Shown: piece after piece, positions 1 to 64,000 of the stretch
Layout of the letters: each line of letters opens with the position of its first letter
How positions within the stretch are numbered: the stretch's first letter is position 1
DNA from: Haloarchaeobius iranensis
GTDB taxonomy: Archaea; Halobacteriota; Halobacteria; Halobacteriales; Natrialbaceae
Direction: 5' to 3'
Assembly: GCF_900103505.1 (NCBI RefSeq)
Contig: NZ_FNIA01000011.1
Location: 1 to 64,000 of the forward strand
DNA: 64,000 nucleotides
Made by a program: the position numbers and the translations under genes
Notes under the pieces: model-generated
Databases searched by the model: none
Seen by the model: the letters and a program-made list of their open reading frames with translations, nothing else
What the model was told of the DNA's origin: nothing

Positions 1-323
1 GCCGACCGGTCCGCGCGCTCGTTGTCGTACAGGCTATCCCGCGCGACGAAGTGGACCCGGAACAGGGGGACCGTTTCGAGTCCGTAGTTCGGCGCGACCG
101 ACGGGTCCGGGGGGAGGATGGGCTGGTGCTGGTAGTCGAACGACGCGGCCCACCGGTCGCCGTCGAGGTTGAAGTTCGCCGTCGGCTTCCCCGACGTATT
201 CCACCCGTTGTGGTCCTTCCGTACAGAGTCGAGCGCGAAGTACGGCTTCAGTGCGTACTGCGTGAAGTGGAAGTGTACGTCGAACTCGTGGCACTGCGGT
301 CGGACGAACTGCTGAAAGCTCAT
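1..323 (-). CDS. DUF7845-like haloarchaeal element protein (partial)
   Basis: An open frame begins at an ATG at 323 and runs off the left edge, so only about 107 N-terminal residues are visible. The segment from VHFHFTQYALKPYFALDSV onward, with an aromatic-rich stretch and a conserved RWAASF-like block, resembles from memory the haloarchaeal DUF7845 proteins often found in integrated elements; their biochemical function is unknown. The start codon overlaps the stop of the preceding 63-residue ORF as ATGA, so the two are probably translated together. No catalytic motif is visible. The family name is a recollection and should be confirmed by a profile search. Confidence 0.6.
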   Translation of the reverse strand, partial: MSFQQFVRPQCHEFDVHFHFTQYALKPYFALDSVRKDHNGWNTSGKPTANFNLDGDRWAASFDYQHQPILPPDPSVAPNYGLETVPLFRVHFVARDSLYDNERADRS

Positions 324-511
324 CGTCGCACCTCCCAGGCGTCGGCCGCCTCGATCCAGGCCCCCGACTCGGGCGCGACCAGCTTCAGCTCATACTCACT
401 GCTCACCGGGGCCGTGAACGCATCCACCCGCTCACCGGAGCGCGGCCAGTCCCACCGCTTCGTCTCTCCACTCTCGGTATCGTAGAGCCGAGACGCACGG
501 ACGAAGCTCAT
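320..511 (-). CDS. Small hypothetical protein
   Basis: Encodes 63 residues with an acidic, aromatic-rich composition typical of haloarchaea and no recognisable domain. It is joined to both neighbours by ATGA overlaps: its ATG overlaps the stop of the upstream zinc-finger ORF, and its own stop overlaps the start of the DUF7845-like gene. This arrangement is the main evidence that it is real and belongs to a three-gene unit. Function unknown; part of a presumed integrated element beside tRNA-Ala. Confidence 0.5.
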   Translation of the reverse strand: MSFVRASRLYDTESGETKRWDWPRSGERVDAFTAPVSSEYELKLVAPESGAWIEAADAWEVRR

Positions 512-756
512 TGGCCGTCACCCCGGTCAAGGTCATCCAGCGTCGGCCGCTCGCGCTCGGCTCCCGTCCGCCGGAGCCGCCGAGAACAGAAGTACGCATG
601 GCCAGCCTCACCGCCCTCGGTCAGCCGGGTGCAACGAGCCTTGCACTCGTCGCACCGGAACTCCCGCGACGTAGTCGGCTTCGGACGGGCCTTCTCGCGG
701 ACCCGAAGCTCCTCGGCCGAGATACCGAACTGGCTCTCGGCACTCACGCCGACCAC
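508..756 (-). CDS. Small zinc-finger-like protein
   Basis: Encodes 82 residues. A CDECKARC block near residue 34 and a later cysteine in AYFCSRR suggest one small zinc-binding finger, flanked by basic and acidic low-complexity tails. The start is a GTG at 756; a second GTG at 747 would begin at SAESQF and is equally possible. It is the first gene of a three-ORF chain with ATGA overlaps leading into the DUF7845-like protein. Small CxxC proteins of this kind are common in haloarchaeal plasmids and proviruses, but no specific function can be given. Confidence 0.5.
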   Translation of the reverse strand: MVGVSAESQFGISAEELRVREKARPKPTTSREFRCDECKARCTRLTEGGEAGHAYFCSRRLRRTGAERERPTLDDLDRGDGQ

Positions 757-920
757 CCCGTTTCACTACACTCAGGCGCAGACGGCTTCGGGGCGCAACG
801 CGAGGGGTGTTGAAATCTCCTCGCAGAACCGTGGTTTCGGAAAGGCGAATCGGCCGAGAACGGACGCGAGAACGACGAAGCTGCCGCTCTGGAAGAAGTA
901 GAACCCGAGTAAAATTCGGA
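757..920. other. Junction between presumed integrated element and tRNA-Ala
   Basis: About 165 bases with no convincing gene lie between the first ORF of the left-edge unit and the 3' end of tRNA-Ala. If the left-edge genes belong to an integrated element, the attachment core would be expected at the 3' end of the tRNA next to this segment. The other end of the element, any integrase and the second att copy lie outside the window, so this is inference from position. Confidence 0.35.
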
Positions 921-992
921 TGGACTCGCTGGGATTTGAACCCAGGGCCTCTTCCTTGCGAAGGAAGCGATCTACCACTGATCTACGAGCCC
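921..992 (-). tRNA. tRNA-Ala (CGC)
   Basis: A full cloverleaf can be folded on the minus strand. The acceptor stem GGGCTCG pairs with CGAGTCC and contains the G3-U70 wobble that is the alanine identity element. The anticodon stem CTTCC/GGAAG encloses loop TTCGCAA, giving anticodon CGC. The T-loop is TTCAAAT and the discriminator base is A. No intron is seen and CCA is not encoded. A TATA-like box lies about 35 bases upstream. Confidence 0.97.
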
Positions 993-1021
993 GCGAACGC
1001 ATCCAATCCTTGCCAGTGGTG

Positions 1022-1032
1022 CGTATTAGTAC
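1022..1032 (-). promoter_or_regulatory. Promoter of tRNA-Ala
   Basis: On the minus strand this reads GTACTAATACG, a TATA-like box centred about 35 bases before the tRNA 5' end. It overlaps the stop codon of the rhomboid gene (1026-1028), so the tRNA promoter is embedded in the tail of the upstream coding region. Confidence 0.55.
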
Positions 1033-1670
1033 CTTTCCTTTCGAGGGCCGTACGAGGTGGACTGTGACACCGCGAGCAGGTTCGCACGGCCGGCCGCGAG
1101 CCCCACGAGGAAGCCGGTGAAGTGGGCGAACAGGGCGACGCCGGGTGCGCCGGTCGCGACGGTCACGACGAGCGCGACGACGAGGAACGCGGCGTACTCG
1201 ACCCACTCGGGGATGTCGAGGTTCCGGAGCAGGCCGTCGGTGAGCCGGTTCCCACCGAGGACGTAGCCGTACAGTGCGAACACGGCGCCGCTCGCGCCGA
1301 GGACGCCGGCCGGGCGGCCGACTCCGAGAGCCGCGAAGACCCCACTCAGGAGCACCTGCGAGAGCCCGGCGATGGCGCCCGTCCCCACGAAAAAGAGGTG
1401 GAACCGAAGGCGCGTCGTGTAGCGTTCGAGGATGAACCCGACGAGCACGAGTGCGACGGCGTTCGAGAGGAGGTGGCCGACGCCGGCGTGCGAGTAGACG
1501 CTCGTGACGAACGTCCACGGCTGTGACACCGGCGCGTCGAGGACGAAGAGGAAGGAGTAGACGGGCCTCCACGCGCCGAGGACCCCGAAGAGACCCTTCA
1601 CCAGGACCTGGAAGGCGAAGACCACGGCGAAGACGACGAGCGTGTCGAGGGTCGGGCTGCCGCGCGACAT
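1026..1670 (-). CDS. Rhomboid family intramembrane serine protease
   Basis: A 214-residue polytopic membrane protein. The catalytic serine is S127 in GASGAVFAL, the catalytic histidine is H183 in AHFTG, and the HxxxN motif (H66, N70, in HAGVGHLLSN) that shapes the oxyanion site in rhomboids is present. The size suits a compact six-helix rhomboid. It would cleave transmembrane substrates within the bilayer; the substrate is unknown. A TATA-like box around 1690-1700 gives a leaderless transcript from the chosen ATG. It is followed by tRNA-Ala. Confidence 0.9.
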   Translation of the reverse strand: MSRGSPTLDTLVVFAVVFAFQVLVKGLFGVLGAWRPVYSFLFVLDAPVSQPWTFVTSVYSHAGVGHLLSNAVALVLVGFILERYTTRLRFHLFFVGTGAIAGLSQVLLSGVFAALGVGRPAGVLGASGAVFALYGYVLGGNRLTDGLLRNLDIPEWVEYAAFLVVALVVTVATGAPGVALFAHFTGFLVGLAAGRANLLAVSQSTSYGPRKERY

Positions 1671-1765
1671 ATATCCAGTGCGGTCCCGCAGCTACTAAGC
1701 TGACGGGGTCGACCGCGCGTCGACCGACGGCGCTGCGCGAGAGAGAGTAGCCGTCGGCAGCGTCC

Positions 1766-2074
1766 TCAGTCCTCGAGGACGATTTCGATGCTGACGTCGT
1801 TCGGCACCTGGATCCGCATGAGCTGACGAAGTGCGCGTTCGTCGGCGTCGAGGTCGATCAGGCGCTTGTGGACGCGCATCTCCCAGTGCTCCCAGGTCGC
1901 GGTCCCCTCACCGTCCGGGGACTTGCGAGTCGGGATCTCCAGCGTCTTGGTCGGGAGCGGGATCGGGCCCGACAGCGAGACGCCGGTCTTGTTCGCGATC
2001 TCGCGAACGTCGTCGCAGATGTTGTCGAGGTCGTCGGGGCTGGTGCCCGCGAGACGGACGCGTGCCTGTTGCAT
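1766..2074 (-). CDS. rps10: 30S ribosomal protein S10 (uS10)
   Basis: Encodes 102 residues matching archaeal uS10: an [20 protein letters not shown] start, the internal [18 protein letters not shown] loop that contacts 16S rRNA, and an [15 protein letters not shown]-terminus. It lies 4 bases after tuf on the same strand, the conserved archaeal tuf-rps10 pair, and should be co-transcribed from the tuf promoter. It is a component of the 30S head. Confidence 0.97.
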
Positions 2075-2078
2075 CTGT

Positions 2079-3344
2079 TTACTTCTCGTTGACGCTCAGG
2101 ACCTGGCCTGCGGCGATGGTCTGGCCCATGTCGCGCACCGCGAAGCTGCCGAGCTCGGAGATCTCGCCGGCCGGCTCGATGCTGAGGGGCTTCTGCGGGC
2201 GGACCGTGACCTTCGCCGCATCGCCGGACTGGATGAAGTCGGGGTTCTCCTCCGCGACCTCGCCCGATGCCGGGTCGATCTTGGCGTCGAGGCTCTCGAT
2301 GGTACACGCGACCTGTGCGGTGTGTGCGTGGAAGACCGGCGTGTAGCCGGCCGTGATGACGCTCGGGTGCTGCATCACGACGATCTGGGCCTTGAACGTC
2401 TCGGCGACCGTCGGCGGTTCGTCGGCCGGGCCACAGACGTCGCCACGGCGGATGTCGTCCTTGCCGATGCCGCGGACGTTGAACCCGACGTTGTCACCGG
2501 GCTCGGCGCTCGGGACTTCCTCGTGGTGCATCTCGATGGTCTTGACCTCGCCACCCACGTCGCTGGGCTGGAAGGAGACCATGTCGCCCGTGTTCATCGT
2601 CCCGGTCTCGATACGTCCGACGGGGACGGTACCGATACCGGAGATGGTGTAGACGTCCTGGATCGGCAGGCGGAGCGGCGCGTCCGTCGGCGGCTCCGGC
2701 TCCGGCAAGTTGTTGAGCGACTCGAGGAGGATGTCGCCGTCGTACCAGTCCGTGTTGTCGGACCGCTCGGCGATGTTGTCGCCCTCGAAGGCCGAGATCG
2801 GGATGTACGTGGCGTCGTCGGACTGGAACTGGACCTGCTTCAGCAGCTTGTTGACCTCGTCCTTGACGGCCTCGTACTTGGCCTCGTCGTAGTCGACGAT
2901 GTCCATCTTGTTGACGCCGATGATGAGTTCGCCGATACCCAGCGTGCGGGCCAGGAAGACGTGCTCTCGGGTCTGGGGCGCGACACCGTCGTCTGCCGCG
3001 ACGACGAGGACCGCGTTGTCGGCCTGCGAGGCGCCCGTGATCATGTTCTTGACGAAGTCACGGTGGCCCGGACAGTCGACGATGGTGAAGTAGTACTCGT
3101 CGGTGTCGAACTCCTGGTGGGCGATGTCGATGGTGACACCACGCTCGCGCTCCTCGGCGAGGTTGTCCATGACGTAGGCGAACTCGAAGCCGCCCTTGCC
3201 CTTCTCTTCTGCTTCCTCTCGGTACTGCTCGATTACGTGTTCCGGGACGCTCCCCGTCTCGAAGAGGAGTCGTCCGACAAGTGTGCTCTTGCCGTGGTCG
3301 ACGTGGCCGATGATAGCCAGGTTCTGGTGTGGTTTGTCGCTCAT
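2079..3344 (-). CDS. tuf: Translation elongation factor EF-1 alpha (aEF1A)
   Basis: A 421-residue GTPase that delivers aminoacyl-tRNA to the ribosome. The G1 motif GHVDHGKS is at residues 13-20, followed by DCPGH and NKMD, then the two beta-barrel domains (for example [15 protein letters not shown]). Length is normal for archaeal EF-1A. It leads a two-gene unit with rps10. A box near 3396-3404 predicts a leader of about 27 bases, so this is not a strictly leaderless mRNA. Confidence 0.98.
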
Positions 3345-3394
3345 TGTTGTATCTCACGCGCAGAGGCGCTGTGTGGGAATCTTTCGGCAGAAAC

Positions 3395-3405
3395 GGTTAA
3401 AACCA
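3395..3405 (-). promoter_or_regulatory. tuf-rps10 promoter
   Basis: The minus strand reads TGGTTTTAACC, a strong haloarchaeal TATA box. The implied start site is near 3371, leaving a leader of roughly 27 bases before tuf. Confidence 0.6.
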
Positions 3406-3490
3406 TTTCGATACGGACTCCTGCCCAGCCTGTCGCCGTCTTGCGTTTTGTGTCACACCGACACACAGTGCCCCCGTCCCGGAGGGCGAT

Positions 3491-4435
3491 TCAACGGTCC
3501 AGCCGCGCGACGTCCGCGAGCACCGCGCTCGCCGTCTCGTCGCCACCGGCACCGCGACCGCGGAGCGCGAGCGTCCCCGCGTGGGTCGTCTCCAGCTGGA
3601 CGATGTTCTCGGTCCCGTCGACCGCGAGCGGACTCTCCATCGGCACGAGCCGCGGGCCGACGCGGATGCCGGTGGGCGTCGCCTCGCCGACGAGCCGGAC
3701 CGTACGTCCATCCTCCTCGGCCAGCGAGAGCGCGCTCGGTGGGATGTCGACGATGCCCGACACCTCGGCGTCGGCGAGCGTGTGCGACCCGTCACCGAGG
3801 ACGTTCGCGAGGATGACGCACTTGAGCGCGGCGTCGGTCCCCTCCACGTCGAAGGCCGGGTCGGCCTCGGCGACACCGAGGTCCTGTGCCTCCGCGAGCA
3901 CGTGTTCGTAGTCCAGCCCCTCGGCGGCCATCCGCGAGAGGATGAAGTTCGCAGTCCCGTTCAGCACGCCACGGACGGCCGTCACCTGTGCCGGGCCGTA
4001 GTCCGCGATGGTGCCGAGCACCGGAATCGCACCGGCGACGGTCGCCTCGAACAGCACCTCGCCCTCGCTCTCGGCCTCGTGCCGGCGAACCTCGCCGTAC
4101 CGCTCCGCGACCGGCCCCTTGTTCGCGAGCACGACGTGTCTGTCCCGGTCGAGCGCCTGCCGGACGTGGGAGAACCCCGGTTCGGCGTCGCCGAGCGTCG
4201 TCGGCGTCGCCTCGACCAGTGCGTCGTACTCGGTTGCCAGCGCGTCCTCGGGGTCGGCGGCGCCGACGCTGCCGCGTGCGGACTTCCGCGAGAGCACCGC
4301 CTCGGCGTCGAGCCCGTCGCTGTCGACGGCCGCACCACTCGAATCGGCCACGGCGGTGACCGTGTGACCGTACTCGCCGGCCATCCGGACGACGGACCGG
4401 CCGACCGCGCCGGCACCGACGACTGCGAGCTTCAT
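3491..4435 (-). CDS. hom: Homoserine dehydrogenase
   Basis: A 314-residue NAD(P)-dependent enzyme converting aspartate semialdehyde to homoserine, at the branch to threonine and methionine. The N-terminal Rossmann motif GAGAVGRSV is followed by the catalytic-domain signature GVLNGTANFILSRM and AEADPAFDVEGTDAALK, typical of monofunctional enzymes. There is no C-terminal ACT domain; the upstream gene supplies a separate ACT protein, and its stop overlaps this ATG as ATGA. This suggests coupled translation and allosteric control in trans. Confidence 0.93.
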   Translation of the reverse strand: MKLAVVGAGAVGRSVVRMAGEYGHTVTAVADSSGAAVDSDGLDAEAVLSRKSARGSVGAADPEDALATEYDALVEATPTTLGDAEPGFSHVRQALDRDRHVVLANKGPVAERYGEVRRHEAESEGEVLFEATVAGAIPVLGTIADYGPAQVTAVRGVLNGTANFILSRMAAEGLDYEHVLAEAQDLGVAEADPAFDVEGTDAALKCVILANVLGDGSHTLADAEVSGIVDIPPSALSLAEEDGRTVRLVGEATPTGIRVGPRLVPMESPLAVDGTENIVQLETTHAGTLALRGRGAGGDETASAVLADVARLDR

Positions 4436-4971
4436 CGCTCACCCTCCACGAGCGGCTCCACGACCTGCAGTCCCTTCCGGTCGGCCACGTCGCGGACGAC
4501 CGACAGCACCTCGTCGACCTGCGGCGGGTCGACCGCGAGCCGGAGGCGCGCACTCGACTGCTCGTCGGTGCCCGCCGGCGCGTCGAGCGAGAAGTCCGTC
4601 ACCGACGCCCCGCTGCAGGACTCGACCGTCGCCAGCGTGTCCGAGAGGTCCGTGTCGACCAGGTGGCCGACGAGCAGCAGCGTCACCTCCTCCGCGTAGC
4701 CGTCCTCGCCGGCCTGTGTCACCGTCACGCCCGCGTCGCGCAGGCCGGCCACGACGTCGTCGAACCGGCCCGGCGAACACTCCAGGTCCACCTCGACCGG
4801 GATGTTCCCCCGCGGTGTCAGGTTCCCGCGCTCGTGGAACACCGACAGGAGGTTGCCGCCGTTCTCGGCGATGGGCCTGAGCGCACGCATCAGTTCGCCG
4901 GGCTCGTCGACGAGCTCCAGACGAACCGTGTACGCCCGCCGCGTCTCGGCTACGTCAGCCACCGCGCTCAC
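4432..4971 (-). CDS. ACT-domain amino-acid-binding protein, partner of homoserine dehydrogenase
   Basis: Encodes 179 residues. An ACT fold (YTVRLELVDEPGELMRALRP, then GNLLSVFHERGN) occupies about residues 13-90, followed by a second region with the same general character. ACT domains bind amino acids and regulate biosynthetic enzymes; coupling to hom implies feedback sensing in the threonine/methionine branch. The start is taken as GTG 4971, with GTG 4962 possible. The promoter box at 5019-5027 is placed for an mRNA starting on an out-of-frame ATG at 4996 (see findings). Confidence 0.8.
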   Translation of the reverse strand: MSAVADVAETRRAYTVRLELVDEPGELMRALRPIAENGGNLLSVFHERGNLTPRGNIPVEVDLECSPGRFDDVVAGLRDAGVTVTQAGEDGYAEEVTLLLVGHLVDTDLSDTLATVESCSGASVTDFSLDAPAGTDEQSSARLRLAVDPPQVDEVLSVVRDVADRKGLQVVEPLVEGER

Positions 4972-4996
4972 CCGACACCGGGCGTCGTCGCTTCAT
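4955..4996 (-). CDS. Candidate leaderless mini-ORF upstream of the ACT gene
   Basis: A 13-codon ORF, MKRRRPVSGERGG, begins at ATG 4996 exactly where a transcript from the box GCTTATATC (5019-5027) should start, and ends at 4955 inside the first codons of the ACT gene in another frame. It may be a translated leader that delivers ribosomes to the GTG start of the ACT gene. The evidence is spacing only. Confidence 0.35.
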   Translation of the reverse strand: MKRRRPVSGERGG

Positions 4997-5018
4997 GTGT
5001 CGTTTGTTCGCCGGGGCG

Positions 5019-5027
5019 GATATAAGC
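5019..5027 (-). promoter_or_regulatory. Promoter of the ACT-hom operon
   Basis: The minus strand reads GCTTATATC. Its centre is 27 bases before ATG 4996, the spacing seen at leaderless starts throughout the window, and about 52 bases before the ACT start GTG 4971. Confidence 0.6.
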
Positions 5028-5133
5028 CTTCAGCCACGTGCAAGTCTCACCACTGTCGTGCCGGCACGACGCGCCCGTACGCCCCGGGAGCCGGGTTCGG
5101 TGGCTTCTTGCCCCGTCGCCCGAACTCTCGGGT

Positions 5134-5355
5134 ATGTCCGTCGCTCGCCAGATGGTCGAGGTCGTGGTCGCGAGCGTCCTCGCCGTCGCCGGCATCCTGC
5201 TAATCGCGCCCATAGCGTCTGCCTCGATGGCACAGACCGTCGGTATCATCATCGCCTGCGGCTACTACTTCTCCCGGTACCCGTGGGGGTCGCGCCAGCC
5301 CGAGGGCATCAACGACCGCATCGACGCGCTCTACGACCGGATTCTGCCGTTCTGA
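5134..5355 (+). CDS. Small two-helix membrane protein
   Basis: Encodes 73 residues with two hydrophobic segments (about residues 8-30 and 33-45) and a basic/acidic tail ending INDRIDALYDRILPF. The ATG at 5134 is chosen over an in-frame ATG at 5038 because the extra 32 residues are basic, non-hydrophobic and unlike a haloarchaeal protein. It converges on the lipoprotein gene and overlaps its 3' end by 25 bases. Function unknown. Confidence 0.65.
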   Translation: MSVARQMVEVVVASVLAVAGILLIAPIASASMAQTVGIIIACGYYFSRYPWGSRQPEGINDRIDALYDRILPF

Positions 5356-5786
5356 GCCGCCTCGCACTCGTAGCCGGTCGTGGTGAACGTCGAGTCATCG
5401 CCGCCGTCCCCGATTCGAATCAGCAGTACGTAACACGGTTCGTCGCCAAAATCGGCCGTTCTAACCCGCTCCCTCTCGCCGCCGTCGACCGCGTATTCGA
5501 CGGTGAGCCCGTCCTGGACCGTGTCGAACTCCCCAGTCAACACCCGGCCAGTCTGCTCGCCGTCCGACGCGGCGTCCAGCGACACGGCGCGTTCGTACAT
5601 CGTCTCGCCGTCGTCGAGCACCGTCACCCGCACGTCGTGGGCGCGGTCGTGGCCGTTCCTGAGCTCGACCGCGCCGAGCCTGGGGGGACCGTCGTCCTCG
5701 GTCGAGCCGTCGAGACAGCCGCCAAGCAGCCCGAGACTGGCCGCGACCGAAGCGAGCAGCCCTCGCCTGGAGAGCGTGCGTTCCAT
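5331..5786 (-). CDS. Tat-type lipoprotein, hypothetical
   Basis: Encodes 151 residues. The N-terminus MERTLSRRGLLASVAASLG carries twin arginines (7-8) and ends in a lipobox LGGC with C24 as the lipidation site, so the protein is probably Tat-exported and lipid-anchored. The mature domain is a short beta-rich module with two cysteines (EPCYVLL and GYECEA), resembling small Ig-like haloarchaeal lipoproteins. The ATG at 5786 is chosen because it starts directly at the signal peptide. Substrate or partner unknown. Confidence 0.75.
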   Translation of the reverse strand: MERTLSRRGLLASVAASLGLLGGCLDGSTEDDGPPRLGAVELRNGHDRAHDVRVTVLDDGETMYERAVSLDAASDGEQTGRVLTGEFDTVQDGLTVEYAVDGGERERVRTADFGDEPCYVLLIRIGDGGDDSTFTTTGYECEAAQNGRIRS

Positions 5787-5973
5787 TGGTGATTGTACTG
5801 GGCCACGTGTGGTAATTTTTCGGGCTGGGTTTGCCAGCCGAATCGTCCCTACGAGACTGCCCGACTGTTCCAGTCGCCAACCGTCCTCAGAAACCCGCCT
5901 CACGAACGACGCAGTCTCGCCACTCCCGAACAGAACGGAAGAACCGCGGAGAAACCGAAGGAATCCCGACCGT

Positions 5974-8163
5974 TCAGTCGAGGTAGTCGGCGCCCTCGGG
6001 CAGCTCCAGCTTCATACCCTTGCGCTCGCGGATCTCCATGATCTTGTCCTTCTGGAGCGAGTCGGACATGAACTCGAAGCCGGCGTTCTCGGTGTTCCAC
6101 GACGCGCGACCCTCGGTCGCGGAGCGGATGTCCGAGGAGAAGCCGATCATCTCGTCGACGGGCGCGATGCCCTCGACGACCATGAGGTCACCCTCCTGGT
6201 ACATGTCGTCGACGCGGCCACGGCGGCCCTGGATCTCGCCGGAGGCGGCACCCATGTGCTCGTTGGGCACGTCGATGCGGACGTCCTGCATCGGCTCCAG
6301 CAGCGCGACGCCGGAGTGGATGAGGGCGCGGTGGACGGCGTTGCGAACTGCCGGGATGACCTGTGCCGGACCGCGGTGGATGGTGTCCTCGTGCAGGCGG
6401 GCGTCCTTCAGGCGGAGCAGCGAGCCCTGGACCGGCTCCGCGGCGAGCGGGCCGTCCTCGAGGGCCTCCTCGAGCCCCTCGATGACGAGCTCCATCGTCT
6501 CGTTGAGGTGCTGGATACCCTTCGTGTCGTCGAGCAGGATGTTGGTGCCGTAGATGTGCTCGACGTTCTGGGAGGAGTCCTTGTCCATGCCGGCGTCCTG
6601 CAGGGCCTCGCGGCGCTCCTGCTCGGGCATGTCCATGGAGACCTCGCCGAGGCGGATCTTCTCGACGATCTCCTCGTTCATCGGTTCGAGGGTCAGGTAG
6701 AACCGGTTGTGGCGGTTCGGCGAGATGCCCTCGACCTCCTCGGTCGCCTGGCGCGGCGCCTCGCGGTAGACGACGATGGGCTCACCGGTCGTGACCGGGA
6801 TGCCCTGGTTGCGCTCGATGCGCTGGGTGATGACCTCGAGGTGGAGCTCGCCCTGCCCGGAGATGAGGTGCTCGCCCGTGTCCTCGTTGATCTCGATCTG
6901 GATGGTCGGGTCCTCCTTGGAGACCTGACGGAGCGTCTCGATGAGCTTCGGCAGGTCGTCCATGCTCTTTGCCTCGACGGACTTCGTGATGACCGGCTCG
7001 GAGATGTGCTCGATGGACTCGAACGGCGTCATCTCCACGGAGGAGACGGTCGAGCCCGCGATGGCGTCCTTCAGGCCGGTGACCGCCGCGATGTTCCCGG
7101 CGGGGACGTGGTCGACCTCCTCGCGCTCGCCGCCCATGTAGAGCCCGACCGACTGGATGCGGTTCTTCCCTGCCGTGCCGGAGACGTACAGCTCCTGGCC
7201 CTTCTCCAGCGTCCCGGAGAAGACGCGGCCGGTCGCGATCTCGCCGGCGTGGGGGTCCATCCCGATGTCGGTGACCATCAGGACGACCTCGCCATCGTCG
7301 TCGACGAGCTGCATCTGCTCTGCGATGTCGAGTTCGTCGTCGCCACGCCAGATGCGCGGGACACGGCGGGGCTGAGCGTCGACGGGGTTCGGGAAGTGCT
7401 CGACGACCATGTCGAGGACGACGTTCGACAGCGGCGTCTTCTCGTGGAGCTCCTGGCGCTCGTCGGCGCGCTCCATGTCGATGATGTCGCCGAAGTCGAG
7501 GCCGGTGCGCTGCATCGAGTTGACGGAGACGCCCCACATGTACAGGGCGGAGCCGAACGCGACGGTGCCGTCCTCGACGGAGACGGTCCAGTCGTCGACG
7601 TCGTCCATCTCCTCGGTCATGCCGCGGATGAGCTCGTTGACGTCGGCGATGACCTTCTGGAGACGCTCCTGCATCTCCTGGGGGCCCTCCTGGAGCTCGC
7701 TGATGAGGCGGTCGACCTTGTTGATGAACAGGGCCGGCTTCACACCCTCGCGGAGTGCCTGCCGGACGACGGTCTCGGTCTGGGGCATCGCGCCCTCGAC
7801 GGCGTCGACGACGACGAGCGCACCGTCGACCGCGCGCATCGCGCGGGTGACGTCGCCACCGAAGTCGACGTGGCCGGGCGTGTCGATGAGGTTGATGAGG
7901 TGGTTCTGCTCGTCGTACTCGTGGGTCATCGAGACGTTCGCCGCGTCGATGGTGATGCCACGCTCCTGCTCGTCCTCCTCGGTGTCCATCATGAGCTTCG
8001 TCGCCTCACCTTCGTCGGCGATCATGCCCGTACCCGCGAGGAGGTTGTCTGTGAGCGTCGTCTTGCCGTGGTCGACGTGTGCGGCGATGGCGATGTTCCG
8101 GATCTGCTCCGGCTCGTCCATCAGTCGCTCGCACTCGTCGACGATCTTCTTGCGTCTACCCAT
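5974..8163 (-). CDS. fusA: Translation elongation factor EF-2 (aEF2)
   Basis: A 729-residue translocation GTPase. AHVDHGKTT is at about residues 28-36, with DTPGHVDF and NKVD following. The C-terminal part has the segment [11 protein letters not shown], whose second histidine is the diphthamide site. The start [10 protein letters not shown] at 8163 gives the normal archaeal length; an upstream ATG at 8184 lies inside the promoter box region and is rejected. It stands alone here rather than next to rps7, unlike the usual archaeal arrangement. Confidence 0.97.
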
Positions 8164-8184
8164 TGGTGCCTGATACCGGCACAA

Positions 8185-8195
8185 GGTTCAAAAGG
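8185..8195 (-). promoter_or_regulatory. EF-2 promoter
   Basis: The minus strand reads CCTTTTGAACC, centred 27 bases before the EF-2 ATG at 8163. The mRNA should be leaderless, which supports the chosen start. Confidence 0.65.
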
Positions 8196-8220
8196 GTAGT
8201 GTTTTCAGTCGGGAGAGAAC

Positions 8221-8257
8221 CGGACGAATAGGCGGTCGTTGGCCCACGATTCGTCCG
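8221..8257. promoter_or_regulatory. Inverted repeat in the divergent EF-2/metallopeptidase region
   Basis: CGGACGAAT at 8221-8229 is an exact inverted repeat of ATTCGTCCG at 8249-8257, with 19 bases between. It lies upstream of the EF-2 box and could be an operator or a hairpin; nothing else indicates its role. Confidence 0.35.
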
Positions 8258-8395
8258 TTCGTGAGACAACAGTACACACGATTCTCGGCGATCCCACGAC
8301 CGTCGTCACCCGCATACCGCGACTGCGCCAAGGTCACGGCAACCGGTACCACAGCCACAACGCTCATACCCACGAGAACCCTGATACAGGTGAAC

Positions 8396-9148
8396 ATGGA
8401 GGTTCGCGTGCAGGACGGCGGACCAGCCGCCCCCTTCCTCAGTGCCAGGGACGTCTTCGAGACCGTCTGTGACCTCGAACTGCCGGTTCGAGTCCAGGTC
8501 AGGGAGAACCCGGACGAACGGACGTGGACGGGGCACTACGACGACCACCACGTCCTCAACATCTCGAGACGGGCGGCCACGAGCGCGATGGCCCGCGAGC
8601 TCGCGCTCCACGAGTTCGCCCACATGGCCCGGTACGAGGAGTCGCACCCGTCGCACACCCAGTCGACGGACGAGGCGCTGTTCCTGGGGCTCGCGGGCAA
8701 CAGCGTCGAACGCCACAAGGTCGCCCAGTGCTACCAGATAGCCAACCACATGAAGGACATCTACGCCGACGACATCACGATGCGCGTCGCCTCGGCCGAG
8801 AAGCTGGTGTCATTCCTCGAATCCGGGCTCGCCGCCGCGGTCGCCGACCAGCCCCGGCCGTTCCGCGGCGGTCTCGTCCCCGCCAATCCCGGTGCTGACC
8901 CCGACATCACGGCGGTCAACGCGGCCTTCGCGCTGGCACTCGTCGAGCGGCACGACCTCGCCGACCCCGACCACCGGCTGTACGACCTCGCCGCCGCCGC
9001 CGCCAGCGACGCCCCCGACGTCAGCCTCGAGGAGTTCAAGGGCCGGTTCGTCTCGCTCGTCGACGACCCGACCGAGAGCGAGTACCGCAAGGCGCTCGTC
9101 GACGTGACCCGGGCGTTCGCGTTGGGCAGGCAGCAGGCCGCGGACTGA
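8396..9148 (+). CDS. DUF5781-like putative zinc metallopeptidase
   Basis: A soluble 250-residue protein. The motif HEFAHM (H72, E73, H76) is a zincin-type HExxH site, and the surrounding LALHEFAHMARYEESHPSHT resembles the haloarchaeal DUF5781 family. No third ligand can be assigned with certainty. The ATG at 8396 is preferred because a weak box near 8361-8371 gives a near-leaderless transcript and the extra 45 upstream residues look non-coding. There is no signal peptide, so a cytoplasmic role is likely. Substrate unknown. Confidence 0.75.
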   Translation: MEVRVQDGGPAAPFLSARDVFETVCDLELPVRVQVRENPDERTWTGHYDDHHVLNISRRAATSAMARELALHEFAHMARYEESHPSHTQSTDEALFLGLAGNSVERHKVAQCYQIANHMKDIYADDITMRVASAEKLVSFLESGLAAAVADQPRPFRGGLVPANPGADPDITAVNAAFALALVERHDLADPDHRLYDLAAAAASDAPDVSLEEFKGRFVSLVDDPTESEYRKALVDVTRAFALGRQQAAD

Positions 9149-9190
9149 GGGCTGAATCGCGGTTCGAGGGCCCCCGATCTCCGCCCATCG

Positions 9191-9350
9191 GCGCGCGCTG
9201 GCGAGCGAGAACCGCGACTGCGAACGGGGAGCCTGCGACAGAGCGAGGCGGCTGGAGAGGCATGAGGGGGCGGTGCGGTCGCGGGGGCTAGGACCGAAAC
9301 GAGCGAGTCCCCGGAGTCGAGACAGTCGGAGCTTTCTGGTCGTTGTAGAC
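9191..9350 (+). repeat. Dispersed intergenic repeat, copy A (short)
   Basis: GC-rich non-coding segment starting 43 bases after the metallopeptidase stop. It shares ordered blocks with copies at 40614-40950 and 62445-62840: GCGCGC-GCTGGCGAG at the start, GGAGCCTGCGA, CGGCTGGAGAGG, GGTGCGG, and GTCGAGACAGTCGGAGC followed by TTTCTGG near the end. The long hairpins of the other copies are missing here. It occupies most of the gap before the ferredoxin gene. Confidence 0.7.
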
Positions 9351-9476
9351 ACCCGTCACTCTCAGGGCTGAGCGCGTCCAGACCGACCGATTTTACCGAG
9401 TACCATACCCGCCGGCCACCCAGCAGAGCTTGCTGAGTGGGAGAGACTTATTACCCTGATATCGCTAGCGCTACGC

Positions 9477-10124
9477 GTGCCCTCGCCGTTCGACGTGTTG
9501 CAGGTCGACCCCGACGCCGACGAGCAGACCGTACACCAGGCGTACCGCCGTCGGGTGAAGGAGGCCCATCCCGACCAGGGAGGGTCGGCCCAGGAGTTCC
9601 AGCTGGTCCAGTCGGCCTACGAGACCATCATCGAGGGCGGCGCCGATAGCTGGTACGAGACGAACGGGACCGACGAGCCCGCGACGGCGGCGGAGTCCGC
9701 GCCGGAGCCCGAGCAGGACCCGAACGTCTACGTCGAGTACCTCGACTACGAGGCGGTCGTGGCGAACGGCTGGGAGCTCGGCGACGACGAGCTGTTCCGG
9801 AAGGCACGACGGGCGGGGCTCGACGAGGACGCGCACGGCGAGCTGACGGTCGAGCCCGGCGACTACCTGCTCGAGGCCGCGGAGGACGAGGGGTTCGACT
9901 GGCCGTTCTCGTGTCGCGGCGGCGCGTGTGCGAACTGCGCGGTGCTGGTCGTCGACGGCGAGATGGAGATGACCGTCGACAACGTGCTCTCGGACGACCT
10001 CGTCGCGCAGGGCATCCAGCTCTCCTGTATCGGGACGCCCGTGAGCGACGACCTCAAAGTCGTCTTCAACGTGAAGGACCTGCCGGGGCTGGAGGAGCTC
10101 CAGCTGCCGTCCCGGATGAACTGA
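9477..10124 (+). CDS. J-domain/[2Fe-2S] ferredoxin fusion protein
   Basis: Encodes 215 residues. The N-terminal 55 form a J domain with the HPD tripeptide intact (H31-P32-D33). After an acidic linker, residues about 83-210 form a halophilic plant-type [2Fe-2S] ferredoxin with its acidic N-terminal insertion and cluster ligands C146, C151, C154 and C184. The ferredoxin moiety carries electrons; the J domain could recruit DnaK, for instance for cluster handling, but this is inference. The start is GTG 9477, with a box near 9447-9453 giving an almost leaderless message. Confidence 0.88.
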   Translation: MPSPFDVLQVDPDADEQTVHQAYRRRVKEAHPDQGGSAQEFQLVQSAYETIIEGGADSWYETNGTDEPATAAESAPEPEQDPNVYVEYLDYEAVVANGWELGDDELFRKARRAGLDEDAHGELTVEPGDYLLEAAEDEGFDWPFSCRGGACANCAVLVVDGEMEMTVDNVLSDDLVAQGIQLSCIGTPVSDDLKVVFNVKDLPGLEELQLPSRMN

Positions 10125-10132
10125 TCCGCTTC

Positions 10133-10873
10133 TCAGGGCCGGAGTCCGAGCACCACCGAGAGCCCCGCGACCGCCAGCCCGCCGCCGAGGAGCGAGACGA
10201 CCGCGTCGGCCGCCGTGAACCGGAAGCGGGGCGGTGTGGGCTCCCACGAGAAACAGCGCGTCCTGAGCGCCAGCGCCAGCCGGTCGGCGCGCTCGAACGC
10301 CCGGACGAGCCCGAGGCGGCCGAGCCGGCCGAGCCGGTCGGTCACCGGGCGCTCGCCGCCGAGACGGGCACGCATGGCGGTCCGGGCGGCGGTCAGGTCA
10401 CGGCGGAGCACCGGTAGGAACCGGGCGGTGAGCGCGACGCCGACACCGAGGAGGCGGCCCGCGTTCCCGGGGACGTACCGCTGGATGGTCGCCCGCGTCT
10501 CGCGGACGGGTGTCGTACGGACGTAGGCCGCGCCGACGAACAGCACGAGGCCGACGCGGCTCACGGCGAGCGTCGGGGCGACCGCCGGCCCGGGGGTGAG
10601 CCGGAGCGGCGAGAGCGCGACCAGGTCGATGGCGGGGCCACTGAACAGGAGCACGAACACGAACCAGTACGTGCGGACGACGGCGACGGGCGAGGTCCGC
10701 GAGCCGACGAGCGCGAGGGCGGCGACGACAGCGACGGCGGCGAGCCAGCGCGGCGTCGGGGTCGCGAACGCGGCGATGGCGAAGCCGAACTGGAACAGCA
10801 GCTTCGAGCGGGCGTCGAGTCGGTGGGCGAGCGTCCCCCCGGGTGTGTAGCTGATCATCGGGACAGTGGTCAC
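10133..10873 (-). CDS. bioN: ECF transporter transmembrane component (EcfT/CbiQ family), biotin
   Basis: A 246-residue membrane protein of the CbiQ/EcfT family. It has several hydrophobic segments and the cytoplasmic coupling region with arginine-bearing MRARLG motifs (about residues 160-175) that contacts the ATPase. The start is taken as GTG 10873, overlapping the ATPase stop as GTGA; an ATG at 10858 is the alternative. With the upstream ATPase and BioY it forms a complete biotin importer. It is the last gene of the operon. Confidence 0.85.
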   Translation of the reverse strand: MTTVPMISYTPGGTLAHRLDARSKLLFQFGFAIAAFATPTPRWLAAVAVVAALALVGSRTSPVAVVRTYWFVFVLLFSGPAIDLVALSPLRLTPGPAVAPTLAVSRVGLVLFVGAAYVRTTPVRETRATIQRYVPGNAGRLLGVGVALTARFLPVLRRDLTAARTAMRARLGGERPVTDRLGRLGRLGLVRAFERADRLALALRTRCFSWEPTPPRFRFTAADAVVSLLGGGLAVAGLSVVLGLRP

Positions 10874-11571
10874 GGGGGCACGTCGACGGCCACGTCCGCG
10901 AGCGCGTCGCGCACCGAGTCGGGCGGGCCGTCGGCGACGATGCAACCGTCCGCGAGCGCGACGACGCGGTCCGCGGTGTCGAACCACTCGTGGAGGTCGT
11001 GCGTGACGACGACGACGCTGGCCCCGTCGGCGTGCAGCGCCGCGAGGCGGGAGCGGACGGCGTCGCGGCCCGTCGCGTCCAGTCCGGCGAGCGGTTCGTC
11101 GAGTATCAGGTGCGCCGGCTCCATGGCCAACGCGCCCGCGATGGCGACCCGGGCCTCCTCGCCGCCGGAGAGCTCGTCGACGCGCTCGTCCTCGCGGCCG
11201 GCCATCCCGACCGCGTCGAGGGCGTCGGCGACCCGGGCGTCCACCGTATCGCGGTCGAGCCCCAGGTTCTCGGGGCCGAAGGCCACGTCCGCACCGACGG
11301 TCGCGGCGACGAGCTGGTCGCGAGGGTGCTGGAACACCATGCCGACGCGGGTGCGGGCACGCACGAGGTCCTCGTGGACGGGCGTTCCGTCGACGGTGAC
11401 GGTGCCCGAGTCGGGTTCCACCAGGCCGTTGCACTGCCGAACGAGCGTCGTCTTCCCGCTCCCGTTCGCGCCGACGACGAGGACGAACTCGCCGTCCGCG
11501 ATGGTCGTCGAGACCCCGTCGAGCACGCGGGTATCGCCGTAGCTGTGCGTGAGGTCCTCGACGCGGATCAT
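10870..11571 (-). CDS. bioM: ECF transporter ATPase, biotin
   Basis: A 233-residue ABC ATPase. The Walker A motif GANGSGKTT is at about residues 34-42, the Q-loop follows in VFQHPRDQL, and the signature is LSGGEEARVAIAGAL with Walker B LILDEPLAGLD and the switch histidine in VVTHDL. Its ATG overlaps the bioY stop as ATGA, and its stop overlaps the bioN start as GTGA. Only one ATPase is present, so a homodimer probably powers the importer, as in BioMNY systems. Confidence 0.9.
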   Translation of the reverse strand: MIRVEDLTHSYGDTRVLDGVSTTIADGEFVLVVGANGSGKTTLVRQCNGLVEPDSGTVTVDGTPVHEDLVRARTRVGMVFQHPRDQLVAATVGADVAFGPENLGLDRDTVDARVADALDAVGMAGREDERVDELSGGEEARVAIAGALAMEPAHLILDEPLAGLDATGRDAVRSRLAALHADGASVVVVTHDLHEWFDTADRVVALADGCIVADGPPDSVRDALADVAVDVPP

Positions 11572-12221
11572 TCGACGAGTGCGTCGAGTTCGCCGGTCCG
11601 GACGACGCCGAGCGTCGCGAGTATCTTCAGCACGTCGCCGGGGAGGAAGATGACCGCACCGACGACGACGGCCTGGGGCATGCGCACGGTCGGCCCCGAC
11701 AGTGCGACGAACGGCGGGTCGAGCGGGACCGCCATCGCCGCCGAGAGCGAGTAGTCCGTCGTCTCGGCGAGCCACGGCACCCCCAGGGCGTAGATGACGG
11801 CGATGCCGGCGAACAGCGCGAGGGACTGCCGCCAGGTCGGGACCACCGACGGCCGCTTCGCGTCGAGGCCGCCGTGGGCGAGCAGCCCGATGACCACGGC
11901 GGCGACGACGTAGCCGACGAGGTAGCCCCCGGTGGGACCGAGGACGACCCCGAGCCCGCCGGAGGCGTTCGAGAACACGGGCACCCCGGCCGCGCCGGTG
12001 AGCAGGTACAGCAGCATCGAGAGGCCCCCCCATCGTGCGCCGAGCAACAGCCCGGCGGCGTACACCCCGAACGGCTGGAACGAGACCGGTGCCGGGAGTC
12101 CCGGCACGGGAATCGACACCTGTGCGAGCGCCGCTGTCAACGCGGCGACGACCGCCGCCAGTGCGAGCCGTTCGACCGTCTCGTCGGCGACGAGGTCGAC
12201 CGATTCGTGCGAGTCGGACAT
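11568..12221 (-). CDS. bioY: Biotin-binding S component BioY
   Basis: A 217-residue membrane protein with about six hydrophobic segments. The family signature is seen in PVSFQPFGVYAAGLLLGARWG and the LTGAAGVPVFSNASGGLGV loop, with GPTGGYLVGY following. It captures biotin and, with BioM and BioN encoded downstream with overlapping codons, imports it. The ATG at 12221 is preferred; a TTG nine codons upstream is also open. A box around 12256-12266 (minus strand CTGTAAACCGG) implies a short leader. Confidence 0.93.
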   Translation of the reverse strand: MSDSHESVDLVADETVERLALAAVVAALTAALAQVSIPVPGLPAPVSFQPFGVYAAGLLLGARWGGLSMLLYLLTGAAGVPVFSNASGGLGVVLGPTGGYLVGYVVAAVVIGLLAHGGLDAKRPSVVPTWRQSLALFAGIAVIYALGVPWLAETTDYSLSAAMAVPLDPPFVALSGPTVRMPQAVVVGAVIFLPGDVLKILATLGVVRTGELDALVE

Positions 12222-12293
12222 ACGTCTCGAATACCCGTCAACCAGCAATAGCGTACCGGTTTACAGACGGCGAGAGACCAGTGAACCGCCCGT

Positions 12294-13622
12294 TCAGACC
12301 TGCCGGACGCGGACGAGCCGGTCGTCGTTCTCCTTGGGGAAGTCACCCTCGGCGCGGCCGTCGCGGTTGCACGTGATGAAGTAGAGGTCGCCGTTGGGGC
12401 CCTGTTCGACGTGGCGGATGCGCCCGAACTCGTCCTCGAACAGGTGGTGCGAGGTGGCGACGTAGTCGTTGTCCAGCCAGTCTGCGTCGTGCCGTTTCCC
12501 GTTCCCGACCGGCGGCAGGTCGCCGTCCGGCGGCGAGAGCGTCACGACGTTGATGCGCTGGCTCCACAGCCCGCCGACCAGCAGTCGGTTCTGGAGGCCC
12601 GGGACGCTGTCGCCGGTGTAGAAGACGCCACCGCTCGGTGCCCACGAGGTGTTCGCTCCCGTGTGCGCGACCGGGCGGTTGTAGTCGCTGCCGGGGTACT
12701 CCTCGGCCGTCCGGTGCTCCGGCCAGCCGCCGTTCCAGCCGGGCGATATCAGGCTCACCTCGTCCTGTGCAGTCTGTCCGTGCTCGGACACGACCGGCGT
12801 CGCGTCCGGCAGCCACGTGATCGTCTGGGGGTTCCGGTGGCCCAGCGAGAAGATCCGCGCGTCGCCGCCCTCGGCGTTCCCCTCGACCGGGTCGCCCCCC
12901 GCGGTGATGCGGAGCACCTTCCCGCCCAGCGACTCCGTGCTCTGGCTGTTCTCCGGGGTCCCGCCGTCGCCCGTCGTGACCCAGAGGTGGCCCTCGGGGC
13001 CGAACGCGATGCGGCCGCCGTCGTGGTAGCTCTCGCCGGGGATATCTTCGACGAGCGTCGTCACCGTCTCCGACGGGTCGTCCGCGGAGGCGTCGAACGA
13101 CGACACCTTGTTCTTCTCTGCCCCGCCGTCCATGTACGTGTAGTAGGCGTACACCAGCGGTGGCTCCGGGTAGTCGGGGTGGGCAGCGACGCCGAGCAGG
13201 CCGCCCTCGCCGCCCTCGACCCACCAGGTCTGCTCGTCCGGGCTGTCGATGGAGCCCGCGTCGATGGCCTCGTCGGGTTCGACCACGTCGACGACCTCGC
13301 CCGACTCGAACCGTCGGATGGTGCCGGTGCGCTCGGTCAGGAACAGCTCGTCCTCGCCCGTAAAGGAGATATCCCACGGGATATCGAGGTTCTCGACCAG
13401 CACTTCCGTCTCGTACTCGTAGTCGAGGGGGGAGTCCGTCGGCGCCTCCCAGTCCTCGTCGTACTTCGGCCACTCGTCCTGCTCGACCGTCGGGTCGTAC
13501 GCCGATGTCGGCGGGTCGGTCGGCGTGCCGTCGCTACCGGTGACGTCCGAGAGACAGCCGGCCAGGCCGGCCGCTGCAGCCGCCGCGAGGAACTGGCGGC
13601 GGGATGGAGGGTTCGGTGCCAT
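12294..13622 (-). CDS. PQQ-dependent sugar dehydrogenase-type secreted lipoprotein
   Basis: Encodes 442 residues. The twin-arginine signal MAPNPPSRRQFLAAAA ends at lipobox LAGC (C23), so the protein should be Tat-exported and lipid-anchored. The mature part is a glucose/sorbosone dehydrogenase beta-propeller with landmarks NLDIPWDISFTGED, FLTERTGTI, GEGGLLGVAAHPDY, SYHDGGRIAFGPEGHLW and SLGHRNPQ. Members of this family oxidise aldose sugars with PQQ. PQQ synthesis genes are not in the window, so the cofactor supply and true substrate are open. It converges on no neighbour and has its own promoter near 13650. Confidence 0.88.
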   Translation of the reverse strand: MAPNPPSRRQFLAAAAAAGLAGCLSDVTGSDGTPTDPPTSAYDPTVEQDEWPKYDEDWEAPTDSPLDYEYETEVLVENLDIPWDISFTGEDELFLTERTGTIRRFESGEVVDVVEPDEAIDAGSIDSPDEQTWWVEGGEGGLLGVAAHPDYPEPPLVYAYYTYMDGGAEKNKVSSFDASADDPSETVTTLVEDIPGESYHDGGRIAFGPEGHLWVTTGDGGTPENSQSTESLGGKVLRITAGGDPVEGNAEGGDARIFSLGHRNPQTITWLPDATPVVSEHGQTAQDEVSLISPGWNGGWPEHRTAEEYPGSDYNRPVAHTGANTSWAPSGGVFYTGDSVPGLQNRLLVGGLWSQRINVVTLSPPDGDLPPVGNGKRHDADWLDNDYVATSHHLFEDEFGRIRHVEQGPNGDLYFITCNRDGRAEGDFPKENDDRLVRVRQV

Positions 13623-13718
13623 ACCAGGTGCTATCGACAGGATAGGTAAATACTTCGTGCTATCCGGTCGCCGAGCCGGTGGCTCCGAGCGTGGCGAGAA
13701 CGGGAGAGAGAGAGAGCG

Positions 13719-14333
13719 TTAGCGTGCCGCGGCCGCGACGCGTTCCTTCTCTTCCTTCTGGCTGACGGCGTACGTCTGGACGTCGTAGTTCGCCGCGCCG
13801 ACGAGCTGGTTGGCCAGCGCCTCGGATGCGGACGTCGGGGTCTTGAACGAGTCCTTGTAGATACCGTCGGTCAGGAACAGCAGGGCCTGGTCGACGCGGC
13901 GCTGCGGCGCGACGTCGACGGCCTTCGGGACCGAGATGCCACCGTACTTCAGGCGAACGGTCTCCTCGCGGGGTGCCGCGTTCTCGACGGCGGTCACGAG
14001 CACCTGGATCGGGTTCTCGTCGGTGCGCTCGTGGATCTGCTCGAAGCCGTCGCGGACGATCTGAATCGCCTTCTGCTTCTTGCCCGTGTTCTCCTCCGTC
14101 TGCATCAGACGGTTGATGAGTCGCTCGACGATGGAGATCTCGGACTTCTTGAACTGCTTCGAGGAGTGGCGACCCATCGTGTGTGCGACCGGCGTCACCG
14201 AGATGTAGCGCTCGGTGGACGGGTCGTTGTACTCGATGTCGGTCACGTCCCACGTGCCGAACAGCTGGGCGCGTGCGCCCTCCTCGTCCGTGCCGGCCGG
14301 CTTGTCCGGCTCGGGTGTGTCTTCGGCCGCCAT
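13719..14333 (-). CDS. rps7: 30S ribosomal protein S7 (uS7)
   Basis: A 204-residue archaeal uS7. It has an acidic haloarchaeal N-terminal extension, the conserved MGRHSSKQFKKSEISIVERL block, and the VTAVENAAPREETVRLKYGG 16S-binding segment. It lies 2 bases after rps12 on the same strand, the universal S12-S7 pair. EF-2, which normally follows, is instead about 5.5 kb further along, with the biotin operon and other genes between. Confidence 0.97.
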   Translation of the reverse strand: MAAEDTPEPDKPAGTDEEGARAQLFGTWDVTDIEYNDPSTERYISVTPVAHTMGRHSSKQFKKSEISIVERLINRLMQTEENTGKKQKAIQIVRDGFEQIHERTDENPIQVLVTAVENAAPREETVRLKYGGISVPKAVDVAPQRRVDQALLFLTDGIYKDSFKTPTSASEALANQLVGAANYDVQTYAVSQKEEKERVAAAAR

Positions 14334-14335
14334 GG

Positions 14336-14764
14336 TTAGCGCACCGGCTTCTCCGCGTTCCCGCGGACGAGTTCGAGCATTGCGACGCCGTTGACCTTCT
14401 CGACCTTGTAGTTCACGCCGGAGAGGTCACCCATCGCGCGACCCTTCGCCCCACCGATACCGGCGATGGTGACCTCGTCGTGCTCGTCGATGAACGAGAT
14501 GGCACCGTCGCCCGGGCAGAACGCCGTGACCTGCTTGCCGTTCTTGATCAGCTGGACACGGACACACTTTCGAATCGCGGAGTTCGGCTGCTTCGCTTCG
14601 ATGCCGACCTTCTCCAGTACGATACCTCGACCCTGGGGCGCGCCCTCGAGCGGGTCGGACTTCTTGCGAAGTCCGCGCTCGCGTCGAGCGTACTCAGAGT
14701 CGGACCACCGGTGGTTCTGGCGGTCCTTCTTGAGCTTGCGCGCGGCGTATTTGCCGTTCGCCAT
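14336..14764 (-). CDS. rps12: 30S ribosomal protein S12 (uS12)
   Basis: A 142-residue archaeal uS12 located at the decoding centre. It shows [20 protein letters not shown], with the lysine region of the accuracy loop, and the [17 protein letters not shown] segment. It is the first gene of the rps12-rps7 unit. A box centred near 14795 (minus strand GGGCTTAAGT) predicts a leader of only a few bases. In most archaea this gene follows nusA; here it is about 21 kb away and inverted. Confidence 0.97.
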
Positions 14765-15143
14765 AGTACCAGTCGGTATCTTACGGAGGCACTTAAGCCC
14801 ACCCTTTTCCCCTGCGAGTTACGGCTCCAGCGAGCGCGAGAGGGGTCGAAGGAGGAATCTGAGGCCGTTTCGGCGTTCGGAGTTACGCGCTCTACGCGCT
14901 CCTTATCTCGAAAGCGGTTCGCAGACCCGCTCGTTTCGGGTTTCGTCGCGTTCGGGTGTTCTGGTTGGTGTGCTGTCCGTATTCTCGGAATGTGGTCGGT
15001 GCTTCGATGGGAGAACAGCTCCAGACGGCCAAAACGAAGTGAGACCCAACAAGGGAACCACGAACAGAACGGGATACCGACAACCACCACCACACGGACA
15101 GGCGGTCCGACGGCTTTTACCGCGTCGCGGTGTACTACGGTGT
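14765..15143. promoter_or_regulatory. Divergent promoter region rps12 / zinc-finger gene
   Basis: The rps12 box GGGCTTAAGT (minus strand) is at 14791-14800. The box for the plus-strand zinc-finger gene, GCTTTTACC, is at 15113-15121, 27 bases before its ATG. Between them are about 300 bases of lower GC content than their surroundings with no convincing gene and no strong hairpin. Confidence 0.6.
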
Positions 15144-15797
15144 ATGAGCGAAGTCGCCGACAGGCTCGCGCTCCCCTGTCCCTCGTGTTCGCCCGAGTTC
15201 GAACGGGCGCACGAGGTGCTGAAGGAGCGCGGGCAGATGTACACGGTCCGCTGTACGGAGTGCGGGCACGTCCACAAGGAGCGAGTCGAGCCGGACGAGA
15301 CGGTCGCGGTCGATGTCGTCGTCAGTCAGGACGGGGACTCCTTCACCGCGACGGTGGAGGCCCCGGTCGACGAGACGGTCGCGACGGGCGAGGAGTTCAT
15401 CCTCGACACCGACGAGGCAATCATGACGGTCCGCATCACCAGCCTCGAACTCGACGGCGAGCGCCGCGTCGAGGAGGCCGAGGCGGGCGACGTGGAGACG
15501 TTCTGGACCCGTGCGGTCGGGAACGTCGGGGTCAACGTGACCATCCACCCGCGCGACGGCCGCAACAACGAGACGCGCTCGGAGCGCGTGCACGTCCCCG
15601 GCGACTACGAGTTCGTCGTGGGCGAGACGGAGACGTTCGACAACGACGAGTTCACCATCAGCGGCATCGCCGTCCGCGCCGACGCGGAGGGCTACTACCA
15701 CGACAAGCTCGACCACGACGGCGATACGGTCGTCGCCAAGGACGCGAAGCGCGTCTACGCGTGGGACGAAGAGACGACGGCCTGGTCCGCCTGGTGA
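15144..15797 (+). CDS. HVO_0476-type zinc-finger protein
   Basis: A soluble 217-residue protein. The N-terminal zinc ribbon has CPSC (residues 12-15) and CTEC (about 36-39). An all-beta region follows with EDxD-like acidic stretches and a C-terminal DTVVAKDAKRVYAWDE segment. It resembles the conserved archaeal family named after Haloferax HVO_0476, whose function is not known; a nucleic-acid or protein interaction role is plausible. The leaderless start is fixed by the promoter box at 15113. It is followed one base later by the pcm gene, suggesting an operon. Confidence 0.85.
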   Translation: MSEVADRLALPCPSCSPEFERAHEVLKERGQMYTVRCTECGHVHKERVEPDETVAVDVVVSQDGDSFTATVEAPVDETVATGEEFILDTDEAIMTVRITSLELDGERRVEEAEAGDVETFWTRAVGNVGVNVTIHPRDGRNNETRSERVHVPGDYEFVVGETETFDNDEFTISGIAVRADAEGYYHDKLDHDGDTVVAKDAKRVYAWDEETTAWSAW

Positions 15798-15798
15798 G

Positions 15799-16425
15799 AT
15801 GAGCTTCGAGGCCGCCCGGGAGTCGCTGGTCGACCGGCTCGACCGCCGGAGCGACATCGAGCGGGAGTCGACGCTCGACGCGGTGCGGGCGGTCCCGAGA
15901 CACGAGTTCGTCCCCGAATCACGCCGGAGCGAGGCGTACGCCGACCGCCCCCTGCCAATCGGGGACGGTGCGACCATCAGCGCGCCGCACATGGTCGCTA
16001 TCATGGTCGACGCGCTCGACCTCTCCACCGGCGACCGGGTGCTCGAAGTCGGCACCGGCTGTGGCTACCACGCCGCCGTCACCGCCGAGGTCGTCGGCGC
16101 GGAGAACGTGTTCTCGGTGGAGTACAGCGAGCGGCTGGCCAGCGAGGCCCGCGAGCGCCTCGACAGGCTCGGCTACGGAGCCATCGGAATTCGGACCGGC
16201 GACGGCCGCGAGGGCTGGCCGGAGCACGCCCCCTACGACGCGGCGTACCTGACCTGCGCAGCGCCCGGGTTCCCGGACGCGGTCGTCGAGCAGGTCCGCC
16301 CGGGCGGGGTCGTCCTCGCCCCTATCGGCACCGACCGGCAGCGGCTCGTCCACGCGACACGGCGGGCGGACGGCTCGCTCGACCGCGAGGACCGGGGCGG
16401 GGTGCGCTTCGTCCGGATGCAGTGA
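15799..16425 (+). CDS. pcm: Protein-L-isoaspartate O-methyltransferase
   Basis: A 208-residue enzyme that methylates L-isoaspartyl residues in damaged proteins so that they can revert. The family signatures are intact: VPRHEFVPE, the substrate-site GATISAPHMVA, motif I VLEVGTGCGYHAAV, and VRPGGVVLAPIG near the end. The start lies one base after the zinc-finger gene stop. It is the canonical member of two pcm-like genes in this cluster; the other, at 17443, has lost key residues. Confidence 0.93.
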   Translation: MSFEAARESLVDRLDRRSDIERESTLDAVRAVPRHEFVPESRRSEAYADRPLPIGDGATISAPHMVAIMVDALDLSTGDRVLEVGTGCGYHAAVTAEVVGAENVFSVEYSERLASEARERLDRLGYGAIGIRTGDGREGWPEHAPYDAAYLTCAAPGFPDAVVEQVRPGGVVLAPIGTDRQRLVHATRRADGSLDREDRGGVRFVRMQ

Positions 16426-16456
16426 ATTATTCCCCTCCGGTTCGTCATCGCTGACC

Positions 16457-17419
16457 ATGACAGAGGACCGGGAGACGCTGTTCCTGCTGTGGGCCGCCCG
16501 CGAGACGGGCGTCCTCGACGCGTTGCTCTCCGACGCAGACACGCCTGCGGAGGTCGCCGAACGGACGCACGTGACCGAGCGCGCGGCCCGACTCACCGTC
16601 GCGGCCCTCGCCGACGCCGGCTTCTTCCGCGACGTGGGCGGCGTCTACGAGCCGACGAACCGCGCCCTGGGCTTCCTCGCGGCTGCCGACCTTCGGTCCG
16701 TCGGGCGCTTCCCGGCCGAGCTCGACGACCTCGACGCGCTCCGCCAGCTCCCGGCGACGATGCGTGGCGAGGACCCGCCGGTCGGCTCCAACGACGAACG
16801 CGCACCCGACGGCACCGCGTCCGAGTGGACCCGCAACCGACTCGGCCACGTGCAGGCGACCGACGAGGCGACCGTCCGGGCCTGTGTCACCGCCGCCCAG
16901 CACGTGGTCCCCGACGGCCGGGTCGTCGACATCGGCGGCGCGCCGGGCACCTACGCCGTCGAATTCGCGCGGCGGGGCTACGACGTGACCCTGCTCGACG
17001 CCGCCGACCGGCTCGACGCGTCGGCGTCGCTGCTCGCCCGCGAGCCCGTGGAGGCGGTCACGTGGAACCTGCCCTGCGACGGCGCCGATTCCAGCGACCT
17101 CCCCGTCGAGGGCGTCGACTGCGCGTTCGTCCCGCTGCGGACCGGTGAGCGCTCGGCAGCGGCGAACCGGCGACTCGTCGCCGGGGCAGCCGACGCGCTC
17201 GGGCCAGGCGGCTGGCTCGTGGTAGTCGATTACCTTCGCGAACGCTCGCCCGCCGCGCGCGCGGCGACCGTCCGGCGACTCGCGCTGGGCTCCGGCGAGG
17301 CCCACGCGCCCGCTGCCTACCGGGACTGGTTCGAAGCTGCCGGATTACGGGCGGTCCAGGTGCGTGACGTCCCGGGGACGGACCGGCAGGCGGTGCTGGG
17401 GCAGGCGCGAGATTCTTAA
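16457..17419 (+). CDS. Class I SAM-dependent methyltransferase with winged-helix N-terminus
   Basis: Encodes 320 residues. Residues about 1-90 form a winged-helix dimerisation domain (LFLLWAARETGVLDALL, then TERAARLTVAALADAGFF). The catalytic domain carries motif I VVDIGGAPGTYAVEFARRGY at about 157-176 and a late LGPGGWLVVVDYL motif. The layout resembles small-molecule O-methyltransferases of the plant OMT type. It has its own promoter box near 16425-16435. It sits between two pcm-type genes. The acceptor is unknown. Confidence 0.82.
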   Translation: MTEDRETLFLLWAARETGVLDALLSDADTPAEVAERTHVTERAARLTVAALADAGFFRDVGGVYEPTNRALGFLAAADLRSVGRFPAELDDLDALRQLPATMRGEDPPVGSNDERAPDGTASEWTRNRLGHVQATDEATVRACVTAAQHVVPDGRVVDIGGAPGTYAVEFARRGYDVTLLDAADRLDASASLLAREPVEAVTWNLPCDGADSSDLPVEGVDCAFVPLRTGERSAAANRRLVAGAADALGPGGWLVVVDYLRERSPAARAATVRRLALGSGEAHAPAAYRDWFEAAGLRAVQVRDVPGTDRQAVLGQARDS

Positions 17420-17442
17420 CGGAGCATCACTGAGCTTCGCGC

Positions 17443-18171
17443 ATGGAGCCGGCGGCGCTGCGAGACGACATGGTCGACAGCCTCGAATACGACGCGAAGG
17501 GCGTCGTGCACAGCGACGCGGTCGGCCTCGCGCTGCGGGAGGTGCCCCGCCACGAGTTCGTCCCCGAGGAGCAACGCGCGTACACCGACCAGTCACACGA
17601 GCACGCCGGCACCCGCATCCTCTCGCCGACATCGGTCGCGCGGCTGTTCGAGGCGCTCGACGTCGAGTCGGGCGACGCGGTGCTCGTCGTCGGCGCTGGC
17701 GTCGGCTACACCAGCGCGGTCGCCGCCGAACTCGCCGGCGCACGCAACGTCCACGCCGTGGACATCACCCGCCACGTCGTCTACGAGGCGCGGTCGAACC
17801 TCGCCGACGCGGGCTACGGCGAGGTGCTCGTCGACTGCCGCGACGGCACCCACGGTCTCTCCGAGTACGCGCCGTTCGACCGCGTGCTGGTCGAGGCCGC
17901 CGCCATCGAGCCGCCGCGTGCGCTCGTCGACCAGCTCGCGGACGACGGACGACTCGTCATGCCCCGGGGCGCGGCCGGGCAGACGCTCGTCTCCGTCGAC
18001 GCGACCGGCGACGTCCGCGACGAGCACGGCCCGGTCGCGTTCGCGCCCCTGCTCGTCGAGGGCGAACAGGCCGGCGCGCTCGAACGGAACCGGACCGACC
18101 GCGAGGACCGCGAACGCGCCCAAGCCGCCGTCGGGAACGGCTGGGAGCACGAGTGGATCGACTGGGATTAG
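17443..18171 (+). CDS. Divergent protein-L-isoaspartate methyltransferase paralogue
   Basis: A 242-residue homologue of the pcm gene at 15799. It shares VPRHEFVPEEQR and the overall order but differs at key sites: the substrate-site SAPHM is replaced by ILSPTSVA, and motif I reads VLVVGAGVGYTSAV, losing the acidic residue. It has a C-terminal extension ending WEHEWIDWD. The SAM fold probably survives but isoaspartyl repair activity is doubtful. Its own promoter box lies around 17411-17421. Confidence 0.82.
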   Translation: MEPAALRDDMVDSLEYDAKGVVHSDAVGLALREVPRHEFVPEEQRAYTDQSHEHAGTRILSPTSVARLFEALDVESGDAVLVVGAGVGYTSAVAAELAGARNVHAVDITRHVVYEARSNLADAGYGEVLVDCRDGTHGLSEYAPFDRVLVEAAAIEPPRALVDQLADDGRLVMPRGAAGQTLVSVDATGDVRDEHGPVAFAPLLVEGEQAGALERNRTDREDRERAQAAVGNGWEHEWIDWD

Positions 18172-18208
18172 GGACCCAGCCGACGACGAGCGCCGTCGTC
18201 GCTGCGTC

Positions 18209-18411
18209 GTGGCGCTGGTCGAAGGGAGCGCGGACACGCTCTCTCGCACGGTCGACCCGCTGCTCGGCGCCCACTACGGCGCGCCCGCCCCCGAGCTGGC
18301 GAGCGGCGACCGGGTCACGCTCACGGTGCTGACGCCGCCGCAGGCGTCCAGACACGAGGGCTACGAGACGGCCTTTTTTCGAGATGGAGTCGGTGACGCT
18401 GCCGGTCCCCT
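18209..18411 (+). pseudogene. Small conserved-looking gene with a frameshift in a T6 run
   Basis: From GTG 18209 a frame reads VALVEGSADTLSRTVDPLLG and on through VTLTVLTPPQ, a protein-like sequence. At the run TTTTTT (18374-18379) the frame passes into RDGVGDAAGP and on past the next gene's stop. Moving one frame at the run instead gives AFFEMESVTLPVP and an immediate stop at 18411, just before the convergent gene. So either one T has been gained, or the sequence has an error. The family is not recognised. The start is uncertain. Confidence 0.5.
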
Positions 18412-18413
18412 GA

Positions 18414-18860
18414 TCAGTCCTCGACCACCAGGATGACCGTGTTCGCGCGCTGGTCGGCGTACTCGCTGCCCGCGGGTGGTTTGATATCGATCTGCAGCGT
18501 GCCCTCGGCCTGGTTCGGGCCGAGCGAGGGGCTGATATCCACCTCGGCGGTGCCGTTCTCTCCGGTGCTCGCCGTCTCGATGCCGTCCAGCCGTGCGGTC
18601 GCACCCTTCACGACGACGGTCGCGCCTTCGACGGGGTTCCCGTCGCTGTCGACGACGCGGATGGTGACGGTCTGCTCGCCGGGCGTGACGACGTCCGGGG
18701 TCGGCTGGGCGTCGACCTCGGTGACGGCGAGCCCGCCGATACCCGAGATCATGTTCATCATGACGGAGAGGCTGGCGACGCCGACGACGAGGGCGATGAC
18801 GAGTCGAATCGGCAGTCCTTCGATGGCGCGGTCGTCGCGCCGGAGCGGTGTGAGTCGCAC
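18414..18860 (-). CDS. Membrane-anchored Ig-like/carboxypeptidase-regulatory-like protein
   Basis: Encodes 148 residues. An N-terminal RAIEGLPIRLVIALVVGVAS segment spans the membrane near residues 12-35, followed by an extracellular beta-sandwich with GEQTVTIRVVDSDGNPVEGA, typical of carboxypeptidase-regulatory-like folds. The GTG at 18860 is chosen because a box TTCAAATACC (minus strand, 18881-18890) sits 26 bases upstream. The longer frame from ATG 18905 would have this promoter inside its own coding sequence. Function unknown; possibly a surface protein. Confidence 0.78.
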   Translation of the reverse strand: MRLTPLRRDDRAIEGLPIRLVIALVVGVASLSVMMNMISGIGGLAVTEVDAQPTPDVVTPGEQTVTIRVVDSDGNPVEGATVVVKGATARLDGIETASTGENGTAEVDISPSLGPNQAEGTLQIDIKPPAGSEYADQRANTVILVVED

Positions 18861-18880
18861 GCCGTGGTTGGGCCCGTGAT

Positions 18881-18913
18881 GGTATTTGAACGGCGGGCCG
18901 GCCATTCAAGTAC
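18881..18913. promoter_or_regulatory. Back-to-back leaderless promoters
   Basis: The minus-strand box TTCAAATACC (18881-18890) serves the gene starting at GTG 18860. The plus-strand box TTCAAGTAC (18905-18913) serves the ATPase starting at 18935. Their centres are only about 23 bases apart, so binding of the transcription machinery to one may hinder the other. Confidence 0.55.
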
Positions 18914-18934
18914 AATCCCGCGGCCAGAGCGGCC

Positions 18935-19975
18935 ATGGTCGTCATCGGACGCGACGGCGGCGAGGGCGCGACAGTCGAGTTCGGGCGCTACCGTGCACCG
19001 GACGGGAGCGCGGGTGCGGCGGTCGGCCTCGACTGCGAGTCCCCCCACGCCGCGCTCGTCGTCGGCAAGCGCGGCTACGGCAAGTCGTACACGCTCGGGG
19101 TACTGGCGGAGGGACTGGCGGCGGCGGCGGGCGTCGCGCCGGTCGTCGTCGACCCGATGGGCGTGTTCGGGACGCTCGCGGCCGACGGGTCGGCGACCGT
19201 CGTCGCGGAGCCACGTGTCGACCCCGACGCGCTTCCGCCGACGGCGTGGTGCGAGCTGGTCGGTCTCGACCCGGAGTCTCCAGGCGGGGCTGTACTCTGG
19301 CGGGCCGCTGCGGCGGGGACGACCGTCGACGAGATACGGGAGCGACTGGCAGCACTGGACTGCGACCGGGCGGCCCGCCGGGCGGCCCGGAACCACCTCG
19401 ACCTCGCCGCCTCGTGGGACGTGTTCGACCCGGACGGACTCGACGCAGCGGCGTTGGCCTCGGGCACGGCGACGGTCCTCGACGTGTCGGGACGACCGAC
19501 GGCGGCGGCGAACGCGGTCGTCCGGGCGGCCGCGACGGCGCTCTACCGGGCACGGGTGCAGGGGACGGTCGACCGGCTCCCGTGGCTCCTGCTCGACGAG
19601 GCGCACGCCTTCTTCGACGGTGTCGCGGCACCCGCGCTGCGGACCCTGCTCACGCGTGGCCGACAGCCGGGCGTGAGCCTCGTCGCGGCGACCCAGCGTC
19701 CGAGCGCGCTGCCGGCAGTGGCAGCCTCGCAAGCCGATATCGTCGTTGCACATCGACTCACCGACCGACGTGACCGCGAGGCACTGGAACGAGCGCGCCC
19801 ATCGTACGTCGATTCGGCCCTGACGGAACGGATGCCCACCGGCCCCGGCGAGGTTCGCGTAATCGACGACGCCACCGAGCGACGCCACGCGGTACAGGTC
19901 CGCGAGCGGCACACTCCCCACGACGGGGACAGCCCGAACGCGAGCGCGGTCGTGGCGGACCGAAGCCTCAAGTGA
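18935..19975 (+). CDS. HerA/DUF87-like ATPase
   Basis: A 346-residue P-loop ATPase. The Walker A motif is GKRGYGKSYT at about residues 44-53, Walker B is LLLDEAHAFFD near 213, and a sensor-like motif occurs in VAATQRPSALP. The order matches HerA/FtsK-type ATPases. It is shorter than HerA proper, and no nurA nuclease gene lies nearby, so a role in end resection is not supported by context. It could be a helicase-like or DNA-packaging type motor. Leaderless start supported by the box at 18905-18913. Confidence 0.8.
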   Translation: MVVIGRDGGEGATVEFGRYRAPDGSAGAAVGLDCESPHAALVVGKRGYGKSYTLGVLAEGLAAAAGVAPVVVDPMGVFGTLAADGSATVVAEPRVDPDALPPTAWCELVGLDPESPGGAVLWRAAAAGTTVDEIRERLAALDCDRAARRAARNHLDLAASWDVFDPDGLDAAALASGTATVLDVSGRPTAAANAVVRAAATALYRARVQGTVDRLPWLLLDEAHAFFDGVAAPALRTLLTRGRQPGVSLVAATQRPSALPAVAASQADIVVAHRLTDRRDREALERARPSYVDSALTERMPTGPGEVRVIDDATERRHAVQVRERHTPHDGDSPNASAVVADRSLK

Positions 19976-20023
19976 TGGTTTGACCCTTCACCGGCCTTAA
20001 TACCCGTCCCGTCTTTGGGTTTA

Positions 20024-20110
20024 CTGTCGACAGGAACGCCGCCTGCTGTCATCCCCACCCCGATTCAGCCCCCGCGACTGCGTTGCAGACCAGCTCGCTC
20101 CTGTCGACAG
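20024..20110. promoter_or_regulatory. Paired CTGTCGACAG palindromes
   Basis: The 10-base palindrome CTGTCGACAG occurs at 20024-20033 and again at 20101-20110, 77 bases apart, in the gap between the HerA-like gene and the solute-binding protein gene. Two copies in one intergenic region suggest operator half-sites for a dimeric repressor acting on the transporter gene, although GTCGAC is common in this genome. Confidence 0.35.
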
Positions 20111-20227
20111 CCACTGCTTCGGCTTTTTGGAGATTAGTAGAACTGTGTCCCGATATTTGTTATTCTGCCGGATTTATTTCCCTTAATAAGGCTTTTCCTA
20201 GGACTAGAGCCCACTAGTGTTTACGGC

Positions 20228-20248
20228 GGCCTTTTGACACGAAAGGCC
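20228..20248 (+). promoter_or_regulatory. Promoter with overlapping hairpin, solute-binding protein
   Basis: A box CTTTTGACAC (20231-20240) lies about 28 bases before the ATG at 20263. It is embedded in a perfect inverted repeat GGCCTTT/AAAGGCC (arms 20228-20234 and 20242-20248, 7-base spacer). A repressor binding this dyad would block the promoter directly. Confidence 0.5.
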
Positions 20249-20262
20249 GAACCGGTGGGTGT

Positions 20263-22119
20263 ATGTCAGACGACCAGTCCCTCCAGCGCCGGAGCTTCCT
20301 CAAAGCGACCGGCGGTGCGGCGACAGCCCTGGCCCTCGCGGGTTGTACGGGCGACAACAACGACGACGGCACCGACGACCCTGGAACCGACACCGAGGGG
20401 ACCGACGACCCTGGAACGGGAACCGACGACGACGACGAGGGCTTCGGCGAGAGCGACCGGACCCTCAAGCTCACGAACGCGACGATGAGTACGCTGGACC
20501 CCATCGCCTCGACCGACACGGCGAACGGCCGGGTCATCCAGCAGGTGTTCGACGGGCTGATGAACTACCCGAACGGTGAGATCGAGGTCGAGACGCTGCT
20601 GGCGACGGACTACGAGGTGTCCGACGACTTCACCACGTACACCTTCAACCTCAAGGAGGACGTCCAGTTCCACAACGGCGACCCCGTCACCGCCTCGGAC
20701 TTCGTCTACTCCTTCGAGCGGCTCACGGCCTCCTCGAACTCCCGTCGGGCGTACTTCGCCACGTCCGCGATGGGAATCGAACACGAGACGGACAGCGACG
20801 GCAACTACGAACCCGGCACGCTCGGCGTCACCGCCGTCGACGAGACGACGCTCGAGGTCCAGCTCTCCGCGCCGTTCCACTCGACGCTTCCGATGCTCGC
20901 GTACACGGCCTTCGGCGTGATTCCCGAGGGGTTCGTCGACGACACACCGGGCTACGACGGCGAGATAGGGTACGACGAGTTCGCCCAGACCAACCCGATC
21001 AGCGCCGGGCCCTTCACGTTCGAGAGCTGGGAGACGAACACCATGGCGGAGGTCAGCCGCTTCGACGACTACCACGGTGACGGGCCGCTCATCGGTGGCA
21101 TCCACTGGCAGATAATCACCGACAGCGACGCGCGGTACAACTACGGTCAGAACAAGAACGCGGACCTCCCGCCGATGCCGACCTCGAAGTACGACCCGAG
21201 CAAGGTCACCATCGAGGAGGAGGACGACCTCGGACGCCAGCGCGGGACCTACGGCCCGATGCAGAACGGCGAGACGGCCGAGTACGCCGCCGTCCCGACC
21301 ATCAACACGTACTACATCGGTCTGAACGCCAAGAACGTGCCAAAGCCCGTCCGGCAGGCCATCGCGTACGCGATGAACCAGCACGAGGGCGTCGAGCAGG
21401 TGTTCAAGGGACGTGGCGAGCCCGCGTACCACTTCAGCCCGCCGCGTATCTACCCCGGCGGGACCAGCGCGTACGACGAACACGCCGAGCAGAACTACCC
21501 CTACGGCTACGGCGAGTCGCGCCTCGACGACGCACAACAGGTGATGGAGGACGCCGGGTACGGCCCCAACAACGAGTACGATATCACGTTCACCACCTAC
21601 ACGTCCCCGACGTGGCAGGGCCTCGGGACGATACTCCGGGACAAGCTCGTCAACGCCCACGTCAACATGAACCTCGAGGAGGCGCCGTTCTCGACGCTGC
21701 TCAACCGCGGCCGCAACGGGAACCTCTCCGCCTACTCGCTCGGGTGGGTGATGGACTGGCCCGCGCCGGACAACTTCTTCGGCCAGCTCGTCCCGGAACT
21801 CACGGACACCGACCGCGAGGGTGGTGCCCGCGGTGCCTACCTCGACTGGGACGACGTGGAAGACGGCGCTGTCGACCAGATGAGCAGCGCCTGGGAGACC
21901 GTCCAGAACAACCAGGCACCCACCGAAGACGACGCCGCGACCCGCGGTGAGGCGTACGTCCAGATGGAGGAGGCGATGTGGGAGGACATGATACTCCTGC
22001 CCTGCTACCACCGGACGGACGAGCGCTTCGCGTACGACTGGGTCGACATCGACCCGTACGGCGCGGGTGGCGGCAGCCGACAGAAGTTCAACCAGGTCAC
22101 CATCGGCGAGCGGAGCTGA
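20263..22119 (+). CDS. ABC transporter solute-binding lipoprotein (peptide/nickel type)
   Basis: A 618-residue extracytoplasmic binding protein of the DppA/OppA family. The Tat signal RRSFLK (9-14) ends at lipobox LAGC (C28), followed by an Asp/Thr-rich linker of about 35 residues. The fold shows TLKLTNATMSTLDPI, VIQQVFDGLMNYPNGEIE, and YTFNLKEDVQFHNGDPVTASD, the family hallmark. It should bind peptides or a similar ligand at the cell surface. No permease or ATPase genes adjoin it, so it must work with a transporter encoded elsewhere. Confidence 0.92.
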   Translation: MSDDQSLQRRSFLKATGGAATALALAGCTGDNNDDGTDDPGTDTEGTDDPGTGTDDDDEGFGESDRTLKLTNATMSTLDPIASTDTANGRVIQQVFDGLMNYPNGEIEVETLLATDYEVSDDFTTYTFNLKEDVQFHNGDPVTASDFVYSFERLTASSNSRRAYFATSAMGIEHETDSDGNYEPGTLGVTAVDETTLEVQLSAPFHSTLPMLAYTAFGVIPEGFVDDTPGYDGEIGYDEFAQTNPISAGPFTFESWETNTMAEVSRFDDYHGDGPLIGGIHWQIITDSDARYNYGQNKNADLPPMPTSKYDPSKVTIEEEDDLGRQRGTYGPMQNGETAEYAAVPTINTYYIGLNAKNVPKPVRQAIAYAMNQHEGVEQVFKGRGEPAYHFSPPRIYPGGTSAYDEHAEQNYPYGYGESRLDDAQQVMEDAGYGPNNEYDITFTTYTSPTWQGLGTILRDKLVNAHVNMNLEEAPFSTLLNRGRNGNLSAYSLGWVMDWPAPDNFFGQLVPELTDTDREGGARGAYLDWDDVEDGAVDQMSSAWETVQNNQAPTEDDAATRGEAYVQMEEAMWEDMILLPCYHRTDERFAYDWVDIDPYGAGGGSRQKFNQVTIGERS

Positions 22120-22375
22120 ACGTCCGCCCTGGCGGTCGTTATAGCCACGTCCGCCGACACCGACTCCGCCGCTCCCTCCTGCCGGCCGGCAGCCACCTCC
22201 CGAGCCACGCGACAGCGACGGCTCTCGTCGGATAGTGCTTCAGGAAGGGGGTTGGGGGGAGTATGGGGGGGGGTGGCGACAGCGGTTCGCTGCTGATTCG
22301 CCGACTAACCGTAGGGATGCAACGGAATTAACAGTTTATTCTAATCTGTTAGTGCACTCCTTCGACCGACACTAA
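22120..22375. terminator. Convergent intergenic region with G-runs and AT-rich dyads
   Basis: Between two converging genes. Three long G-runs lie at 22247-22251, 22254-22259 and 22265-22273. An AT-rich section follows with the dyad TAACAG/CTGTTA (22329-22334 and 22346-22351) and the near-identical pair CTAATCTGTTAG and CTAATCAGTTAG at 22341 and 22372. These are likely transcription end signals for both genes; no gene is seen. Confidence 0.45.
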
Positions 22376-25300
22376 TCAGTTAGAGCCAGACCCGAACACC
22401 CCGCTCACCAGCTTCCGTTCGGCCGCACGCAGGTGGTAGTGGTAGGTCGGCGGCGTCACGTCGAGCGCTTCGGCGAGCACTTCCCCGTTCACCTCGCGGG
22501 GCCACTCGTAGAAACCGGCGTAGTAGGCGCTCTGTAACGCCTCGAACTGCCGCTCCGTCAGCTCGCCCTCGACCCAGGACCGATGGGTCCGGTGCTGGCG
22601 GTTCGCCTGACTCGTCTCCCGCCGGGCCGCGAGCTCCGTCGTCGGGTAGGACTCGCTCAGGTCGTTCCACAACCCACGGGTGTCACCGCCCTGTGGCAGC
22701 TCGACGACCAACGAGACGACACCGTCCGTGGCTGACAGCGACTGGATCGTCCCGTCGTACTCGCGGAGCAGCTCGAACAGCCGTGGCTCCGTCAGGCGCA
22801 GCTCGAACAGCGCCGTCTCGCCGTCCTCGTTGATGCAGGCCACCGACGGCACCGACGACCAGTCCGCGAGCGTGGACTCGACGAGCGCCGGGTCGATACC
22901 CTCGGTCCGGACGAAACAGAGGTGGGTGCCGTCGGGCCGGGCGACGGAGCCATCGAGCCGAATCGTCCCGCCGACGGCCGCCGACAGCCGCGAGAACGTG
23001 AACCGCTCGTCGGCCACGTCGAACTCCAGCTCGACGACGCTGTCCGTGACGAGCGCCCGCGTCCGCTCGACCGCGTGGATGGCGTGCCCGATGGTCTCAC
23101 CCAGCTCGCCGAGCACCGCCAGCTCCTGTTCGGTCACCGTCTCTGGCGTCGCGACGTGCAACACGAGGACGCTGTAGACGCGCTCGTTGTCGACCAGCGG
23201 CACCGCGACGACCGTCTGGAAGCCGTACGTGAGCGCCTCCGTCCGGCGTTCGCTCCACTCGTCCGTCAGCACGTCTTCGACGACGACAACCTCCTGCGTG
23301 TCGGCGGCCCGCCGGACGAGGTCCCCCTCCGGCGTCGGGTCGTCGACGTCGTCGTCTATCCGGTCGACGTAGTCCGCGTCGGTGTTCGACCAGGCGAGCG
23401 GTGTCATCGCGCCGTTCGGGCCCTCCGCCTCGGCGACCCAGACGGCGACGTACGGCTCTGCCTCGGCCAGCCGGTCACAGACCGCCTGCTCTATTTCCCG
23501 TCGGGTCGACGCCTGTGCGACCGCACGGTTCACGTCCCGGACTATCTTGTTCGTGTGGTTCAGCTTCCGCAGCTCCTCGTTCTGCTGGGTCAGCCGGCTG
23601 TCGTGGTCGCGGAGCAGCTGCTCGCGCTCGGCCCGGTCCATCGCCGCCTCGGTGTTCGCCGCGAGGATGTGCAACAGCTCGACGGTCGGCTCTTCGAACC
23701 CCTCGACGGCGTCCGAGACGGCCACCAGCGCGCCGTGGGTCCCGAGCGGGATCACCAGCTGACTCTCGACCACGTCGTCCAGTCCGCCCGGCTCGTCCGC
23801 CACGTCCGGGAAGTACCGCGACTCCCCCTCGCTGAACGTCTCCCAGACGTAGCCCGCCCCGCGCTCGACCGTCGGCGGTGACCCCAGCAGGTCGCTCGTG
23901 CTCGGGGTCGTCGCCGCGGGTTCGAGCTCGCCGGTGTCGCTCTCGAACGTGTAGACGACGAGCGCACTCAGCCCCAGCAGGTCCGCCGCGGTCTCCGCAG
24001 CGGTCTCGCAGATGTCCGCCCGCGTCTCCGCACGCATCAGGTCCCGAGAGGTCTCGTGGAGCGTGTCCAGCGTCTCCTCGTAGCGCTTGCGTTCAGTCAC
24101 GTCCGTCGCCACCGTCAGCACCGCCCGCTCCCCCTCGTACTCGATGGCCCGCGAGGTCATCTCGACGTGGACGACCGACCCGTCGCGTCCGACGATCCGT
24201 CGCTCCCGGCGTGTCGGCTCCGCCTCCCCGGCCAGAGTCTGTGCCATGGCCGTCGTGACGGCCGCTTCGTCCTCCGGATGCAACAGCGACGCCAGGTCGG
24301 ACCCGAGCAGCTCCGTCGCGTCGGCGGCCCCGACGAGCGAGACGAACGCCGGGTTCGTGTAGACGAGGTCGCCGTCTCTGTGCACGACGACCGCGCTCGG
24401 TGAGACCTCGACCAGCGTTCGGTACCGCTCGCTGCTCTCCTGGCGCTCGCCCTCGATGACGTTGCGCTCGATGGCGCTCGCGAGCACCGTCGCCACGTTC
24501 TGGAGGAACGTCACGTCGTCCTGCGTGAACCGCCGATGCGTCCGCGCGTGTGCCTCGAGCACCCCCCAGTCGGAGCCACGCAGGCCGACCGTCGCACACG
24601 CACCGCTCCGGAGCTCCTCCACCTCGGCCGCGTCGCTCGTATCGAACCGGTCCTCCGAGGGAACGTCGTCGACGACCACGACCGGCTTGCCGTCGCCGAC
24701 CGCGTACTGTGCCTGGCCCGACGGCGGCGCGTCCGGCCGCCACCCGACGGCCGCCTCCGTGCCGAGTTCCGCGGCCGACTCCGGGAGCGAGAGGATACGA
24801 ACGTGGCTCACGTCGAGCGCCCGCGCGACCCGGCGGACCGTCGTCTCGAACAGCACCTCGAGCTGTGGCTCGTTCAGCGCCTGCTGGCCGATGGCCGCCA
24901 CCGCCTCCTGCTGGCGGACCCGGTCCTGCAGGGCGCTCTGGGTCCGGTACTGCGCCACCGCGTTCCGTATCTGGTTCCCCAGCAACGCGTATCGCTCGCG
25001 ACCCGGCTTCTTCTGCAGGTACTGGGTCACGCCCGCCGCGATGGCGTCGCTCGCAATCTCCTCGCTCCCCTTCCCCGTGAACAGTACGAACGGCAGCCGG
25101 TCGTCCCGCTCCCGCACCGCCTCCAGCAGTGCCAGCCCGTCCATCTCCGGCATGTCGTAGTCGCTGACGATACAGTCCACCTGGCGTCCGGGGTCCTCGA
25201 CGACCTCGATCGCCGCACGCCCGTTCGGGACGATCGTCACCGAGATGCTCTCGTCGGCCCGCTCCAGCATCGTCTTCGAGACACCGGCGAAATCCGCGTC

Positions 25301-25378
25301 GTTGTCGACGAACAGCACCGACACCGCCTCGACGGTCGGCGTCCGCGACATCCCCTCGCCGAGCCCGTCTCCTGACAT
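22376..25378 (-). CDS. Multi-sensor response regulator with Bat-type HTH
   Basis: A 1000-residue cytoplasmic regulator. In order: receiver domain (about 18-140) with phospho-acceptor D73 in VSDYDMP; GAF (165-310); PAS (318-435); GAF (450-590); GAF (615-770); bacterio-opsin activator domain (about 775-920); and HTH_10 (about 940-995, ELTERQFEALQSAYYAGFYE). No kinase domain is present, so it needs a partner histidine kinase. It resembles haloarchaeal Bat regulators that respond to redox or light. A box at 25400-25410 fixes a leaderless start. Confidence 0.92.
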   Translation of the reverse strand: MSGDGLGEGMSRTPTVEAVSVLFVDNDADFAGVSKTMLERADESISVTIVPNGRAAIEVVEDPGRQVDCIVSDYDMPEMDGLALLEAVRERDDRLPFVLFTGKGSEEIASDAIAAGVTQYLQKKPGRERYALLGNQIRNAVAQYRTQSALQDRVRQQEAVAAIGQQALNEPQLEVLFETTVRRVARALDVSHVRILSLPESAAELGTEAAVGWRPDAPPSGQAQYAVGDGKPVVVVDDVPSEDRFDTSDAAEVEELRSGACATVGLRGSDWGVLEAHARTHRRFTQDDVTFLQNVATVLASAIERNVIEGERQESSERYRTLVEVSPSAVVVHRDGDLVYTNPAFVSLVGAADATELLGSDLASLLHPEDEAAVTTAMAQTLAGEAEPTRRERRIVGRDGSVVHVEMTSRAIEYEGERAVLTVATDVTERKRYEETLDTLHETSRDLMRAETRADICETAAETAADLLGLSALVVYTFESDTGELEPAATTPSTSDLLGSPPTVERGAGYVWETFSEGESRYFPDVADEPGGLDDVVESQLVIPLGTHGALVAVSDAVEGFEEPTVELLHILAANTEAAMDRAEREQLLRDHDSRLTQQNEELRKLNHTNKIVRDVNRAVAQASTRREIEQAVCDRLAEAEPYVAVWVAEAEGPNGAMTPLAWSNTDADYVDRIDDDVDDPTPEGDLVRRAADTQEVVVVEDVLTDEWSERRTEALTYGFQTVVAVPLVDNERVYSVLVLHVATPETVTEQELAVLGELGETIGHAIHAVERTRALVTDSVVELEFDVADERFTFSRLSAAVGGTIRLDGSVARPDGTHLCFVRTEGIDPALVESTLADWSSVPSVACINEDGETALFELRLTEPRLFELLREYDGTIQSLSATDGVVSLVVELPQGGDTRGLWNDLSESYPTTELAARRETSQANRQHRTHRSWVEGELTERQFEALQSAYYAGFYEWPREVNGEVLAEALDVTPPTYHYHLRAAERKLVSGVFGSGSN

Positions 25379-25517
25379 ACCGGCCGTTACGTCCCCCGGG
25401 TACTAAACGATTAGAGTCAACTGTCCGGGGGGTCGTCCGACCGCTGTCGACGGTAGATACCCGCCAAAAAGGACAAAATGTAAACACTCTTGTGGCGGCT
25501 TCCGAAATCCGGTTCGC

Positions 25518-26221
25518 ATGCGACGACGGACCTACCTGACTGCGAGTACTCTCTCCCTGACTGCACTCGCCGGCTGTACCGGCATACTCGGTGGGGGCAG
25601 CGACAGCGATGTCGGTGACGACCCCGAGGCGACGTTGCGTGCGTATCTCCGGGCATCCGTGGACAGAGAGAGACAGACCGGGCCCTCGAACTTGTACACT
25701 CCGACGGGCCAACGATGGAGCGTGCCAAAGAGGGCCAGACATCAGATGGATACCAGAATATCGACCTCACCATCGAAGAGACCGAGGTCAGGACCCAGGA
25801 AGACGACACTGCGCTGGTCATCGTTGAGTACACCCTGTCCGACCAAGAGGGTAACTCCCGAACCGACAGAGTCGAGTACGAACTCCGGACAGAGAACGGA
25901 AACTGGCGGGTATGGGACGCCGGGTCCCCTGGAGACCCAGCTCCCAGCGTCGCGTTCGACTACACCGACAATCCCGAGGATGATACCGTTACCATCATCC
26001 ACGGTGGTGGCGACACCCTCCAACAACCCGATCGAATCACAGTCCGGGTTGAGGGCTCACCACGTGGCACGCTCGACGAAATCATCGGTTCACCCATCGC
26101 CCCCGGCGACTCCGGAACTATCTCCGTCCCCGAAGACACGGAGGGCAGCCTGGGACTGTACTGGGACAACGGCGAACGGTCCCAGCAAATTGGAGTCCAC
26201 ACGTACGATGTCGAAGGCTGA
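25518..26221 (+). pseudogene. Lipoprotein gene broken by a frameshift in a GA repeat
   Basis: The first frame starts at ATG 25518 with a lipoprotein signal ending LAGC (C20) and continues to EATLRAYLRASVDRE. The natural continuation, TDRALELVHSDGPTMERAKE, runs in another frame to a stop at 26221 and encodes a beta-rich domain (NIDLTIEETEVRTQEDDTAL). The switch falls in the run ACAGAGAGAGACAG at about 25663-25676, so two bases have been gained or one lost there. Together the frames make a lipoprotein of about 234 residues. It may be a pseudogene, a sequencing error, or a slippage-prone switch. Confidence 0.7.
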
Positions 26222-26332
26222 CTGTCGTCTGGTCGCTCTCTGAGTGCAGCCTCGAACGCTCGACAACCGATATTCGCCAGTAGAAAGACTCCCGCTGCGG
26301 TCCCTCTCCCCGTCACGGAGTTCCTCGCGGAA

Positions 26333-26537
26333 GCGCCCGAGGCGGGATTTGAACCTCACTCGTTCCGCTTCGCTCCACTCGCTGCTTCAAATCCCTGCGG
26401 GGCGATTCGCTGGCGCAGACTCACTCGTCGCTGGCGCTCTTCGTTCGGTTGCGCCAGCAGAATACGCCCGAGGCGGGATTTGAACCCGCGTCACGACCGT
26501 GACAGGGTCGTATGATGGGCCACTACACCACCCGGGC
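26333..26537 (-). repeat. Direct repeat unit 1: tRNA-Asp plus trailer with tRNA 3' fragment
   Basis: Nearly identical to 27182-27387. Each unit holds a complete tRNA-Asp and a trailer of about 110 bases that ends in a second copy of the last 22 bases of the tRNA (here 26334-26355). The trailer contains an inverted repeat with arms GCTGGCGCA/TGCGCCAGC and another pairing GGGATTTGAA with TTCAAATCCC. The two units differ by only a handful of bases. Confidence 0.85.
26465..26537 (-). tRNA. tRNA-Asp (GTC), copy 1
   Basis: A 73-base cloverleaf on the minus strand. Acceptor GCCCGGG pairs with CTCGGGC, the anticodon stem CGACC/GGTCG encloses CTGTCAC (anticodon GTC), the T-loop is TTCAAAT and the discriminator is G. 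It is identical to the copy at 27315. Its own box (GATTAATAAGTCC on the minus strand, about 26567-26579) suggests it is expressed. Confidence 0.97.
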
Positions 26538-26605
26538 TTTCGAACGCGTCTCCTCGTTCCTGCTGGACTTATTAATCGGTGTCGATTCGGAACGACGCCC
26601 GACTC

Positions 26606-27025
26606 TCACTCGAACCGTTCCGTCAGGCGGTGCTCGCTGGCCCAGTTCACTCGGGAGCGCGGTGCCTCGGGGTGCGGGTCCTCAACCCGGAGTCGCATCT
26701 CGCCGGTCCCTGTCTCCGCCATCGGAACCCAGTAAGCTCCATCGGTCTCCGGTGCGTAGACCGCGAACGCGTCGACCTCCTCCGCCGTGTAGTCGGCGTC
26801 GACCCGTTCACCATCGGCGACAGTCGAGCTGTAGAGCTTGAACTGCACCGTCCCGTTCACCCAGCTTCCCGTCTTGCACTGTACGCGGAACAGGTACCCG
26901 TCGTCGTCGACCAGCAGGTCGTACCGGTCGCTATCCCCGAACGGGACGGAGACGGAACAGCCACAGTCGAGCAGTCTGGCGAGGAGAATCGCTTCGGTCT
27001 CGTCACCGCGTCGAGAGGGGTTCAC
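26606..27025 (-). CDS. PD-(D/E)XK endonuclease-like protein (I-Ssp6803I/PF11645-like)
   Basis: A 139-residue protein beginning MNPSRRGDETEAILLARLL. The pattern GDETEA, then RYDLLVDDDGYLFRVQCKT fits a PD-(D/E)XK nuclease core with D36 and the Q49-x-K51 variant typical of the PF11645 group, which includes the cyanobacterial tRNA-intron endonuclease I-Ssp6803I. The GTG at 27025 is chosen for homology and because TTCAAACC lies about 28 bases upstream. The gene sits between two identical tRNA-Asp genes. Family assignment is from memory of motifs; a role in homing is inference. Confidence 0.7.
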   Translation of the reverse strand: MNPSRRGDETEAILLARLLDCGCSVSVPFGDSDRYDLLVDDDGYLFRVQCKTGSWVNGTVQFKLYSSTVADGERVDADYTAEEVDAFAVYAPETDGAYWVPMAETGTGEMRLRVEDPHPEAPRSRVNWASEHRLTERFE

Positions 27026-27109
27026 GTCGACGTTGAGACGGCTTCTGGTTTGAACTGTTGGACGATGGTCGACGACGGGGGGGTCGCTCGTGAACGAATA
27101 TTCGCAGAA

Positions 27110-27158
27110 GCGCCCGAGGTGATTCGCTGGCACAGACCTACTCGTCGCTAGCGCTCCA
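27110..27158 (-). repeat. Truncated third copy of the tRNA-Asp trailer repeat
   Basis: CGCCCGAGG (the tRNA-Asp 3' end, 27111-27119) is joined directly to GATTCGCTGGCACAGAC and the sequence that follows it in the full units. The central inverted repeat is missing. It looks like a deletion product of one repeat unit and lies just upstream of the nuclease gene. Confidence 0.65.
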
Positions 27159-27181
27159 CACTCACGTTGTCTGCTGAGAAA

Positions 27182-27387
27182 GCGCCCGAGGCGGGATTTG
27201 AACCTCACTCGTTCCGCCGTCGCTCCACTCGCTGCTTCAAATCCCTGCGGGGCGATTCGCTGGCGCAGACTCACTCGTCGCTAGCGCTCCTCGTTCGGTT
27301 ACGCCAGCAGAATACGCCCGAGGCGGGATTTGAACCCGCGTCACGACCGTGACAGGGTCGTATGATGGGCCACTACACCACCCGGGC
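27182..27387 (-). repeat. Direct repeat unit 2: tRNA-Asp plus trailer with tRNA 3' fragment
   Basis: Second full copy of the unit at 26333-26537, about 850 bases away. It carries the tRNA 3' fragment at 27183-27204, the two inverted repeats and an intact tRNA-Asp. Bases differ from unit 1 mainly in the hairpin loops. Confidence 0.85.
27315..27387 (-). tRNA. tRNA-Asp (GTC), copy 2
   Basis: Identical over all 73 bases to the copy at 26465-26537. It has its own promoter box (GCCTTAAGCG on the minus strand, near 27408-27420), different from that of copy 1, so both copies are probably transcribed independently. Confidence 0.97.
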
Positions 27388-27664
27388 TTCACCCCTACGT
27401 ACCCGGGTTGTACGCTTAAGGCTTTCCAATCGGAAGGCGTGTGCGTGTGTCCACCGCGGCACAAACGCTTTAGGGTCGTAGCGCAATCGTCAGGACGAAA
27501 CTGAAATCGTTCACGTCGTCCCGACCGCGGGTTCGTACCCGCCGCCGAGGCGGGCACCAGTAGCGAACGCTCCCGTACGTACTTGGCAAACGTTAAATGC
27601 CTCCCGCCGGTAGTGCCCTGTAGTATCTCGTGACAGCAGCTTCTCTCTCCGGTCAGACACAACC
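27388..27664. promoter_or_regulatory. Divergent region: tRNA-Asp promoter and rpoH promoter
   Basis: Next to the tRNA is its minus-strand box near 27408-27420. The rpoH box CGTTAAATGC lies at 27591-27600, giving a leader of about 43 bases. Within that leader GTG 27630 opens a 13-codon frame ([13 protein letters not shown]) ending at 27671, overlapping the rpoH ATG. The middle section holds a 5-base-pair stem with a 7-base loop that resembles a T-arm but forms no full cloverleaf. Confidence 0.5.
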
Positions 27665-27892
27665 ATGGTAGACGTAAGCCAACACGAACTCGTGCCCGAG
27701 CACGTCGTCCTCGACGAGGACGAACTGCAGGACGTGCTCGACGAGTATGACATCGACAGGACGGACCTTCCGAAGATCAAACGCACCGACCCGGCGCTGC
27801 CCGACGAGGCAGAGATGGGTAACGTGGTGAAGATCATCCGAGAATCACGAACGACAGACACAGCGGTCGTGTACAGACTCGTGGTGGACTGA
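27665..27892 (+). CDS. rpoH: RNA polymerase subunit H (Rpo5)
   Basis: A 75-residue archaeal Rpo5/RpoH, equivalent to the C-terminal domain of eukaryotic RPB5. It shows [19 protein letters not shown] and [12 protein letters not shown], with the RLV C-terminus. It is the first gene of the RNAP operon and lies 4 bases before rpoB''. It contacts the RpoA' jaw region at the downstream DNA channel. Confidence 0.96.
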
Positions 27893-27896
27893 CAGA

Positions 27897-29462
27897 ATGG
27901 AAAGAGCAAACCGACGCGCGATTTCGCGTGAGTACTTCTCGAAGGACAGACTCGCAGAACACCACTTCCGCTCGTTCAACGCGTTCCTGACCCGTGGGAT
28001 GCAACGCGTCGTGGACGAGAAGGAGACCATCGACACGGACATCGGCGACAAGGAGGGCGAGGAGCCGGTCCACGTCGAGCTGGGCGACGTCCGCGTCGTC
28101 ACCCCGCGCGTGCGGGAGGCAGACGGTTCCGAGGAACTGCTCTACCCGCAGGAGGCACGCCTCCGGAACATCACGTACTCCGCGCCCGTCTTCATGGAGA
28201 TGTCCATCGTGAAGGGCGAGGAGGGCGAGGAGCGGGTCGTCGACTCCACCGAGACCAAGATCGGCCGGATGCCCATCATGGTCGGCTCGGAGAAGTGCAA
28301 CATCGCTGGCTTCTCGGACGAGGAGCTCATCGAGATCGGCGAGGACCCCGCCGACCCCGGTGGCTACTTCATCGTCAACGGCTCCGAGCGCGTGCTGATG
28401 ACGAGCGAGGACCTCGCGCCGAACAAGATCCTCGCGGAGTACGACACGAAGTACGGCGACGAGATCCAGGTCGCGAAGACGTTCAGCCAGCGACGAGGGT
28501 ACCGCGCCCTCGTGCTGACCGAGCGTAACCGCGAAGGGCTGCTCGAAGTGTCCTTCCCGTCGGTCTCGGGGAGCATCAACTTCGTCACGCTCGTGCGCGC
28601 ACTCGGCCTGGAGTCGGACGAGGAGATCGTCCACCGGGTCAGCGACGACCCCGAGGTCGTCAAGTACATGCTGGAGAACCTGGAGGCCGCCGAGGTCCAG
28701 AGCCAGGAGGAAGCTATCGAGACGCTCGGCAAGCGCGTCGCCTCCGGCCAGGGGAAGAACTACCAGCTCAAGCGCGCGAACTACGTCATCGACCGGTACC
28801 TCCTGCCGCACCTCCACGAGGAGGGCGTCGAGGAGGAGGACGTCCGCATCAACAAGGCGTACTACCTCTGCCGGATGGCCGAGGCGTGCTTCGAACTCGC
28901 GCTCGGACGGCGCGAGTCCGACGACAAGGACCACTACGCCAACAAGCGTCTGAAGGTCTCTGGCGACCTGATGAAGGACCTGTTCCGGACGGCGCTGAAC
29001 AAGCTGGCACGCGACGTGAAGTACCAGCTCGAGCGCGCCAACATGCGCAACCGGCAGCTCTCGGTCAGCACGGTCGTCCGTTCGGACGTGCTCACCGAGC
29101 GCCTGGAGCACCCCATCGCGACGGGGAACTGGGTCGGTGGCCGCTCCGGCGTGAGCCAGCTGGTCGACCGGACGGACTTCATGGGCGTGCTCAGCCACCT
29201 GCGCCGGCTGCGATCGCCGCTCTCCCGCTCGCAGCCCCACTTCGAGGCGCGTGACCTGCACGCGACCCAGTGGGGCCGTATCTGCCCCTCCGAGACGCCC
29301 GAGGGGCCGAACTGTGGGCTGGTGAAGAACTTCGCCCAGGCGATGGAGCTGTCGCAGAACATCGAGGACGAACAGGGATTGAAACGAGAACTGGCGTCGA
29401 TGGGGGTCAAGGGTATCCCCGGGCTCGAAGGACAGGGCCAGGAAACACCCGCGGACGACTAA
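27897..29462 (+). CDS. rpoB2: RNA polymerase subunit B'' (Rpo2N)
   Basis: A 521-residue protein equal to the N-terminal half of bacterial beta/RPB2. It includes the lobe and protrusion domains and the fork region near the end (GRICPSETPEGPNCGLVKN). The split from B' is the normal state in haloarchaea and many methanogens. It is followed after 3 bases by rpoB1. It starts MERANRRAISREYFSKDRLAEH. Confidence 0.98.
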   Translation: MERANRRAISREYFSKDRLAEHHFRSFNAFLTRGMQRVVDEKETIDTDIGDKEGEEPVHVELGDVRVVTPRVREADGSEELLYPQEARLRNITYSAPVFMEMSIVKGEEGEERVVDSTETKIGRMPIMVGSEKCNIAGFSDEELIEIGEDPADPGGYFIVNGSERVLMTSEDLAPNKILAEYDTKYGDEIQVAKTFSQRRGYRALVLTERNREGLLEVSFPSVSGSINFVTLVRALGLESDEEIVHRVSDDPEVVKYMLENLEAAEVQSQEEAIETLGKRVASGQGKNYQLKRANYVIDRYLLPHLHEEGVEEEDVRINKAYYLCRMAEACFELALGRRESDDKDHYANKRLKVSGDLMKDLFRTALNKLARDVKYQLERANMRNRQLSVSTVVRSDVLTERLEHPIATGNWVGGRSGVSQLVDRTDFMGVLSHLRRLRSPLSRSQPHFEARDLHATQWGRICPSETPEGPNCGLVKNFAQAMELSQNIEDEQGLKRELASMGVKGIPGLEGQGQETPADD

Positions 29463-29465
29463 CAC

Positions 29466-31295
29466 ATGGCAAGTCAACAGCGCGAAGCGAAGGTATACGT
29501 CAACGGTAGTCTGGTCGGGACACACCCCGAGCCGCACGAGCTCGCGGAGCAGATCCGCGAGGCGCGTCGGCTGGGCGAGGTGAGCGAGATGGTGAACGTC
29601 TCGGTGAAGGACCGCACCCGCGAGGTCATCGTCAACGCCGACGCCGGCCGGGCACGCCGCCCGCTGCTGGTCGTCGAGAACGGCGAGCCCCGCATCTCCC
29701 AGGAGGAGATCGAGGCGGTCCGCGACGGCGAACTGGAGTTCGACGACCTCGTCGAGCACGGCCACGTCGAGTTCATCGACGCCGAGGAGGAGGAGGACAT
29801 CTACGTCGCCGTCGACCGGGAGGACCTCACCGAGGACCACACGCACCTCGAGGTCGACCCGCAGCTCATCTTCGGTATCGGTGCGGGCATGATTCCGTAC
29901 CCGGAGCACAACGCGTCGCCGCGTATTACGATGGGTGCAGGGATGATCAAGCAGTCGCTCGGGCTGCCGAGCGCGAACTACCGCATCCGGCCGGACACGC
30001 GCCAGCACCTGCTGCACTACCCGCAGCTCTCGATGGTCAAGACCCAGACCACGGAGCAGATCGGCTACGACGAGCGCCCCGCGGCGCAGAACTTCGTCGT
30101 CGCCGTCATGAGCTACGAGGGGTTCAACATCGAGGACGCACTCGTGCTCAACCAGGGGTCGGTCGACCGCGCACTCGCCCGCTCGCACTTCTTCCGGACG
30201 TACGAGGGCGAGGAGCGGCGCTACCCCGGCGGGCAGGAGGACCGCTTCGAGATTCCGAGCCAGGACGTGCGCGGTGCGCGGGGCGAGGACGCGTACACGC
30301 ACCTCGACGAGGACGGCCTGGTCAACCCGGAGACGCGCGTCGGCGAGAACGACGTGCTGCTCGGGAAGACCTCGCCGCCGCGGTTCCTGGAGGAGCCCGA
30401 CGACATGGGCGGCCTCTCCCCGCAGAAGCGACGTGAGACGAGCGTGACGATGCGCTCCGGCGAGTCCGGGGTCGTCGACACGGTCACACTGATGGAGGGC
30501 GAGGACGGCTCGAAGCTCTCGAAGGTCTCCGTCCGCGACGAGCGCATCCCGGAGATGGGCGACAAGTTCGCGTCACGGCACGGCCAGAAGGGTGTCGTCG
30601 GCCACATCGCACCCCAGGAGGACATGCCCTTCACGCAGGAGGGTGTCGTCCCGGACCTCATCGTCAACCCGCACGCGCTGCCGTCGCGGATGACGGTCGG
30701 CCACGTGCTGGAGATGCTGGGCGGCAAGATCGGTGCGCTGGAGGGTCGCCGTGTTGACGGGACGCCCTTCACGGGCGAGAACGAGGACGAGCTCCGCGGC
30801 GGACTCGAGGAGGCCGGCTTCAAGTCCTCGGGTAAGGAGACCCTCTACTCCGGCGTCACCGGGGAGAAGATCGACGCCGAGATCTTCGTCGGGGTCATCT
30901 TCTACCAGAAGCTGTACCACATGGTCTCGAACAAGCTGCACGCCCGTTCGCGCGGGCCGGTGCAGGTGCTCACGCGCCAGCCGACCGAGGGGCGTGCCCG
31001 CGAGGGTGGCCTCCGTGTCGGGGAGATGGAGCGCGACGTGCTCATCGGGCACGGTGCGGCGATGGCGCTCAAGGAGCGCCTGCTCGACGAGTCCGACCGC
31101 GAGTTCATCCACGTCTGCGGCCAGTGTGGGATGAGCGCGGTCGAGAACGTCGACCAGCGTCGGGTTTACTGCCCGAACTGTGGCGAGGAGACCGACATTC
31201 ACGAGATAGAGATGAGCTACGCCTTCAAGCTCCTGCTCGACGAGATGAAGGCACTCGGCATCGCGCCGCGACTCGAACTGGAGGACGCAGTCTAA
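29466..31295 (+). CDS. rpoB1: RNA polymerase subunit B' (Rpo2C)
   Basis: A 609-residue protein equal to the C-terminal half of beta/RPB2. It contains the hybrid-binding and wall domains ([15 protein letters not shown]), [20 protein letters not shown] of the clamp connector, and a C-terminal zinc site CGQCG...CPNCG at about residues 548-571. It joins B'' to complete the second-largest RNAP subunit. One base separates it from rpoA1. Confidence 0.98.
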
Positions 31296-31296
31296 C

Positions 31297-34227
31297 ATGG
31301 CAAGCTCACAGACACCAAAGGAGATCGGCGAGATCGACTTCGGGCTGATGGACCCGGAGGAGTACCGCGACATGTCCGCCACGAAGATAATCACGGCGGA
31401 CACGTACGACGACGACGGCTTCCCCATCGACATGGGGCTGATGGACCCGCGCCTGGGCGTCATCGACCCCGGGCTGGAGTGCAAGACCTGCGGCCAGCAC
31501 TCGGGGTCGTGCAACGGGCACTTCGGCCACATCGAACTGGCCGCGCCCGTCATCCACGTCGGCTTCACGAAGCTCATCCGGCGACTGCTCCGTGGCACCT
31601 GCCGCGAGTGCGCCCGGCTCTGTCTCACCGAGGACGAGCGCGATGAGTTCCGCGGCCAGCTCGACCAGACGCGCAAGCTCGGTCGTGACCTCAACGACGT
31701 GACGAAGGCGGCCATCCGCCAGGCCCGGAAGAAGGACCGCTGTCCGTTCTGTGGCGAGGGCCAGTTCGACATCCAGCACGAGAAGCCGACGACGTACTAC
31801 GAGGTCCAGCAGGTGCTGACCTCGGAGTACTCCCAGCGCATCGCGGCCGCGATGCAGCCGGACGACGACGACGACGAGCCGATGGGACGCGAGGCGCTCG
31901 CCAACGAGACGGGCATCGAGCTCTCCCGGGTCAACCAGATCCTCTCGGGCGAGTTCCGCCCGCGCGAGTCCGACCGGAAGGCGCTGGAGAAGGCGCTCGA
32001 CATCGACCTCACGGAGGAGGACATGAACAAGCTGATGCCCTCGGACATCCGCGACTGGTTCGAGGACATCCCGGACGAGGACATCGAGGTGCTCGGCATC
32101 TCCGCCGACAAGTCCCGGCCGGAGTGGATGATACTGACCGTGCTGCCGGTCCCGCCGGTGACGGCGCGTCCCTCCATCACGCTGGACAACGGCCAGCGCT
32201 CCGAGGACGACCTGACCCACAAGCTGGTCGACATCATCCGCATCAACCAGCGGTTCATGGAGAACCGCGAGGCGGGCGCACCCCAGCTCATCATCGAGGA
32301 CCTCTGGGAGCTCCTGCAGTACCACGTCACGACGTTCATGGACAACGAGATATCGGGCACGCCGCCGGCGCGACACCGCTCCGGCCGCCCACTGAAGACA
32401 CTCTCCCAGCGCCTGAAGGGCAAGGAGGGTCGCTTCCGTGGCTCGCTGTCCGGCAAGCGCGTGAACTTCTCCGCACGGACCGTCATCAGCCCGGACCCGA
32501 CGCTCTCGCTGAACGAGGTCGGTGTGCCAGACCGGGTCGCGACGGAGATGACCCAGACGATGAACGTCACCGAGCGGAACCTGGAGGACGCCCGGCGCTA
32601 CGTCAGCAACGGGCCCGAGGGACACCCCGGCGCGAACTACGTTCGACGCCCGGACGGTCGCCGCCTGAAGGTGACCGAGAAGAACTGCGAGGAGCTCGCC
32701 GAGAAGGTCGAGGCCGGCTGGGAGGTCAACCGGCACCTCATCGACGGCGACATCGTCGTGTTCAACCGGCAGCCCTCGCTGCACCGGATGTCCATCATGG
32801 CCCACGAGGTCGTGGTGATGCCGTACAAGACGTTCCGCCTGAACACCGTCGTCTGCCCGCCGTACAACGCCGACTTCGACGGTGACGAGATGAACATGCA
32901 CGCCCTGCAGAACGAGGAGGCACGCGCCGAGGCGCGCGTCCTCATGCGCGTGCAGGAGCAGATCCTGAGCCCCCGCATGGGCGAGAACATCATCGGGGCC
33001 ATCCAGGACCACATCAGTGGGACGTACCTGCTGACCCACGACAATCCCCACTTCAACGAGACGCAGGCGCTCGACCTGCTCCGGGCGACCCGCATCGACG
33101 AGCTGCCCGAGGAGGCAGGCACCGAAGACGGCCGGCCGTACTGGACCGGTCGCCAGCTGTTCTCCGAGCTGCTGCCAGACGACCTGAACCTGGAGTTCCA
33201 GTCGAACACCGGGGACACGGTCGTCATCGAGGACGGCCAGCTCCTCGAGGGCACCATCGACGAGGACGGCGTCGGCGCGTTCGGCGGCGAGGTCGTCGAC
33301 ACGCTCGCGAAGGTGTACGGCGAGACGCGCGCCCGCATCTTCATCAACGAGGTCGCGACGCTCGCGATGCGTTCGATCATGCACTTCGGGTTCTCCATCG
33401 GCATCGACGACGAGACCATCCCGGGGGCGGCCCAGGACCGCATCGACGAGACGATCGGCGACGCCTACGACCGCGTGCAGGAGCTCATCGAGACGTACGA
33501 GGCGGGCGAGCTCGAGTCCCTGCCCGGTCGGACCGTCGACGAGACGCTTGAGATGAAGATCATGCAGACGCTCGGCAAGGCGCGTGACAACGCCGGCGAC
33601 ATCGCCGAAGAGCACTTCGAGGACGACAACCCGGCGGTCGTCATGGCCAACTCCGGTGCGCGTGGCTCGATGCTCAACCTGACTCAGATGGCCGGCTGTG
33701 TCGGCCAGCAGGCGGTCCGTGGCACCCGCATCAACCGCGGCTACGAGGACCGCACCCTGAGCCACTACAAGCCGGACGACCTCTCCGCGGAGGCACACGG
33801 CTTCGTCGAGCACTCCTACACGGGCGGCCTCACCCCGCGGGAGTTCTTCTTCCACGCGATGGGTGGCCGCGAGGGCCTGGTCGACACGGCAGTCCGTACC
33901 TCGAAGTCCGGCTACCTGCAGCGCCGGCTCATCAACGCGCTCTCCGAGCTGGAGACGCAGTACGACGGGACGGTGCGCGATACGAGCGACACCATCGTCC
34001 AGTTCGAGTTCGGGGAGGACGGCACGTCCCCGACGAAGGTCGCCTACGACGACGACCACGGCATCGACGTGGACCAGATCGCCGACCGCGTCCTCGAGGC
34101 GGAGTTCGAGAGCGACGACTCGAAGGCGGAGTTCCTGGGCGACAAGGCCCGGCCGACGAACCTCTCCGAGCACGGGGAGGCACGTCGGAACCCCGACATC
34201 CTCTCGGAGGTGGAGTCCGATGATTGA
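31297..34227 (+). CDS. rpoA1: RNA polymerase subunit A' (Rpo1N)
   Basis: A 976-residue largest-subunit N-terminal part. It has clamp zinc sites (CKTCGQHSGSCNGHFGH and CRECARLC...CPFCG), and the catalytic metal loop NADFDGDEMNMH is intact. Residues about 186-250 hold an acidic linker and a helix-turn-helix-like insertion (ANETGIELSRVNQILSGEF). The C-terminus ends just before the trigger-loop/bridge-helix continuation encoded by rpoA2. Its stop codon lies inside a hairpin stem. Confidence 0.98.
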   Translation: MASSQTPKEIGEIDFGLMDPEEYRDMSATKIITADTYDDDGFPIDMGLMDPRLGVIDPGLECKTCGQHSGSCNGHFGHIELAAPVIHVGFTKLIRRLLRGTCRECARLCLTEDERDEFRGQLDQTRKLGRDLNDVTKAAIRQARKKDRCPFCGEGQFDIQHEKPTTYYEVQQVLTSEYSQRIAAAMQPDDDDDEPMGREALANETGIELSRVNQILSGEFRPRESDRKALEKALDIDLTEEDMNKLMPSDIRDWFEDIPDEDIEVLGISADKSRPEWMILTVLPVPPVTARPSITLDNGQRSEDDLTHKLVDIIRINQRFMENREAGAPQLIIEDLWELLQYHVTTFMDNEISGTPPARHRSGRPLKTLSQRLKGKEGRFRGSLSGKRVNFSARTVISPDPTLSLNEVGVPDRVATEMTQTMNVTERNLEDARRYVSNGPEGHPGANYVRRPDGRRLKVTEKNCEELAEKVEAGWEVNRHLIDGDIVVFNRQPSLHRMSIMAHEVVVMPYKTFRLNTVVCPPYNADFDGDEMNMHALQNEEARAEARVLMRVQEQILSPRMGENIIGAIQDHISGTYLLTHDNPHFNETQALDLLRATRIDELPEEAGTEDGRPYWTGRQLFSELLPDDLNLEFQSNTGDTVVIEDGQLLEGTIDEDGVGAFGGEVVDTLAKVYGETRARIFINEVATLAMRSIMHFGFSIGIDDETIPGAAQDRIDETIGDAYDRVQELIETYEAGELESLPGRTVDETLEMKIMQTLGKARDNAGDIAEEHFEDDNPAVVMANSGARGSMLNLTQMAGCVGQQAVRGTRINRGYEDRTLSHYKPDDLSAEAHGFVEHSYTGGLTPREFFFHAMGGREGLVDTAVRTSKSGYLQRRLINALSELETQYDGTVRDTSDTIVQFEFGEDGTSPTKVAYDDDHGIDVDQIADRVLEAEFESDDSKAEFLGDKARPTNLSEHGEARRNPDILSEVESDD

Positions 34228-34265
34228 ACTCCGTTCAATCAGGCTCACAGCCGAGCTTCGCTCGG
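34222..34265 (+). promoter_or_regulatory. Tandem perfect hairpins between rpoA' and rpoA''
   Basis: Hairpin 1: GATTGAAC (34222-34229) and GTTCAATC (34233-34240) with a 3-base loop, containing the rpoA' stop codon. Hairpin 2: CCGAGC (34251-34256) and GCTCGG (34260-34265) with loop TTC. A strong Shine-Dalgarno GGAGGTG (34264-34270) overlaps the end of hairpin 2 by two bases and lies 4 bases before the rpoA'' ATG. The pair may act on mRNA processing or on translation of rpoA''. Confidence 0.7.
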
Positions 34266-34274
34266 AGGTGAAGG

Positions 34275-35477
34275 ATGACTGAGTTCGACGTCTCGGCCGA
34301 CGTCGAGGCGGTCGTCGAGGACACCGAGCTGCCCGAGGAGCTGAAGGCGGAGGTGTACCGGAGCGTCGAGGAGCGCGACGCGTCCGTCGAGCAGGCCGAC
34401 GAGATCGCTCGCGCCGTCGAGCACCGCTACCTCGACACGCGGGTCGACGCGCTCGACCCCGTCGGCACCGTCAGCGCCCAGTCCATCGGGGAGCCGGGCA
34501 CGCAGCTGACGATGAACACGTTCCACTACGCGGGCGTCGCGGAGATCGACGTCACCCAGGGCCTGCCCCGGCTCATCGAGCTGGTGGACGCACGGAAGAC
34601 GCCGGACACGCCGACGATGACCGTCCACCTCGACGACGAGTACGCGGCGGACCGCGAGAAGGCACACGAGGTCGTCTGGAAGATCGAGGCGACGAAGATC
34701 CTCGCGCTCGGTGACATCTCGACGAACGTCGCCGACATGCGCGTCCACATCGACCTCAACCCGGACACGCTCCAGGAGCGCTGGCCGACCGTCGACAGCG
34801 TCGACGAGATCGCCGGCGAGGTCGCGGGTATCATCGAGGACTCCCTCGGTGTGAAGACGGTCCAGCAGGGCACGAACGTCGAGTTCGGCCCCGAGGAGCC
34901 GTCGTACCGCGACCTGCTCCAGCTGGTCGAGGAGCTCCGCGACGTGACGTTCAAGGGCATCGAGGAGGTCTCCCGCGTCGTCATCCGGAAGGAGGAGACC
35001 GAGGACGGCGAGGAGTTCGTCCTCTACACCGAGGGCTCCGCGTTCGGCGACGTGCTCTCCATCGAGGGCGTCGACGCCTCGCGGACCACCTGCAACAACA
35101 TCCACGAGATCCACTCCGAGCTCGGCATCGAGGCGGCCCGCGAGATCATCATCGAGGAGACGAAGACCACCCTCGAAGAGCAGGGGCTGGACGACGTGAA
35201 CGTCCGCCACCTGATGCTCGTCGCGGACATCATGACCAACCGTGGCGAGATCGAATCCATCGGCAGGCACGGCATCTCCGGCTCGAAGGAGTCCGTCCTC
35301 GCGCGTGCGGCGTTCGAGGTCACGGTCAACCACCTGCTCGACGCCGCCATCCACGGCGAGGTGGACGACCTCAACGGCGTCACCGAGAACGTCATCGTCG
35401 GCAAGCCCATCAAGCTCGGTACCGGCGACGTGAACCTCAAGATGGGGTCGACGAGCCGGTCCTCGCAAGCCGACTGA
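34275..35477 (+). CDS. rpoA2: RNA polymerase subunit A'' (Rpo1C)
   Basis: A 400-residue protein equal to the C-terminal part of the largest subunit. It begins with the bridge/trigger region ([27 protein letters not shown]) and contains the jaw and cleft domains. The ATG is preceded by the Shine-Dalgarno GGAGGTG, unusual in this largely leaderless gene set and consistent with an internal cistron. It shares one base with the nusA start (TGATGG). Confidence 0.98.
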
Positions 35478-35896
35478 TGGCGGTCACGCTGACGGACGAG
35501 GCGTTGCGTATCCTCGGGCTGTTCGAGGAGGTCACCGAGGCGAGCGGCCGTGACTGTCTGGTCGAGGACGACCGGGTCGTCGTCCTCGTCGCCGCGGGCG
35601 ATATGGGCCCGGCAATCGGCCCGGCCGGCCAGCACGTCGCCGAGTTCGAGGAGCGCCTCGGCCGCGACGTGAAGCTCGTCGAGGACGCCGACACCGCGGC
35701 GGACTTCGTCGCGAACGCGCTCGCCCCGGCGGCGGTGTACCACGTCACCATCAGCGAGAACGGGGACACCGTCGCCTACGCGGAGGTCGACGAGGCCGAC
35801 ACCGGTGTCGCCATCGGCTCGGACGGCCGGAACATCGACACCGCGCGCGAGCTGGCGAAACGACACTTCGACGTGGACGACATCCAGCTGGCGTAG
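35477..35896 (+). CDS. nusA: Archaeal NusA-like transcription factor
   Basis: A 139-residue protein of two KH domains without the S1 and N-terminal parts of bacterial NusA. KH landmarks are GPAIGPAGQHVAEFEERLG and GVAIGSDGRNIDTARELAKR. It probably binds nascent RNA during elongation or termination. It is the last gene of the RNAP operon. In many archaea rps12 follows here; in this window there is a 242-base gap and then an unrelated gene. Confidence 0.95.
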   Translation: MAVTLTDEALRILGLFEEVTEASGRDCLVEDDRVVVLVAAGDMGPAIGPAGQHVAEFEERLGRDVKLVEDADTAADFVANALAPAAVYHVTISENGDTVAYAEVDEADTGVAIGSDGRNIDTARELAKRHFDVDDIQLA

Positions 35897-36138
35897 GGTC
35901 GACCCGCTCGTTTCTGCTGCTTGGCCTCGGGTGAGCACGGGCGAGTGACGACGGACGGCCGGACGGCCACCGGTCGCTCCCCCCTTCGGACACGCACACG
36001 GCGGTCCGGCGAGCAGTCGGCTGGGATGGAGAACTCGCCGCGCCGGACCTGGGACGCCACCCCGTCGCTACGTCACCGATTCCTGCCTGCTGGGAACCAC
36101 CCCCACCAGATTCTTCCCCCGAACGTCTTCGCCCGGAT

Positions 36139-37767
36139 ATGGATCCCTCGAAGGAGTTCGGAATTGGTGGGCTGAACCGGTTCGTGGAGGCGGCTTCGCT
36201 CACGGGCGAGATCGGGCTGGACGACGACGAGATAGCCTGGCGAAAGCAGTTCGTGGGCTTCGACGCCGAGGACGAGCGGCGGCTCGACGACCTCGAACCG
36301 CTGCTCCGGGCGAACCAGGACGCCATCGCCGACGCGTTCTACGACAACCTGACCGACCACGAGCAGACCCGTGCGGTCATCGAGCGCTCGCCGAAGGGCG
36401 TCGAACAGCTCAAGCGCACGCAGAAGGCGTACCTCGTCTCGCTCGCGACCGGCGACTACGACGAGGACTACTTCACGAACCGGGCGCGCATCGGGAAGCT
36501 CCACGAGATACTCGACATGCCGCTGAAGCAGTACGTCGGGCAGTACGGGCTCTACTACGACCTCATCCTCTCGCGGGTCGACGAGCGCGTCCAGGGCCAG
36601 GTGGTCGACGCCATCGAGGACTGGGTGGACGAGCGCGAAGCGAACGACGGCGGGCTGGAACGCGTCGTCGGCGCGCTCCGGGGCCTCGGCGGCGACGACG
36701 AGCCCGAGGGGCTGGACGAGTCGCTGGAGGCCACCGTTCGGGACGCCATCCACGACGGGATGCAGGACGTCCTCGCGGTCCTCCGTATCCTCAACCTCGA
36801 CCTGCAGGTCGCCAGCGACACGTACGTCGACTCCTACAGCCAGCGCCTGGAACGAGCTATCGACGCCCAGCGCGAGCTCGCGACGGAGGTCGAACAGGAG
36901 GTCCAGCCCCCGGTCGTCCAGCTGAAGCGGTCCTCGGCGTCGGTCGCCGAGAGCGCGGCGACCATCCGCGACCACGCCGAGGGCCAGGCCGAGGGCGCGG
37001 CCGACGCCGCCGCCGACGTCGAGGAGGTCAGCGCGGCAGCCCAGGAGGTCGCGTCGGTCGCCGACGACGTGCGGGACACGAGCGAGCGCGCGGCCGAGGA
37101 GGCGAGCGAGGGCGTCGCGGCGGGTGAGCGCGCGCTCGACGCGCTCGAAGCCGTCGAGGCGACGACCGAGGACCTGCTCGACGCCGCCGAGACCGTCGAG
37201 GCCCGCGCCGATGACATCGAGGACGTCGTCGACCGCGTCGAGAACCTGGTCGACCGGACGGCCGTCCTGGCGACGAACGCGAAGGTCGAGGCGAAGCGCG
37301 GCGGTGCCGGTGGCCCGGCGGAGACCATCGCGTCGGAGCTGGAGACGTTCGTGAGCCGCACCCGCGACGACATCGACGAGGTCGCCGAGGCCGCCGACGC
37401 CCTCCAGCACGAGGCGGCGTCCACCCGCGAGGCGGTCGACGACGCGAACGACAGCGTCCGGGCGGGTCGGGCCGAGGTGGCGGCGGCTGTCGACACCCTC
37501 GACGACCTGGAGGGTGTCGTCGACGACGCGGCCCACGGGATGGAGGAGGTCGCGGCCGCCGCCGACCAGCAGGCCCGGAGCATCGTCGAGATCTCCGAGA
37601 CCGTCGAGTCGCTCGCGAACGCCGCCGAGTCGGTGGCCTCGGAGGCACAGTCGGTCGCGAGCGCGAGCGAGGAGCAGGCCGCCAGCGCCAGACACGTGGC
37701 CGAGGCCGTCGAGAAGCTGTCGACCGACCCCATCGAGGAGCAGGTGCCCGTGTACGAGCAGGTCTGA
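36139..37767 (+). CDS. Globin-coupled methyl-accepting transducer (HemAT-like)
   Basis: A soluble 542-residue protein. Residues about 20-190 form a sensor globin with proximal histidine H122 in GKLHEILDMPLKQYV, close to the position in HemAT. A long coiled coil and signalling domain follow. The hairpin tip (residues about 371-392) reads VDRTAVLATNAKVEAKRGG and departs strongly from the usual QTNLLALNAAIEAARAGE, so coupling to CheA/CheW may be altered. The globin should bind heme and oxygen. It is monocistronic; the ATG follows a box near 36110-36118. Confidence 0.88.
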   Translation: MDPSKEFGIGGLNRFVEAASLTGEIGLDDDEIAWRKQFVGFDAEDERRLDDLEPLLRANQDAIADAFYDNLTDHEQTRAVIERSPKGVEQLKRTQKAYLVSLATGDYDEDYFTNRARIGKLHEILDMPLKQYVGQYGLYYDLILSRVDERVQGQVVDAIEDWVDEREANDGGLERVVGALRGLGGDDEPEGLDESLEATVRDAIHDGMQDVLAVLRILNLDLQVASDTYVDSYSQRLERAIDAQRELATEVEQEVQPPVVQLKRSSASVAESAATIRDHAEGQAEGAADAAADVEEVSAAAQEVASVADDVRDTSERAAEEASEGVAAGERALDALEAVEATTEDLLDAAETVEARADDIEDVVDRVENLVDRTAVLATNAKVEAKRGGAGGPAETIASELETFVSRTRDDIDEVAEAADALQHEAASTREAVDDANDSVRAGRAEVAAAVDTLDDLEGVVDDAAHGMEEVAAAADQQARSIVEISETVESLANAAESVASEAQSVASASEEQAASARHVAEAVEKLSTDPIEEQVPVYEQV

Positions 37768-37858
37768 GCCGACCGGCTCCCCGAGTCGGCGGTTCGCCGG
37801 CGCAGTCGGGTCCACCGCCGCGGCAATCCTCTTGTGTCGAGCGACCGCAGGGTCGGCC

Positions 37859-38977
37859 ATGGACGAACTCACCGAGCTCACCCGCGACCTCGTCTCGATT
37901 CCGAGCCACGACGGCGAGGCCGCTGCCGGCGACTTCGTCGAGCACTGGCTCCGCGCGGAGACCGGCGCCGACGTGACCCGGGACGACGCCGGCGACGCGG
38001 CCCGCGGCGGGAACGTCATCGCCCGCCGTGGCGCGACCGACGAGCCCGACGCGCCCACGCTCGCGTTCGTCGGCCACCACGACGTGGTTCCGCCGGGCGA
38101 CGGACAGGTCGACAGCGACGGCAGCTACGTCGTCAGCGAACGCGACGGGCGACTCTACGGCCGCGGCACCGCCGACATGAAGGGGGCCGACGCGGCGATG
38201 CTGCTCGCCTTTCGCGATGCGGACGTCGGCGCCATCGAACTCGTCTTCGCCTCGTTCGTCGGCGAGGAGGACGGCGGCATCGGCGCGCGGGCTGCCATCG
38301 ACGACGGCTTCGGTCCGGACTGGGCGCTCGTCGCCGAGGGGTCGACGGGCTACTCGGAGCCCGCCGTCCTCGACGTCGCCGTCGCGCACAAGGGCCGCCG
38401 GGGGAGCACCGTGACCGCCCGTGGGCAGGCCGCCCACGCCAGCGAGCCCGACGCCGGCGAGAACGCGGCGTACCGCGCCTGCGACGCCGTCGACGTGGTT
38501 CGGGGGCTCGACTGGCCGTCCGTCGCGGTCGCCGGCGAGGAGCTCTCGGGGAGCGTCACCGTCACCGGCATCGAGGGTGGGTCGGCGTGGAACGTCGTCC
38601 CCGAGTCCTGCGAGGTGACCGTCGACGAGCGCACCGTGCCGGGCGAGCGGGCCGACCTCGCGCAGGTCGAGACAATCGACGGCGTCGAGTGGACCGTCGA
38701 CCAGGACCTCCCGCCGATGCGCTGCTCGGACGACGCCTTCGCCGACGCCGTCCTCGACGCGGTCCGGGACGGACAGGACGGTGCCGGCGAGCTCGTCACG
38801 AAACCCCACGCGACCGACGCCGGCTGGCTCGCCGAGGCCGGGACGGCCTGCGTCGTCTGCGGCCCCGCCGAACCCGGCGAGGCCCACACCGCGGCGGAGA
38901 GCGTCTCCATCGACGTGCTCGAACGCTGCTACGACACCTACCGACGGCTCGCGGCGGCCTGGCCCGACGCGATGTGA
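37859..38977 (+). CDS. M20 family metallopeptidase (ArgE/DapE type)
   Basis: A 372-residue co-catalytic zinc enzyme. VGHHDVVPPGDG near residues 72-83 gives the first ligand and catalytic aspartate, GRGTADMKGADAAML the bridging aspartate, and ASFVGEEDGG the general base and glutamate. The dimerisation lid lies in the middle (HKGRRGSTVTARGQAAHAS). Likely reactions are deacylation of N-acyl amino acids or succinyl-diaminopimelate; the sequence does not decide. The start at 37859 begins the family homology. Confidence 0.9.
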   Translation: MDELTELTRDLVSIPSHDGEAAAGDFVEHWLRAETGADVTRDDAGDAARGGNVIARRGATDEPDAPTLAFVGHHDVVPPGDGQVDSDGSYVVSERDGRLYGRGTADMKGADAAMLLAFRDADVGAIELVFASFVGEEDGGIGARAAIDDGFGPDWALVAEGSTGYSEPAVLDVAVAHKGRRGSTVTARGQAAHASEPDAGENAAYRACDAVDVVRGLDWPSVAVAGEELSGSVTVTGIEGGSAWNVVPESCEVTVDERTVPGERADLAQVETIDGVEWTVDQDLPPMRCSDDAFADAVLDAVRDGQDGAGELVTKPHATDAGWLAEAGTACVVCGPAEPGEAHTAAESVSIDVLERCYDTYRRLAAAWPDAM

Positions 38978-39052
38978 GTCGCCCTCGCCGTCGCGGCGAC
39001 CCGCGTCTCACGAATGGGAGAGTTCATAGGTTCCGAATCGAAACACCCACCC

Positions 39053-40564
39053 ATGGCAACGGAAGCCGCCCAGCACTCCGAGACGTACGAGGAGTTCATC
39101 ACACTCGTCGAGCGCATCTCGAACGTCGGGAGCGCCCAGTCGCTCTTGAACTGGGACCAGGAGGTCATGATGCCCGAGGAGGGCACACCCGCCCGGTCCA
39201 AGCAGCTGTCTGCGCTCTCGGCGGTGAGCCACGAGCTGCTCACCGGCGAGGAGATGGCCGGCTACCTCGACGAGCTGGCGGATGCGGACCTCGACGCCGA
39301 GCAGGCGGCCGTCGTCCGCGAGGTGCGCCGGAAGTACGAGCGCGCAGCTCGCGTTCCGACGGACCTGGTCGAGACGATCTCCCAGACCGCCGCGGAGGCC
39401 CACCCGCTCTGGAAGGAGGCCAAGGCGGAGGACGACTTCTCCATCTTCGCGCCGAAGCTGGAGGAGCTCGTCGAGCTGAAGCGGGAGTACGCCGAGCACA
39501 TCGACCCCGACCGCGACCCGTACGCGGTGCTGTTCGAGGACTACGAGCCGTACCTCGGCCTCGACACTGCGGAGGAAACGCTCACCGAACTGCGCGACGA
39601 GCTCGTCCCGCTCGTCGAGGACATCCGCGCCTCCGACGCCGACCTCGCGACGCCGTTCGAGGGCGAGTTCGACGAGGCGACCCAGGAGGAACTGGCCCGC
39701 GACGTGCTCGACACGCTGGGCTACGACTGGGACCGCGGCCGCCTCGACGTCGCGCCGCACCCGTTCTCGACGGGCAACCAGTTCGACGCCCGCGTGACGA
39801 CCCGGTTCGACGAGTCCGACCCGCTCGGCGCGCTCACCTCGACCGTCCACGAGTTCGGCCACGCGACGTACACGCTCGGCCTGCCCGACGAGCACTACGG
39901 CACGCCGCTGGGCGAGTCCCGCGACCTCACCGTCCACGAGAGCCAGAGCCGGCTCTGGGAGAACCACGTCGGCCGCTCCGAGCCGTTCTGGCAGCGCTTC
40001 CTCCCCTCGATGCGGGAGCGCTTCCCACAGGTCGACGACGCCACGCCGCGTGACGTCTACGAGGCAGCCAACACCGTCAAGGAGGACAACCTCATCCGCG
40101 TCGAGGCCGACGAGCTCACCTACCACATGCACATCGTCGTGCGCTTCGAGGTCGAGAAGGAGCTCATCTCGGGCGAGCTCGACGTCGAGGATGTCCCGGA
40201 GGTCTGGAACGACAAGTACGAGGAGTACCTCGGCATCCGGCCCGAGACCGACGCCGAGGGCTGCCTGCAGGACATCCACTGGAGCCACGGCAGCTTCGGC
40301 TACTTCCCGACGTACTCCCTGGGCTCCGTGCTCGCCGCCCAGCTCTACGAGGCCGCCGAGGACGACCTCGGGGCGCTCGACGAGCGCACCCGCGAGGGCG
40401 AGTTCGACGAGCTCCACGCGTGGCTCACCGAGAACGTCCACCAGCACGGCTGCCTGTACACCACGGACGACCTCGTGCAGGAGGCGACCGGCGAGGGCTT
40501 CACCGCCGACTACTTCCTCGACTACGTCACGGAGAAGTACGGCGAACTGTACGACCTGCACTGA
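39053..40564 (+). CDS. Carboxypeptidase M32 (Taq type)
   Basis: A 503-residue zinc carboxypeptidase. The zinc motif HEFGHATY starts at about H266, and the family's second motif HESQSRLWENHVGRS follows about 35 residues later. The length is normal for thermostable carboxypeptidase 1. It trims C-terminal residues from peptides in the cytoplasm. The ATG at 39053 is preferred over one at 39014 because it begins the homology and has a box about 30 bases upstream. A dispersed repeat starts 50 bases after its stop. Confidence 0.93.
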   Translation: MATEAAQHSETYEEFITLVERISNVGSAQSLLNWDQEVMMPEEGTPARSKQLSALSAVSHELLTGEEMAGYLDELADADLDAEQAAVVREVRRKYERAARVPTDLVETISQTAAEAHPLWKEAKAEDDFSIFAPKLEELVELKREYAEHIDPDRDPYAVLFEDYEPYLGLDTAEETLTELRDELVPLVEDIRASDADLATPFEGEFDEATQEELARDVLDTLGYDWDRGRLDVAPHPFSTGNQFDARVTTRFDESDPLGALTSTVHEFGHATYTLGLPDEHYGTPLGESRDLTVHESQSRLWENHVGRSEPFWQRFLPSMRERFPQVDDATPRDVYEAANTVKEDNLIRVEADELTYHMHIVVRFEVEKELISGELDVEDVPEVWNDKYEEYLGIRPETDAEGCLQDIHWSHGSFGYFPTYSLGSVLAAQLYEAAEDDLGALDERTREGEFDELHAWLTENVHQHGCLYTTDDLVQEATGEGFTADYFLDYVTEKYGELYDLH

Positions 40565-40613
40565 GTCGACTTCCCGTTCTGTCACCGTTTTCGACACTCG
40601 GCGACCAGCTGGC

Positions 40614-40950
40614 ATGGCGCGCGGCTGGCGAGCGTGCCGAAGGCCGCGAGCCATCCGCGCGAGGGATGCGCACCGCAGCGAAGCGAGGAGCGCAATCGGC
40701 TGGGGAGGTTCGAGGTGCGGTGCGGGGTGGGACTGAAAGGGGCGACGTGCTCGTCGAGCGAGACGATGCAAGGACCACAGGAACGAAGGCCGTGGTTCGA
40801 AAGACGCCTTCGGCGTCTTTCGTCATCACGAGAGAGCGAAGCTCTCTCGAACGACAGCGAGTCGCAGCCGACGAGCACGTCGGGGCTATCTGGCTGTTTC
40901 CGGTACTAGCGTGTCTCACGACTGACCGGGGTTTCCGGCTGTTGTCGTCA
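40614..40950 (+). repeat. Dispersed hairpin-rich intergenic repeat, copy B
   Basis: Starts TGGCGCGCGGCTGGCGAG 50 bases after the M32 stop. It shares GAGCCATCCGCG, GAGGGATG, CGGCTGGGGAGG and GGTGCGGT with the copies at 9191 and 62840. Two perfect hairpins follow: CGAAAGACGCC/GGCGTCTTTCG (40798-40808 and 40812-40822) and CGAGAGAGC/GCTCTCTCG (40829-40837 and 40841-40849). It ends around TTGTCGTCACCA. No protein-like ORF is found in this 513-base gap. Confidence 0.85.
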
Positions 40951-41077
40951 CCAGCAGTTCTCGTCGGCTGCAGAGCGTTCGAGGTGTCTCCAGTCCCGCG
41001 CCGACCAGTTGCAACTCCCCGATTTCTCTGACACGGAACCGAAGCGCTAACGTCCCCCTCCACACCTACGAACGGGC

Positions 41078-42400
41078 GTGCAACGTCTCCGTTCCGCGGC
41101 CGCCGAGCTCAGGACGCCCGGCGGACGCGCCCGTCTGTTCGCGGTTCTGTCGCTCGTCTTTCTCGTCGTCGCGGTCGCCGGCATCGTGACGACGCCGACC
41201 CAGCCCGTACTGACCGTGGACGAGGAGCCGCCCGAGAACAACACGCTCGTCGCCGTCCAGGGCTACCAGGACGGCGGGAAGGCCCTGGAGATAACGCCCG
41301 ACGGCGAGGTGGCGTGGGAGTACAGCGAGCCCGACGACGTGTTCGACCTCGAGCTCGTCAACGAGTCGACCGTGCAGGTGTCGACCGCGTCGACAGTCCC
41401 CGACTCGGACTGTCCGGAGCCGTACGCGAGCGACGGCTACGACGGCTGCGTGCGCAACGCGCTCCAGCACGTCGACCGGGGGACGAACGAGGTCGTCTGG
41501 GAGTACGCCTGGTACGACGTGGAGAAGCACGAGCATGAGCTCCACGACGCCGACCGGTACGTCGTCGACGGCGAGGCGCGCTACGCGATGGCCGACATGG
41601 GCAACGACCGGGTGTTCGCGGTCGACCACGACGGGACCCTGCGCTGGGAGTGGAACGCCACGGACGACTACCAGATGCCCGACGGGATGGGGCCGGAGGG
41701 TGACTGGACGCACGTGAACGACGTGGACCGCATCGAGCCGGGCGTGTTCCAGATCAGCCTGCGGAACTTCGACACCGTCGCCGAGCTCCACGTCGCTGAC
41801 GACGGCGACGTGCGGGTCGAGCCGGTCGTCGGGCCGAACGAGTTCCACGCCGACGACGAGGGCGAGCTGTACGAGCAGCACAACCCGGACCGACTCGCCG
41901 ACGGCTCGCTCATCGTCGCCGACAGCGAGCACGACCGCATCGTCGAGTTCGGGCCGGACGGCGACGTAGTCTGGGAGGTCGGCGGCAGTGCGACGTTCGA
42001 CTGGCCGCGCGACGGCGACCGACTCCCCGACGGCGACACGCTCGTCGCCGACTCGTACAACGACCGCGTCGTCGAGGTGACCCCCGACGGCGAGGTCGTC
42101 TGGGCGGTCGAGGTCGGCAACCTCGTCTACGAGGTCGACCGCGTCACCACGCCGGCGGACGCGAGCGACGGGAGCCGCCCCGCGCCGTCGGCCACCCAGG
42201 GCGAGTTCTCGAGCGCGATGACCGACGCGAACGTCGTCGCGGAGTACCTCGCGTTCGGCATCGCGGTCTCGAAGTACGTGCTCCCCTACGCCGTCGCGGA
42301 ACAGCTGTACTGGCTGCTCGGTGCGGTCTTCTCCCTGCTGCTCGCGGGCGTCGAACGCTACCGTGCGTCCTCGCGCTCGCTGTCGCTACCGTCACGCTGA
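41078..42400 (+). CDS. Arylsulfotransferase-like beta-propeller membrane protein
   Basis: Encodes 440 residues. An N-terminal transmembrane helix (about 20-40) precedes an extracytoplasmic propeller with repeats such as ALEITPDGEVAWEY, FGPDGDVVWEVGG and EVTPDGEVVWAVEVG. A histidine-rich stretch WTHVNDVDRIEPG resembles the arylsulfate sulfotransferase (ASST) fold. A second hydrophobic segment is near residue 410-425. The true substrate is unknown and could be unrelated to sulfate transfer. The start is GTG 41078. It converges on and overlaps the next gene by 43 bases. Confidence 0.8.
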   Translation: MQRLRSAAAELRTPGGRARLFAVLSLVFLVVAVAGIVTTPTQPVLTVDEEPPENNTLVAVQGYQDGGKALEITPDGEVAWEYSEPDDVFDLELVNESTVQVSTASTVPDSDCPEPYASDGYDGCVRNALQHVDRGTNEVVWEYAWYDVEKHEHELHDADRYVVDGEARYAMADMGNDRVFAVDHDGTLRWEWNATDDYQMPDGMGPEGDWTHVNDVDRIEPGVFQISLRNFDTVAELHVADDGDVRVEPVVGPNEFHADDEGELYEQHNPDRLADGSLIVADSEHDRIVEFGPDGDVVWEVGGSATFDWPRDGDRLPDGDTLVADSYNDRVVEVTPDGEVVWAVEVGNLVYEVDRVTTPADASDGSRPAPSATQGEFSSAMTDANVVAEYLAFGIAVSKYVLPYAVAEQLYWLLGAVFSLLLAGVERYRASSRSLSLPSR

Positions 42401-43068
42401 CGGCGCGCGAGCAGCGTCTCGAGGTCGTCCAGCAGGCCCGGCAGCACCAGCCGTGCGTCGGGGTCGAAGGCGAACAGCGACCCGGCTGCGGGCTCGCCGG
42501 GCGGGGCGACGTAGACCAGCGTCTCGTCGCCGGTCGAGACGACCACGCTGGCCGGGGCGTCACCGTCCGCGACGAGCGCGCGGGCGAGCCGTCGGCACCG
42601 TGTCCGTGCCTCATTGGCCGACAGGGCGTCGGCGTCGTCACGCTCGTAGGCGACCGTCACGTCGTCGCCGACCCGGTGTGCGACGGCCCGGAGGGCGAAC
42701 TCGCTCCGGGTGCGGACGAGCCGGACGAGCAGGTCGTCCGTGTACGGGGCGACGCCCGCGATGGCGGCCAGCTCCTCGGTGCGGGTGTCGCCCTGCCGGT
42801 GGAGGCGCTGCATGTACGCCAGCGCGAGGTCCTTGGCCTCGGCAAGCGTCGCCGTTCGGCCGAGCGTCAGCGGCGTCCAGTAGTCGTCGCCGAACAGCCG
42901 GTGGACGCGGACGAGGTAGGCACTCGCGGTCATCTCGCTGGCGCGGCCGTTGTGCGAGTCGTAGCGCGGGAGGATGCTCAGCGCGAGCTCGCGTGGCTCG
43001 TGGAAGTACTCCGCGCCGTTTCGCCCCTCGTACTCGCGGACCCAGCCCGTCGGCAGGGCGTCGTCCAT
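42358..43068 (-). CDS. Conserved haloarchaeal hypothetical protein
   Basis: A soluble 236-residue acidic protein without a recognised domain. Visible features are a TGWVREYEGRNGAEYFHEP start, an aromatic-rich first third, and a C-terminal helix DDLETLLARRQRDGSDSER. Its ATG immediately follows the amzA stop, so it is probably the second gene of an operon with archaemetzincin. Its 3' end overlaps the arylsulfotransferase-like gene on the other strand by 43 bases. Function unknown. Confidence 0.75.
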   Translation of the reverse strand: MDDALPTGWVREYEGRNGAEYFHEPRELALSILPRYDSHNGRASEMTASAYLVRVHRLFGDDYWTPLTLGRTATLAEAKDLALAYMQRLHRQGDTRTEELAAIAGVAPYTDDLLVRLVRTRSEFALRAVAHRVGDDVTVAYERDDADALSANEARTRCRRLARALVADGDAPASVVVSTGDETLVYVAPPGEPAAGSLFAFDPDARLVLPGLLDDLETLLARRQRDGSDSEREDAR

Positions 43069-43590
43069 CTACAGGACCATCCGCTGGCAGGTCCCACAGA
43101 GGTTCTCCTCCTTCACGTCGACCTCGCGGACCGTGGGCGAGAAGTTCATCACGCACCGCTTGTTGTCGCAGTGTTCGAGCCCCATCGTGTGGCCGATCTC
43201 GTGGACGATCTCCTTGCGGATGCGGTCCTCGAAGATGTCCTCGGAGCTGCGGTTCGAGAAGCCGCCGTCGCTGGAGGTCTGGAGCCGGTACGTCGAGACC
43301 ACGCTCCCGCTTCCGTCGAGGTAGGCGAGTCCGAAGACGTAGTTCCGGCGGCGATAGAACAGGTCCTTCGGCGTGACGCCGATGTTCTTCTCGCCCGTCC
43401 CGACCTGCTCCGCGAGCTGGATGAACTCCTCGGCGGAGTACTGCTCTCTGCCGTGGTCGAACGCGTCGCTCGGGAGCGGCTGTGGCTCGTGGATCGTCAC
43501 GTCGCAGTCGTACACCGACCTGAGTCCCTCCGAAGCCGCACGCTTGACGGCGGCGGAGACGTCCCCCACGGGGACGATGTCGACGAGCAT
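43069..43590 (-). CDS. amzA: Archaemetzincin metalloprotease
   Basis: A 173-residue zinc protease. The active site HEIGHTMGLEHC (H130, E131, H134, H140) is followed by the structural zinc cysteines C141, C146, C165 and C168 in the CX4C...CX2C pattern that defines archaemetzincins. A leaderless promoter (box GATATTTATAGCCC on the minus strand, about 43609-43622) fixes the ATG. It is divergent from the UPF0146 gene and in an operon with the downstream hypothetical gene. The physiological substrate is unknown. Confidence 0.94.
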   Translation of the reverse strand: MLVDIVPVGDVSAAVKRAASEGLRSVYDCDVTIHEPQPLPSDAFDHGREQYSAEEFIQLAEQVGTGEKNIGVTPKDLFYRRRNYVFGLAYLDGSGSVVSTYRLQTSSDGGFSNRSSEDIFEDRIRKEIVHEIGHTMGLEHCDNKRCVMNFSPTVREVDVKEENLCGTCQRMVL

Positions 43591-43629
43591 GGAAAACCGT
43601 AAGGTAGCCCGGGCTATAAATATCCCGCC

Positions 43630-44070
43630 GTGGTCCCCGACTCGACCCCCGCGCTGATCGACCGACTCGCCCGCTTCGAGCGGGTGGTCGAGGTCGGCAT
43701 CGGCAACCGGACCGACGTGGCCGCCGGGCTCGCAGCGCGCGGCGTCGCCGTCACCGCGACGGACGTGCGTGACTGTCCGGTTCCCGACGGCGTTCGCTTC
43801 CTACGCGACGACGTGACCGGCCCCGACCCCTCGGTGTACGCGTCGGCCGACGCCGTCTACGCGCTGAACTGTCCGCCGGAGCTCCAGCGAGCGGTCGCGG
43901 CGGTCGCCCGTGGCGCCGACGCCGCCTGCCTTCTCACGACCCTCGGCGGCGACCCGACGACGCTCCCGGTGACGCAAGAGACGATTCCCGGCGACACGCT
44001 GTTCGTGGTCGACACCGACGCGCCGGGTGCCGGTCGACGACGTGGGCGGGGCGGTCGGAACGGGCGTTAA
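43630..44070 (+). CDS. UPF0146 family protein
   Basis: A 146-residue archaeal protein of unknown function with a Rossmann-like start, [20 protein letters not shown], followed by [11 protein letters not shown] and [16 protein letters not shown]. The fold suggests a small SAM-methyltransferase relative. It begins at GTG 43630, 39 bases from the divergent amzA start. Its C-terminal 20 residues are Gly/Arg-rich and poorly protein-like. Confidence 0.82.
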
Positions 44071-44158
44071 GGACGCCTGTGCGTCCCGTGACGGCGGTTA
44101 TGACCGCTCGCGTCCAGGGTCCGATAGGCCCATTACCCGGGGGAACAGATGGCGGGGT

Positions 44159-45028
44159 ATGCAGGTGGACACGGTCGTCCTGGACGTCGACGGCGTGCTC
44201 GTCGATGTCTCCGACTCCTACCGGCGTGCCATCGTGGACGCCGTCGAGCACGTCTACGGCGAGACAATCGACCGTGCGGACGTGCAGGCGTTCAAGGACG
44301 CCGAGGGGTTCAACAACGACTGGGAGCTGACCTACGCCGCGGCGCTGTTCGTCCTCGCGAAGCGCGAGGGGCTCGAACTCGGTCTCGAGGAGTTCACCGG
44401 CGAGGTACGCGAACACGGCGGCGGACTTGACGCCGCCGAACTCGTCGTCGGCAGCGAGATCGGCGCGGCGGCCCTCGACGCGGTCCACGACGCCTGGGAC
44501 ACCGACCGCCTCCGGGACGTGTTCCAGCAGCTCTACCTCGGCAGCGAGCGCTACCGCGAGCTCGAGGACGGCGAGCCGGACATGGACCACGAGGGCTACA
44601 TCGAGAACGAGCCCGTCATCGCCACGCCGGCGACGGTCGCGGCGCTCACGGAACGCTGGAACGTCGGCATCGTCACCGGCCGCCCCGCCGCGGAGGCGGA
44701 CATCGCACTGGACCGAGTGGGGCTCGACGTCCCCGACGAACACCGGTTCACGATGGACGACTGGGAGGCCGGCAAGCCCGACCCACACGCGCTGGTCACG
44801 CTCGCCGAGCGCTTCGACTCCGACTCGCTCGTCTTCGTCGGCGACACCATCGACGACGTCCAGACCGCACGCAACGCCGCCGCCGAGGACACGTCCCGCG
44901 AGTACCACGCCGTCGGCGTCCTCAGCGGCGGGCTCTCCGGTGTCGCCGGCAAGGAGACGTTCGTGGCCTACGGCGCCGAGGCCATCCTCGACGACGTGAC
45001 GCTCCTGCCCGACCTCCTGGAGACGTAA
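44159..45028 (+). CDS. HAD superfamily hydrolase (TIGR01548-like)
   Basis: A 289-residue HAD-type phosphatase. Motif 1 [16 protein letters not shown] (D9, D11), motif 2 GIVTGRP, the lysine in [15 protein letters not shown], and motif 4 [13 protein letters not shown] are all intact. It belongs to the HAD-IA branch that includes the haloarchaeal/cyanobacterial TIGR01548 group. Substrate not known. The ATG at 44159 is set by the motif near the N-terminus and by a box about 26 bases upstream. Confidence 0.87.
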
Positions 45029-45082
45029 TCGCCCGACGACAGCTAGCCAGCCTTTTGTATCACGGTCGCCCAGCCCCATCTG

Positions 45083-45490
45083 ATGGGTACTCGACTTCGA
45101 CGACTCGGCTGGGCGCTCCCGATCGGCATCGGTCCCGCCGTGGTCGGCGGCGCGACGCTCAGTCCCCCGGACCCGTTCACGAACATCGCCTACGTCGCTG
45201 CGGCCTTCGCCGTCACGCTCCTGCTCGGCTACCACGTTGCGGCCATCGAGACGCCGGCAGACGATGCGTCGCCGGACCCCGACCGCCTCTGGCTGTTCGC
45301 CGGCACCCTCCTCGTCTTCCTCATCGTCACCGGTGCGGTCTTCTCCCGCGTCGACACCGGGCTGCTCTGGGACCTGCCCAAGGGCCAGCAGCTCGCCGCC
45401 GTCGCCGGCATCGTCGGCGGCCTGTTCCTCCTCGCCGAGCTGGTCATCTACTACGGCCCCTTCGACCGGCTCTACGGGCTGTTCCGGTGA
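45083..45490 (+). CDS. Four-helix membrane protein, hypothetical
   Basis: A 135-residue protein with hydrophobic segments at about 10-28, 33-53, 70-88 and 102-124. A short Asp/Pro-rich loop (TPADDASPDPDR) separates the two halves. The box CCTTTTGTATC 27 bases before the ATG supports a leaderless start. It does not resemble a known transporter family. Confidence 0.75.
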   Translation: MGTRLRRLGWALPIGIGPAVVGGATLSPPDPFTNIAYVAAAFAVTLLLGYHVAAIETPADDASPDPDRLWLFAGTLLVFLIVTGAVFSRVDTGLLWDLPKGQQLAAVAGIVGGLFLLAELVIYYGPFDRLYGLFR

Positions 45491-45631
45491 CCAGCGGGAA
45501 CTCCGGGGGAAGTGGCGGCGTGGCAGTCGAGGGTGTCTCCGGGGGCAGCACCGGCCAGCGACCCTCGCGGTGCTCGGCGCAGCCGCCACGACTCCCGAGT
45601 AGCACCTTTTTTCTCCGCTGGTGACGTACGA

Positions 45632-45895
45632 ATGCCCAACATGGGACAGAGCATCTTCGGCCAGTTCTCGCTGCTGGTGACGCTCGCGTTCGCGCTGCCA
45701 GCGATGGCGGCGGGCGTCGACCTCTTCTTCGTCCAGGGGAACACGACCTGGGGCGCGGCGCTGATGGGCATCGGCGTCCTGATGGTACTGATGGAGAAGT
45801 ACGTCGACAACCCGTTCGACGCGGGCAGCATCGTCGGCGAGACGATGGTCGAGGCGGCGGTGAAGGAGCCGGACGAGGGCGAGGAGAACGAGTAG
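45632..45895 (+). CDS. Small two-helix membrane protein (DUF7533-like)
   Basis: An 87-residue protein with two hydrophobic segments (about 8-27 and 37-55), then EKYVDNPFDAG and an acidic tail ending EGEENE. A run CCTTTTTTCTCC about 26 bases before the ATG at 45632 is the likely promoter. It resembles, from memory, a conserved haloarchaeal small-protein family; function unknown. It converges on the M24 gene. Confidence 0.72.
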   Translation: MPNMGQSIFGQFSLLVTLAFALPAMAAGVDLFFVQGNTTWGAALMGIGVLMVLMEKYVDNPFDAGSIVGETMVEAAVKEPDEGEENE

Positions 45896-45912
45896 TCGGG
45901 GCGGTGCGGGAG

Positions 45913-47007
45913 TCAGGGCGAGAGCGAGCGCGGGAACGCACCGAGCGGCTCGCCGCCGTCTTCGGTGACGGCGACGAGGTCGGCGAGGCGGACGGTACCT
46001 TCTGTCGGGTTCGACACACGCACGTCGAGCGCGAGCACCGTGCCGACGGGAAGCTCGTCGCCGCCGTCGAGCGTGGGACGCTCGCGGCGGGCGAGGCCGA
46101 CGCCGTAGCCGCCCGACTCGGCCGAGGGGTCGAAGCCGTACGCGGTGACCTCCGCGTCGAGTTCGGTCTGGACGGCGTCGGCACCGTTCGGCGCGAGTTC
46201 GGGTATCGCGGCGTCGAGTGCGCCCTCGGCGGCGAGCTGTGCGCGGCGGGTCCAGCCGCCGTCGCCGTCGACGACGAACGTGCGGACGAGCCGGCCGTGG
46301 TAGCCGTCTGGTCCCTGTGGCGCGAGGTCGACGACGACCGTCTGGCCGGGCTCGATTGTCGTCTCGGAGCGAGGCGTGGCGGGCTCGCCGCCGACGCCGA
46401 TGGCGGTGTAGCCGGGAGCCATCCCCTCGGCGGCGATGGCGGCGTCGATCTCGCGGCGGAGCCGGAGCGCGGTCAGCGGTGCGTCCTCCCAGTCGAGCCG
46501 GCCCTCGTGGGCGTGGGACGCGTCGAGCACCGCGGCGGCGCGGCGCATCCCGGCGCAGGCGGCCGACTGTACCGTCGACTGGCGGAGGCGCTCCGCGTCG
46601 GTCTTCCCGACGCGTGCGTCGTCGACGACCGCCGTGGAGGCGACCGCGTACCCCGCCTCGTCGAGGTACAGCGCGGCGTCGTGCGGAATCGTCCGGGGCG
46701 TGAGGACGGTGCCGTCGAGTCCGAGGTCGTCGAGGACGGTCCCGACGCGCTCGCCGGTCGGAATCTCCCCGCCGGCTGGCAGCACGCTGTCGCCCGGGAA
46801 CGTCTCGCGGGCGGCGGCCGGGGCGTCGGCGGCGAGCAGCATGCTGGTGTCGGCGGTGACGACCACGCCGAGCTCGCCGTCGACGCGGCCGGCGCGGCCG
46901 AGGTACCGGAGCGTGGGATCGTCCTCGCGGCCGACGTGGACGAACGCGCACGCCTCGCGGTCGCGGAGCTCCTCGCGGACCTGCTCGAACGGAGCGGGAC
47001 GGCTCAT
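45913..47007 (-). CDS. M24 (Xaa-Pro peptidase) homologue lacking metal ligands
   Basis: A 364-residue protein with creatinase-like N-domain and pita-bread C-domain. Of the five metal ligands, only D227 (VVVDLAPQG) is kept. The second Asp position is in GYHGRLVRT, the His position is Y301 in GGYGVGLARRE, the EPG glutamate is D328 in ALDVRV, and the last Glu position is A342 in VRLADLV. The enzyme is therefore probably not a metalloprotease. It follows the helicase gene by 4 bases, indicating an operon. Confidence 0.85.
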   Translation of the reverse strand: MSRPAPFEQVREELRDREACAFVHVGREDDPTLRYLGRAGRVDGELGVVVTADTSMLLAADAPAAARETFPGDSVLPAGGEIPTGERVGTVLDDLGLDGTVLTPRTIPHDAALYLDEAGYAVASTAVVDDARVGKTDAERLRQSTVQSAACAGMRRAAAVLDASHAHEGRLDWEDAPLTALRLRREIDAAIAAEGMAPGYTAIGVGGEPATPRSETTIEPGQTVVVDLAPQGPDGYHGRLVRTFVVDGDGGWTRRAQLAAEGALDAAIPELAPNGADAVQTELDAEVTAYGFDPSAESGGYGVGLARRERPTLDGGDELPVGTVLALDVRVSNPTEGTVRLADLVAVTEDGGEPLGAFPRSLSP

Positions 47008-47011
47008 GTGG

Positions 47012-48853
47012 TCAGTCGGCGGCCTCGAGGGGTTCGCTCGCCAGCTCGGCGAGCTCGTCCGTGGTGGCCCCGGTGAGCTCGTTGTTCAGCAGTACGTCGA
47101 TGGGGAGCGTGGGTGCGCCGCTGACGAGGTTCTCGAGCAGGACCAGCCGTTCGCGGGCGCGGGACATCCCGACGTAGAACACGCGGCGCTCGTTGTCGGT
47201 CAGCACCGGCACCGGCGAGGTGGTCTTCGTGAACTCGAGGTCGTCGTCGAGGGCCTCTTCGTCGACGGTGGCGACCATCTGCTCGACGACCTTCTCGGTG
47301 AGGTCGGTGCCGACGAACACGTGGTCGGCCTCGCGACCCTTCGCGGAGTGGATGGTGCCGACACGGACGGCGTTGCGCTCCATGTCCCGGTACTCCTGGG
47401 TCGCGAAGTACGCCTTCATCGACTTGCGCTGGAAGGAGGTGACCTTCCGGACCATGTCCGACGCGGAGGCGGGGCCGGGCATGAACGGCACGAAGTCGGT
47501 GACGAGGCTCGGGTCCACGTCGAGCTCGGTGAGGTCCTCGACGCCCGCGTCCTCCTGCTCGGCGTCGATGGCGTCGAACAGGTCGTCGCGCTCGTTGGTC
47601 CCGAAGGCCGAGTCGGCGAGCATGTCGGCGAGGCGGCGGGCCTGCAGCCCGTTGACCGCTTCGTCCTCGTCGAGCGCCTCGACGGCGGTGACGTAGTCGT
47701 CGAGCCGGTCGGTCCACATGCGCTGGTCGGTGAGGGACTTGAACGGGATGCCCTCGCTGATGAACTCGTCGATGAACTGGAACATCTGGTAGCGCGCCCG
47801 GAACAGCACCATCACGGTGCCGTCGTCGCTCTGGACGGTGCGGCGGACGTTCCGGACCAGGTCGAGCATCGACGGGTTCTCGACGGCCTCGACGGCGCCG
47901 CCCTCCTTGCGCGGCTTGAGGTCCTTGTCCTGGCGCTTGTCGATGTGGCGGATCTCGCGGTTGACGACGTTCAGGATGCGCGAGGGCAGCCGGTAGGAGT
48001 TCGGCAGGATGACGTCCTCGTCGGGGTCGGCCTCGAGCAGCAGGTCGGGGTCCGCGCCCTGCCAGGCGTAGACGACCTGGTCGTCGTCACCGGCGATGAG
48101 CACGCTGTCCATGTGCGGCTTCCACTCCTCGTACACCTCGTGCTGGAGCGTGGTGATGTCCTGGAACTCGTCGATGACGAGGTGGTCGACGTTCGGCAGC
48201 AGCGAGCGCTGCTTGACGCGTTCGAGCATGTCGGCGAAGCCGGTGAGGTCGTGCTCGCCCTTGTAGTTCCGCCAGCCGCGGATGACATCGGGCACGTCGA
48301 TGCGGTCGTCGTCCGACGGCCACGTCGGCGTGTACTTGTTGCCGTCCTGCGCGTTCGGGTCGACCTCCGGCGGGAGGCGGACCTCCTCGACGTTCCACTG
48401 GAAGGGCACGTCGTACCAGTCGGCCACGTCGCGCTCGGTCCGCTGGAGCCACTGCGAGGTGGCGATTATCTTGTTCCCGATAGTCGTCGAGCGGGCGGTC
48501 CGGCGGCCCGCGCCGCCGTACTCGTCCTCGTACTCGATGCCGTACTCCTCGCAGAACTCCTCCTTGTCGGACTCGCTGACGACGTCGCCACGGGAGAGAT
48601 TGAGCAGTTCGTAGGCCTTCGCGTGCATCGTACAGACGTTGCCCTGGAGGGACCGGGGGTTGATGTCGAGGCGCTCGGCGAGGCGCTCGCGGACCTCGGC
48701 GGCGGCGGCGCGGGTGTAGGAGACGACGAGGATGTCGCGGTGGCTGACGTCCTCTCGTTCGAGCAGTTCCTCGACTCGGTCGAGGAGGGCCGTCGTCTTC
48801 CCACTCCCCGGCCCACCGAACAGGCGGGTGAGTTTCGTGTCGGCGTCGCTCAT
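47012..48853 (-). CDS. UvrD/Rep-family DNA helicase
   Basis: A 613-residue superfamily 1A helicase. Walker A GGPGSGKT at 13-20, VVSYTRAAAAEVRERL (motif Ia), VIDEFQDI (motif II), AGDDDQVVYAWQGADP (motif III), GTIHSAKGREADHVFV (motif V) and YVGMSRARERLVLLEN (motif VI) are all present. The size is smaller than bacterial UvrD and typical of the haloarchaeal family. It should unwind DNA 3' to 5' in repair. The leaderless start at 48853 is supported by a box at 48877-48887. Confidence 0.93.
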   Translation of the reverse strand: MSDADTKLTRLFGGPGSGKTTALLDRVEELLEREDVSHRDILVVSYTRAAAAEVRERLAERLDINPRSLQGNVCTMHAKAYELLNLSRGDVVSESDKEEFCEEYGIEYEDEYGGAGRRTARSTTIGNKIIATSQWLQRTERDVADWYDVPFQWNVEEVRLPPEVDPNAQDGNKYTPTWPSDDDRIDVPDVIRGWRNYKGEHDLTGFADMLERVKQRSLLPNVDHLVIDEFQDITTLQHEVYEEWKPHMDSVLIAGDDDQVVYAWQGADPDLLLEADPDEDVILPNSYRLPSRILNVVNREIRHIDKRQDKDLKPRKEGGAVEAVENPSMLDLVRNVRRTVQSDDGTVMVLFRARYQMFQFIDEFISEGIPFKSLTDQRMWTDRLDDYVTAVEALDEDEAVNGLQARRLADMLADSAFGTNERDDLFDAIDAEQEDAGVEDLTELDVDPSLVTDFVPFMPGPASASDMVRKVTSFQRKSMKAYFATQEYRDMERNAVRVGTIHSAKGREADHVFVGTDLTEKVVEQMVATVDEEALDDDLEFTKTTSPVPVLTDNERRVFYVGMSRARERLVLLENLVSGAPTLPIDVLLNNELTGATTDELAELASEPLEAAD

Positions 48854-48970
48854 TGCACATATACTGGAGGCCGATACGTATAAGAGCCGTGGGTTCGGGC
48901 GACGCACAGAATCGGACGCCGGCGACCTGGTGTGGCCCCACTGCGGGGAGACGAACGACTGCGAGGAAAT

Positions 48971-49129
48971 CTAGTTGTTCCGTGGGGATCTCGCCTCTCG
49001 GACGTCACTGCCGTCGCGGATCTTGTCCTTGCAGTTCGGGCAGACGCGCGGATCGTCGATCTCCCGCGGTGTGAACACTCGCGCGTACGCCTCGGTAACG
49101 AAGGACCCGCAGTTCTGACATTCCGGCAT
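48971..49129 (-). CDS. Small zinc-ribbon protein (DUF7563-like)
   Basis: A 52-residue protein starting MPECQNCGSFVTEAYARVF. The two CxxC pairs (CQNC at 4-7 and CPNC at 30-33) form one zinc ribbon, followed by a basic tail DKIRDGSDVREARSP. It closely resembles a widespread haloarchaeal small-protein family known for this CQNCGSFVT start. The box TATTAAAC about 40 bases upstream and GGAG near the ATG fit expression. The role is unknown. Confidence 0.82.
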   Translation of the reverse strand: MPECQNCGSFVTEAYARVFTPREIDDPRVCPNCKDKIRDGSDVREARSPRNN

Positions 49130-49281
49130 TTGAATCTCCAAGATTGTCTGATGGAATTATGTTTAATAACGTTACCGCCAAGCCGCCCGTGTTGCCGCGT
49201 CTCACGCAACTGACAACACACCGCACGCGACGGGTCGGTCGGCGGTTCGCCGCTGACGAGAGAATCGACGCGTACCGGCGG

Positions 49282-49467
49282 TTACGCCGGGGACGGGTCC
49301 CAGCCGCAGACCGAGCAGTCGTCGGCTGATTCGTCGTGCAGCGCCATGCAGTCGGGACACTGTAGCTTGTTGTAGTTCCGCTCCCACCCTACTCGCTCTG
49401 TTTCGTGACCGCGGTCCGAGAGGAATTCGTCGAACACATCGTCACCGGAGTCGGGTGCGGACGCCAT
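49282..49467 (-). CDS. HVO_0416-like small zinc-finger protein
   Basis: A 61-residue protein: an acidic N-terminal helix (DDVFDEFLSDRGHETER), then the zinc finger LQCPDCMALHDESADDCSVC (CxxC...CxxC). It matches, from memory, the haloarchaeal HVO_0416 zinc-finger family. The ATG at 49467 is preferred because a box GAATTTAACC lies about 26 bases upstream. It is divergent from ubaA. A regulatory or protein-binding role is likely but unproven. Confidence 0.8.
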   Translation of the reverse strand: MASAPDSGDDVFDEFLSDRGHETERVGWERNYNKLQCPDCMALHDESADDCSVCGWDPSPA

Positions 49468-49605
49468 GTGCCATGGTACATCACACCAGGTTAAATTCGT
49501 TGTGGTACGACATACTTTGACAACCGCTGGCGTCGGGGTCGGCTGGCGACCACCGCCGCCCGGCCGAGCGTGAGAGTTTTTCACTGCCGGCCCGAACCAC
49601 CCTTC

Positions 49606-50418
49606 ATGACCGACCTCTCGCTCTCGCCGACCCAGCTGGACCGCTACTCCCGGCACGTCATCATGGACGAGGTCGGTCCCGACGGGCAGGCGAACCTGCT
49701 CGACGCCTCGGTGTGCTGTGTCGGTGCCGGCGGGCTCGGTTCGCCCGTGCTCGCGTACCTCGCCGCCGCCGGCGTCGGGCGGGTCGGCATCGTCGACGAC
49801 GACACGGTCGAGCGGTCGAACCTCCAGCGGCAGGTCGTCCACGGCGACGCCGACGTCGGCCGCCCGAAGGTCGACAGCGCCGCCGAGTTCGTCACCGGGC
49901 TGAACCCGGACGTCACGGTCGACCGCCACGAGCTCCGGCTCGACGCCGACACCGTCACCGACCTCGTCGCCGACTACGACCTCGTCGTCGACGGCTCGGA
50001 CAACTTCCCGACACGGTACGTCGTCAACGACGCCTGCGTCATCGACGGGACCCCGTTCGTCCACGGCGCAATCTACCGGTTCGAGGGCCAGGCGACGACG
50101 TACCTCCCCGGCGGCCCCTGCTACCGCTGCGTCTTCCCCGAGGCACCCGAACCCGGCACGGTGCCGGACTGTGCCACGACCGGCGTCCTGGGCGTGCTCC
50201 CGGGCGTCGTCGGCGGCATCATGGCCACCGAGGCCGTCAAGCACTTCGTGCCGGTCGGCGACCCGCTCGACGACCGGATGCTCGTCTACGACGCCGCCGA
50301 CATGACCACCGACGAGGTGCCCGTCGCGAAGAACCCCGACTGCCCGGTCTGCGGCGACCAGCCGACCGTGCGGTCGCTGGACGACGTGTCCTACTCGGGG
50401 ACCTGCGCGGTGGAGTAG
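49606..50418 (+). CDS. ubaA: E1-like ubiquitin-like-protein activating enzyme (UbaA/MoeB/ThiF)
   Basis: A 270-residue enzyme. The ATP-binding GAGGLGSP is at about 40-47, the substrate segment SNLQRQVVHG follows, the catalytic cysteine is C189 in PDCATTGVLG, and two CxxC pairs (CYRC and CPVCG) bind zinc. In haloarchaea UbaA activates SAMP proteins for protein conjugation and for sulfur transfer to tRNA and molybdopterin. The start at 49606 begins the homology; the box GTTTTTCAC about 26 bases upstream supports it. It has no rhodanese domain. Confidence 0.92.
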   Translation: MTDLSLSPTQLDRYSRHVIMDEVGPDGQANLLDASVCCVGAGGLGSPVLAYLAAAGVGRVGIVDDDTVERSNLQRQVVHGDADVGRPKVDSAAEFVTGLNPDVTVDRHELRLDADTVTDLVADYDLVVDGSDNFPTRYVVNDACVIDGTPFVHGAIYRFEGQATTYLPGGPCYRCVFPEAPEPGTVPDCATTGVLGVLPGVVGGIMATEAVKHFVPVGDPLDDRMLVYDAADMTTDEVPVAKNPDCPVCGDQPTVRSLDDVSYSGTCAVE

Positions 50419-50431
50419 CGCCGACGCGTCG

Positions 50432-51670
50432 TCAGTCCCGCAACGCGACCACCTTGCTCCCAGCAGCGATGTACAGCGTCCCGTCCGCGACGGCGATTTC
50501 CGGGTCTGACGGGCCGAGGTCGCGTCGCCAAAGCTCGTCTCCCGACTGGGCGTCGAGCGCGACGAGCGGGGCGCCGGATGCCCGGAACGGTCCGGTGTAG
50601 ACGGTGCCGTCGGCGACGACCGGCGTACGGAGGCCCGCCGCGGGGTCGAACCGCCACCGTACCTCGCCGTCGTGGCCGACCGCGGCGAGCAGGCCCTCTC
50701 TCCCGATGTTACTCGCCCGAACCCCCGAAGTGGCGACGTAGACGGTGCCGTCGGCGACCGCCGGGGTCTGTGGCGTCCGCTGGAACGGGACGGTCGCGAC
50801 CTCGGCCCCGTCGCTCGCGCCGTACACCGAGAGCCGGCCCCGTGGCTCCGAGTCGGACGGCGAGAGCGTGTTTGTCCCCCGGTAGACGAGCCCGTCGGCG
50901 ACCGCGGGCGCGCCGTAGGTCTCGTAGCCGTCGTAGTCGGCCGTCCAGCGCTCGTCGAGCCCCCCGTCGTCGACGTCGCAGGCCCGGAACGTCGAGCGCC
51001 CGCCGTACAGCGACCCGCCGGCGGTCGTGGTCGCGTAGAGGGCGTCGTCGCTCCGTTCGACGATTTCGCCGGTGTCGGCGTGCAGGCGTACTGGCCCGTC
51101 CGAAGGGAAGACGAAAACCCAGCCCTCGCGTTCGACGAGGAAGGACGCCCAGACGCCGCTGTCGGACAGGTCGGTCGACCACTGTTCCTCCCCGTCGGCG
51201 GTCAACGCTGTGAGCCGATCGTCGCTTCCGGCGTAGAGTCGTCCGGCGACGTACTGGAGCCGCCCGGCGTCACCGGGCATCGACGCTCGCCACTGCTCGT
51301 CGCCCGTCTCGGTATCGAGTGCGAGCACGACGCCGTCGATATCGTTCCAGACGAACACCAGCCCGTCGGCGACGACCATCGAGGCGACGGGGCCGCCGGC
51401 GTCGACCTCCCAGTCGACGGTCGGCTCGCTCCGTGGCGGCGACGCGAACGGGTTGTGGTGGGTCCGGGCGTAGCCGTAGTACTCGGTCGGCCAGTCCCCC
51501 GGTGTGGGTCTCCAGTCGGCCGGGACGCGGCGCTCGGGCGGCTCGACGCCGTCGTCGAGCAGGCCGTCGACGGTCGAACAGCCGGCGAGTGCCGCGACGC
51601 CGGCAGCGGACGCCGAGGCGAGGAGGGCGCGCCGGCCGACGCTGGCGGTGGAGGGCGAGTCGGGCGACAT
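50432..51670 (-). CDS. PQQ-repeat (BamB-like) lipoprotein
   Basis: Encodes 412 residues. The N-terminus has twin arginines (13-14) and a lipobox ALAGC (C31), so it should be exported and anchored. The mature protein is a beta-propeller of repeats such as VVLALDTETGDEQWRASM, LTALTADGEEQWSTDL and LVALDAQSGDELWRRDL. Such propellers act as binding scaffolds or quinoprotein folds; no catalytic role is evident. The start is fixed by the box near 51691-51700. It is divergent from mutL. Confidence 0.85.
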   Translation of the reverse strand: MSPDSPSTASVGRRALLASASAAGVAALAGCSTVDGLLDDGVEPPERRVPADWRPTPGDWPTEYYGYARTHHNPFASPPRSEPTVDWEVDAGGPVASMVVADGLVFVWNDIDGVVLALDTETGDEQWRASMPGDAGRLQYVAGRLYAGSDDRLTALTADGEEQWSTDLSDSGVWASFLVEREGWVFVFPSDGPVRLHADTGEIVERSDDALYATTTAGGSLYGGRSTFRACDVDDGGLDERWTADYDGYETYGAPAVADGLVYRGTNTLSPSDSEPRGRLSVYGASDGAEVATVPFQRTPQTPAVADGTVYVATSGVRASNIGREGLLAAVGHDGEVRWRFDPAAGLRTPVVADGTVYTGPFRASGAPLVALDAQSGDELWRRDLGPSDPEIAVADGTLYIAAGSKVVALRD

Positions 51671-51750
51671 ACGCGCCGGTTCCGTAGCCGCCGGTAAGTG
51701 TCTTCCCCCGGACCACAGCACGTATTGCGATAGCAGCCGACCCGACGCAC

Positions 51751-53964
51751 ATGCCCGATACGGACATCCGGAGGCTCGACCAGGCGACGGTCGAGCGCAT
51801 CGCCGCCGGCGAGGTCGTCGAGCGCCCGGCGTCGGTGGTGAAGGAGCTCGTCGAGAACAGCCTCGACGCCGACGCGACCCGGGTCGACGTGGCCGTGGAG
51901 AACGGCGGCGTCGACGGCGTGACGGTCGCGGACGACGGCGTCGGGATGACCGAGGCGGACGTGCGCGCCGCCGTCCAGGAGCACACGACGAGCAAGATAC
52001 GCGACATCGACGACCTCGAAGGCGGCGTCGGCACGCTCGGCTTCCGGGGGGAGGCGCTGCACACCATCGGGGCGGTCTCCAGAACCACCATCCGGACCAA
52101 GCCACGGGACCCCGATGATGGCCCCGCCGAGGGCACCGAACTCGTCTACGAGGGCGGCGAGGTCCAGTCGGTCGAGCCCGTGGGGCGACCGGCGGGGACG
52201 ACCATCGAGGTCGGGGAGCTGTTCTTCAACACGCCAGCCCGGAAGAAGTACCTCAAGACCCGGGCCACGGAGTTCAGCCACGTCAACCGCGTGGTGACCC
52301 GCTACGCGCTGGCGAACCCAGACGTGGCGGTCTCGCTCTCCCACGACGACCGGGAGGTGTTCGCGACGACCGGCCAGGGCGACCTGCGCTCGGCGGTCCT
52401 CAGCGTCTACGGGAGGGAGGTCGCCCAGGCGATGGAGTCCGTCGAGGCTCGGGAGCTCGACGACGGGCCGCTCGACGCCGTCGCCGGACTGGTCTCACAC
52501 CCCGAGACGACCCGGAGCACCCGCGAGTACGTCTCGACGTTCGTCAACGGCCGCTACGTCAGCTCGAAGCTGGTCCGGGACGCGGTGCTGTCGGCCTACG
52601 ACGGCCAGCTGGCGAGCGACCGCTACCCGTTCGTCGTGCTGGAGCTCTCGGTCGACCCCGGGCAGGTCGACGTGAACGTCCACCCGCGCAAGATGGAGGT
52701 GCGGTTCTCCGACGAGGCGGGGGTCCGTCGGCAGGTCCACGACGCCGTCGAGGACGCGCTGCTCGACGCCGGTCTCCTGCGGTCGTCGGCCCCCCGCGGG
52801 AAGTCGAAGGCGGCCGAGGCGGACGTGCGGCCGGAGCCTGCGGCGGGACAGACAGACGACGCCGGGACGACGGGCTCGGAGACCGCCGAGGCGGCCGCGA
52901 GCGCCGGGGACACCGCGGCTCGTGACACCCGGAATCCCACGCGGTCGCCGGCTGACGGGTCGTCGGCGCCCGACGAGCCGGCGTCACCGTCGACCGCGGA
53001 TAGCGAGGCGTCGACGTCGGCGGACGACGACGGGTCTGCGACGGCGGCCGCCGACACCGAGGCACCCTCGACGGCCGGGTCGAGCGCGGCCGAGCCGTCA
53101 CCCTCGACCGACGAGGGCGACGCGTCGTCGACGGCCGGGTCGTCGGACTGGGGCACCACCGAGCGACGGGAGCGCCCCACCGACCTCGGCGAGTTCGGGC
53201 CGGGGGACTCGCGGGCCTCGGGCGGCTGGCCGGACCCGCCGTCGTCGAGCGACCACGCGGGGCCGGCGACGGCTGCCGGCGGTGACGACCGCAAGTTCGG
53301 CGGCGAGCGCACCCAGGCCACGCTCACCGGGGATGACGCCACCGAGACGACGGACTACGACGCGCTCCCCCGCCTGGAGGTGCTGGGGCAGTACCGCGAC
53401 ACGTACTTCGTCGCCTCGTCGCCGGACGGGCTGGTGCTCGTCGACCAGCACGCCGCCGACGAGCGCGTCAACTACGAGCGGCTCCGCGCGCGGTTCGAGG
53501 AGGGCGCGACCGCCCAGGCGCTCGCCGAGCCGGTCGAACTGGAGCTCACGGCGGGCGAGGCGGCCGCGTTCCCGGACTACCGCGAGGCGCTCTCGGCGCT
53601 CGGCTTCCGGGCGGAGCGCACGGGCGACCGGACGGTCGCCGTGACGGCCGTCCCCGCGGTGTTCCGGAAGACGCTCGACCCCGCGGACCTCCGGGACGTG
53701 CTCGCCGGCTTCGTCGCCGAGGGGGCCGACGGGGAGGGGACCGTCGACGAGCTGGCGGACGAGTTCGTCGCCGACCTCGCGTGCTACCCCTCCATCACGG
53801 GCAACACCTCGCTCACCGAGGGCTCCGTGGTCGACCTGCTCGCCGCGCTCGACGACTGCGAGAACCCGTGGGCCTGCCCGCACGGCCGCCCGACGCTCGT
53901 CTCGTTCCCCGCCGACGAGATCGAGGCGCGCTTCGAACGGGACTACCCGGGGCACGGGGGGTAG
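51751..53964 (+). CDS. mutL: DNA mismatch repair protein MutL
   Basis: Encodes 737 residues. The GHKL ATPase core shows VKELVENSLDADATRVDV, DDGVGM and GFRGEALHTIG within the first 110 residues. A low-complexity acidic linker covers about 345-520. The C-terminal domain has the endonuclease motif DQHAADERVNYE (about 565-576) and CPHGRPTLVSF, so this MutL should nick DNA. No mutS gene is near, although the two are often adjacent in other haloarchaea. It lies 2 bases before rtcA. Confidence 0.93.
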   Translation: MPDTDIRRLDQATVERIAAGEVVERPASVVKELVENSLDADATRVDVAVENGGVDGVTVADDGVGMTEADVRAAVQEHTTSKIRDIDDLEGGVGTLGFRGEALHTIGAVSRTTIRTKPRDPDDGPAEGTELVYEGGEVQSVEPVGRPAGTTIEVGELFFNTPARKKYLKTRATEFSHVNRVVTRYALANPDVAVSLSHDDREVFATTGQGDLRSAVLSVYGREVAQAMESVEARELDDGPLDAVAGLVSHPETTRSTREYVSTFVNGRYVSSKLVRDAVLSAYDGQLASDRYPFVVLELSVDPGQVDVNVHPRKMEVRFSDEAGVRRQVHDAVEDALLDAGLLRSSAPRGKSKAAEADVRPEPAAGQTDDAGTTGSETAEAAASAGDTAARDTRNPTRSPADGSSAPDEPASPSTADSEASTSADDDGSATAAADTEAPSTAGSSAAEPSPSTDEGDASSTAGSSDWGTTERRERPTDLGEFGPGDSRASGGWPDPPSSSDHAGPATAAGGDDRKFGGERTQATLTGDDATETTDYDALPRLEVLGQYRDTYFVASSPDGLVLVDQHAADERVNYERLRARFEEGATAQALAEPVELELTAGEAAAFPDYREALSALGFRAERTGDRTVAVTAVPAVFRKTLDPADLRDVLAGFVAEGADGEGTVDELADEFVADLACYPSITGNTSLTEGSVVDLLAALDDCENPWACPHGRPTLVSFPADEIEARFERDYPGHGG

Positions 53965-53966
53965 CG

Positions 53967-54977
53967 ATGCGGACCATCGACGGCGGCGACGGCGGCGGCC
54001 AGGTGCTCCGCTCGGCGCTCTCGCTGGCGGCGGTTCGGGGCGAGCCGGTCCGGGTCGAGCGCGTCCGTGGCGACAGGCCGGACCCCGGACTCAAACACCA
54101 GCACCTCGCCGGCCTCCAGGCCATCGCGGCCGTCTGCGATGCCACGGTCGAGGGCGACGAGCTGGGGAGCGAGACGGTCGTCTTCGACCCGGGCGAGCCG
54201 GAGCCGGGCGAGCACACCGTCGAGGTGGGGACGGCAGGGGCCGTCACGCTCGTCTTCGAGACGCTGCTTCCGCTCTCGGCGGCGCTCGACGGACCGATGT
54301 CGGTGACCGCCACCGGCGGGACGGACGTTGCCTGGTCCCCGACGCTCGACTACTACGAGCGGGTCCGGCTCCCGCTCGCGCGCCGTGCCGGCCTGCACGC
54401 CGCCGTCGAACCGCTCCGGCGGGGCTTCTACCCCGAGGGCGGCGGCGAGGCGACGCTCCGCGTCGCGCCGGGCGAGCCGCGGGCGCTGTCGCTCACCGAC
54501 CGGGGCGCACTCGAGGGCGTCCGCGTGCTGTCGGTCGCCACCGACGACCTCGCCGACGCCGACGTGGACGAGCGGCAGGCGACCGCGGCGACCGCCGCCG
54601 TGCGGGCGGCCGTCGACGCGCCGGTCCGGGAACGGGCCGTCACCAGCGTCGACGCCCCCTCGACGGGCTCCAGCGTCCTCGTCGTCCTCGACTACGAGCA
54701 GAGCGTCGCCGGCTTCACCGCCCTGGGAGAACCCGGCCGCCCGGCCGAGGACGTGGGCGAGGCGGCGGCGGCCGACGCGCTCGACTTCCACGACGGGCCG
54801 GGCGTCGTCGACTCCCACACCGGCGACCAGCTCGTCCTCCCGCTGGCCGTCGGCGGCGGGCGCGTCCGGCTGCCGGCGGCCACCGACCACGTCGAGACGA
54901 ACGTCGCCGTCGCTCAGGGGTTCGGCTACGACGTGTCCCTGGGCGAGCGCGAGGACGAGGCGCGTCTGTCGGGCTGA
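53967..54977 (+). CDS. rtcA: RNA 3'-terminal phosphate cyclase
   Basis: A 336-residue enzyme converting RNA 3'-phosphate to 2',3'-cyclic phosphate with ATP. The start DGGDGGGQVLRSALSLAAVR is the family signature, followed by RPDPGLKHQHLAGLQA. The histidine nucleophile is in the DHVETN segment near the end (about residue 308). It starts 2 bases after mutL and is probably co-transcribed with it, an unexpected pairing of mismatch and RNA repair. Confidence 0.93.
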   Translation: MRTIDGGDGGGQVLRSALSLAAVRGEPVRVERVRGDRPDPGLKHQHLAGLQAIAAVCDATVEGDELGSETVVFDPGEPEPGEHTVEVGTAGAVTLVFETLLPLSAALDGPMSVTATGGTDVAWSPTLDYYERVRLPLARRAGLHAAVEPLRRGFYPEGGGEATLRVAPGEPRALSLTDRGALEGVRVLSVATDDLADADVDERQATAATAAVRAAVDAPVRERAVTSVDAPSTGSSVLVVLDYEQSVAGFTALGEPGRPAEDVGEAAAADALDFHDGPGVVDSHTGDQLVLPLAVGGGRVRLPAATDHVETNVAVAQGFGYDVSLGEREDEARLSG

Positions 54978-55033
54978 CGGCGCGTCCCCTGGTTTTCGAT
55001 TCGATACCCGTCGCCCGTGTGCGGTGGGGACAC

Positions 55034-55040
55034 TTATACC
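55034..55040 (+). promoter_or_regulatory. kdgK promoter
   Basis: Reads TTATACC within ACTTATACCGG. Its centre is 27 bases before ATG 55063, the first codon of a mini-ORF, and 71 bases before the kdgK ATG. Transcription should therefore start at or next to the mini-ORF start codon. Confidence 0.65.
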
Positions 55041-55062
55041 GGTGCCGTCCGTTCGGCCGTAC

Positions 55063-55110
55063 ATGAGTGCTGCGAGCCAGTCGGCGGCGACGCCGGGAGC
55101 GTACAGATGA
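55063..55110 (+). CDS. Candidate leaderless mini-ORF coupled to kdgK
   Basis: A 15-codon ORF, MSAASQSAATPGAYR, begins where the transcript from the box at 55034 should start, and its stop TGA (55108-55110) overlaps the kdgK ATG as ATGA. Its frame differs from kdgK. Leaderless AUG recognition followed by termination-reinitiation would deliver ribosomes to kdgK. The arrangement recurs at cetZ. Confidence 0.5.
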   Translation: MSAASQSAATPGAYR

Positions 55111-56063
55111 GCGACGACCTCGTGACGTTCGGCGAGTCCATGCTGCGACTGTCACCGCCGGGGAACGAGCGGCTGGAGACGACCGGGGAGCTGGCGGTCC
55201 ACGCCGCCGGCGCGGAGTCCAACACCGCCATCGCGGCCGAGCGACTGGGTGCGAAGGCGTCCTGGCTGTCGAAGCTGCCGGACACGTCGCCGGGCCGACG
55301 CATCGCGAACGGCATCCGCCAGCACGACATCACGACCGACGTGGTGTGGGCGGAGGAGGGCCGTCCGGGGGCGTACTACCTCGAACACGCCGGCAAGCCA
55401 CGCGGGACGAACGTCGTCTACGACCGTGCCGACTCCGAGTTCTCCACCGCCGCCGCCGAGGAGTTCAACCTCGACCGGGTCCGCAACGCGACCGCCTTCT
55501 ACACGACGGGGATCACGCCCGCGCTCTCCGAGCAGATGCGCGAGACGACCGTCAACATGCTGAGCGTCGCCCGAAACGCCGGGACGATGGTCGCCTTCGA
55601 CGTGAACTACCGGCGCAAGCTCTGGGAGCCCGAGGCGGCCCGGAACACTATCACGCGGCTGTTCCCGGCCATCGACGTGCTCGTCATCGCGGCGAAGGAC
55701 GCCGAGGCCGTGCTCGACTACGACGGGGAGCCGACCCAGCTCGCCCACCATCTCGCCTCCGAGTACGAGTTCCGGACCGTCGTCGTCACCCGCGGGGCAC
55801 ACGGCGCGGTCGCCATCCACGACAACGTCGTCCACGAGCAGGAGGCCTTCGAGACCGACACCCACGACCCCATCGGCTCCGGCGACGCCTTCACCGGCGC
55901 GTTCCTCGCCCGGCGGCTCTCCGGCGACGACGTGGGGCGCGCGCTGAAGTACGCCACCGCGACCGCCGCGCTCAAGCGGACCATCCCGGGCGACGTGGCC
56001 ACCGTCAGCAAGTCCGAGGTCGACGCCATCGTCGCCGACCGCACCGAGGACATCTCGCGCTGA
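55107..56063 (+). CDS. kdgK: 2-keto-3-deoxygluconate kinase (PfkB family)
   Basis: A 318-residue sugar kinase. The N-terminal VTFGESMLRLSPPGNERLE and AGAESNTAIAAERLGA match ribokinase-type KDG kinases. The C-terminal signature DPIGSGDAFTGAFLARRL (about 254-271) includes the catalytic aspartate. It phosphorylates KDG in the semi-phosphorylative Entner-Doudoroff pathway used by haloarchaea. Its ATG overlaps the end of a leaderless 15-codon ORF. No other pathway genes are in the window. Confidence 0.88.
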   Translation: MSDDLVTFGESMLRLSPPGNERLETTGELAVHAAGAESNTAIAAERLGAKASWLSKLPDTSPGRRIANGIRQHDITTDVVWAEEGRPGAYYLEHAGKPRGTNVVYDRADSEFSTAAAEEFNLDRVRNATAFYTTGITPALSEQMRETTVNMLSVARNAGTMVAFDVNYRRKLWEPEAARNTITRLFPAIDVLVIAAKDAEAVLDYDGEPTQLAHHLASEYEFRTVVVTRGAHGAVAIHDNVVHEQEAFETDTHDPIGSGDAFTGAFLARRLSGDDVGRALKYATATAALKRTIPGDVATVSKSEVDAIVADRTEDISR

Positions 56064-56135
56064 CGGCGGGCCGCCATCGTCGGAATCTGAGAGCGGTGTC
56101 GCCTGTTTAATGTGGCCCGGTACCAAGCATCGGGT

Positions 56136-56618
56136 ATGACCTACGTCGTGCCGTTCGACGACCGGCGCCTCGCCCGCGTCGCTCTCGACCGTGCGCAGTC
56201 CTACGCCAGTCTGACCGGCGAACGCGTCGTCGCCGTCACCGTCGTCCCGAGGAACCCGAGCTACGCCAGGGAGCGCGACTGGCTCGACCCCGACGAGAGC
56301 TTCGAGCTGCAGGCGATACTCGATCGCGTCGCGGAGACCGTGGACACCATCGCCCCCGAGGCGGAGTTCGAGTACGTCCTCGCGGACCGGTACGCGTCGC
56401 CGGGGACCATCGCCTCGAAGATCCGCCGCGAGGCACGGAGACTCGACGCCACGGTCGTCTTCGTCGGGAGCGAGAACGCCGGCCGGATGCTCACCACGCT
56501 CCGGAGCGTCGGCCACAGCGTCGCCGCCGACGACACCTACGACGTCCACATCGTCCGCCACGCCCGGGCGACCGGCGTGCCCGCGCTCGACGAGCACTCC
56601 CACCTGTTCGAGGATTGA
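56136..56618 (+). CDS. Universal stress protein (UspA) family
   Basis: A 160-residue protein starting MTYVVPFDDRRLARVALDRA, with the UspA alpha/beta fold. The GxxGxx(G/S) nucleotide loop is only partly preserved (VGSENAGRMLTTLRSVGHSV), so ATP binding is uncertain. The ATG at 56136 is supported by the box TGTTTAATG at 56103-56112. It probably modulates stress survival. Confidence 0.82.
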   Translation: MTYVVPFDDRRLARVALDRAQSYASLTGERVVAVTVVPRNPSYARERDWLDPDESFELQAILDRVAETVDTIAPEAEFEYVLADRYASPGTIASKIRREARRLDATVVFVGSENAGRMLTTLRSVGHSVAADDTYDVHIVRHARATGVPALDEHSHLFED

Positions 56619-56690
56619 GCGGCCGACGCGAGTGCGGCGGGCGCACACGGTTGGCGAACTCCTTTTGACGTCCCCCTCCGAGGAGCGCAC

Positions 56691-58097
56691 ATGACACACG
56701 TCGCTATCGTCGGTGCGTACGGGAGCGCCGGCGTCGCGGTCGCCGGCGAGCTGGCCGACGAACCGGGAGTCGAACTCACGCTGATCGACGACGGCGAGCC
56801 CGGCGGCGGGCTCTGCATCCTCCGTGGCTGCATGCCGTCGAAGGAGGTGCTCTCCGCGGGCGCACACCGGTTCCAGGCCAGACACGACGACCGGCTCGCC
56901 GGCGAGCTCCCCGCAGTCGACCTCGACGCCGTCGTCGACACGAAGGACGAGCACGTCGCCGGCTTCGCCGAGCACCGACGGGCGGCCGTCCACGATCTCG
57001 CCGAGCGCGAGAACGTCGAGTTCCTGCGCGACACCGCGACGTTCGTCGACGACCGCACGCTCGCCGTCGGTGACCGCGACGTCGACGCCGACTACGTCGT
57101 CGTCGCAACCGGGTCGACGGTGAACGTCCCCGACCTGCCCGGTATCGACGAGGTCGACTTCCGGACCAGCGCGGACGTGCTCGACTCGCGGTCGTTCCCG
57201 GACTCCGCGCTCGTCATGGGCTTCGGCTACGTCGGCATGGAACTCGTCCCCTACGTCGCCGAAGCCGGTGACACCGCGCTGACCGTCGTCGAGCACGACG
57301 CCCGCCCCCTCGACGAGGCCGACCCCGCCTTCGGCGACACGCTCGCGGACCTCTACGAGGAGAACTTCGACGTGGACATCCTTCGCCACACACGGGAGCA
57401 ACGGCTCGAAGCCACCGACGACGGCGGGGTTCGGCTCCACGTCGAGCGCGACGGCGAGGAAACGGTCCACGAGGCCGACGAGCTGTTCCTCTTCACCGGC
57501 CGGCGGCCGAACCTCGACCGTCTCGGGCTCGAAGCGACGGGGCTGGTCCCCGGGGACGGCTGGGTCGACGACACGATGCAGGCCCGCGACGACGACCGCG
57601 TGTTCGTCGTCGGCGACGCCAACGGCAAGGAGCCGATCCTCCACGTCGCCAAGGAGCAGGGCTTCGTGGCCGCCGAGAACATCCTCGCCCACAGCCGCGG
57701 CGACCCGCTGGAGCCGTACGAGAACGTGCACCATCACGTCGTCTTCTCCGGCCTCGGCGTCTACCCCTACGCTCGCGTCGGCCACTCGGCGGCAAGCGCC
57801 GAAGCGGCAGGTATCGACCACGTCGCGGTCACCCGTCAGGCCAGCGACGACGGCGTGTTCAGGACGAAGGACGTCCCCGAAGGCCGTGCCGCGCTCGTCG
57901 TCGGGCCCGACGGCACGGTGCTCGGCTACCAGGGCCTGCACTACCACGCTGACGCGATGGCGAAGACGATGCAGGTCGTCGTCGAGCTCGGGCTCGACGT
58001 GCGCGAGCTGCCCGACCGGGCGTTCCACCCGACCACGCCGGAGATACTCGACGGGCTGTTCCGCGACGCCGCAGAAACGGTCGGCGATAGTGCATAA
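56691..58097 (+). CDS. FAD-dependent pyridine nucleotide-disulfide oxidoreductase
   Basis: Encodes 468 residues of the dihydrolipoamide dehydrogenase/glutathione reductase class. The FAD-binding start is VAIVGAYGSAGVAVA, the redox disulfide is C42/C47 in LCILRGCMPSK, the NAD site is in ALVMGFGYVGMELV, and the C-terminal HPTTPE carries the catalytic histidine. The ends differ from true Lpd, and no 2-oxoacid dehydrogenase genes are near, so the substrate could be another disulfide. It stands alone with its own promoter box near 56667. Confidence 0.87.
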   Translation: MTHVAIVGAYGSAGVAVAGELADEPGVELTLIDDGEPGGGLCILRGCMPSKEVLSAGAHRFQARHDDRLAGELPAVDLDAVVDTKDEHVAGFAEHRRAAVHDLAERENVEFLRDTATFVDDRTLAVGDRDVDADYVVVATGSTVNVPDLPGIDEVDFRTSADVLDSRSFPDSALVMGFGYVGMELVPYVAEAGDTALTVVEHDARPLDEADPAFGDTLADLYEENFDVDILRHTREQRLEATDDGGVRLHVERDGEETVHEADELFLFTGRRPNLDRLGLEATGLVPGDGWVDDTMQARDDDRVFVVGDANGKEPILHVAKEQGFVAAENILAHSRGDPLEPYENVHHHVVFSGLGVYPYARVGHSAASAEAAGIDHVAVTRQASDDGVFRTKDVPEGRAALVVGPDGTVLGYQGLHYHADAMAKTMQVVVELGLDVRELPDRAFHPTTPEILDGLFRDAAETVGDSA

Positions 58098-58184
58098 CCC
58101 TCAGCAAAATCCAGAGTTCGGGCAGCAGACGCGTGCTAGCTGCTGTCCATACGTGTTTATCTACTCATATCTCGTACTGCTGGT

Positions 58185-58646
58185 ATGGCAATCAGAACCT
58201 TCGACGACATGGACAGCATGTTCGACCAGATGGACCAGATGTTCGACGAGATGCGAACGAACTGGATGGGCATGACCCCCCACGGCATGCCATCCCAGCT
58301 CGAGTCCGGACACGAGGCCGGCCTCACGACCGACGGCGCCAGCGCGACCAGCCTCACCGAGCGTGACGGCAACTACGTGTTCGTGATGGACCTGCCCGGC
58401 TTCGAGCGCGAGGACATCGAGCTCACCCTCCGGAACGGCGTCCTCCACGTCGACGCCGCAACCGAGGTCGACCACGACTCGGAGTTCGTCTCGATGCACC
58501 AGTCGCGCCGCAGCAGCGAGCGCGTCCACATCCCCGGTGACATCGTCGCCGAGGAGATCCAGGCGACCTACCGCAACGGCGTCCTCGAAGTTCACCTCCC
58601 CATGATGGAGGGCGAGGACGACCACCACATCTCGATCCAGGACTGA
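58185..58646 (+). CDS. hsp20: Hsp20/alpha-crystallin small heat-shock protein
   Basis: A 153-residue chaperone. A Met/Asp-rich N-terminal region (MDSMFDQMDQMFDEMRTNW) is followed by the alpha-crystallin domain (YVFVMDLPGFEREDIELTLR to YRNGVLEVHLPM). It lacks a clear C-terminal IxI motif. The box GTGTTTATC (58151-58162) 29 bases before the ATG gives a leaderless message. It holds unfolded proteins under stress. Confidence 0.92.
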   Translation: MAIRTFDDMDSMFDQMDQMFDEMRTNWMGMTPHGMPSQLESGHEAGLTTDGASATSLTERDGNYVFVMDLPGFEREDIELTLRNGVLHVDAATEVDHDSEFVSMHQSRRSSERVHIPGDIVAEEIQATYRNGVLEVHLPMMEGEDDHHISIQD

Positions 58647-58834
58647 GGCTTCCGGACGAACCACCCACGACGGGCGTCCGTGACGGGTCCAGCAGGCTGA
58701 TGGCCCCGCCGGTTCGCTCTTCGATGATCTCCCCGACGTTCGTTTTAAAATTCTTAGATTATATCTTTTCAACCTACTGTCTAGTGGAGGAAACTATTGG
58801 TTAACTTTAATCTATTGGCCGATAACCGGCGGGT

Positions 58835-59071
58835 ATGGCTGCGTATCTGAGTACCACCGTGATGCTGCTGGGGCTCGTCGTCTCGCTCGGCTCCGGCTGG
58901 TACATCGCGAAGGGACCGTTCTTCGGGTTCGGCACACCCCCGTTACCCTACATTCTGGCCGCGACGGGGCTCTTCGTCTTCGGCATCATCGTCTTCGGCT
59001 GGGGGTTGAGCAGTCGCATCGACGCCGGACGCGGCGACGAGCGCGTCATCCCCAGCAACGAGAAGGTTTAG
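58835..59071 (+). CDS. Small two-helix membrane protein
   Basis: A 78-residue protein with hydrophobic segments at about 5-25 and 38-57 and a polar C-terminus SSRIDAGRGDERVIPSNEKV. The box AACTTTAATC 27 bases before the ATG supports the start. Its stop codon overlaps that of cetZ on the opposite strand. Function unknown. Confidence 0.75.
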   Translation: MAAYLSTTVMLLGLVVSLGSGWYIAKGPFFGFGTPPLPYILAATGLFVFGIIVFGWGLSSRIDAGRGDERVIPSNEKV

Positions 59072-60231
59072 AACAGCGGCGTCAGCTCCTCGTCGCCGTC
59101 GTCCAGCAGCGCCTCCAGGTTCGCGTCGGACTGCGAGCGGATCTCCTCCAGGTTCTCCATCGCCTCGATGGCGACCTGCTGGAGCCCCTTGATGCGTGGC
59201 ACGTCGGTCACGCCCGACAGCAGCACCACGCAGGCGACCGAGTGCTCGTCCGGCAGCGGGTAGTCCCCGCCGCGGATCTCCATCGAGCCGGTCTGCTCCT
59301 CCAGCCACCGCCGGCCGTGCTCGATGCCCTTCCGGTTGAGGTAGTCCGGCGGCCCGGCCACGACGAGTAACCCCCGTTCCACGCCGTTCAGCTCGCAGGG
59401 CAGCGTGAGGCGGCCGAGGGCGGCCTTCCGGACGAGCGAGGTGATACGGTTCGTCGTGTCGGTCTCGTCCAGCTCCTTCGTCGAGAACCTGGAGAACAGC
59501 CCGCCCTTCTCGCACTCGACGTGGTCGATGGCGTAGCCGATGGTCGAGACGCCGCCGCTGCCGAGCGTGTTGATGATCTCCGAGGCGTCGACGACCGACT
59601 CGCCGACCGCGCCGCCCTCGTCGACCTCGCCCGCGCCGAACAGCACCGCGAGCCGACGCACCAGCTCCTCGTTGATGTCCGCGTAGCCCTCGCCCAGCGA
59701 CTCGCCGGTGTGCCGCCACGACTCGTTGTCGAAGACGATGAGGTTGTCCACCTCGCGGACGAACGTCTGGAACGACCGCGCCGCGTTCAGCGTGTACAGC
59801 CCACCCTCGTCCGAGCCCGGCAGGATGCCCAGCCCGTAGACGGGTTCCTCGTACAGTCGCTTCAGGTGCTTCGCCAGCACCGGCGCGCCGCCCGAGCCGG
59901 TGCCGCCGCCGAGTCCGGCGACGATCATGAACGCGTCGACCTCGTGGACGGGCACGTCGTCGAGCGCGGCCTGTATCTCCTCGACGTCCTCCTCGGCGAC
60001 CTCCGCGCCGAGTTCGTTGTCCGCGCCGACGCCGTGTCCTTTCACCCTGGTCTGGCCGACGAGGACCTGCTTGTCCTTCGGGATGTGCTGCAGCCCGCGG
60101 AGGTCGGCCGTCGCCGTGTTCACCGCGATGGCCGCACGGACGGTCTTCCCCCGGGTCTGCCGGTCGAACTCGACGAACCGGTCGACGACCTTCCCGCCCG
60201 CCTGGCCGAAGCCGATCATCACGAGCTTCAC
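59068..60231 (-). CDS. cetZ: CetZ tubulin-like cytoskeletal protein
   Basis: A 387-residue GTP-binding protein of the FtsZ/tubulin superfamily. The N-terminal GFGQAGGKVVDRF and the tubulin signature GLGGGTGSG (107-114) bind GTP, and DNESW and the NRITSLVRKAALGRLTLPCE region fit CetZ1-type proteins, which control haloarchaeal cell shape and motility. The start is GTG 60231, which overlaps the stop of a 14-codon upstream ORF as GTGA. Transcription should start about 41 bases upstream, at that ORF's ATG. Confidence 0.93.
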   Translation of the reverse strand: MKLVMIGFGQAGGKVVDRFVEFDRQTRGKTVRAAIAVNTATADLRGLQHIPKDKQVLVGQTRVKGHGVGADNELGAEVAEEDVEEIQAALDDVPVHEVDAFMIVAGLGGGTGSGGAPVLAKHLKRLYEEPVYGLGILPGSDEGGLYTLNAARSFQTFVREVDNLIVFDNESWRHTGESLGEGYADINEELVRRLAVLFGAGEVDEGGAVGESVVDASEIINTLGSGGVSTIGYAIDHVECEKGGLFSRFSTKELDETDTTNRITSLVRKAALGRLTLPCELNGVERGLLVVAGPPDYLNRKGIEHGRRWLEEQTGSMEIRGGDYPLPDEHSVACVVLLSGVTDVPRIKGLQQVAIEAMENLEEIRSQSDANLEALLDDGDEELTPLF

Positions 60232-60272
60232 TGCTGACCCACCCCGGGGAATCGCGCCGGTACTGTACTCAT
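60228..60272 (-). CDS. Candidate leaderless mini-ORF coupled to cetZ
   Basis: A 14-codon ORF, MSTVPARFPGVGQQ, begins at ATG 60272, 28 bases after the centre of the box ATTTATCT, and ends with a TGA (60230-60228) overlapping the cetZ start as GTGA. It is in a different frame from cetZ. The layout is the same as at kdgK. Confidence 0.5.
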   Translation of the reverse strand: MSTVPARFPGVGQQ

Positions 60273-60296
60273 AGCGACCAGTTACGTTCCCCGAGG

Positions 60297-60304
60297 AGAT
60301 AAAT
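60297..60304 (-). promoter_or_regulatory. cetZ promoter
   Basis: The minus strand reads ATTTATCT. Its centre lies 28 bases before ATG 60272, placing the transcript start at the mini-ORF rather than at cetZ. Confidence 0.6.
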
Positions 60305-60529
60305 GCAGACGACAGCCGAGGGTCCCGAGTGGAGTGCGTGGAGTGTGGGCCCCGCGGCCACCCGACGTTCACATGGCTGTAAGCTCCCATCACCAGTACG
60401 CCGGACGTGGTGCAGCCGAAAGCGGGGTCGATGGAGCGTCCGCCGGGGACGCCACAGCCCTCCCAGTCACACTCGAACACTGCACACGGGACCCGGCCCC
60501 TTATCAACCGCCACGGCCCTACTGCAGGT
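60305..60529. promoter_or_regulatory. Divergent region between cetZ and the PIN-ATPase gene
   Basis: Contains the promoter of the PIN-ATPase, a box CTTATCAAC at 60500-60508, 26 bases before the ATG at 60530. The remaining 190 bases show no convincing gene in any frame and no long hairpin. Confidence 0.5.
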
Positions 60530-62407
60530 ATGAACGTCGTACCGGACACGAGCGTGGTCATCGACGGCCGCGTGTCCGCCAAGGTCGACGACGGCGAGTA
60601 CGAGGGGGCCACCATACAGGTCCCCGAAGCCGTCGTCGCGGAGCTGGAATCGCAGGCAAACGAGGGGTTCGACACGGGGTGGGACGGCCTGGAGGAGCTC
60701 CAGCGCCTCGCCGACCTCGCCGACGCCGGGACCATCGAGCTCGAGTACGTCGGCGAGCGCCCCGACGCGGTCGAGCGTGGCCACGCCGCCGAGGGCGAAA
60801 TCGACGCGCTCATCCGCGACCTCGCCGCGGAACTGGCCGCCACGTTCCTCACGAGCGACGTGGTCCAGGCGGAGGTCGCGAAGGCGAAGGGCCTCGACGT
60901 GGCGTTCGTCTCCGCCGAGGTCCGCGGCGAGACCGAGATCGACCGGCTGCAGGTGCAGAACTACTTCGACGACGAGACGATGAGCGTCCACCTGCGCGCC
61001 GGCGCGGCCCCGATGGCCAAACGCGGCGCGCTCGGCGACATGCACTACGTCGAGGTCGCCGACGAGCCGCTCTCCGACGAGACGATGGACGAGTACGCCA
61101 CCGAGGTCGTCAACGCCGCCAAGGAGTCACGCGACGGCTTCCTCGAGCTCTCGCGGAACGGCATGGACATCGTCCAGTTCCGCGACTACCGCATCGCCGT
61201 CGCCCGGCCGCCGTTCTCGGACGGCATCGAGATCACCGCGGTCCGGCCCATCGCACAGACCGACATCGACGACTACGAGCACGCCGACGAGCTGCGCGAG
61301 CGCCTCCTCGAACAGCAGCGCGGTGTCCTCATCTCCGGCGCGCCCGGGGCCGGGAAGTCCACCTTCGCACAGGCGGTCGCCCGGTTCATCGCGGACAACG
61401 ACTACTCCGTCAAGACGATGGAGAAGCCCCGCGACCTCCAGGTCGGACCCGAGATCACGCAGTACACCGAGCTCGACGGGGAGATGGCCAACACCGCCGA
61501 CGCGCTGCTGATGGTCCGGCCCGACTACACCATCTACGACGAGGTCAGGAAGACCGACGACTTCGAGGTGTTCGCGGACATGCGCCTCGCCGGCGTCGGC
61601 ATGATCGGCGTCGTCCACGCCACCCGCGCCATCGACGCGCTCCAGCGCCTCGTCGGCCGCGTCGAGCTCGGCATGATACCGCAGGTCGTCGACACCGTCG
61701 TCTACATCGAGGCCGGCCAGATAGCGAAGGTGTACGACGTCCGGACCGAGGTGAAGGTGCCCTCCGGCCTCACCGCCGAGGACCTCGCCCGTCCAGTCAT
61801 CCAGATCACCGACTTCGAGACCGGCCGCCCCGAGTACGAGATCTACACGTTCAACCGGCAGGTCGTCACCGTCCCGCTCACCGACGACGAGGGGAGCGAG
61901 GACTCCGGCGTCGACCGCATCGCCAAGCAGGAGATCGAACGGGAGATCCGCTCCATCGCCCGCGGCCACGTCTCCGTCGAGCTGAAGGGCCAGAACACCG
62001 CCGTCGTCTACGTCGACGACGACGACATCTCCGCCGTCATCGGCAAGGGCGGCGGCCGCATCACCGACGTCGAGGACCGCCTCGGCATCGACATCGACGT
62101 CCGCACCCACGACGAGAACCCGAACTACCGGACCGGCGGTTCGGGTGGTTCGAGTGGAAGCGGTGGCGGGTCGGGTGCGGAGGAGAAGGGCCAGCTCGTC
62201 ACGCCCGAAATCACGTCGCGGCACGTCATCGTGCCCGTCGACGGCCACACCGGTGAGACGGTCGAGGTCCGCGCCGGCGGCGAGTATCTGTTCACCGCGA
62301 CCGTCGGGCGTGGCGGGGAAGTGCAGGTCTCCCGGGGGTCGGCCATCGCGGAGGAGCTGGAGCAGGCCATCGACCGGAAGCAGACCATCACCGTGCACAC
62401 GGCCTGA
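60530..62407 (+). CDS. PIN-domain/PilT-type ATPase/KH fusion protein (PINc/VapC family ATPase)
   Basis: Encodes 625 residues. A PIN nuclease domain (about 1-145) begins MNVVPDTSVVIDGR with the acidic D6. The ATPase core has Walker A GAPGAGKST at about 270-278 and the PilT/secretion-type IYDEVRKTDDFEVFADMRLAG. A KH domain near 480-540 carries GKGGGRI. A Gly/Ser linker leads to a short C-terminal beta domain. It is a conserved archaeal fusion; RNA cleavage or remodelling is likely but unproven. Confidence 0.9.
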   Translation: MNVVPDTSVVIDGRVSAKVDDGEYEGATIQVPEAVVAELESQANEGFDTGWDGLEELQRLADLADAGTIELEYVGERPDAVERGHAAEGEIDALIRDLAAELAATFLTSDVVQAEVAKAKGLDVAFVSAEVRGETEIDRLQVQNYFDDETMSVHLRAGAAPMAKRGALGDMHYVEVADEPLSDETMDEYATEVVNAAKESRDGFLELSRNGMDIVQFRDYRIAVARPPFSDGIEITAVRPIAQTDIDDYEHADELRERLLEQQRGVLISGAPGAGKSTFAQAVARFIADNDYSVKTMEKPRDLQVGPEITQYTELDGEMANTADALLMVRPDYTIYDEVRKTDDFEVFADMRLAGVGMIGVVHATRAIDALQRLVGRVELGMIPQVVDTVVYIEAGQIAKVYDVRTEVKVPSGLTAEDLARPVIQITDFETGRPEYEIYTFNRQVVTVPLTDDEGSEDSGVDRIAKQEIEREIRSIARGHVSVELKGQNTAVVYVDDDDISAVIGKGGGRITDVEDRLGIDIDVRTHDENPNYRTGGSGGSSGSGGGSGAEEKGQLVTPEITSRHVIVPVDGHTGETVEVRAGGEYLFTATVGRGGEVQVSRGSAIAEELEQAIDRKQTITVHTA

Positions 62408-62444
62408 CCTCGGTATAGGGCGCTTGTTTTCTCGTCGATGGCTC

Positions 62445-62840
62445 GTGACCGGTAGTGACGAAAACGGCCCGCCAGTCGTTGGAATTACCGTCGATACCAA
62501 CAGCCAGAAAGCTCCGGCCGTCTCGACTCCCACGATTCGCTGTCGTTCGAAAGACGCCGGGGCGTCTTTCGTGCTGTCGCAAGAAAGCGGGGCTTTCTGG
62601 CTGTTAACCGGAAATCGCAGATTTCCGGTGATGACGAGAGAGCGAAGCTCTCTCGAAGCACACTCCTCACTCTGTTCCGGTGCTTGCGTCGTCAGGGTTC
62701 GCCGTACAGGGTCCCCACCCCGAACCGCACCACGCACCTCCCCAGCCGATTCGCTCGGTCGCAGGCTCCCTCGCTCATCCCTCACGCGGATGGCTCGACA
62801 CGCTCCCTGGCGGTCGCGCGTCTCGCCAGCCGCGCGCCAC
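62445..62840 (-). repeat. Dispersed hairpin-rich intergenic repeat, copy C
   Basis: In minus orientation it begins TGGCGCGCGGCTGGCGAG 34 bases after the thiDN stop. It contains four stem-loops with arms at 62548-62558/62561-62571, 62582-62588/62592-62598, 62608-62616/62620-62628 and 62635-62643/62647-62655. The first and last are the same two hairpins found in copy B. It fills almost the whole 466-base convergent gap; no gene is seen in it. Confidence 0.85.
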
Positions 62841-62873
62841 GTAGAAAATTCAGTCCGCGGTTCGACCCGAATC

Positions 62874-64000
62874 TCACCCCTCGACGACGTCCAGCAGTGC
62901 CAGCACCCGCTTCGAGAGCGTCCCTGCATCCGGGGCCACCAGCTTGCAGATCGGCTCCTTCCCGTGGGCGCCGTGGTCGAGGACGGCGACGGGCGTCTCG
63001 TCGGCCGCGCCGAACGTCGACCGGCCGGCCCAGTCCATCGTGCTCGCGTCGGCGGGCTCCTCGCTGCGGTCGTAGGTGGCGCTGGGCCAGTCGAGCTCCT
63101 CGACGGCATCCGCGACCGACTCGTCGAACCGACAGTTGCAGGCGAAGCGGAGGGCCGGGTCGTACTCGCGGGCCGAGAGCAGGAACCGGGCGACGTGGCT
63201 GGACGCGCCGAAGCGCACGCCGCCGGTGGGGCGGACGCCGTCGTGGACGCTGGCGACCCGGCCGTCGACGGCGACCGTCTCGTCCACGGATTCGGCGAAC
63301 GGGAGCGCGCCGACGACGTTGGTGCCGACCTCGGGAATCAGAGCGCTCGCGTCGGCGGCGACGAGGTCGTCGACGACGCGCTCGATGTCGGCGATGGTCT
63401 CGCGGGCGGCGGCCCGGTTCCGAAGCGCCACGTGGTGGTTCACCGCGCCGTTCGCGCCCACGTCGGCGTGGTAGCGGATTGCCCGCGCGACGAAGTCGAC
63501 GGCAGCCTCGACGGCGTCGGTGAGGTCGTCGCCGGTCGCGAGGTTGGCGGCGACCGCGGCCGAGAGCGTGCAACCGGAGCCGTGGGTCGCGGCGTCGGCG
63601 ACGCGGGGGTGCTCGAAGGCGATGGCGTCGTCCGCGGTGACGAGCACGTCGACGACGCCGTCGGTGTCGATGTGGCCGCCCTTCACGAGCGCGGCGTCGG
63701 CCCCCATCGCGACGATGTCCGCGCCGGCGTCGCACGCGCTCCCGGTGTCCGTCGGCTCGGTTCCGGTGAGCACGGCCGCCTCGTCCGCGTTGGGCGTGAC
63801 GAGGGTCGCGTCCGAGACCAGGTCCTCGTAGGCCGACTCGGCCTCGCGGTCGAGCAGTCGGTCGCCGGAGGTCGCGACCATCACGGGGTCGACGACGACG
63901 GGCACGTCCCGTGCGGCGAGTCGCTCGTGGACGGTCTCGATGACCGGCGCGGTGGCGAGCATCCCGGTCTTCACCGCTCGAACGTCGAAGTCGTCGAAGA
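62874..64000 (-). CDS. thiDN: Bifunctional HMP(-P) kinase / thiamine-phosphate synthase ThiD-ThiN (partial)
   Basis: An open frame that continues past the right edge; about 375 C-terminal residues are visible. The ThiD part includes PVVVDPVMVATSGDRLLD, LVTPNADEAAVL, DAALVKGGHIDTDGVVDVL and the kinase motif HGSGCTLSAAVAANLA. After about residue 175 of the visible part comes a ThiN domain (LIPEVGTNVVGALPFAES, then VRFGASSHVARFLLSAREYD). It phosphorylates hydroxymethylpyrimidine and joins it to the thiazole phosphate in thiamine synthesis. Copy C of the dispersed repeat follows its stop. Confidence 0.93.
   Translation of the reverse strand, partial: FDDFDVRAVKTGMLATAPVIETVHERLAARDVPVVVDPVMVATSGDRLLDREAESAYEDLVSDATLVTPNADEAAVLTGTEPTDTGSACDAGADIVAMGADAALVKGGHIDTDGVVDVLVTADDAIAFEHPRVADAATHGSGCTLSAAVAANLATGDDLTDAVEAAVDFVARAIRYHADVGANGAVNHHVALRNRAAARETIADIERVVDDLVAADASALIPEVGTNVVGALPFAESVDETVAVDGRVASVHDGVRPTGGVRFGASSHVARFLLSAREYDPALRFACNCRFDESVADAVEELDWPSATYDRSEEPADASTMDWAGRSTFGAADETPVAVLDHGAHGKEPICKLVAPDAGTLSKRVLALLDVVEG

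Follow-up and report, generated by a model that had tools for sequence, protein, structure and literature searches.

Intergenic DNA throughout the haloarchaea carries a family of mosaic hairpin elements, with dozens of copies per genome, and three of these copies lie in the window analysed here, a stretch of 64,000 nucleotides from Haloarchaeobius iranensis. The fold of the elements is conserved whilst the sequence of their stems is free, they sit between genes both as pairs and as singles, they are present in some species and absent from others, and their stems match those of other loci rather than those of the ortholog. Our preferred reading, to which we would give an even chance, is that of a REP/BIME-like intergenic element of mosaic build, selected for its structure and shuffled by gene conversion, which would act as a DNA hairpin or cruciform more probably than as RNA. 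The repeat appears to be unnamed, it is found in most haloarchaeal genera, and its stems covary very strongly even inside one genome. Nature has here run an experiment with a constant fold and unconstrained sequence, from which one can ask directly whether covariation of this kind always signifies RNA or can also arise from DNA hairpins that are maintained and reshuffled through gene conversion. The repeat also cautions that a functional RNA is not proved by covariation on its own.

The three copies in the window (A, B and C) have heads starting at 9190, 40616 and, on the minus strand, 62838, and share one order of blocks: head, GGCTGGGGAGG, hairpins and a GGGGCTTTCTGG tail (Table 1). The preliminary description had placed and ordered them correctly, and had rightly noted two near-identical hairpins common to copies B and C, GAAAGACGCC(TTC/CC)GGCGTCTTTC and GAGAGAGC(GAA/TTC)GCTCTCTC. 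Each head lies downstream of a same-strand stop codon (9146-9148, 40562-40564 and 62874-62876), at a distance of 41, 51 and 35 bases, respectively. The genes upstream of copies B and C encode an M32 peptidase and thiDN, as had been proposed, whilst the supposed metallopeptidase upstream of copy A is assigned by Pfam to DUF5781. At the gap orthologous to that of copy A, the sister genome G001 retains a 3' remnant of the element; at the gap of copy C, both G001 and G003 carry an orthologous element with a different core. The inverted tail motif within copy C (62589-62605) reads as what remains of a nested insertion or an inversion.

Table 1. Features of the repeat in the window, numbered from its first nucleotide
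Feature	Position	Strand	Basis or remark
Copy B, whole element, head to second tail unit	40616..40943	+	sequence search of source genome
Copy B, head motif GGCGCGCGGCTGGCGAG	40616..40632	+	32 genomic sites with at most 1 mismatch
Copy B, middle block GGCTGGGGAGG	40698..40708	+	
Copy B, core start motif GGGACTGAAAGGGG	40729..40742	+	nearly invariant, 241 cores
Copy B, main stem P2, 5' arm GACGTGCTCGTCG	40744..40756	+	
Copy B, inserted hairpin GAAAGACGCC-TTC-GGCGTCTTTC	40799..40821	+	C(TNC)G triloop class
Copy B, inserted hairpin GAGAGAGC-GAA-GCTCTCTC	40830..40848	+	C(GNA)G triloop class
Copy B, main stem P2, 3' arm CGACGAGCACGTC	40869..40881	+	
Copy B, two tail units, GGGGCTATCTGGCTGTT and CGGGGTTTCCGGCTGTT	40882..40943	+	tail motif nearly invariant, 241 cores
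Copy A, degenerate: head, GGCTGGAGAGG, decayed core, GGAGCTTTCTGG tail	9190..9344	+	covariance model 29.6 bits
Copy C: head, middle block, core without GGGACTG motif, inserted hairpins, tail	62499..62838	-	
Inverted tail motif GGGGCTTTCTGGCTGTT within copy C	62589..62605	+	

The conserved core runs from GGGACTGAAAGGGG through a variable nested hairpin to GGGGCTTTCTGGCTGTT. The motifs on either side of the hairpin are nearly invariant among 241 distinct cores, the feet being GGGACTGAAAGGGG and GGGGCTTTCTGG. Pairing begins with P1 (GAAAG/CTTTC), which is followed by a GGGG/GGGG internal loop and then by the 13-bp P2; inside P2 lie P3 and P4, where an A.A mismatch is conserved and the loops are of the G-N-A/G-A type. 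In Haloarchaeobius, the head (GGCGCGCGGCTGGCGAG...) and the GGCTGGGGAGG block stand upstream of the core, one or more tail units follow it, and additional hairpins sit inserted in the loops. Head, tail repeats and extra hairpins are lineage-specific additions to a fixed core. ACTGAAAG/GAAAGGGG may bear some resemblance to CRISPR tags or origin boxes.

That a hairpin module has spread by copying, as first suggested from the window, is borne out in the source genome. Copy B matches 70 stretches there, which merge by eye into about 41 loci, the best match besides itself having an E value of 3e-72. The repeat lies far beyond chance, since alongside this match GGGACTGAAAGGGGC occurs at 39 source-genome sites with at most one mismatch, against 1 for a reversed-pattern control; the head motif occurs at 32 sites at the same tolerance. 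A covariance model of the core found matches in 167 of the 195 Halobacteria genomes, representing 58 of 66 genera; element counts go no higher than 18 for any one genome and are hence minimum values. All exact-pattern matches in GTDB are haloarchaeal among the matches listed. Copies on plasmids are few, at 37 places distributed over 30 records, and a search of phage records gave no match, so that a phage origin was rejected. Searches of Rfam, at the gathering threshold and at E<=10, returned no convincing family, the best hit being HDV-like at 19.5 bits against a threshold of 50. The open literature, queried with sequence strings and for haloarchaeal repeats, REP and small RNAs (subscription papers lying outside this scope), yielded no description of the repeat, and no word beginning 'halo' occurs in the main text of the RepRanger paper (PMC12306157). 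The family is thus apparently undescribed and unnamed.

Evidence for a selected fold comes from the stems. The sequence of P2 differs from copy to copy with its pairing kept: at least 10 of the 12 outer pairs are retained in all 31 own-genome cores examined, whilst arms combined from different own-genome copies reach this level in only 17% of cases. Among 16 short cores of the own genus, 98.6% of cells are paired, compared with 78.7% after shuffling. Compensatory changes, which the preliminary description had named as a check, are abundant in 121 further copies, found with the covariance model in genomes outside its training set. Here 23 of 30 pairs have changed on both sides, two-sided changes number 688 against 210 in shuffles, and the covariation score is 0.483 against 0.125 for shuffled alignments, falling to 0.026-0.035 in sliding controls; the copies having been aligned by fitting to the model, the precise values are biased in its favour. 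Specific mismatches are retained inside the covarying stems in 121 of 128 cases. This points to selection on a defined fold and tells against pure palindrome repair as the source of the pairing. Covariation beyond chance, as expected of a structured RNA, does not by itself separate RNA from DNA.

The position of the three window copies, 35-51 bases beyond a stop codon, suggested that the repeat belongs to genes, as a terminator of transcription or a module for 3'-UTR stability. The rule that the repeat always follows a same-strand stop codon holds within the window but in only half of the copies genome-wide. Gene calls were made with a simple codon-usage caller rather than a full annotation, and gaps were coded by whether the upstream and downstream genes lie on the same (S) or opposite (O) strand as the element. 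The 36 own-genome copies divide into SS 14, OS 15, SO 4 and OO 3, so that just 18 follow a same-strand gene and 15 lie between divergent genes. In 1.6 Mb of G001, OS (13) and SS (12) are the commonest arrangements, with OO at 6 and SO at 3; the background of 250-900 bp gaps is divided in much the same way, with 113 tandem, 82 divergent and 25 convergent. Furthermore, many copies in other genera form divergent pairs. Cores in Haloarcula and its relatives are often arranged back to back, with 24-34 bp between them and no evident promoter at the centre. The hairpin is followed by the GGGGCTTTCTGG tail rather than by the T-run of an intrinsic terminator. The repeat does not mark gene ends, and a terminator or stability function, largely refuted as a general role, is now very improbable. 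What this explanation retains is a bias of orientation with the genes, seen only within tandem gaps: 14:3 in the own genome and 12:6 in G001 (13:2 and 9:2 with confidently called genes), and 28:15 in other genera, some loci in these counts being orthologous and hence counted twice. Random orientation and position relative to genes had been put forward as evidence that would tell against a 3'-end element; position proves random in this sense, whilst orientation in tandem gaps does not (14:3, 12:6).

The same co-directional bias is as expected of something transcribed, and counts against a DNA reading. It belongs to the case for a structured RNA, in which the plus strand would be transcribed by read-through or from a promoter of its own, the P1-P4 fold being a processed small RNA or a structure at the end of an mRNA. 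G.T pairs outnumber A.C pairs in P2 by 73 to 17 (own 11:6, pairs 17:8, other singles 45:3), implying that one strand is favoured as the folded form, which suits RNA and single-stranded DNA alike. The asymmetric G-N-A/G-A loops and the A.A mismatch are conserved, and the predicted RNA fold is strong (z -5.6). The folding energy is, however, unusual for DNA as well, and equally so on both strands. G.T pairs are few: their share in P2 is 1.5% for the own genus, against 6.3% in tRNA stems. Many copies lie between divergent genes without an evident promoter, others form back-to-back pairs, and none belongs to an Rfam family. Taken together, these points leave a structured RNA a rather unlikely explanation.

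The loops of the hairpins provide a further indication. Triloops of the GNA or TNC type make up 103 of 167 (62%) in the elements, compared with 12% genome-wide; when only distinct stems are counted the figures are 32 of 63 (51%) and 79 of 493 (16%), and the closing pair is C-G in 30 of 36 cases. GNA-type DNA loops with G-C pairs form extra-stable minihairpins (PMC4686876). Four-base GNNA-type loops are not enriched, and RNA-type tetraloops were rejected on this ground. The C(GNA)G triloops and the scarcity of G.T pairs lean, short of proof, towards folding as DNA over RNA.

Comparison of about 24 orthologous gaps between the source genome (G000) and G001 indicates how the family may change. 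Most of these gaps retain an element or a remnant and several are empty. In seven of eight ortholog pairs, the P2 arms of the G001 copy resemble those of some other locus more closely than those of the ortholog, suggesting that stems move by ectopic exchange. Such swapping between copies would account for constantly changing stems in a constant fold. The P2 arms of L012(-) in G001 are identical to those of window copy B, whose core is 94% identical to that of L010, a locus at which the orientation of the element differs between species. Four cores, at L025:1993-2142, in the G001 ortholog of L033, at L165 and at L168, have their inner hairpin block inverted inside an intact outer stem. At three orthologous loci (L064/L105, L065/L134 and L082/L137) one species has a back-to-back pair where another has a single copy, so that pairs and singles interconvert. 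To judge from these sequence comparisons, the pattern is consistent with copies exchanging sequence, for which gene conversion is the simplest mechanism, together with deletion and inversion.

Presence and absence at orthologous gaps, together with dispersed and plasmid-borne copies and an intergenic placement that spares promoters, might also be produced by a selfish, non-autonomous element moved in trans by an enzyme and tolerated only between genes. The sole filled and empty comparison with a precise junction is at locus B, where G000 and G003 carry the element and G001 and G005 do not. The empty sites share the junction TGA|CACCGAACCGAAGCGC, but the filled sites share about 130 bp outside the repeat as well, and so leave no clean transposition footprint. 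A 4-bp CTGA match at the edges of the locus, outside the repeat, fits deletion as well as duplication. Across the approximately 24 gaps there are no terminal inverted repeats, constant ends or clear target duplications of the kind that define a MITE. The Y1/HUH transposase (PF01797) was sought and not found in six element-rich genomes (G002, G004, G005, G022, G023 and G025). Mobilisation of the IS200/605 or RAYT type was rejected, as the distribution of the Y1 transposase does not track the family. We regard a mobile element as improbable.

A number of parallels can be drawn with other systems. Integron attC sites are folded single strands recognised by shape, with sequence-free stems and extrahelical bases; their likeness to the haloarchaeal repeat is one of resemblance only. 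BOX/RUP-type repeats have ordered modules and a variable hairpin-forming part. These modules are analogous to those of the haloarchaeal repeat, of which stem exchange between loci is a distinguishing feature, and no sequence relation is expected; repeats of this type are described from pneumococci (PMC3049150). Mitochondrial double-hairpin or repetitive hairpin-forming elements are likewise hairpin units spreading in intergenic DNA (PMC2800124), but they are organellar, whereas the haloarchaeal repeat keeps its core motif across a whole archaeal class. The closest descriptive class is that of REP/BIME, since the family consists of multi-copy intergenic imperfect palindromes in mosaic composites. 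With bacterial REP/BIME, and REPINs with TnpA-REP, it has in common many such palindromes per genome, mosaic composites, alternating orientations and conserved stem mismatches (PMC8266576, PMC2817692). It differs from them in its far larger nested fold, in combining a fixed core motif with stems of free sequence, in having feet, across 241 cores, other than the conserved GTAG-type tetranucleotide that marks the foot of the 20-50 nt REP palindrome, in lacking a linked Y1 transposase, and in being class-wide in haloarchaea.

Under the preferred REP/BIME-like reading, every element is built on the fixed core (GGGACTGAAAGGGG, the nested hairpin P1-P4, the conserved A.A and G-N-A/G-A mismatches, and GGGGCTTTCTGG) and selection would act on the folded strand. 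Stems would be replaced through ectopic gene conversion between copies, to judge from their shared sequences, and the active form would be a DNA hairpin or cruciform more probably than an RNA. The putative role is that of a protein-binding or chromosome-structure site, and no role at gene 3' ends is claimed. More tentatively, the family may be described as a hitherto undescribed, class-wide structured nucleic acid of the Halobacteria, selected for a single branched fold and probably folding as a DNA single strand with loops of the C(GNA)G type; its stem sequences would be continuously traded among chromosomal loci, and a host protein may bind it.

Further variation surrounds the elements. Several perfect tandem repeats of the tail unit are found at L022:2638-2813. 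A second head type (CAAGACACCCCGCGCCGGCAGGCGCGTGGGTGTCGAGGGGGAGG) occurs at L012, L014, L022 and L036, and was seen solely as the divergent partner of the common head. A 19-bp palindrome, GTTTACAA-NNN-TTGTAAAC, is present 11 times in 1.6 Mb of G001 (C1/C2, L171-L250), always between genes, and also at L012, L022, L026 and L037. It looks like a candidate protein-binding site or AT-rich promoter. Most instances adjoin an element, and in four cases the palindrome lies 20-42 bp upstream of a head.

Follow-up and report, generated by a model that had tools for sequence, protein, structure and literature searches.

The second cetZ1-like gene of Haloarchaeobius iranensis is preceded by a mini-ORF of 14 codons, with its ATG at the predicted 5' end of the transcript and its TGA overlapping the GTG of cetZ. 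The best explanation for this arrangement, to which a probability of about 80% is assigned, would be that ribosomes start leaderless on the mini-ORF AUG, stop at the UGA and initiate again on the cetZ GUG that overlaps it. At the level of the DNA, the layout itself, the conservation of the putative box, the ATG, the frame and the overlap, the turnover of the peptide and the recurrence of the arrangement at other genes are directly seen. The elements concerned are located as follows in the window, i.e. the whole analysed stretch of 64,000 nucleotides:

60297..60304, minus strand: TATA-like promoter box ATTTATCT (from the sequence and the orthologous leaders)
60228..60272, minus strand: mini-ORF of 14 sense codons plus TGA (peptide MSTVPARFPGVGQQ), with its ATG at the predicted transcript start
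60272-60270, minus strand: start ATG of the mini-ORF (from the sequence)
60239..60245, minus strand: Shine-Dalgarno (SD)-like GGGGTGG within the mini-ORF, 7 bases 5' of the cetZ GTG
60230-60228, minus strand: stop TGA of the mini-ORF (from the sequence)
60231-60229, minus strand: start GTG of cetZ (from the sequence)
60228..60231, minus strand: GTGA, in which the cetZ GTG overlaps the mini-ORF TGA (from the sequence)
59068..60231, minus strand: cetZ, 387 codons plus TAA, the second cetZ1-like paralog of the genome (Pfam CetZ_C, Tubulin)
55063..55110, plus strand: mini-ORF of kdgK (peptide MSAASQSAATPGAYR, followed by the stop), ATG at 55063 and ATGA overlap at 55107, the second case in the window
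55107..56063, plus strand: kdgK, a carbohydrate kinase of the PfkB family (Pfam)

On the minus strand the region reads TCTGC-ATTTATCT-N24-ATG AGT ACA GTA CCG GCG CGA TTC CCC GGG GTG GGT CAG CAG TGA, and the reading frame of cetZ opens with GTG AAG CTC, overlapping the last codon of the mini-ORF. The box, the ATG at 60272, the 14-codon ORF and the GTGA overlap were all found on the minus strand where the earlier note had placed them. The distance of 28 bases from box to ATG given there, however, is only obtained by counting from approximately the middle of the box, whereas the spacer from the end of the box comprises 24 nt. The TTTAT of the box begins 31 bases 5' of the ATG, and the combination TTTATCT-N24-ATG has a single occurrence in the window, compared to none in 100 shuffled versions. 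The Pfam profiles identify the gene product as CetZ (CetZ_C 1.4e-78, Tubulin 9.6e-34). The named relative, which is 95% identical, comes from a Haloarchaeobius, and a 70% identical paralog in the same genome (G000:C46) resembles canonical cetZ1.

A TGA in the -1 frame is inherent to every GTG-AAR or ATG-AAR start. Since the stop of the mini-ORF is forced by the start codon in this way, the TGA does not represent independent evidence, and information is contained only in the ATG, the box-to-ATG distance, the frame and the absence of stops. These properties were compared in orthologous leaders. In a tree of 112 CetZ proteins, sequences from Haloarchaeobius and Halorubellus form a window-type group that is distinct from canonical cetZ1; the group consists of nine rows with seven distinct leaders. 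Box, ATG, an open ORF of 12-14 codons and GTGA were kept in all seven, with the start of the box 29-36 bases 5' of the mini-ORF ATG. The distances from ATG to GTG of 41, 35 and 35 all equal 2 mod 3. The peptides are unrelated between the lineages (MSTVPARFPGVGQQ, MVHIRSSGGVPK and MIHEGSVRGERA), and the CetZ proteins of the three lineages are merely 78-80% identical to the CetZ of the window. Altogether, the mini-ORF architecture is conserved more than the peptide and, judged from these leaders, the layout at cetZ is not due to chance. As the layout is kept in relatives while the peptide changes, the mini-ORF probably passes ribosomes to cetZ.

In every leader of the window type, GGGGTG or GAGGTG is positioned 7-8 nt 5' of the GTG. 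The pairing of these SD-like motifs with the 16S 3' end ranges from -11.1 to -14.1 kcal/mol and belongs to the strongest 1-5% of the starts of the sampled genome. For the GGGGTGG of the window gene, a value of -11.4 kcal/mol was computed; of 354 gene starts sampled from the DNA of the same organism, 4.5% pair as strongly.

According to the proposed mechanism, the cetZ mRNA would begin at A60272, give or take a few bases, and thus with the AUG of the mini-ORF. The ribosome would initiate leaderless on this AUG, translate the 14 codons and terminate at the UGA (60230-60228). It would then reinitiate on the cetZ GUG that overlaps this stop, probably with the help of the SD-like GGGGUGG immediately 5' of it. 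In this model, the mini-ORF would act as a ribosome loader, in which the frame, the start and the stop/start junction are selected and the peptide is not, and the synthesis of CetZ would depend on it. Such a dependence of cetZ translation on the translation of the leader ORF would agree with the coupling and SD results published for Haloferax volcanii, where strict termination-reinitiation coupling was observed in nine of nine overlapping pairs (Huber et al. 2019, PMC6728339). Deletion of the SD inside the upstream gene cut reinitiation by approximately 20-80% in six of seven pairs in this organism and raised it in one. The tested pairs share with cetZ the ATGA or NTGA overlap, the SD in the upstream ORF and the haloarchaeal ribosomes; both the overlap of stop and start and an SD-like motif within the upstream ORF, which is common and not essential for termination-reinitiation, are present at cetZ. 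In contrast, the pairs of H. volcanii are gene/gene pairs, while the upstream ORF of the present cases comprises 4-20 codons, starts at a predicted transcript start and has no conserved product.

The same layout was found at further genes. When the window was scanned for a box and an ATG-initiated mini-ORF running into the start of a long ORF, exactly two places emerged, cetZ and kdgK. The loci of kdgK, of an ABC permease and of lysS (class I) were fetched by their downstream protein only, so that the presence of a mini-ORF played no part in their choice. At kdgK the layout was kept in 11 of 12 leaders, namely in six of six Haloarchaeobius and in five of six more distant genomes of the family (ATG-to-start lengths of 32, 44, 47 and 50); the leader L303 contains no ATG. 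The permease retained it in six of six cases (35, 44 and 59), and lysS in eight of eight with an own promoter (35, 47 and 59), the gene being apparently located directly behind another gene in four other genomes. Within the genus, the mini-ORF and an NTGA are conserved at the permease (L241:16984-18038) and at lysS (L252:15130-16841, minus strand), and the lysS layout is present in Halorubellus, too (L294, L296). Furthermore, a candidate mini-ORF of 12 codons with a GTGA overlap (MISGEPVQGAAQ) was noticed in the congener G005 (L278, around 1359, plus strand).

With regard to the frame, the box-positioned ATGs were located in the coupling frame in 7/7 cases for cetZ, 11/11 for kdgK, 6/6 for the permease and 8/8 for lysS, i.e. 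in 25 of 25 for the three latter genes, where the lengths of 32-59 all equal 2 mod 3. Within each of the four families, the ATG-to-start lengths differ by multiples of three only. The distance between box and ATG amounts to 29-37 nt overall; in almost every leader of kdgK and lysS it is 30 nt. The SD-like sequences at the junctions belong to the strongest 1-11% of starts, approximately, in the sets of cetZ, permease and lysS, and the pairing at the kdgK junctions of close congeners is merely middling. The statement of the earlier note that these leaders have their architecture in common, and not their peptide, is strongly supported, since the architecture is conserved across genera at cetZ and kdgK and recurs at least at lysS and at the ABC permease, and at cetZ1 of the Haloferacaceae.

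The frequency of the layout was determined in 403 kb of the own genome, sampled in stretches with 356 called genes, and in 400 kb of a congener. In the 403 kb, the cases with ATG were cetZ, the ABC permease (L241) and lysS (L252), and these three stand among 66 matches over all triplets, compared to approximately 1.1 expected per sense triplet. The raw excess, which had been proposed before as a measure for the whole genome, is no more than weak in this sampled part. For the two genomes outside cetZ, six ATG cases among 79 matches were counted, these counts not being independent, and the flanks of diverse cetZ loci contained no ATG among seven layout matches. Both the modest excess and the automatic stop would be compatible with an ATG placed by accident, whose stop is supplied by the forced TGA of GTG-AAR. 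Pure chance is nevertheless highly improbable, because different genera share the layout, and its length varies in five gene families in ways that preserve the frame. Of the 12 minimum length changes over these families, at least 11 are multiples of three, corresponding to a binomial P of approximately 5e-5 at a probability of 1/3 each. In addition, the ATG pattern was kept in three of three ortholog pairs between the own genome and G005, compared to two of 14 for other triplets, both within the same genes. It is the conservation that carries the case, the excess in the raw counts being modest.

Canonical cetZ1 offers a comparison of leaders with and without the ATG. In many Haloferacaceae, including all sampled Haloferax, the leader of cetZ1 resembles caATGGCGAGGGGACCGAACCTATGAAG, with an ATG at a box distance of 31-32, seven codons and an ATGA overlap. 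Conserved, predicted leaderless mini-ORFs of 5-8 codons (M-x-R-G-...) with ATGA were observed in the upstream regions L034, L038-L055, L058-L063, L072-L078 and L114-L138. Among 144 distinct cetZ1 leaders, 54 box-positioned ATGs were found, 47 of them in the coupling frame and six and one in the others; the coupling-frame lengths were 11, 14, 17, 20 and 23. Leaders with ACGG instead of ATG showed lengths of 8, 12, 13, 18, 19, 20 and 21 and thus all frames, the length being taken here as the distance from the ACGG block, as box-based estimates are noisy. Since the leaders with ATG are bound to the frame and those with ACGG may have any length, it is the ATG and not the leader as such that is tied to the frame. 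In Halolamina pelagica (L103), ACGATG takes the place of the ATGACG of its relative L095, so that the ATG is shifted by one codon with the frame kept. cetZ1 lacks the ATG in Halorubrum, in g58 and in a Halogranum (L098). Two of the six frame-0 cases, L080 and L100 (18 nt), encode the mini-ORF MEWG, which ends at its own TAA six bases before the cetZ1 start; no other cetZ1 leader seen in the Haloferacaceae has a clear leaderless ATG outside the coupling frame.

These data also bear on the possibility that the ATG at the transcript start is an untranslated by-product of a preferred purine at +1. The SD-like GGGGTG 7-8 nt before the GTG in every ortholog and the frequent presence of ACGG in place of ATG in canonical cetZ1 leaders of equal size could be understood in this way. 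However, neither the change of length in threes only with ATG and freely without it nor the absence of in-frame stops would be explained, and an SD in the 5'-UTR is not used for initiation in H. volcanii (PMC3986360). This origin of the ATG is therefore considered unlikely.

Two further observations were made at cetZ loci. At most canonical cetZ1 loci, and in many haloarchaeal families, the TATA-like box is immediately preceded by a conserved block resembling CATCACAAGG, which is possibly an extended BRE or a regulator site. The second cetZ paralog (f1) of most Natrialbaceae, which was left out as a positive case, possesses neither box nor mini-ORF. In its upstream regions (L197-L236) no TATA-like box is visible, and most genomes carry a conserved CGGCCACGAGAGACAACC-like block in the last 25 bases or so, right before the ATG.

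Besides a loader, the mini-ORF could represent a regulatory uORF or attenuator, of which the translation rate or a codon senses a condition and alters the output of cetZ. Its placement matches that of leader-peptide controls, and the earlier note had pointed in this direction. Conserved regulatory codons or a conserved peptide, as expected for an attenuator, were not found; the peptides are not conserved even inside the genus. The predicted folding of the leader RNA was no better than that of shuffled sequences, with z-scores of 0.10, 1.87, 0.06 and 0.46 giving no signal of a structural switch, and no terminator-like site was detected in the leader region by a scan for bacterial promoters and terminators, which is not applicable to archaeal promoters. 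In view of the unconserved peptides and the ordinary folds of the leader RNA, there is no support for a sensing role, nor any sign of regulation as distinct from a steady supply of ribosomes. The identical layout ahead of unrelated housekeeping and transport genes points away from it as well, so that regulation of this kind appears very unlikely.

The loader function preferred here has its closest described counterpart in mycobacteria, whose leaderless small ORFs of the "coupled" type (Shell et al. 2015, PMC4633059) were enriched over random (23/220 compared to 32/1000). There, the transcript starts on the RTG of the small ORF, as predicted from the sequence for the cetZ mini-ORF, the TGA shares bases with the RTG of the following gene (RTGA), and the layout is conserved with a changing peptide. 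In contrast to these bacterial, experimentally mapped cases, the present ones are archaeal, predicted, and equipped with an archaeal TATA-like box and mostly with an SD-like motif inside the mini-ORF. In H. volcanii, transcripts without a leader make up 72% of the protein-coding ones, and GUG is rarely used as a leaderless start, and then only by weakly expressed genes (PMC4983044). Small ORFs of 15-31 aa ahead of normal genes, comparable to the one at cetZ, were described in the same study (Babski et al. 2016, PMC4983044). That search was confined to 5'-UTRs of 150-250 nt and reported no stop/start overlap, whereas the present mini-ORFs fill leaders of approximately 11-59 nt. In the literature searched, the combination of a leaderless mini-ORF with reinitiation at an overlap is not described for archaea, and the titles and abstracts found report no transcript start for cetZ1 of H. 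volcanii.

Going beyond cetZ, it is conceivable, at somewhat less than even odds, that such loader mini-ORFs form a standard further mode of translation start in haloarchaea, concerning about 1% of the genes. They would exploit an SD that is inert alone in a 5'-UTR, let weak GTG starts or leaders make use of a leaderless AUG, and have arisen separately before two cetZ paralogs.

Since haloarchaeal mRNAs are mostly leaderless and the SD in the 5'-UTR is not used in H. volcanii, the retention of SD-like sequences by some leadered genes poses a puzzle. A mini-ORF that hands ribosomes to an SD and NTGA junction would explain these sequences in some leadered haloarchaeal genes, and the annotated 5'-UTRs of such genes would in reality be translated. 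The parallel to mycobacteria would suggest that two lineages with many leaderless transcripts evolved the arrangement convergently. As canonical cetZ1 of Haloferax carries a version of seven codons, the idea is testable in a genetically tractable relative, where it bears on the setting of CetZ levels and hence on cell shape.
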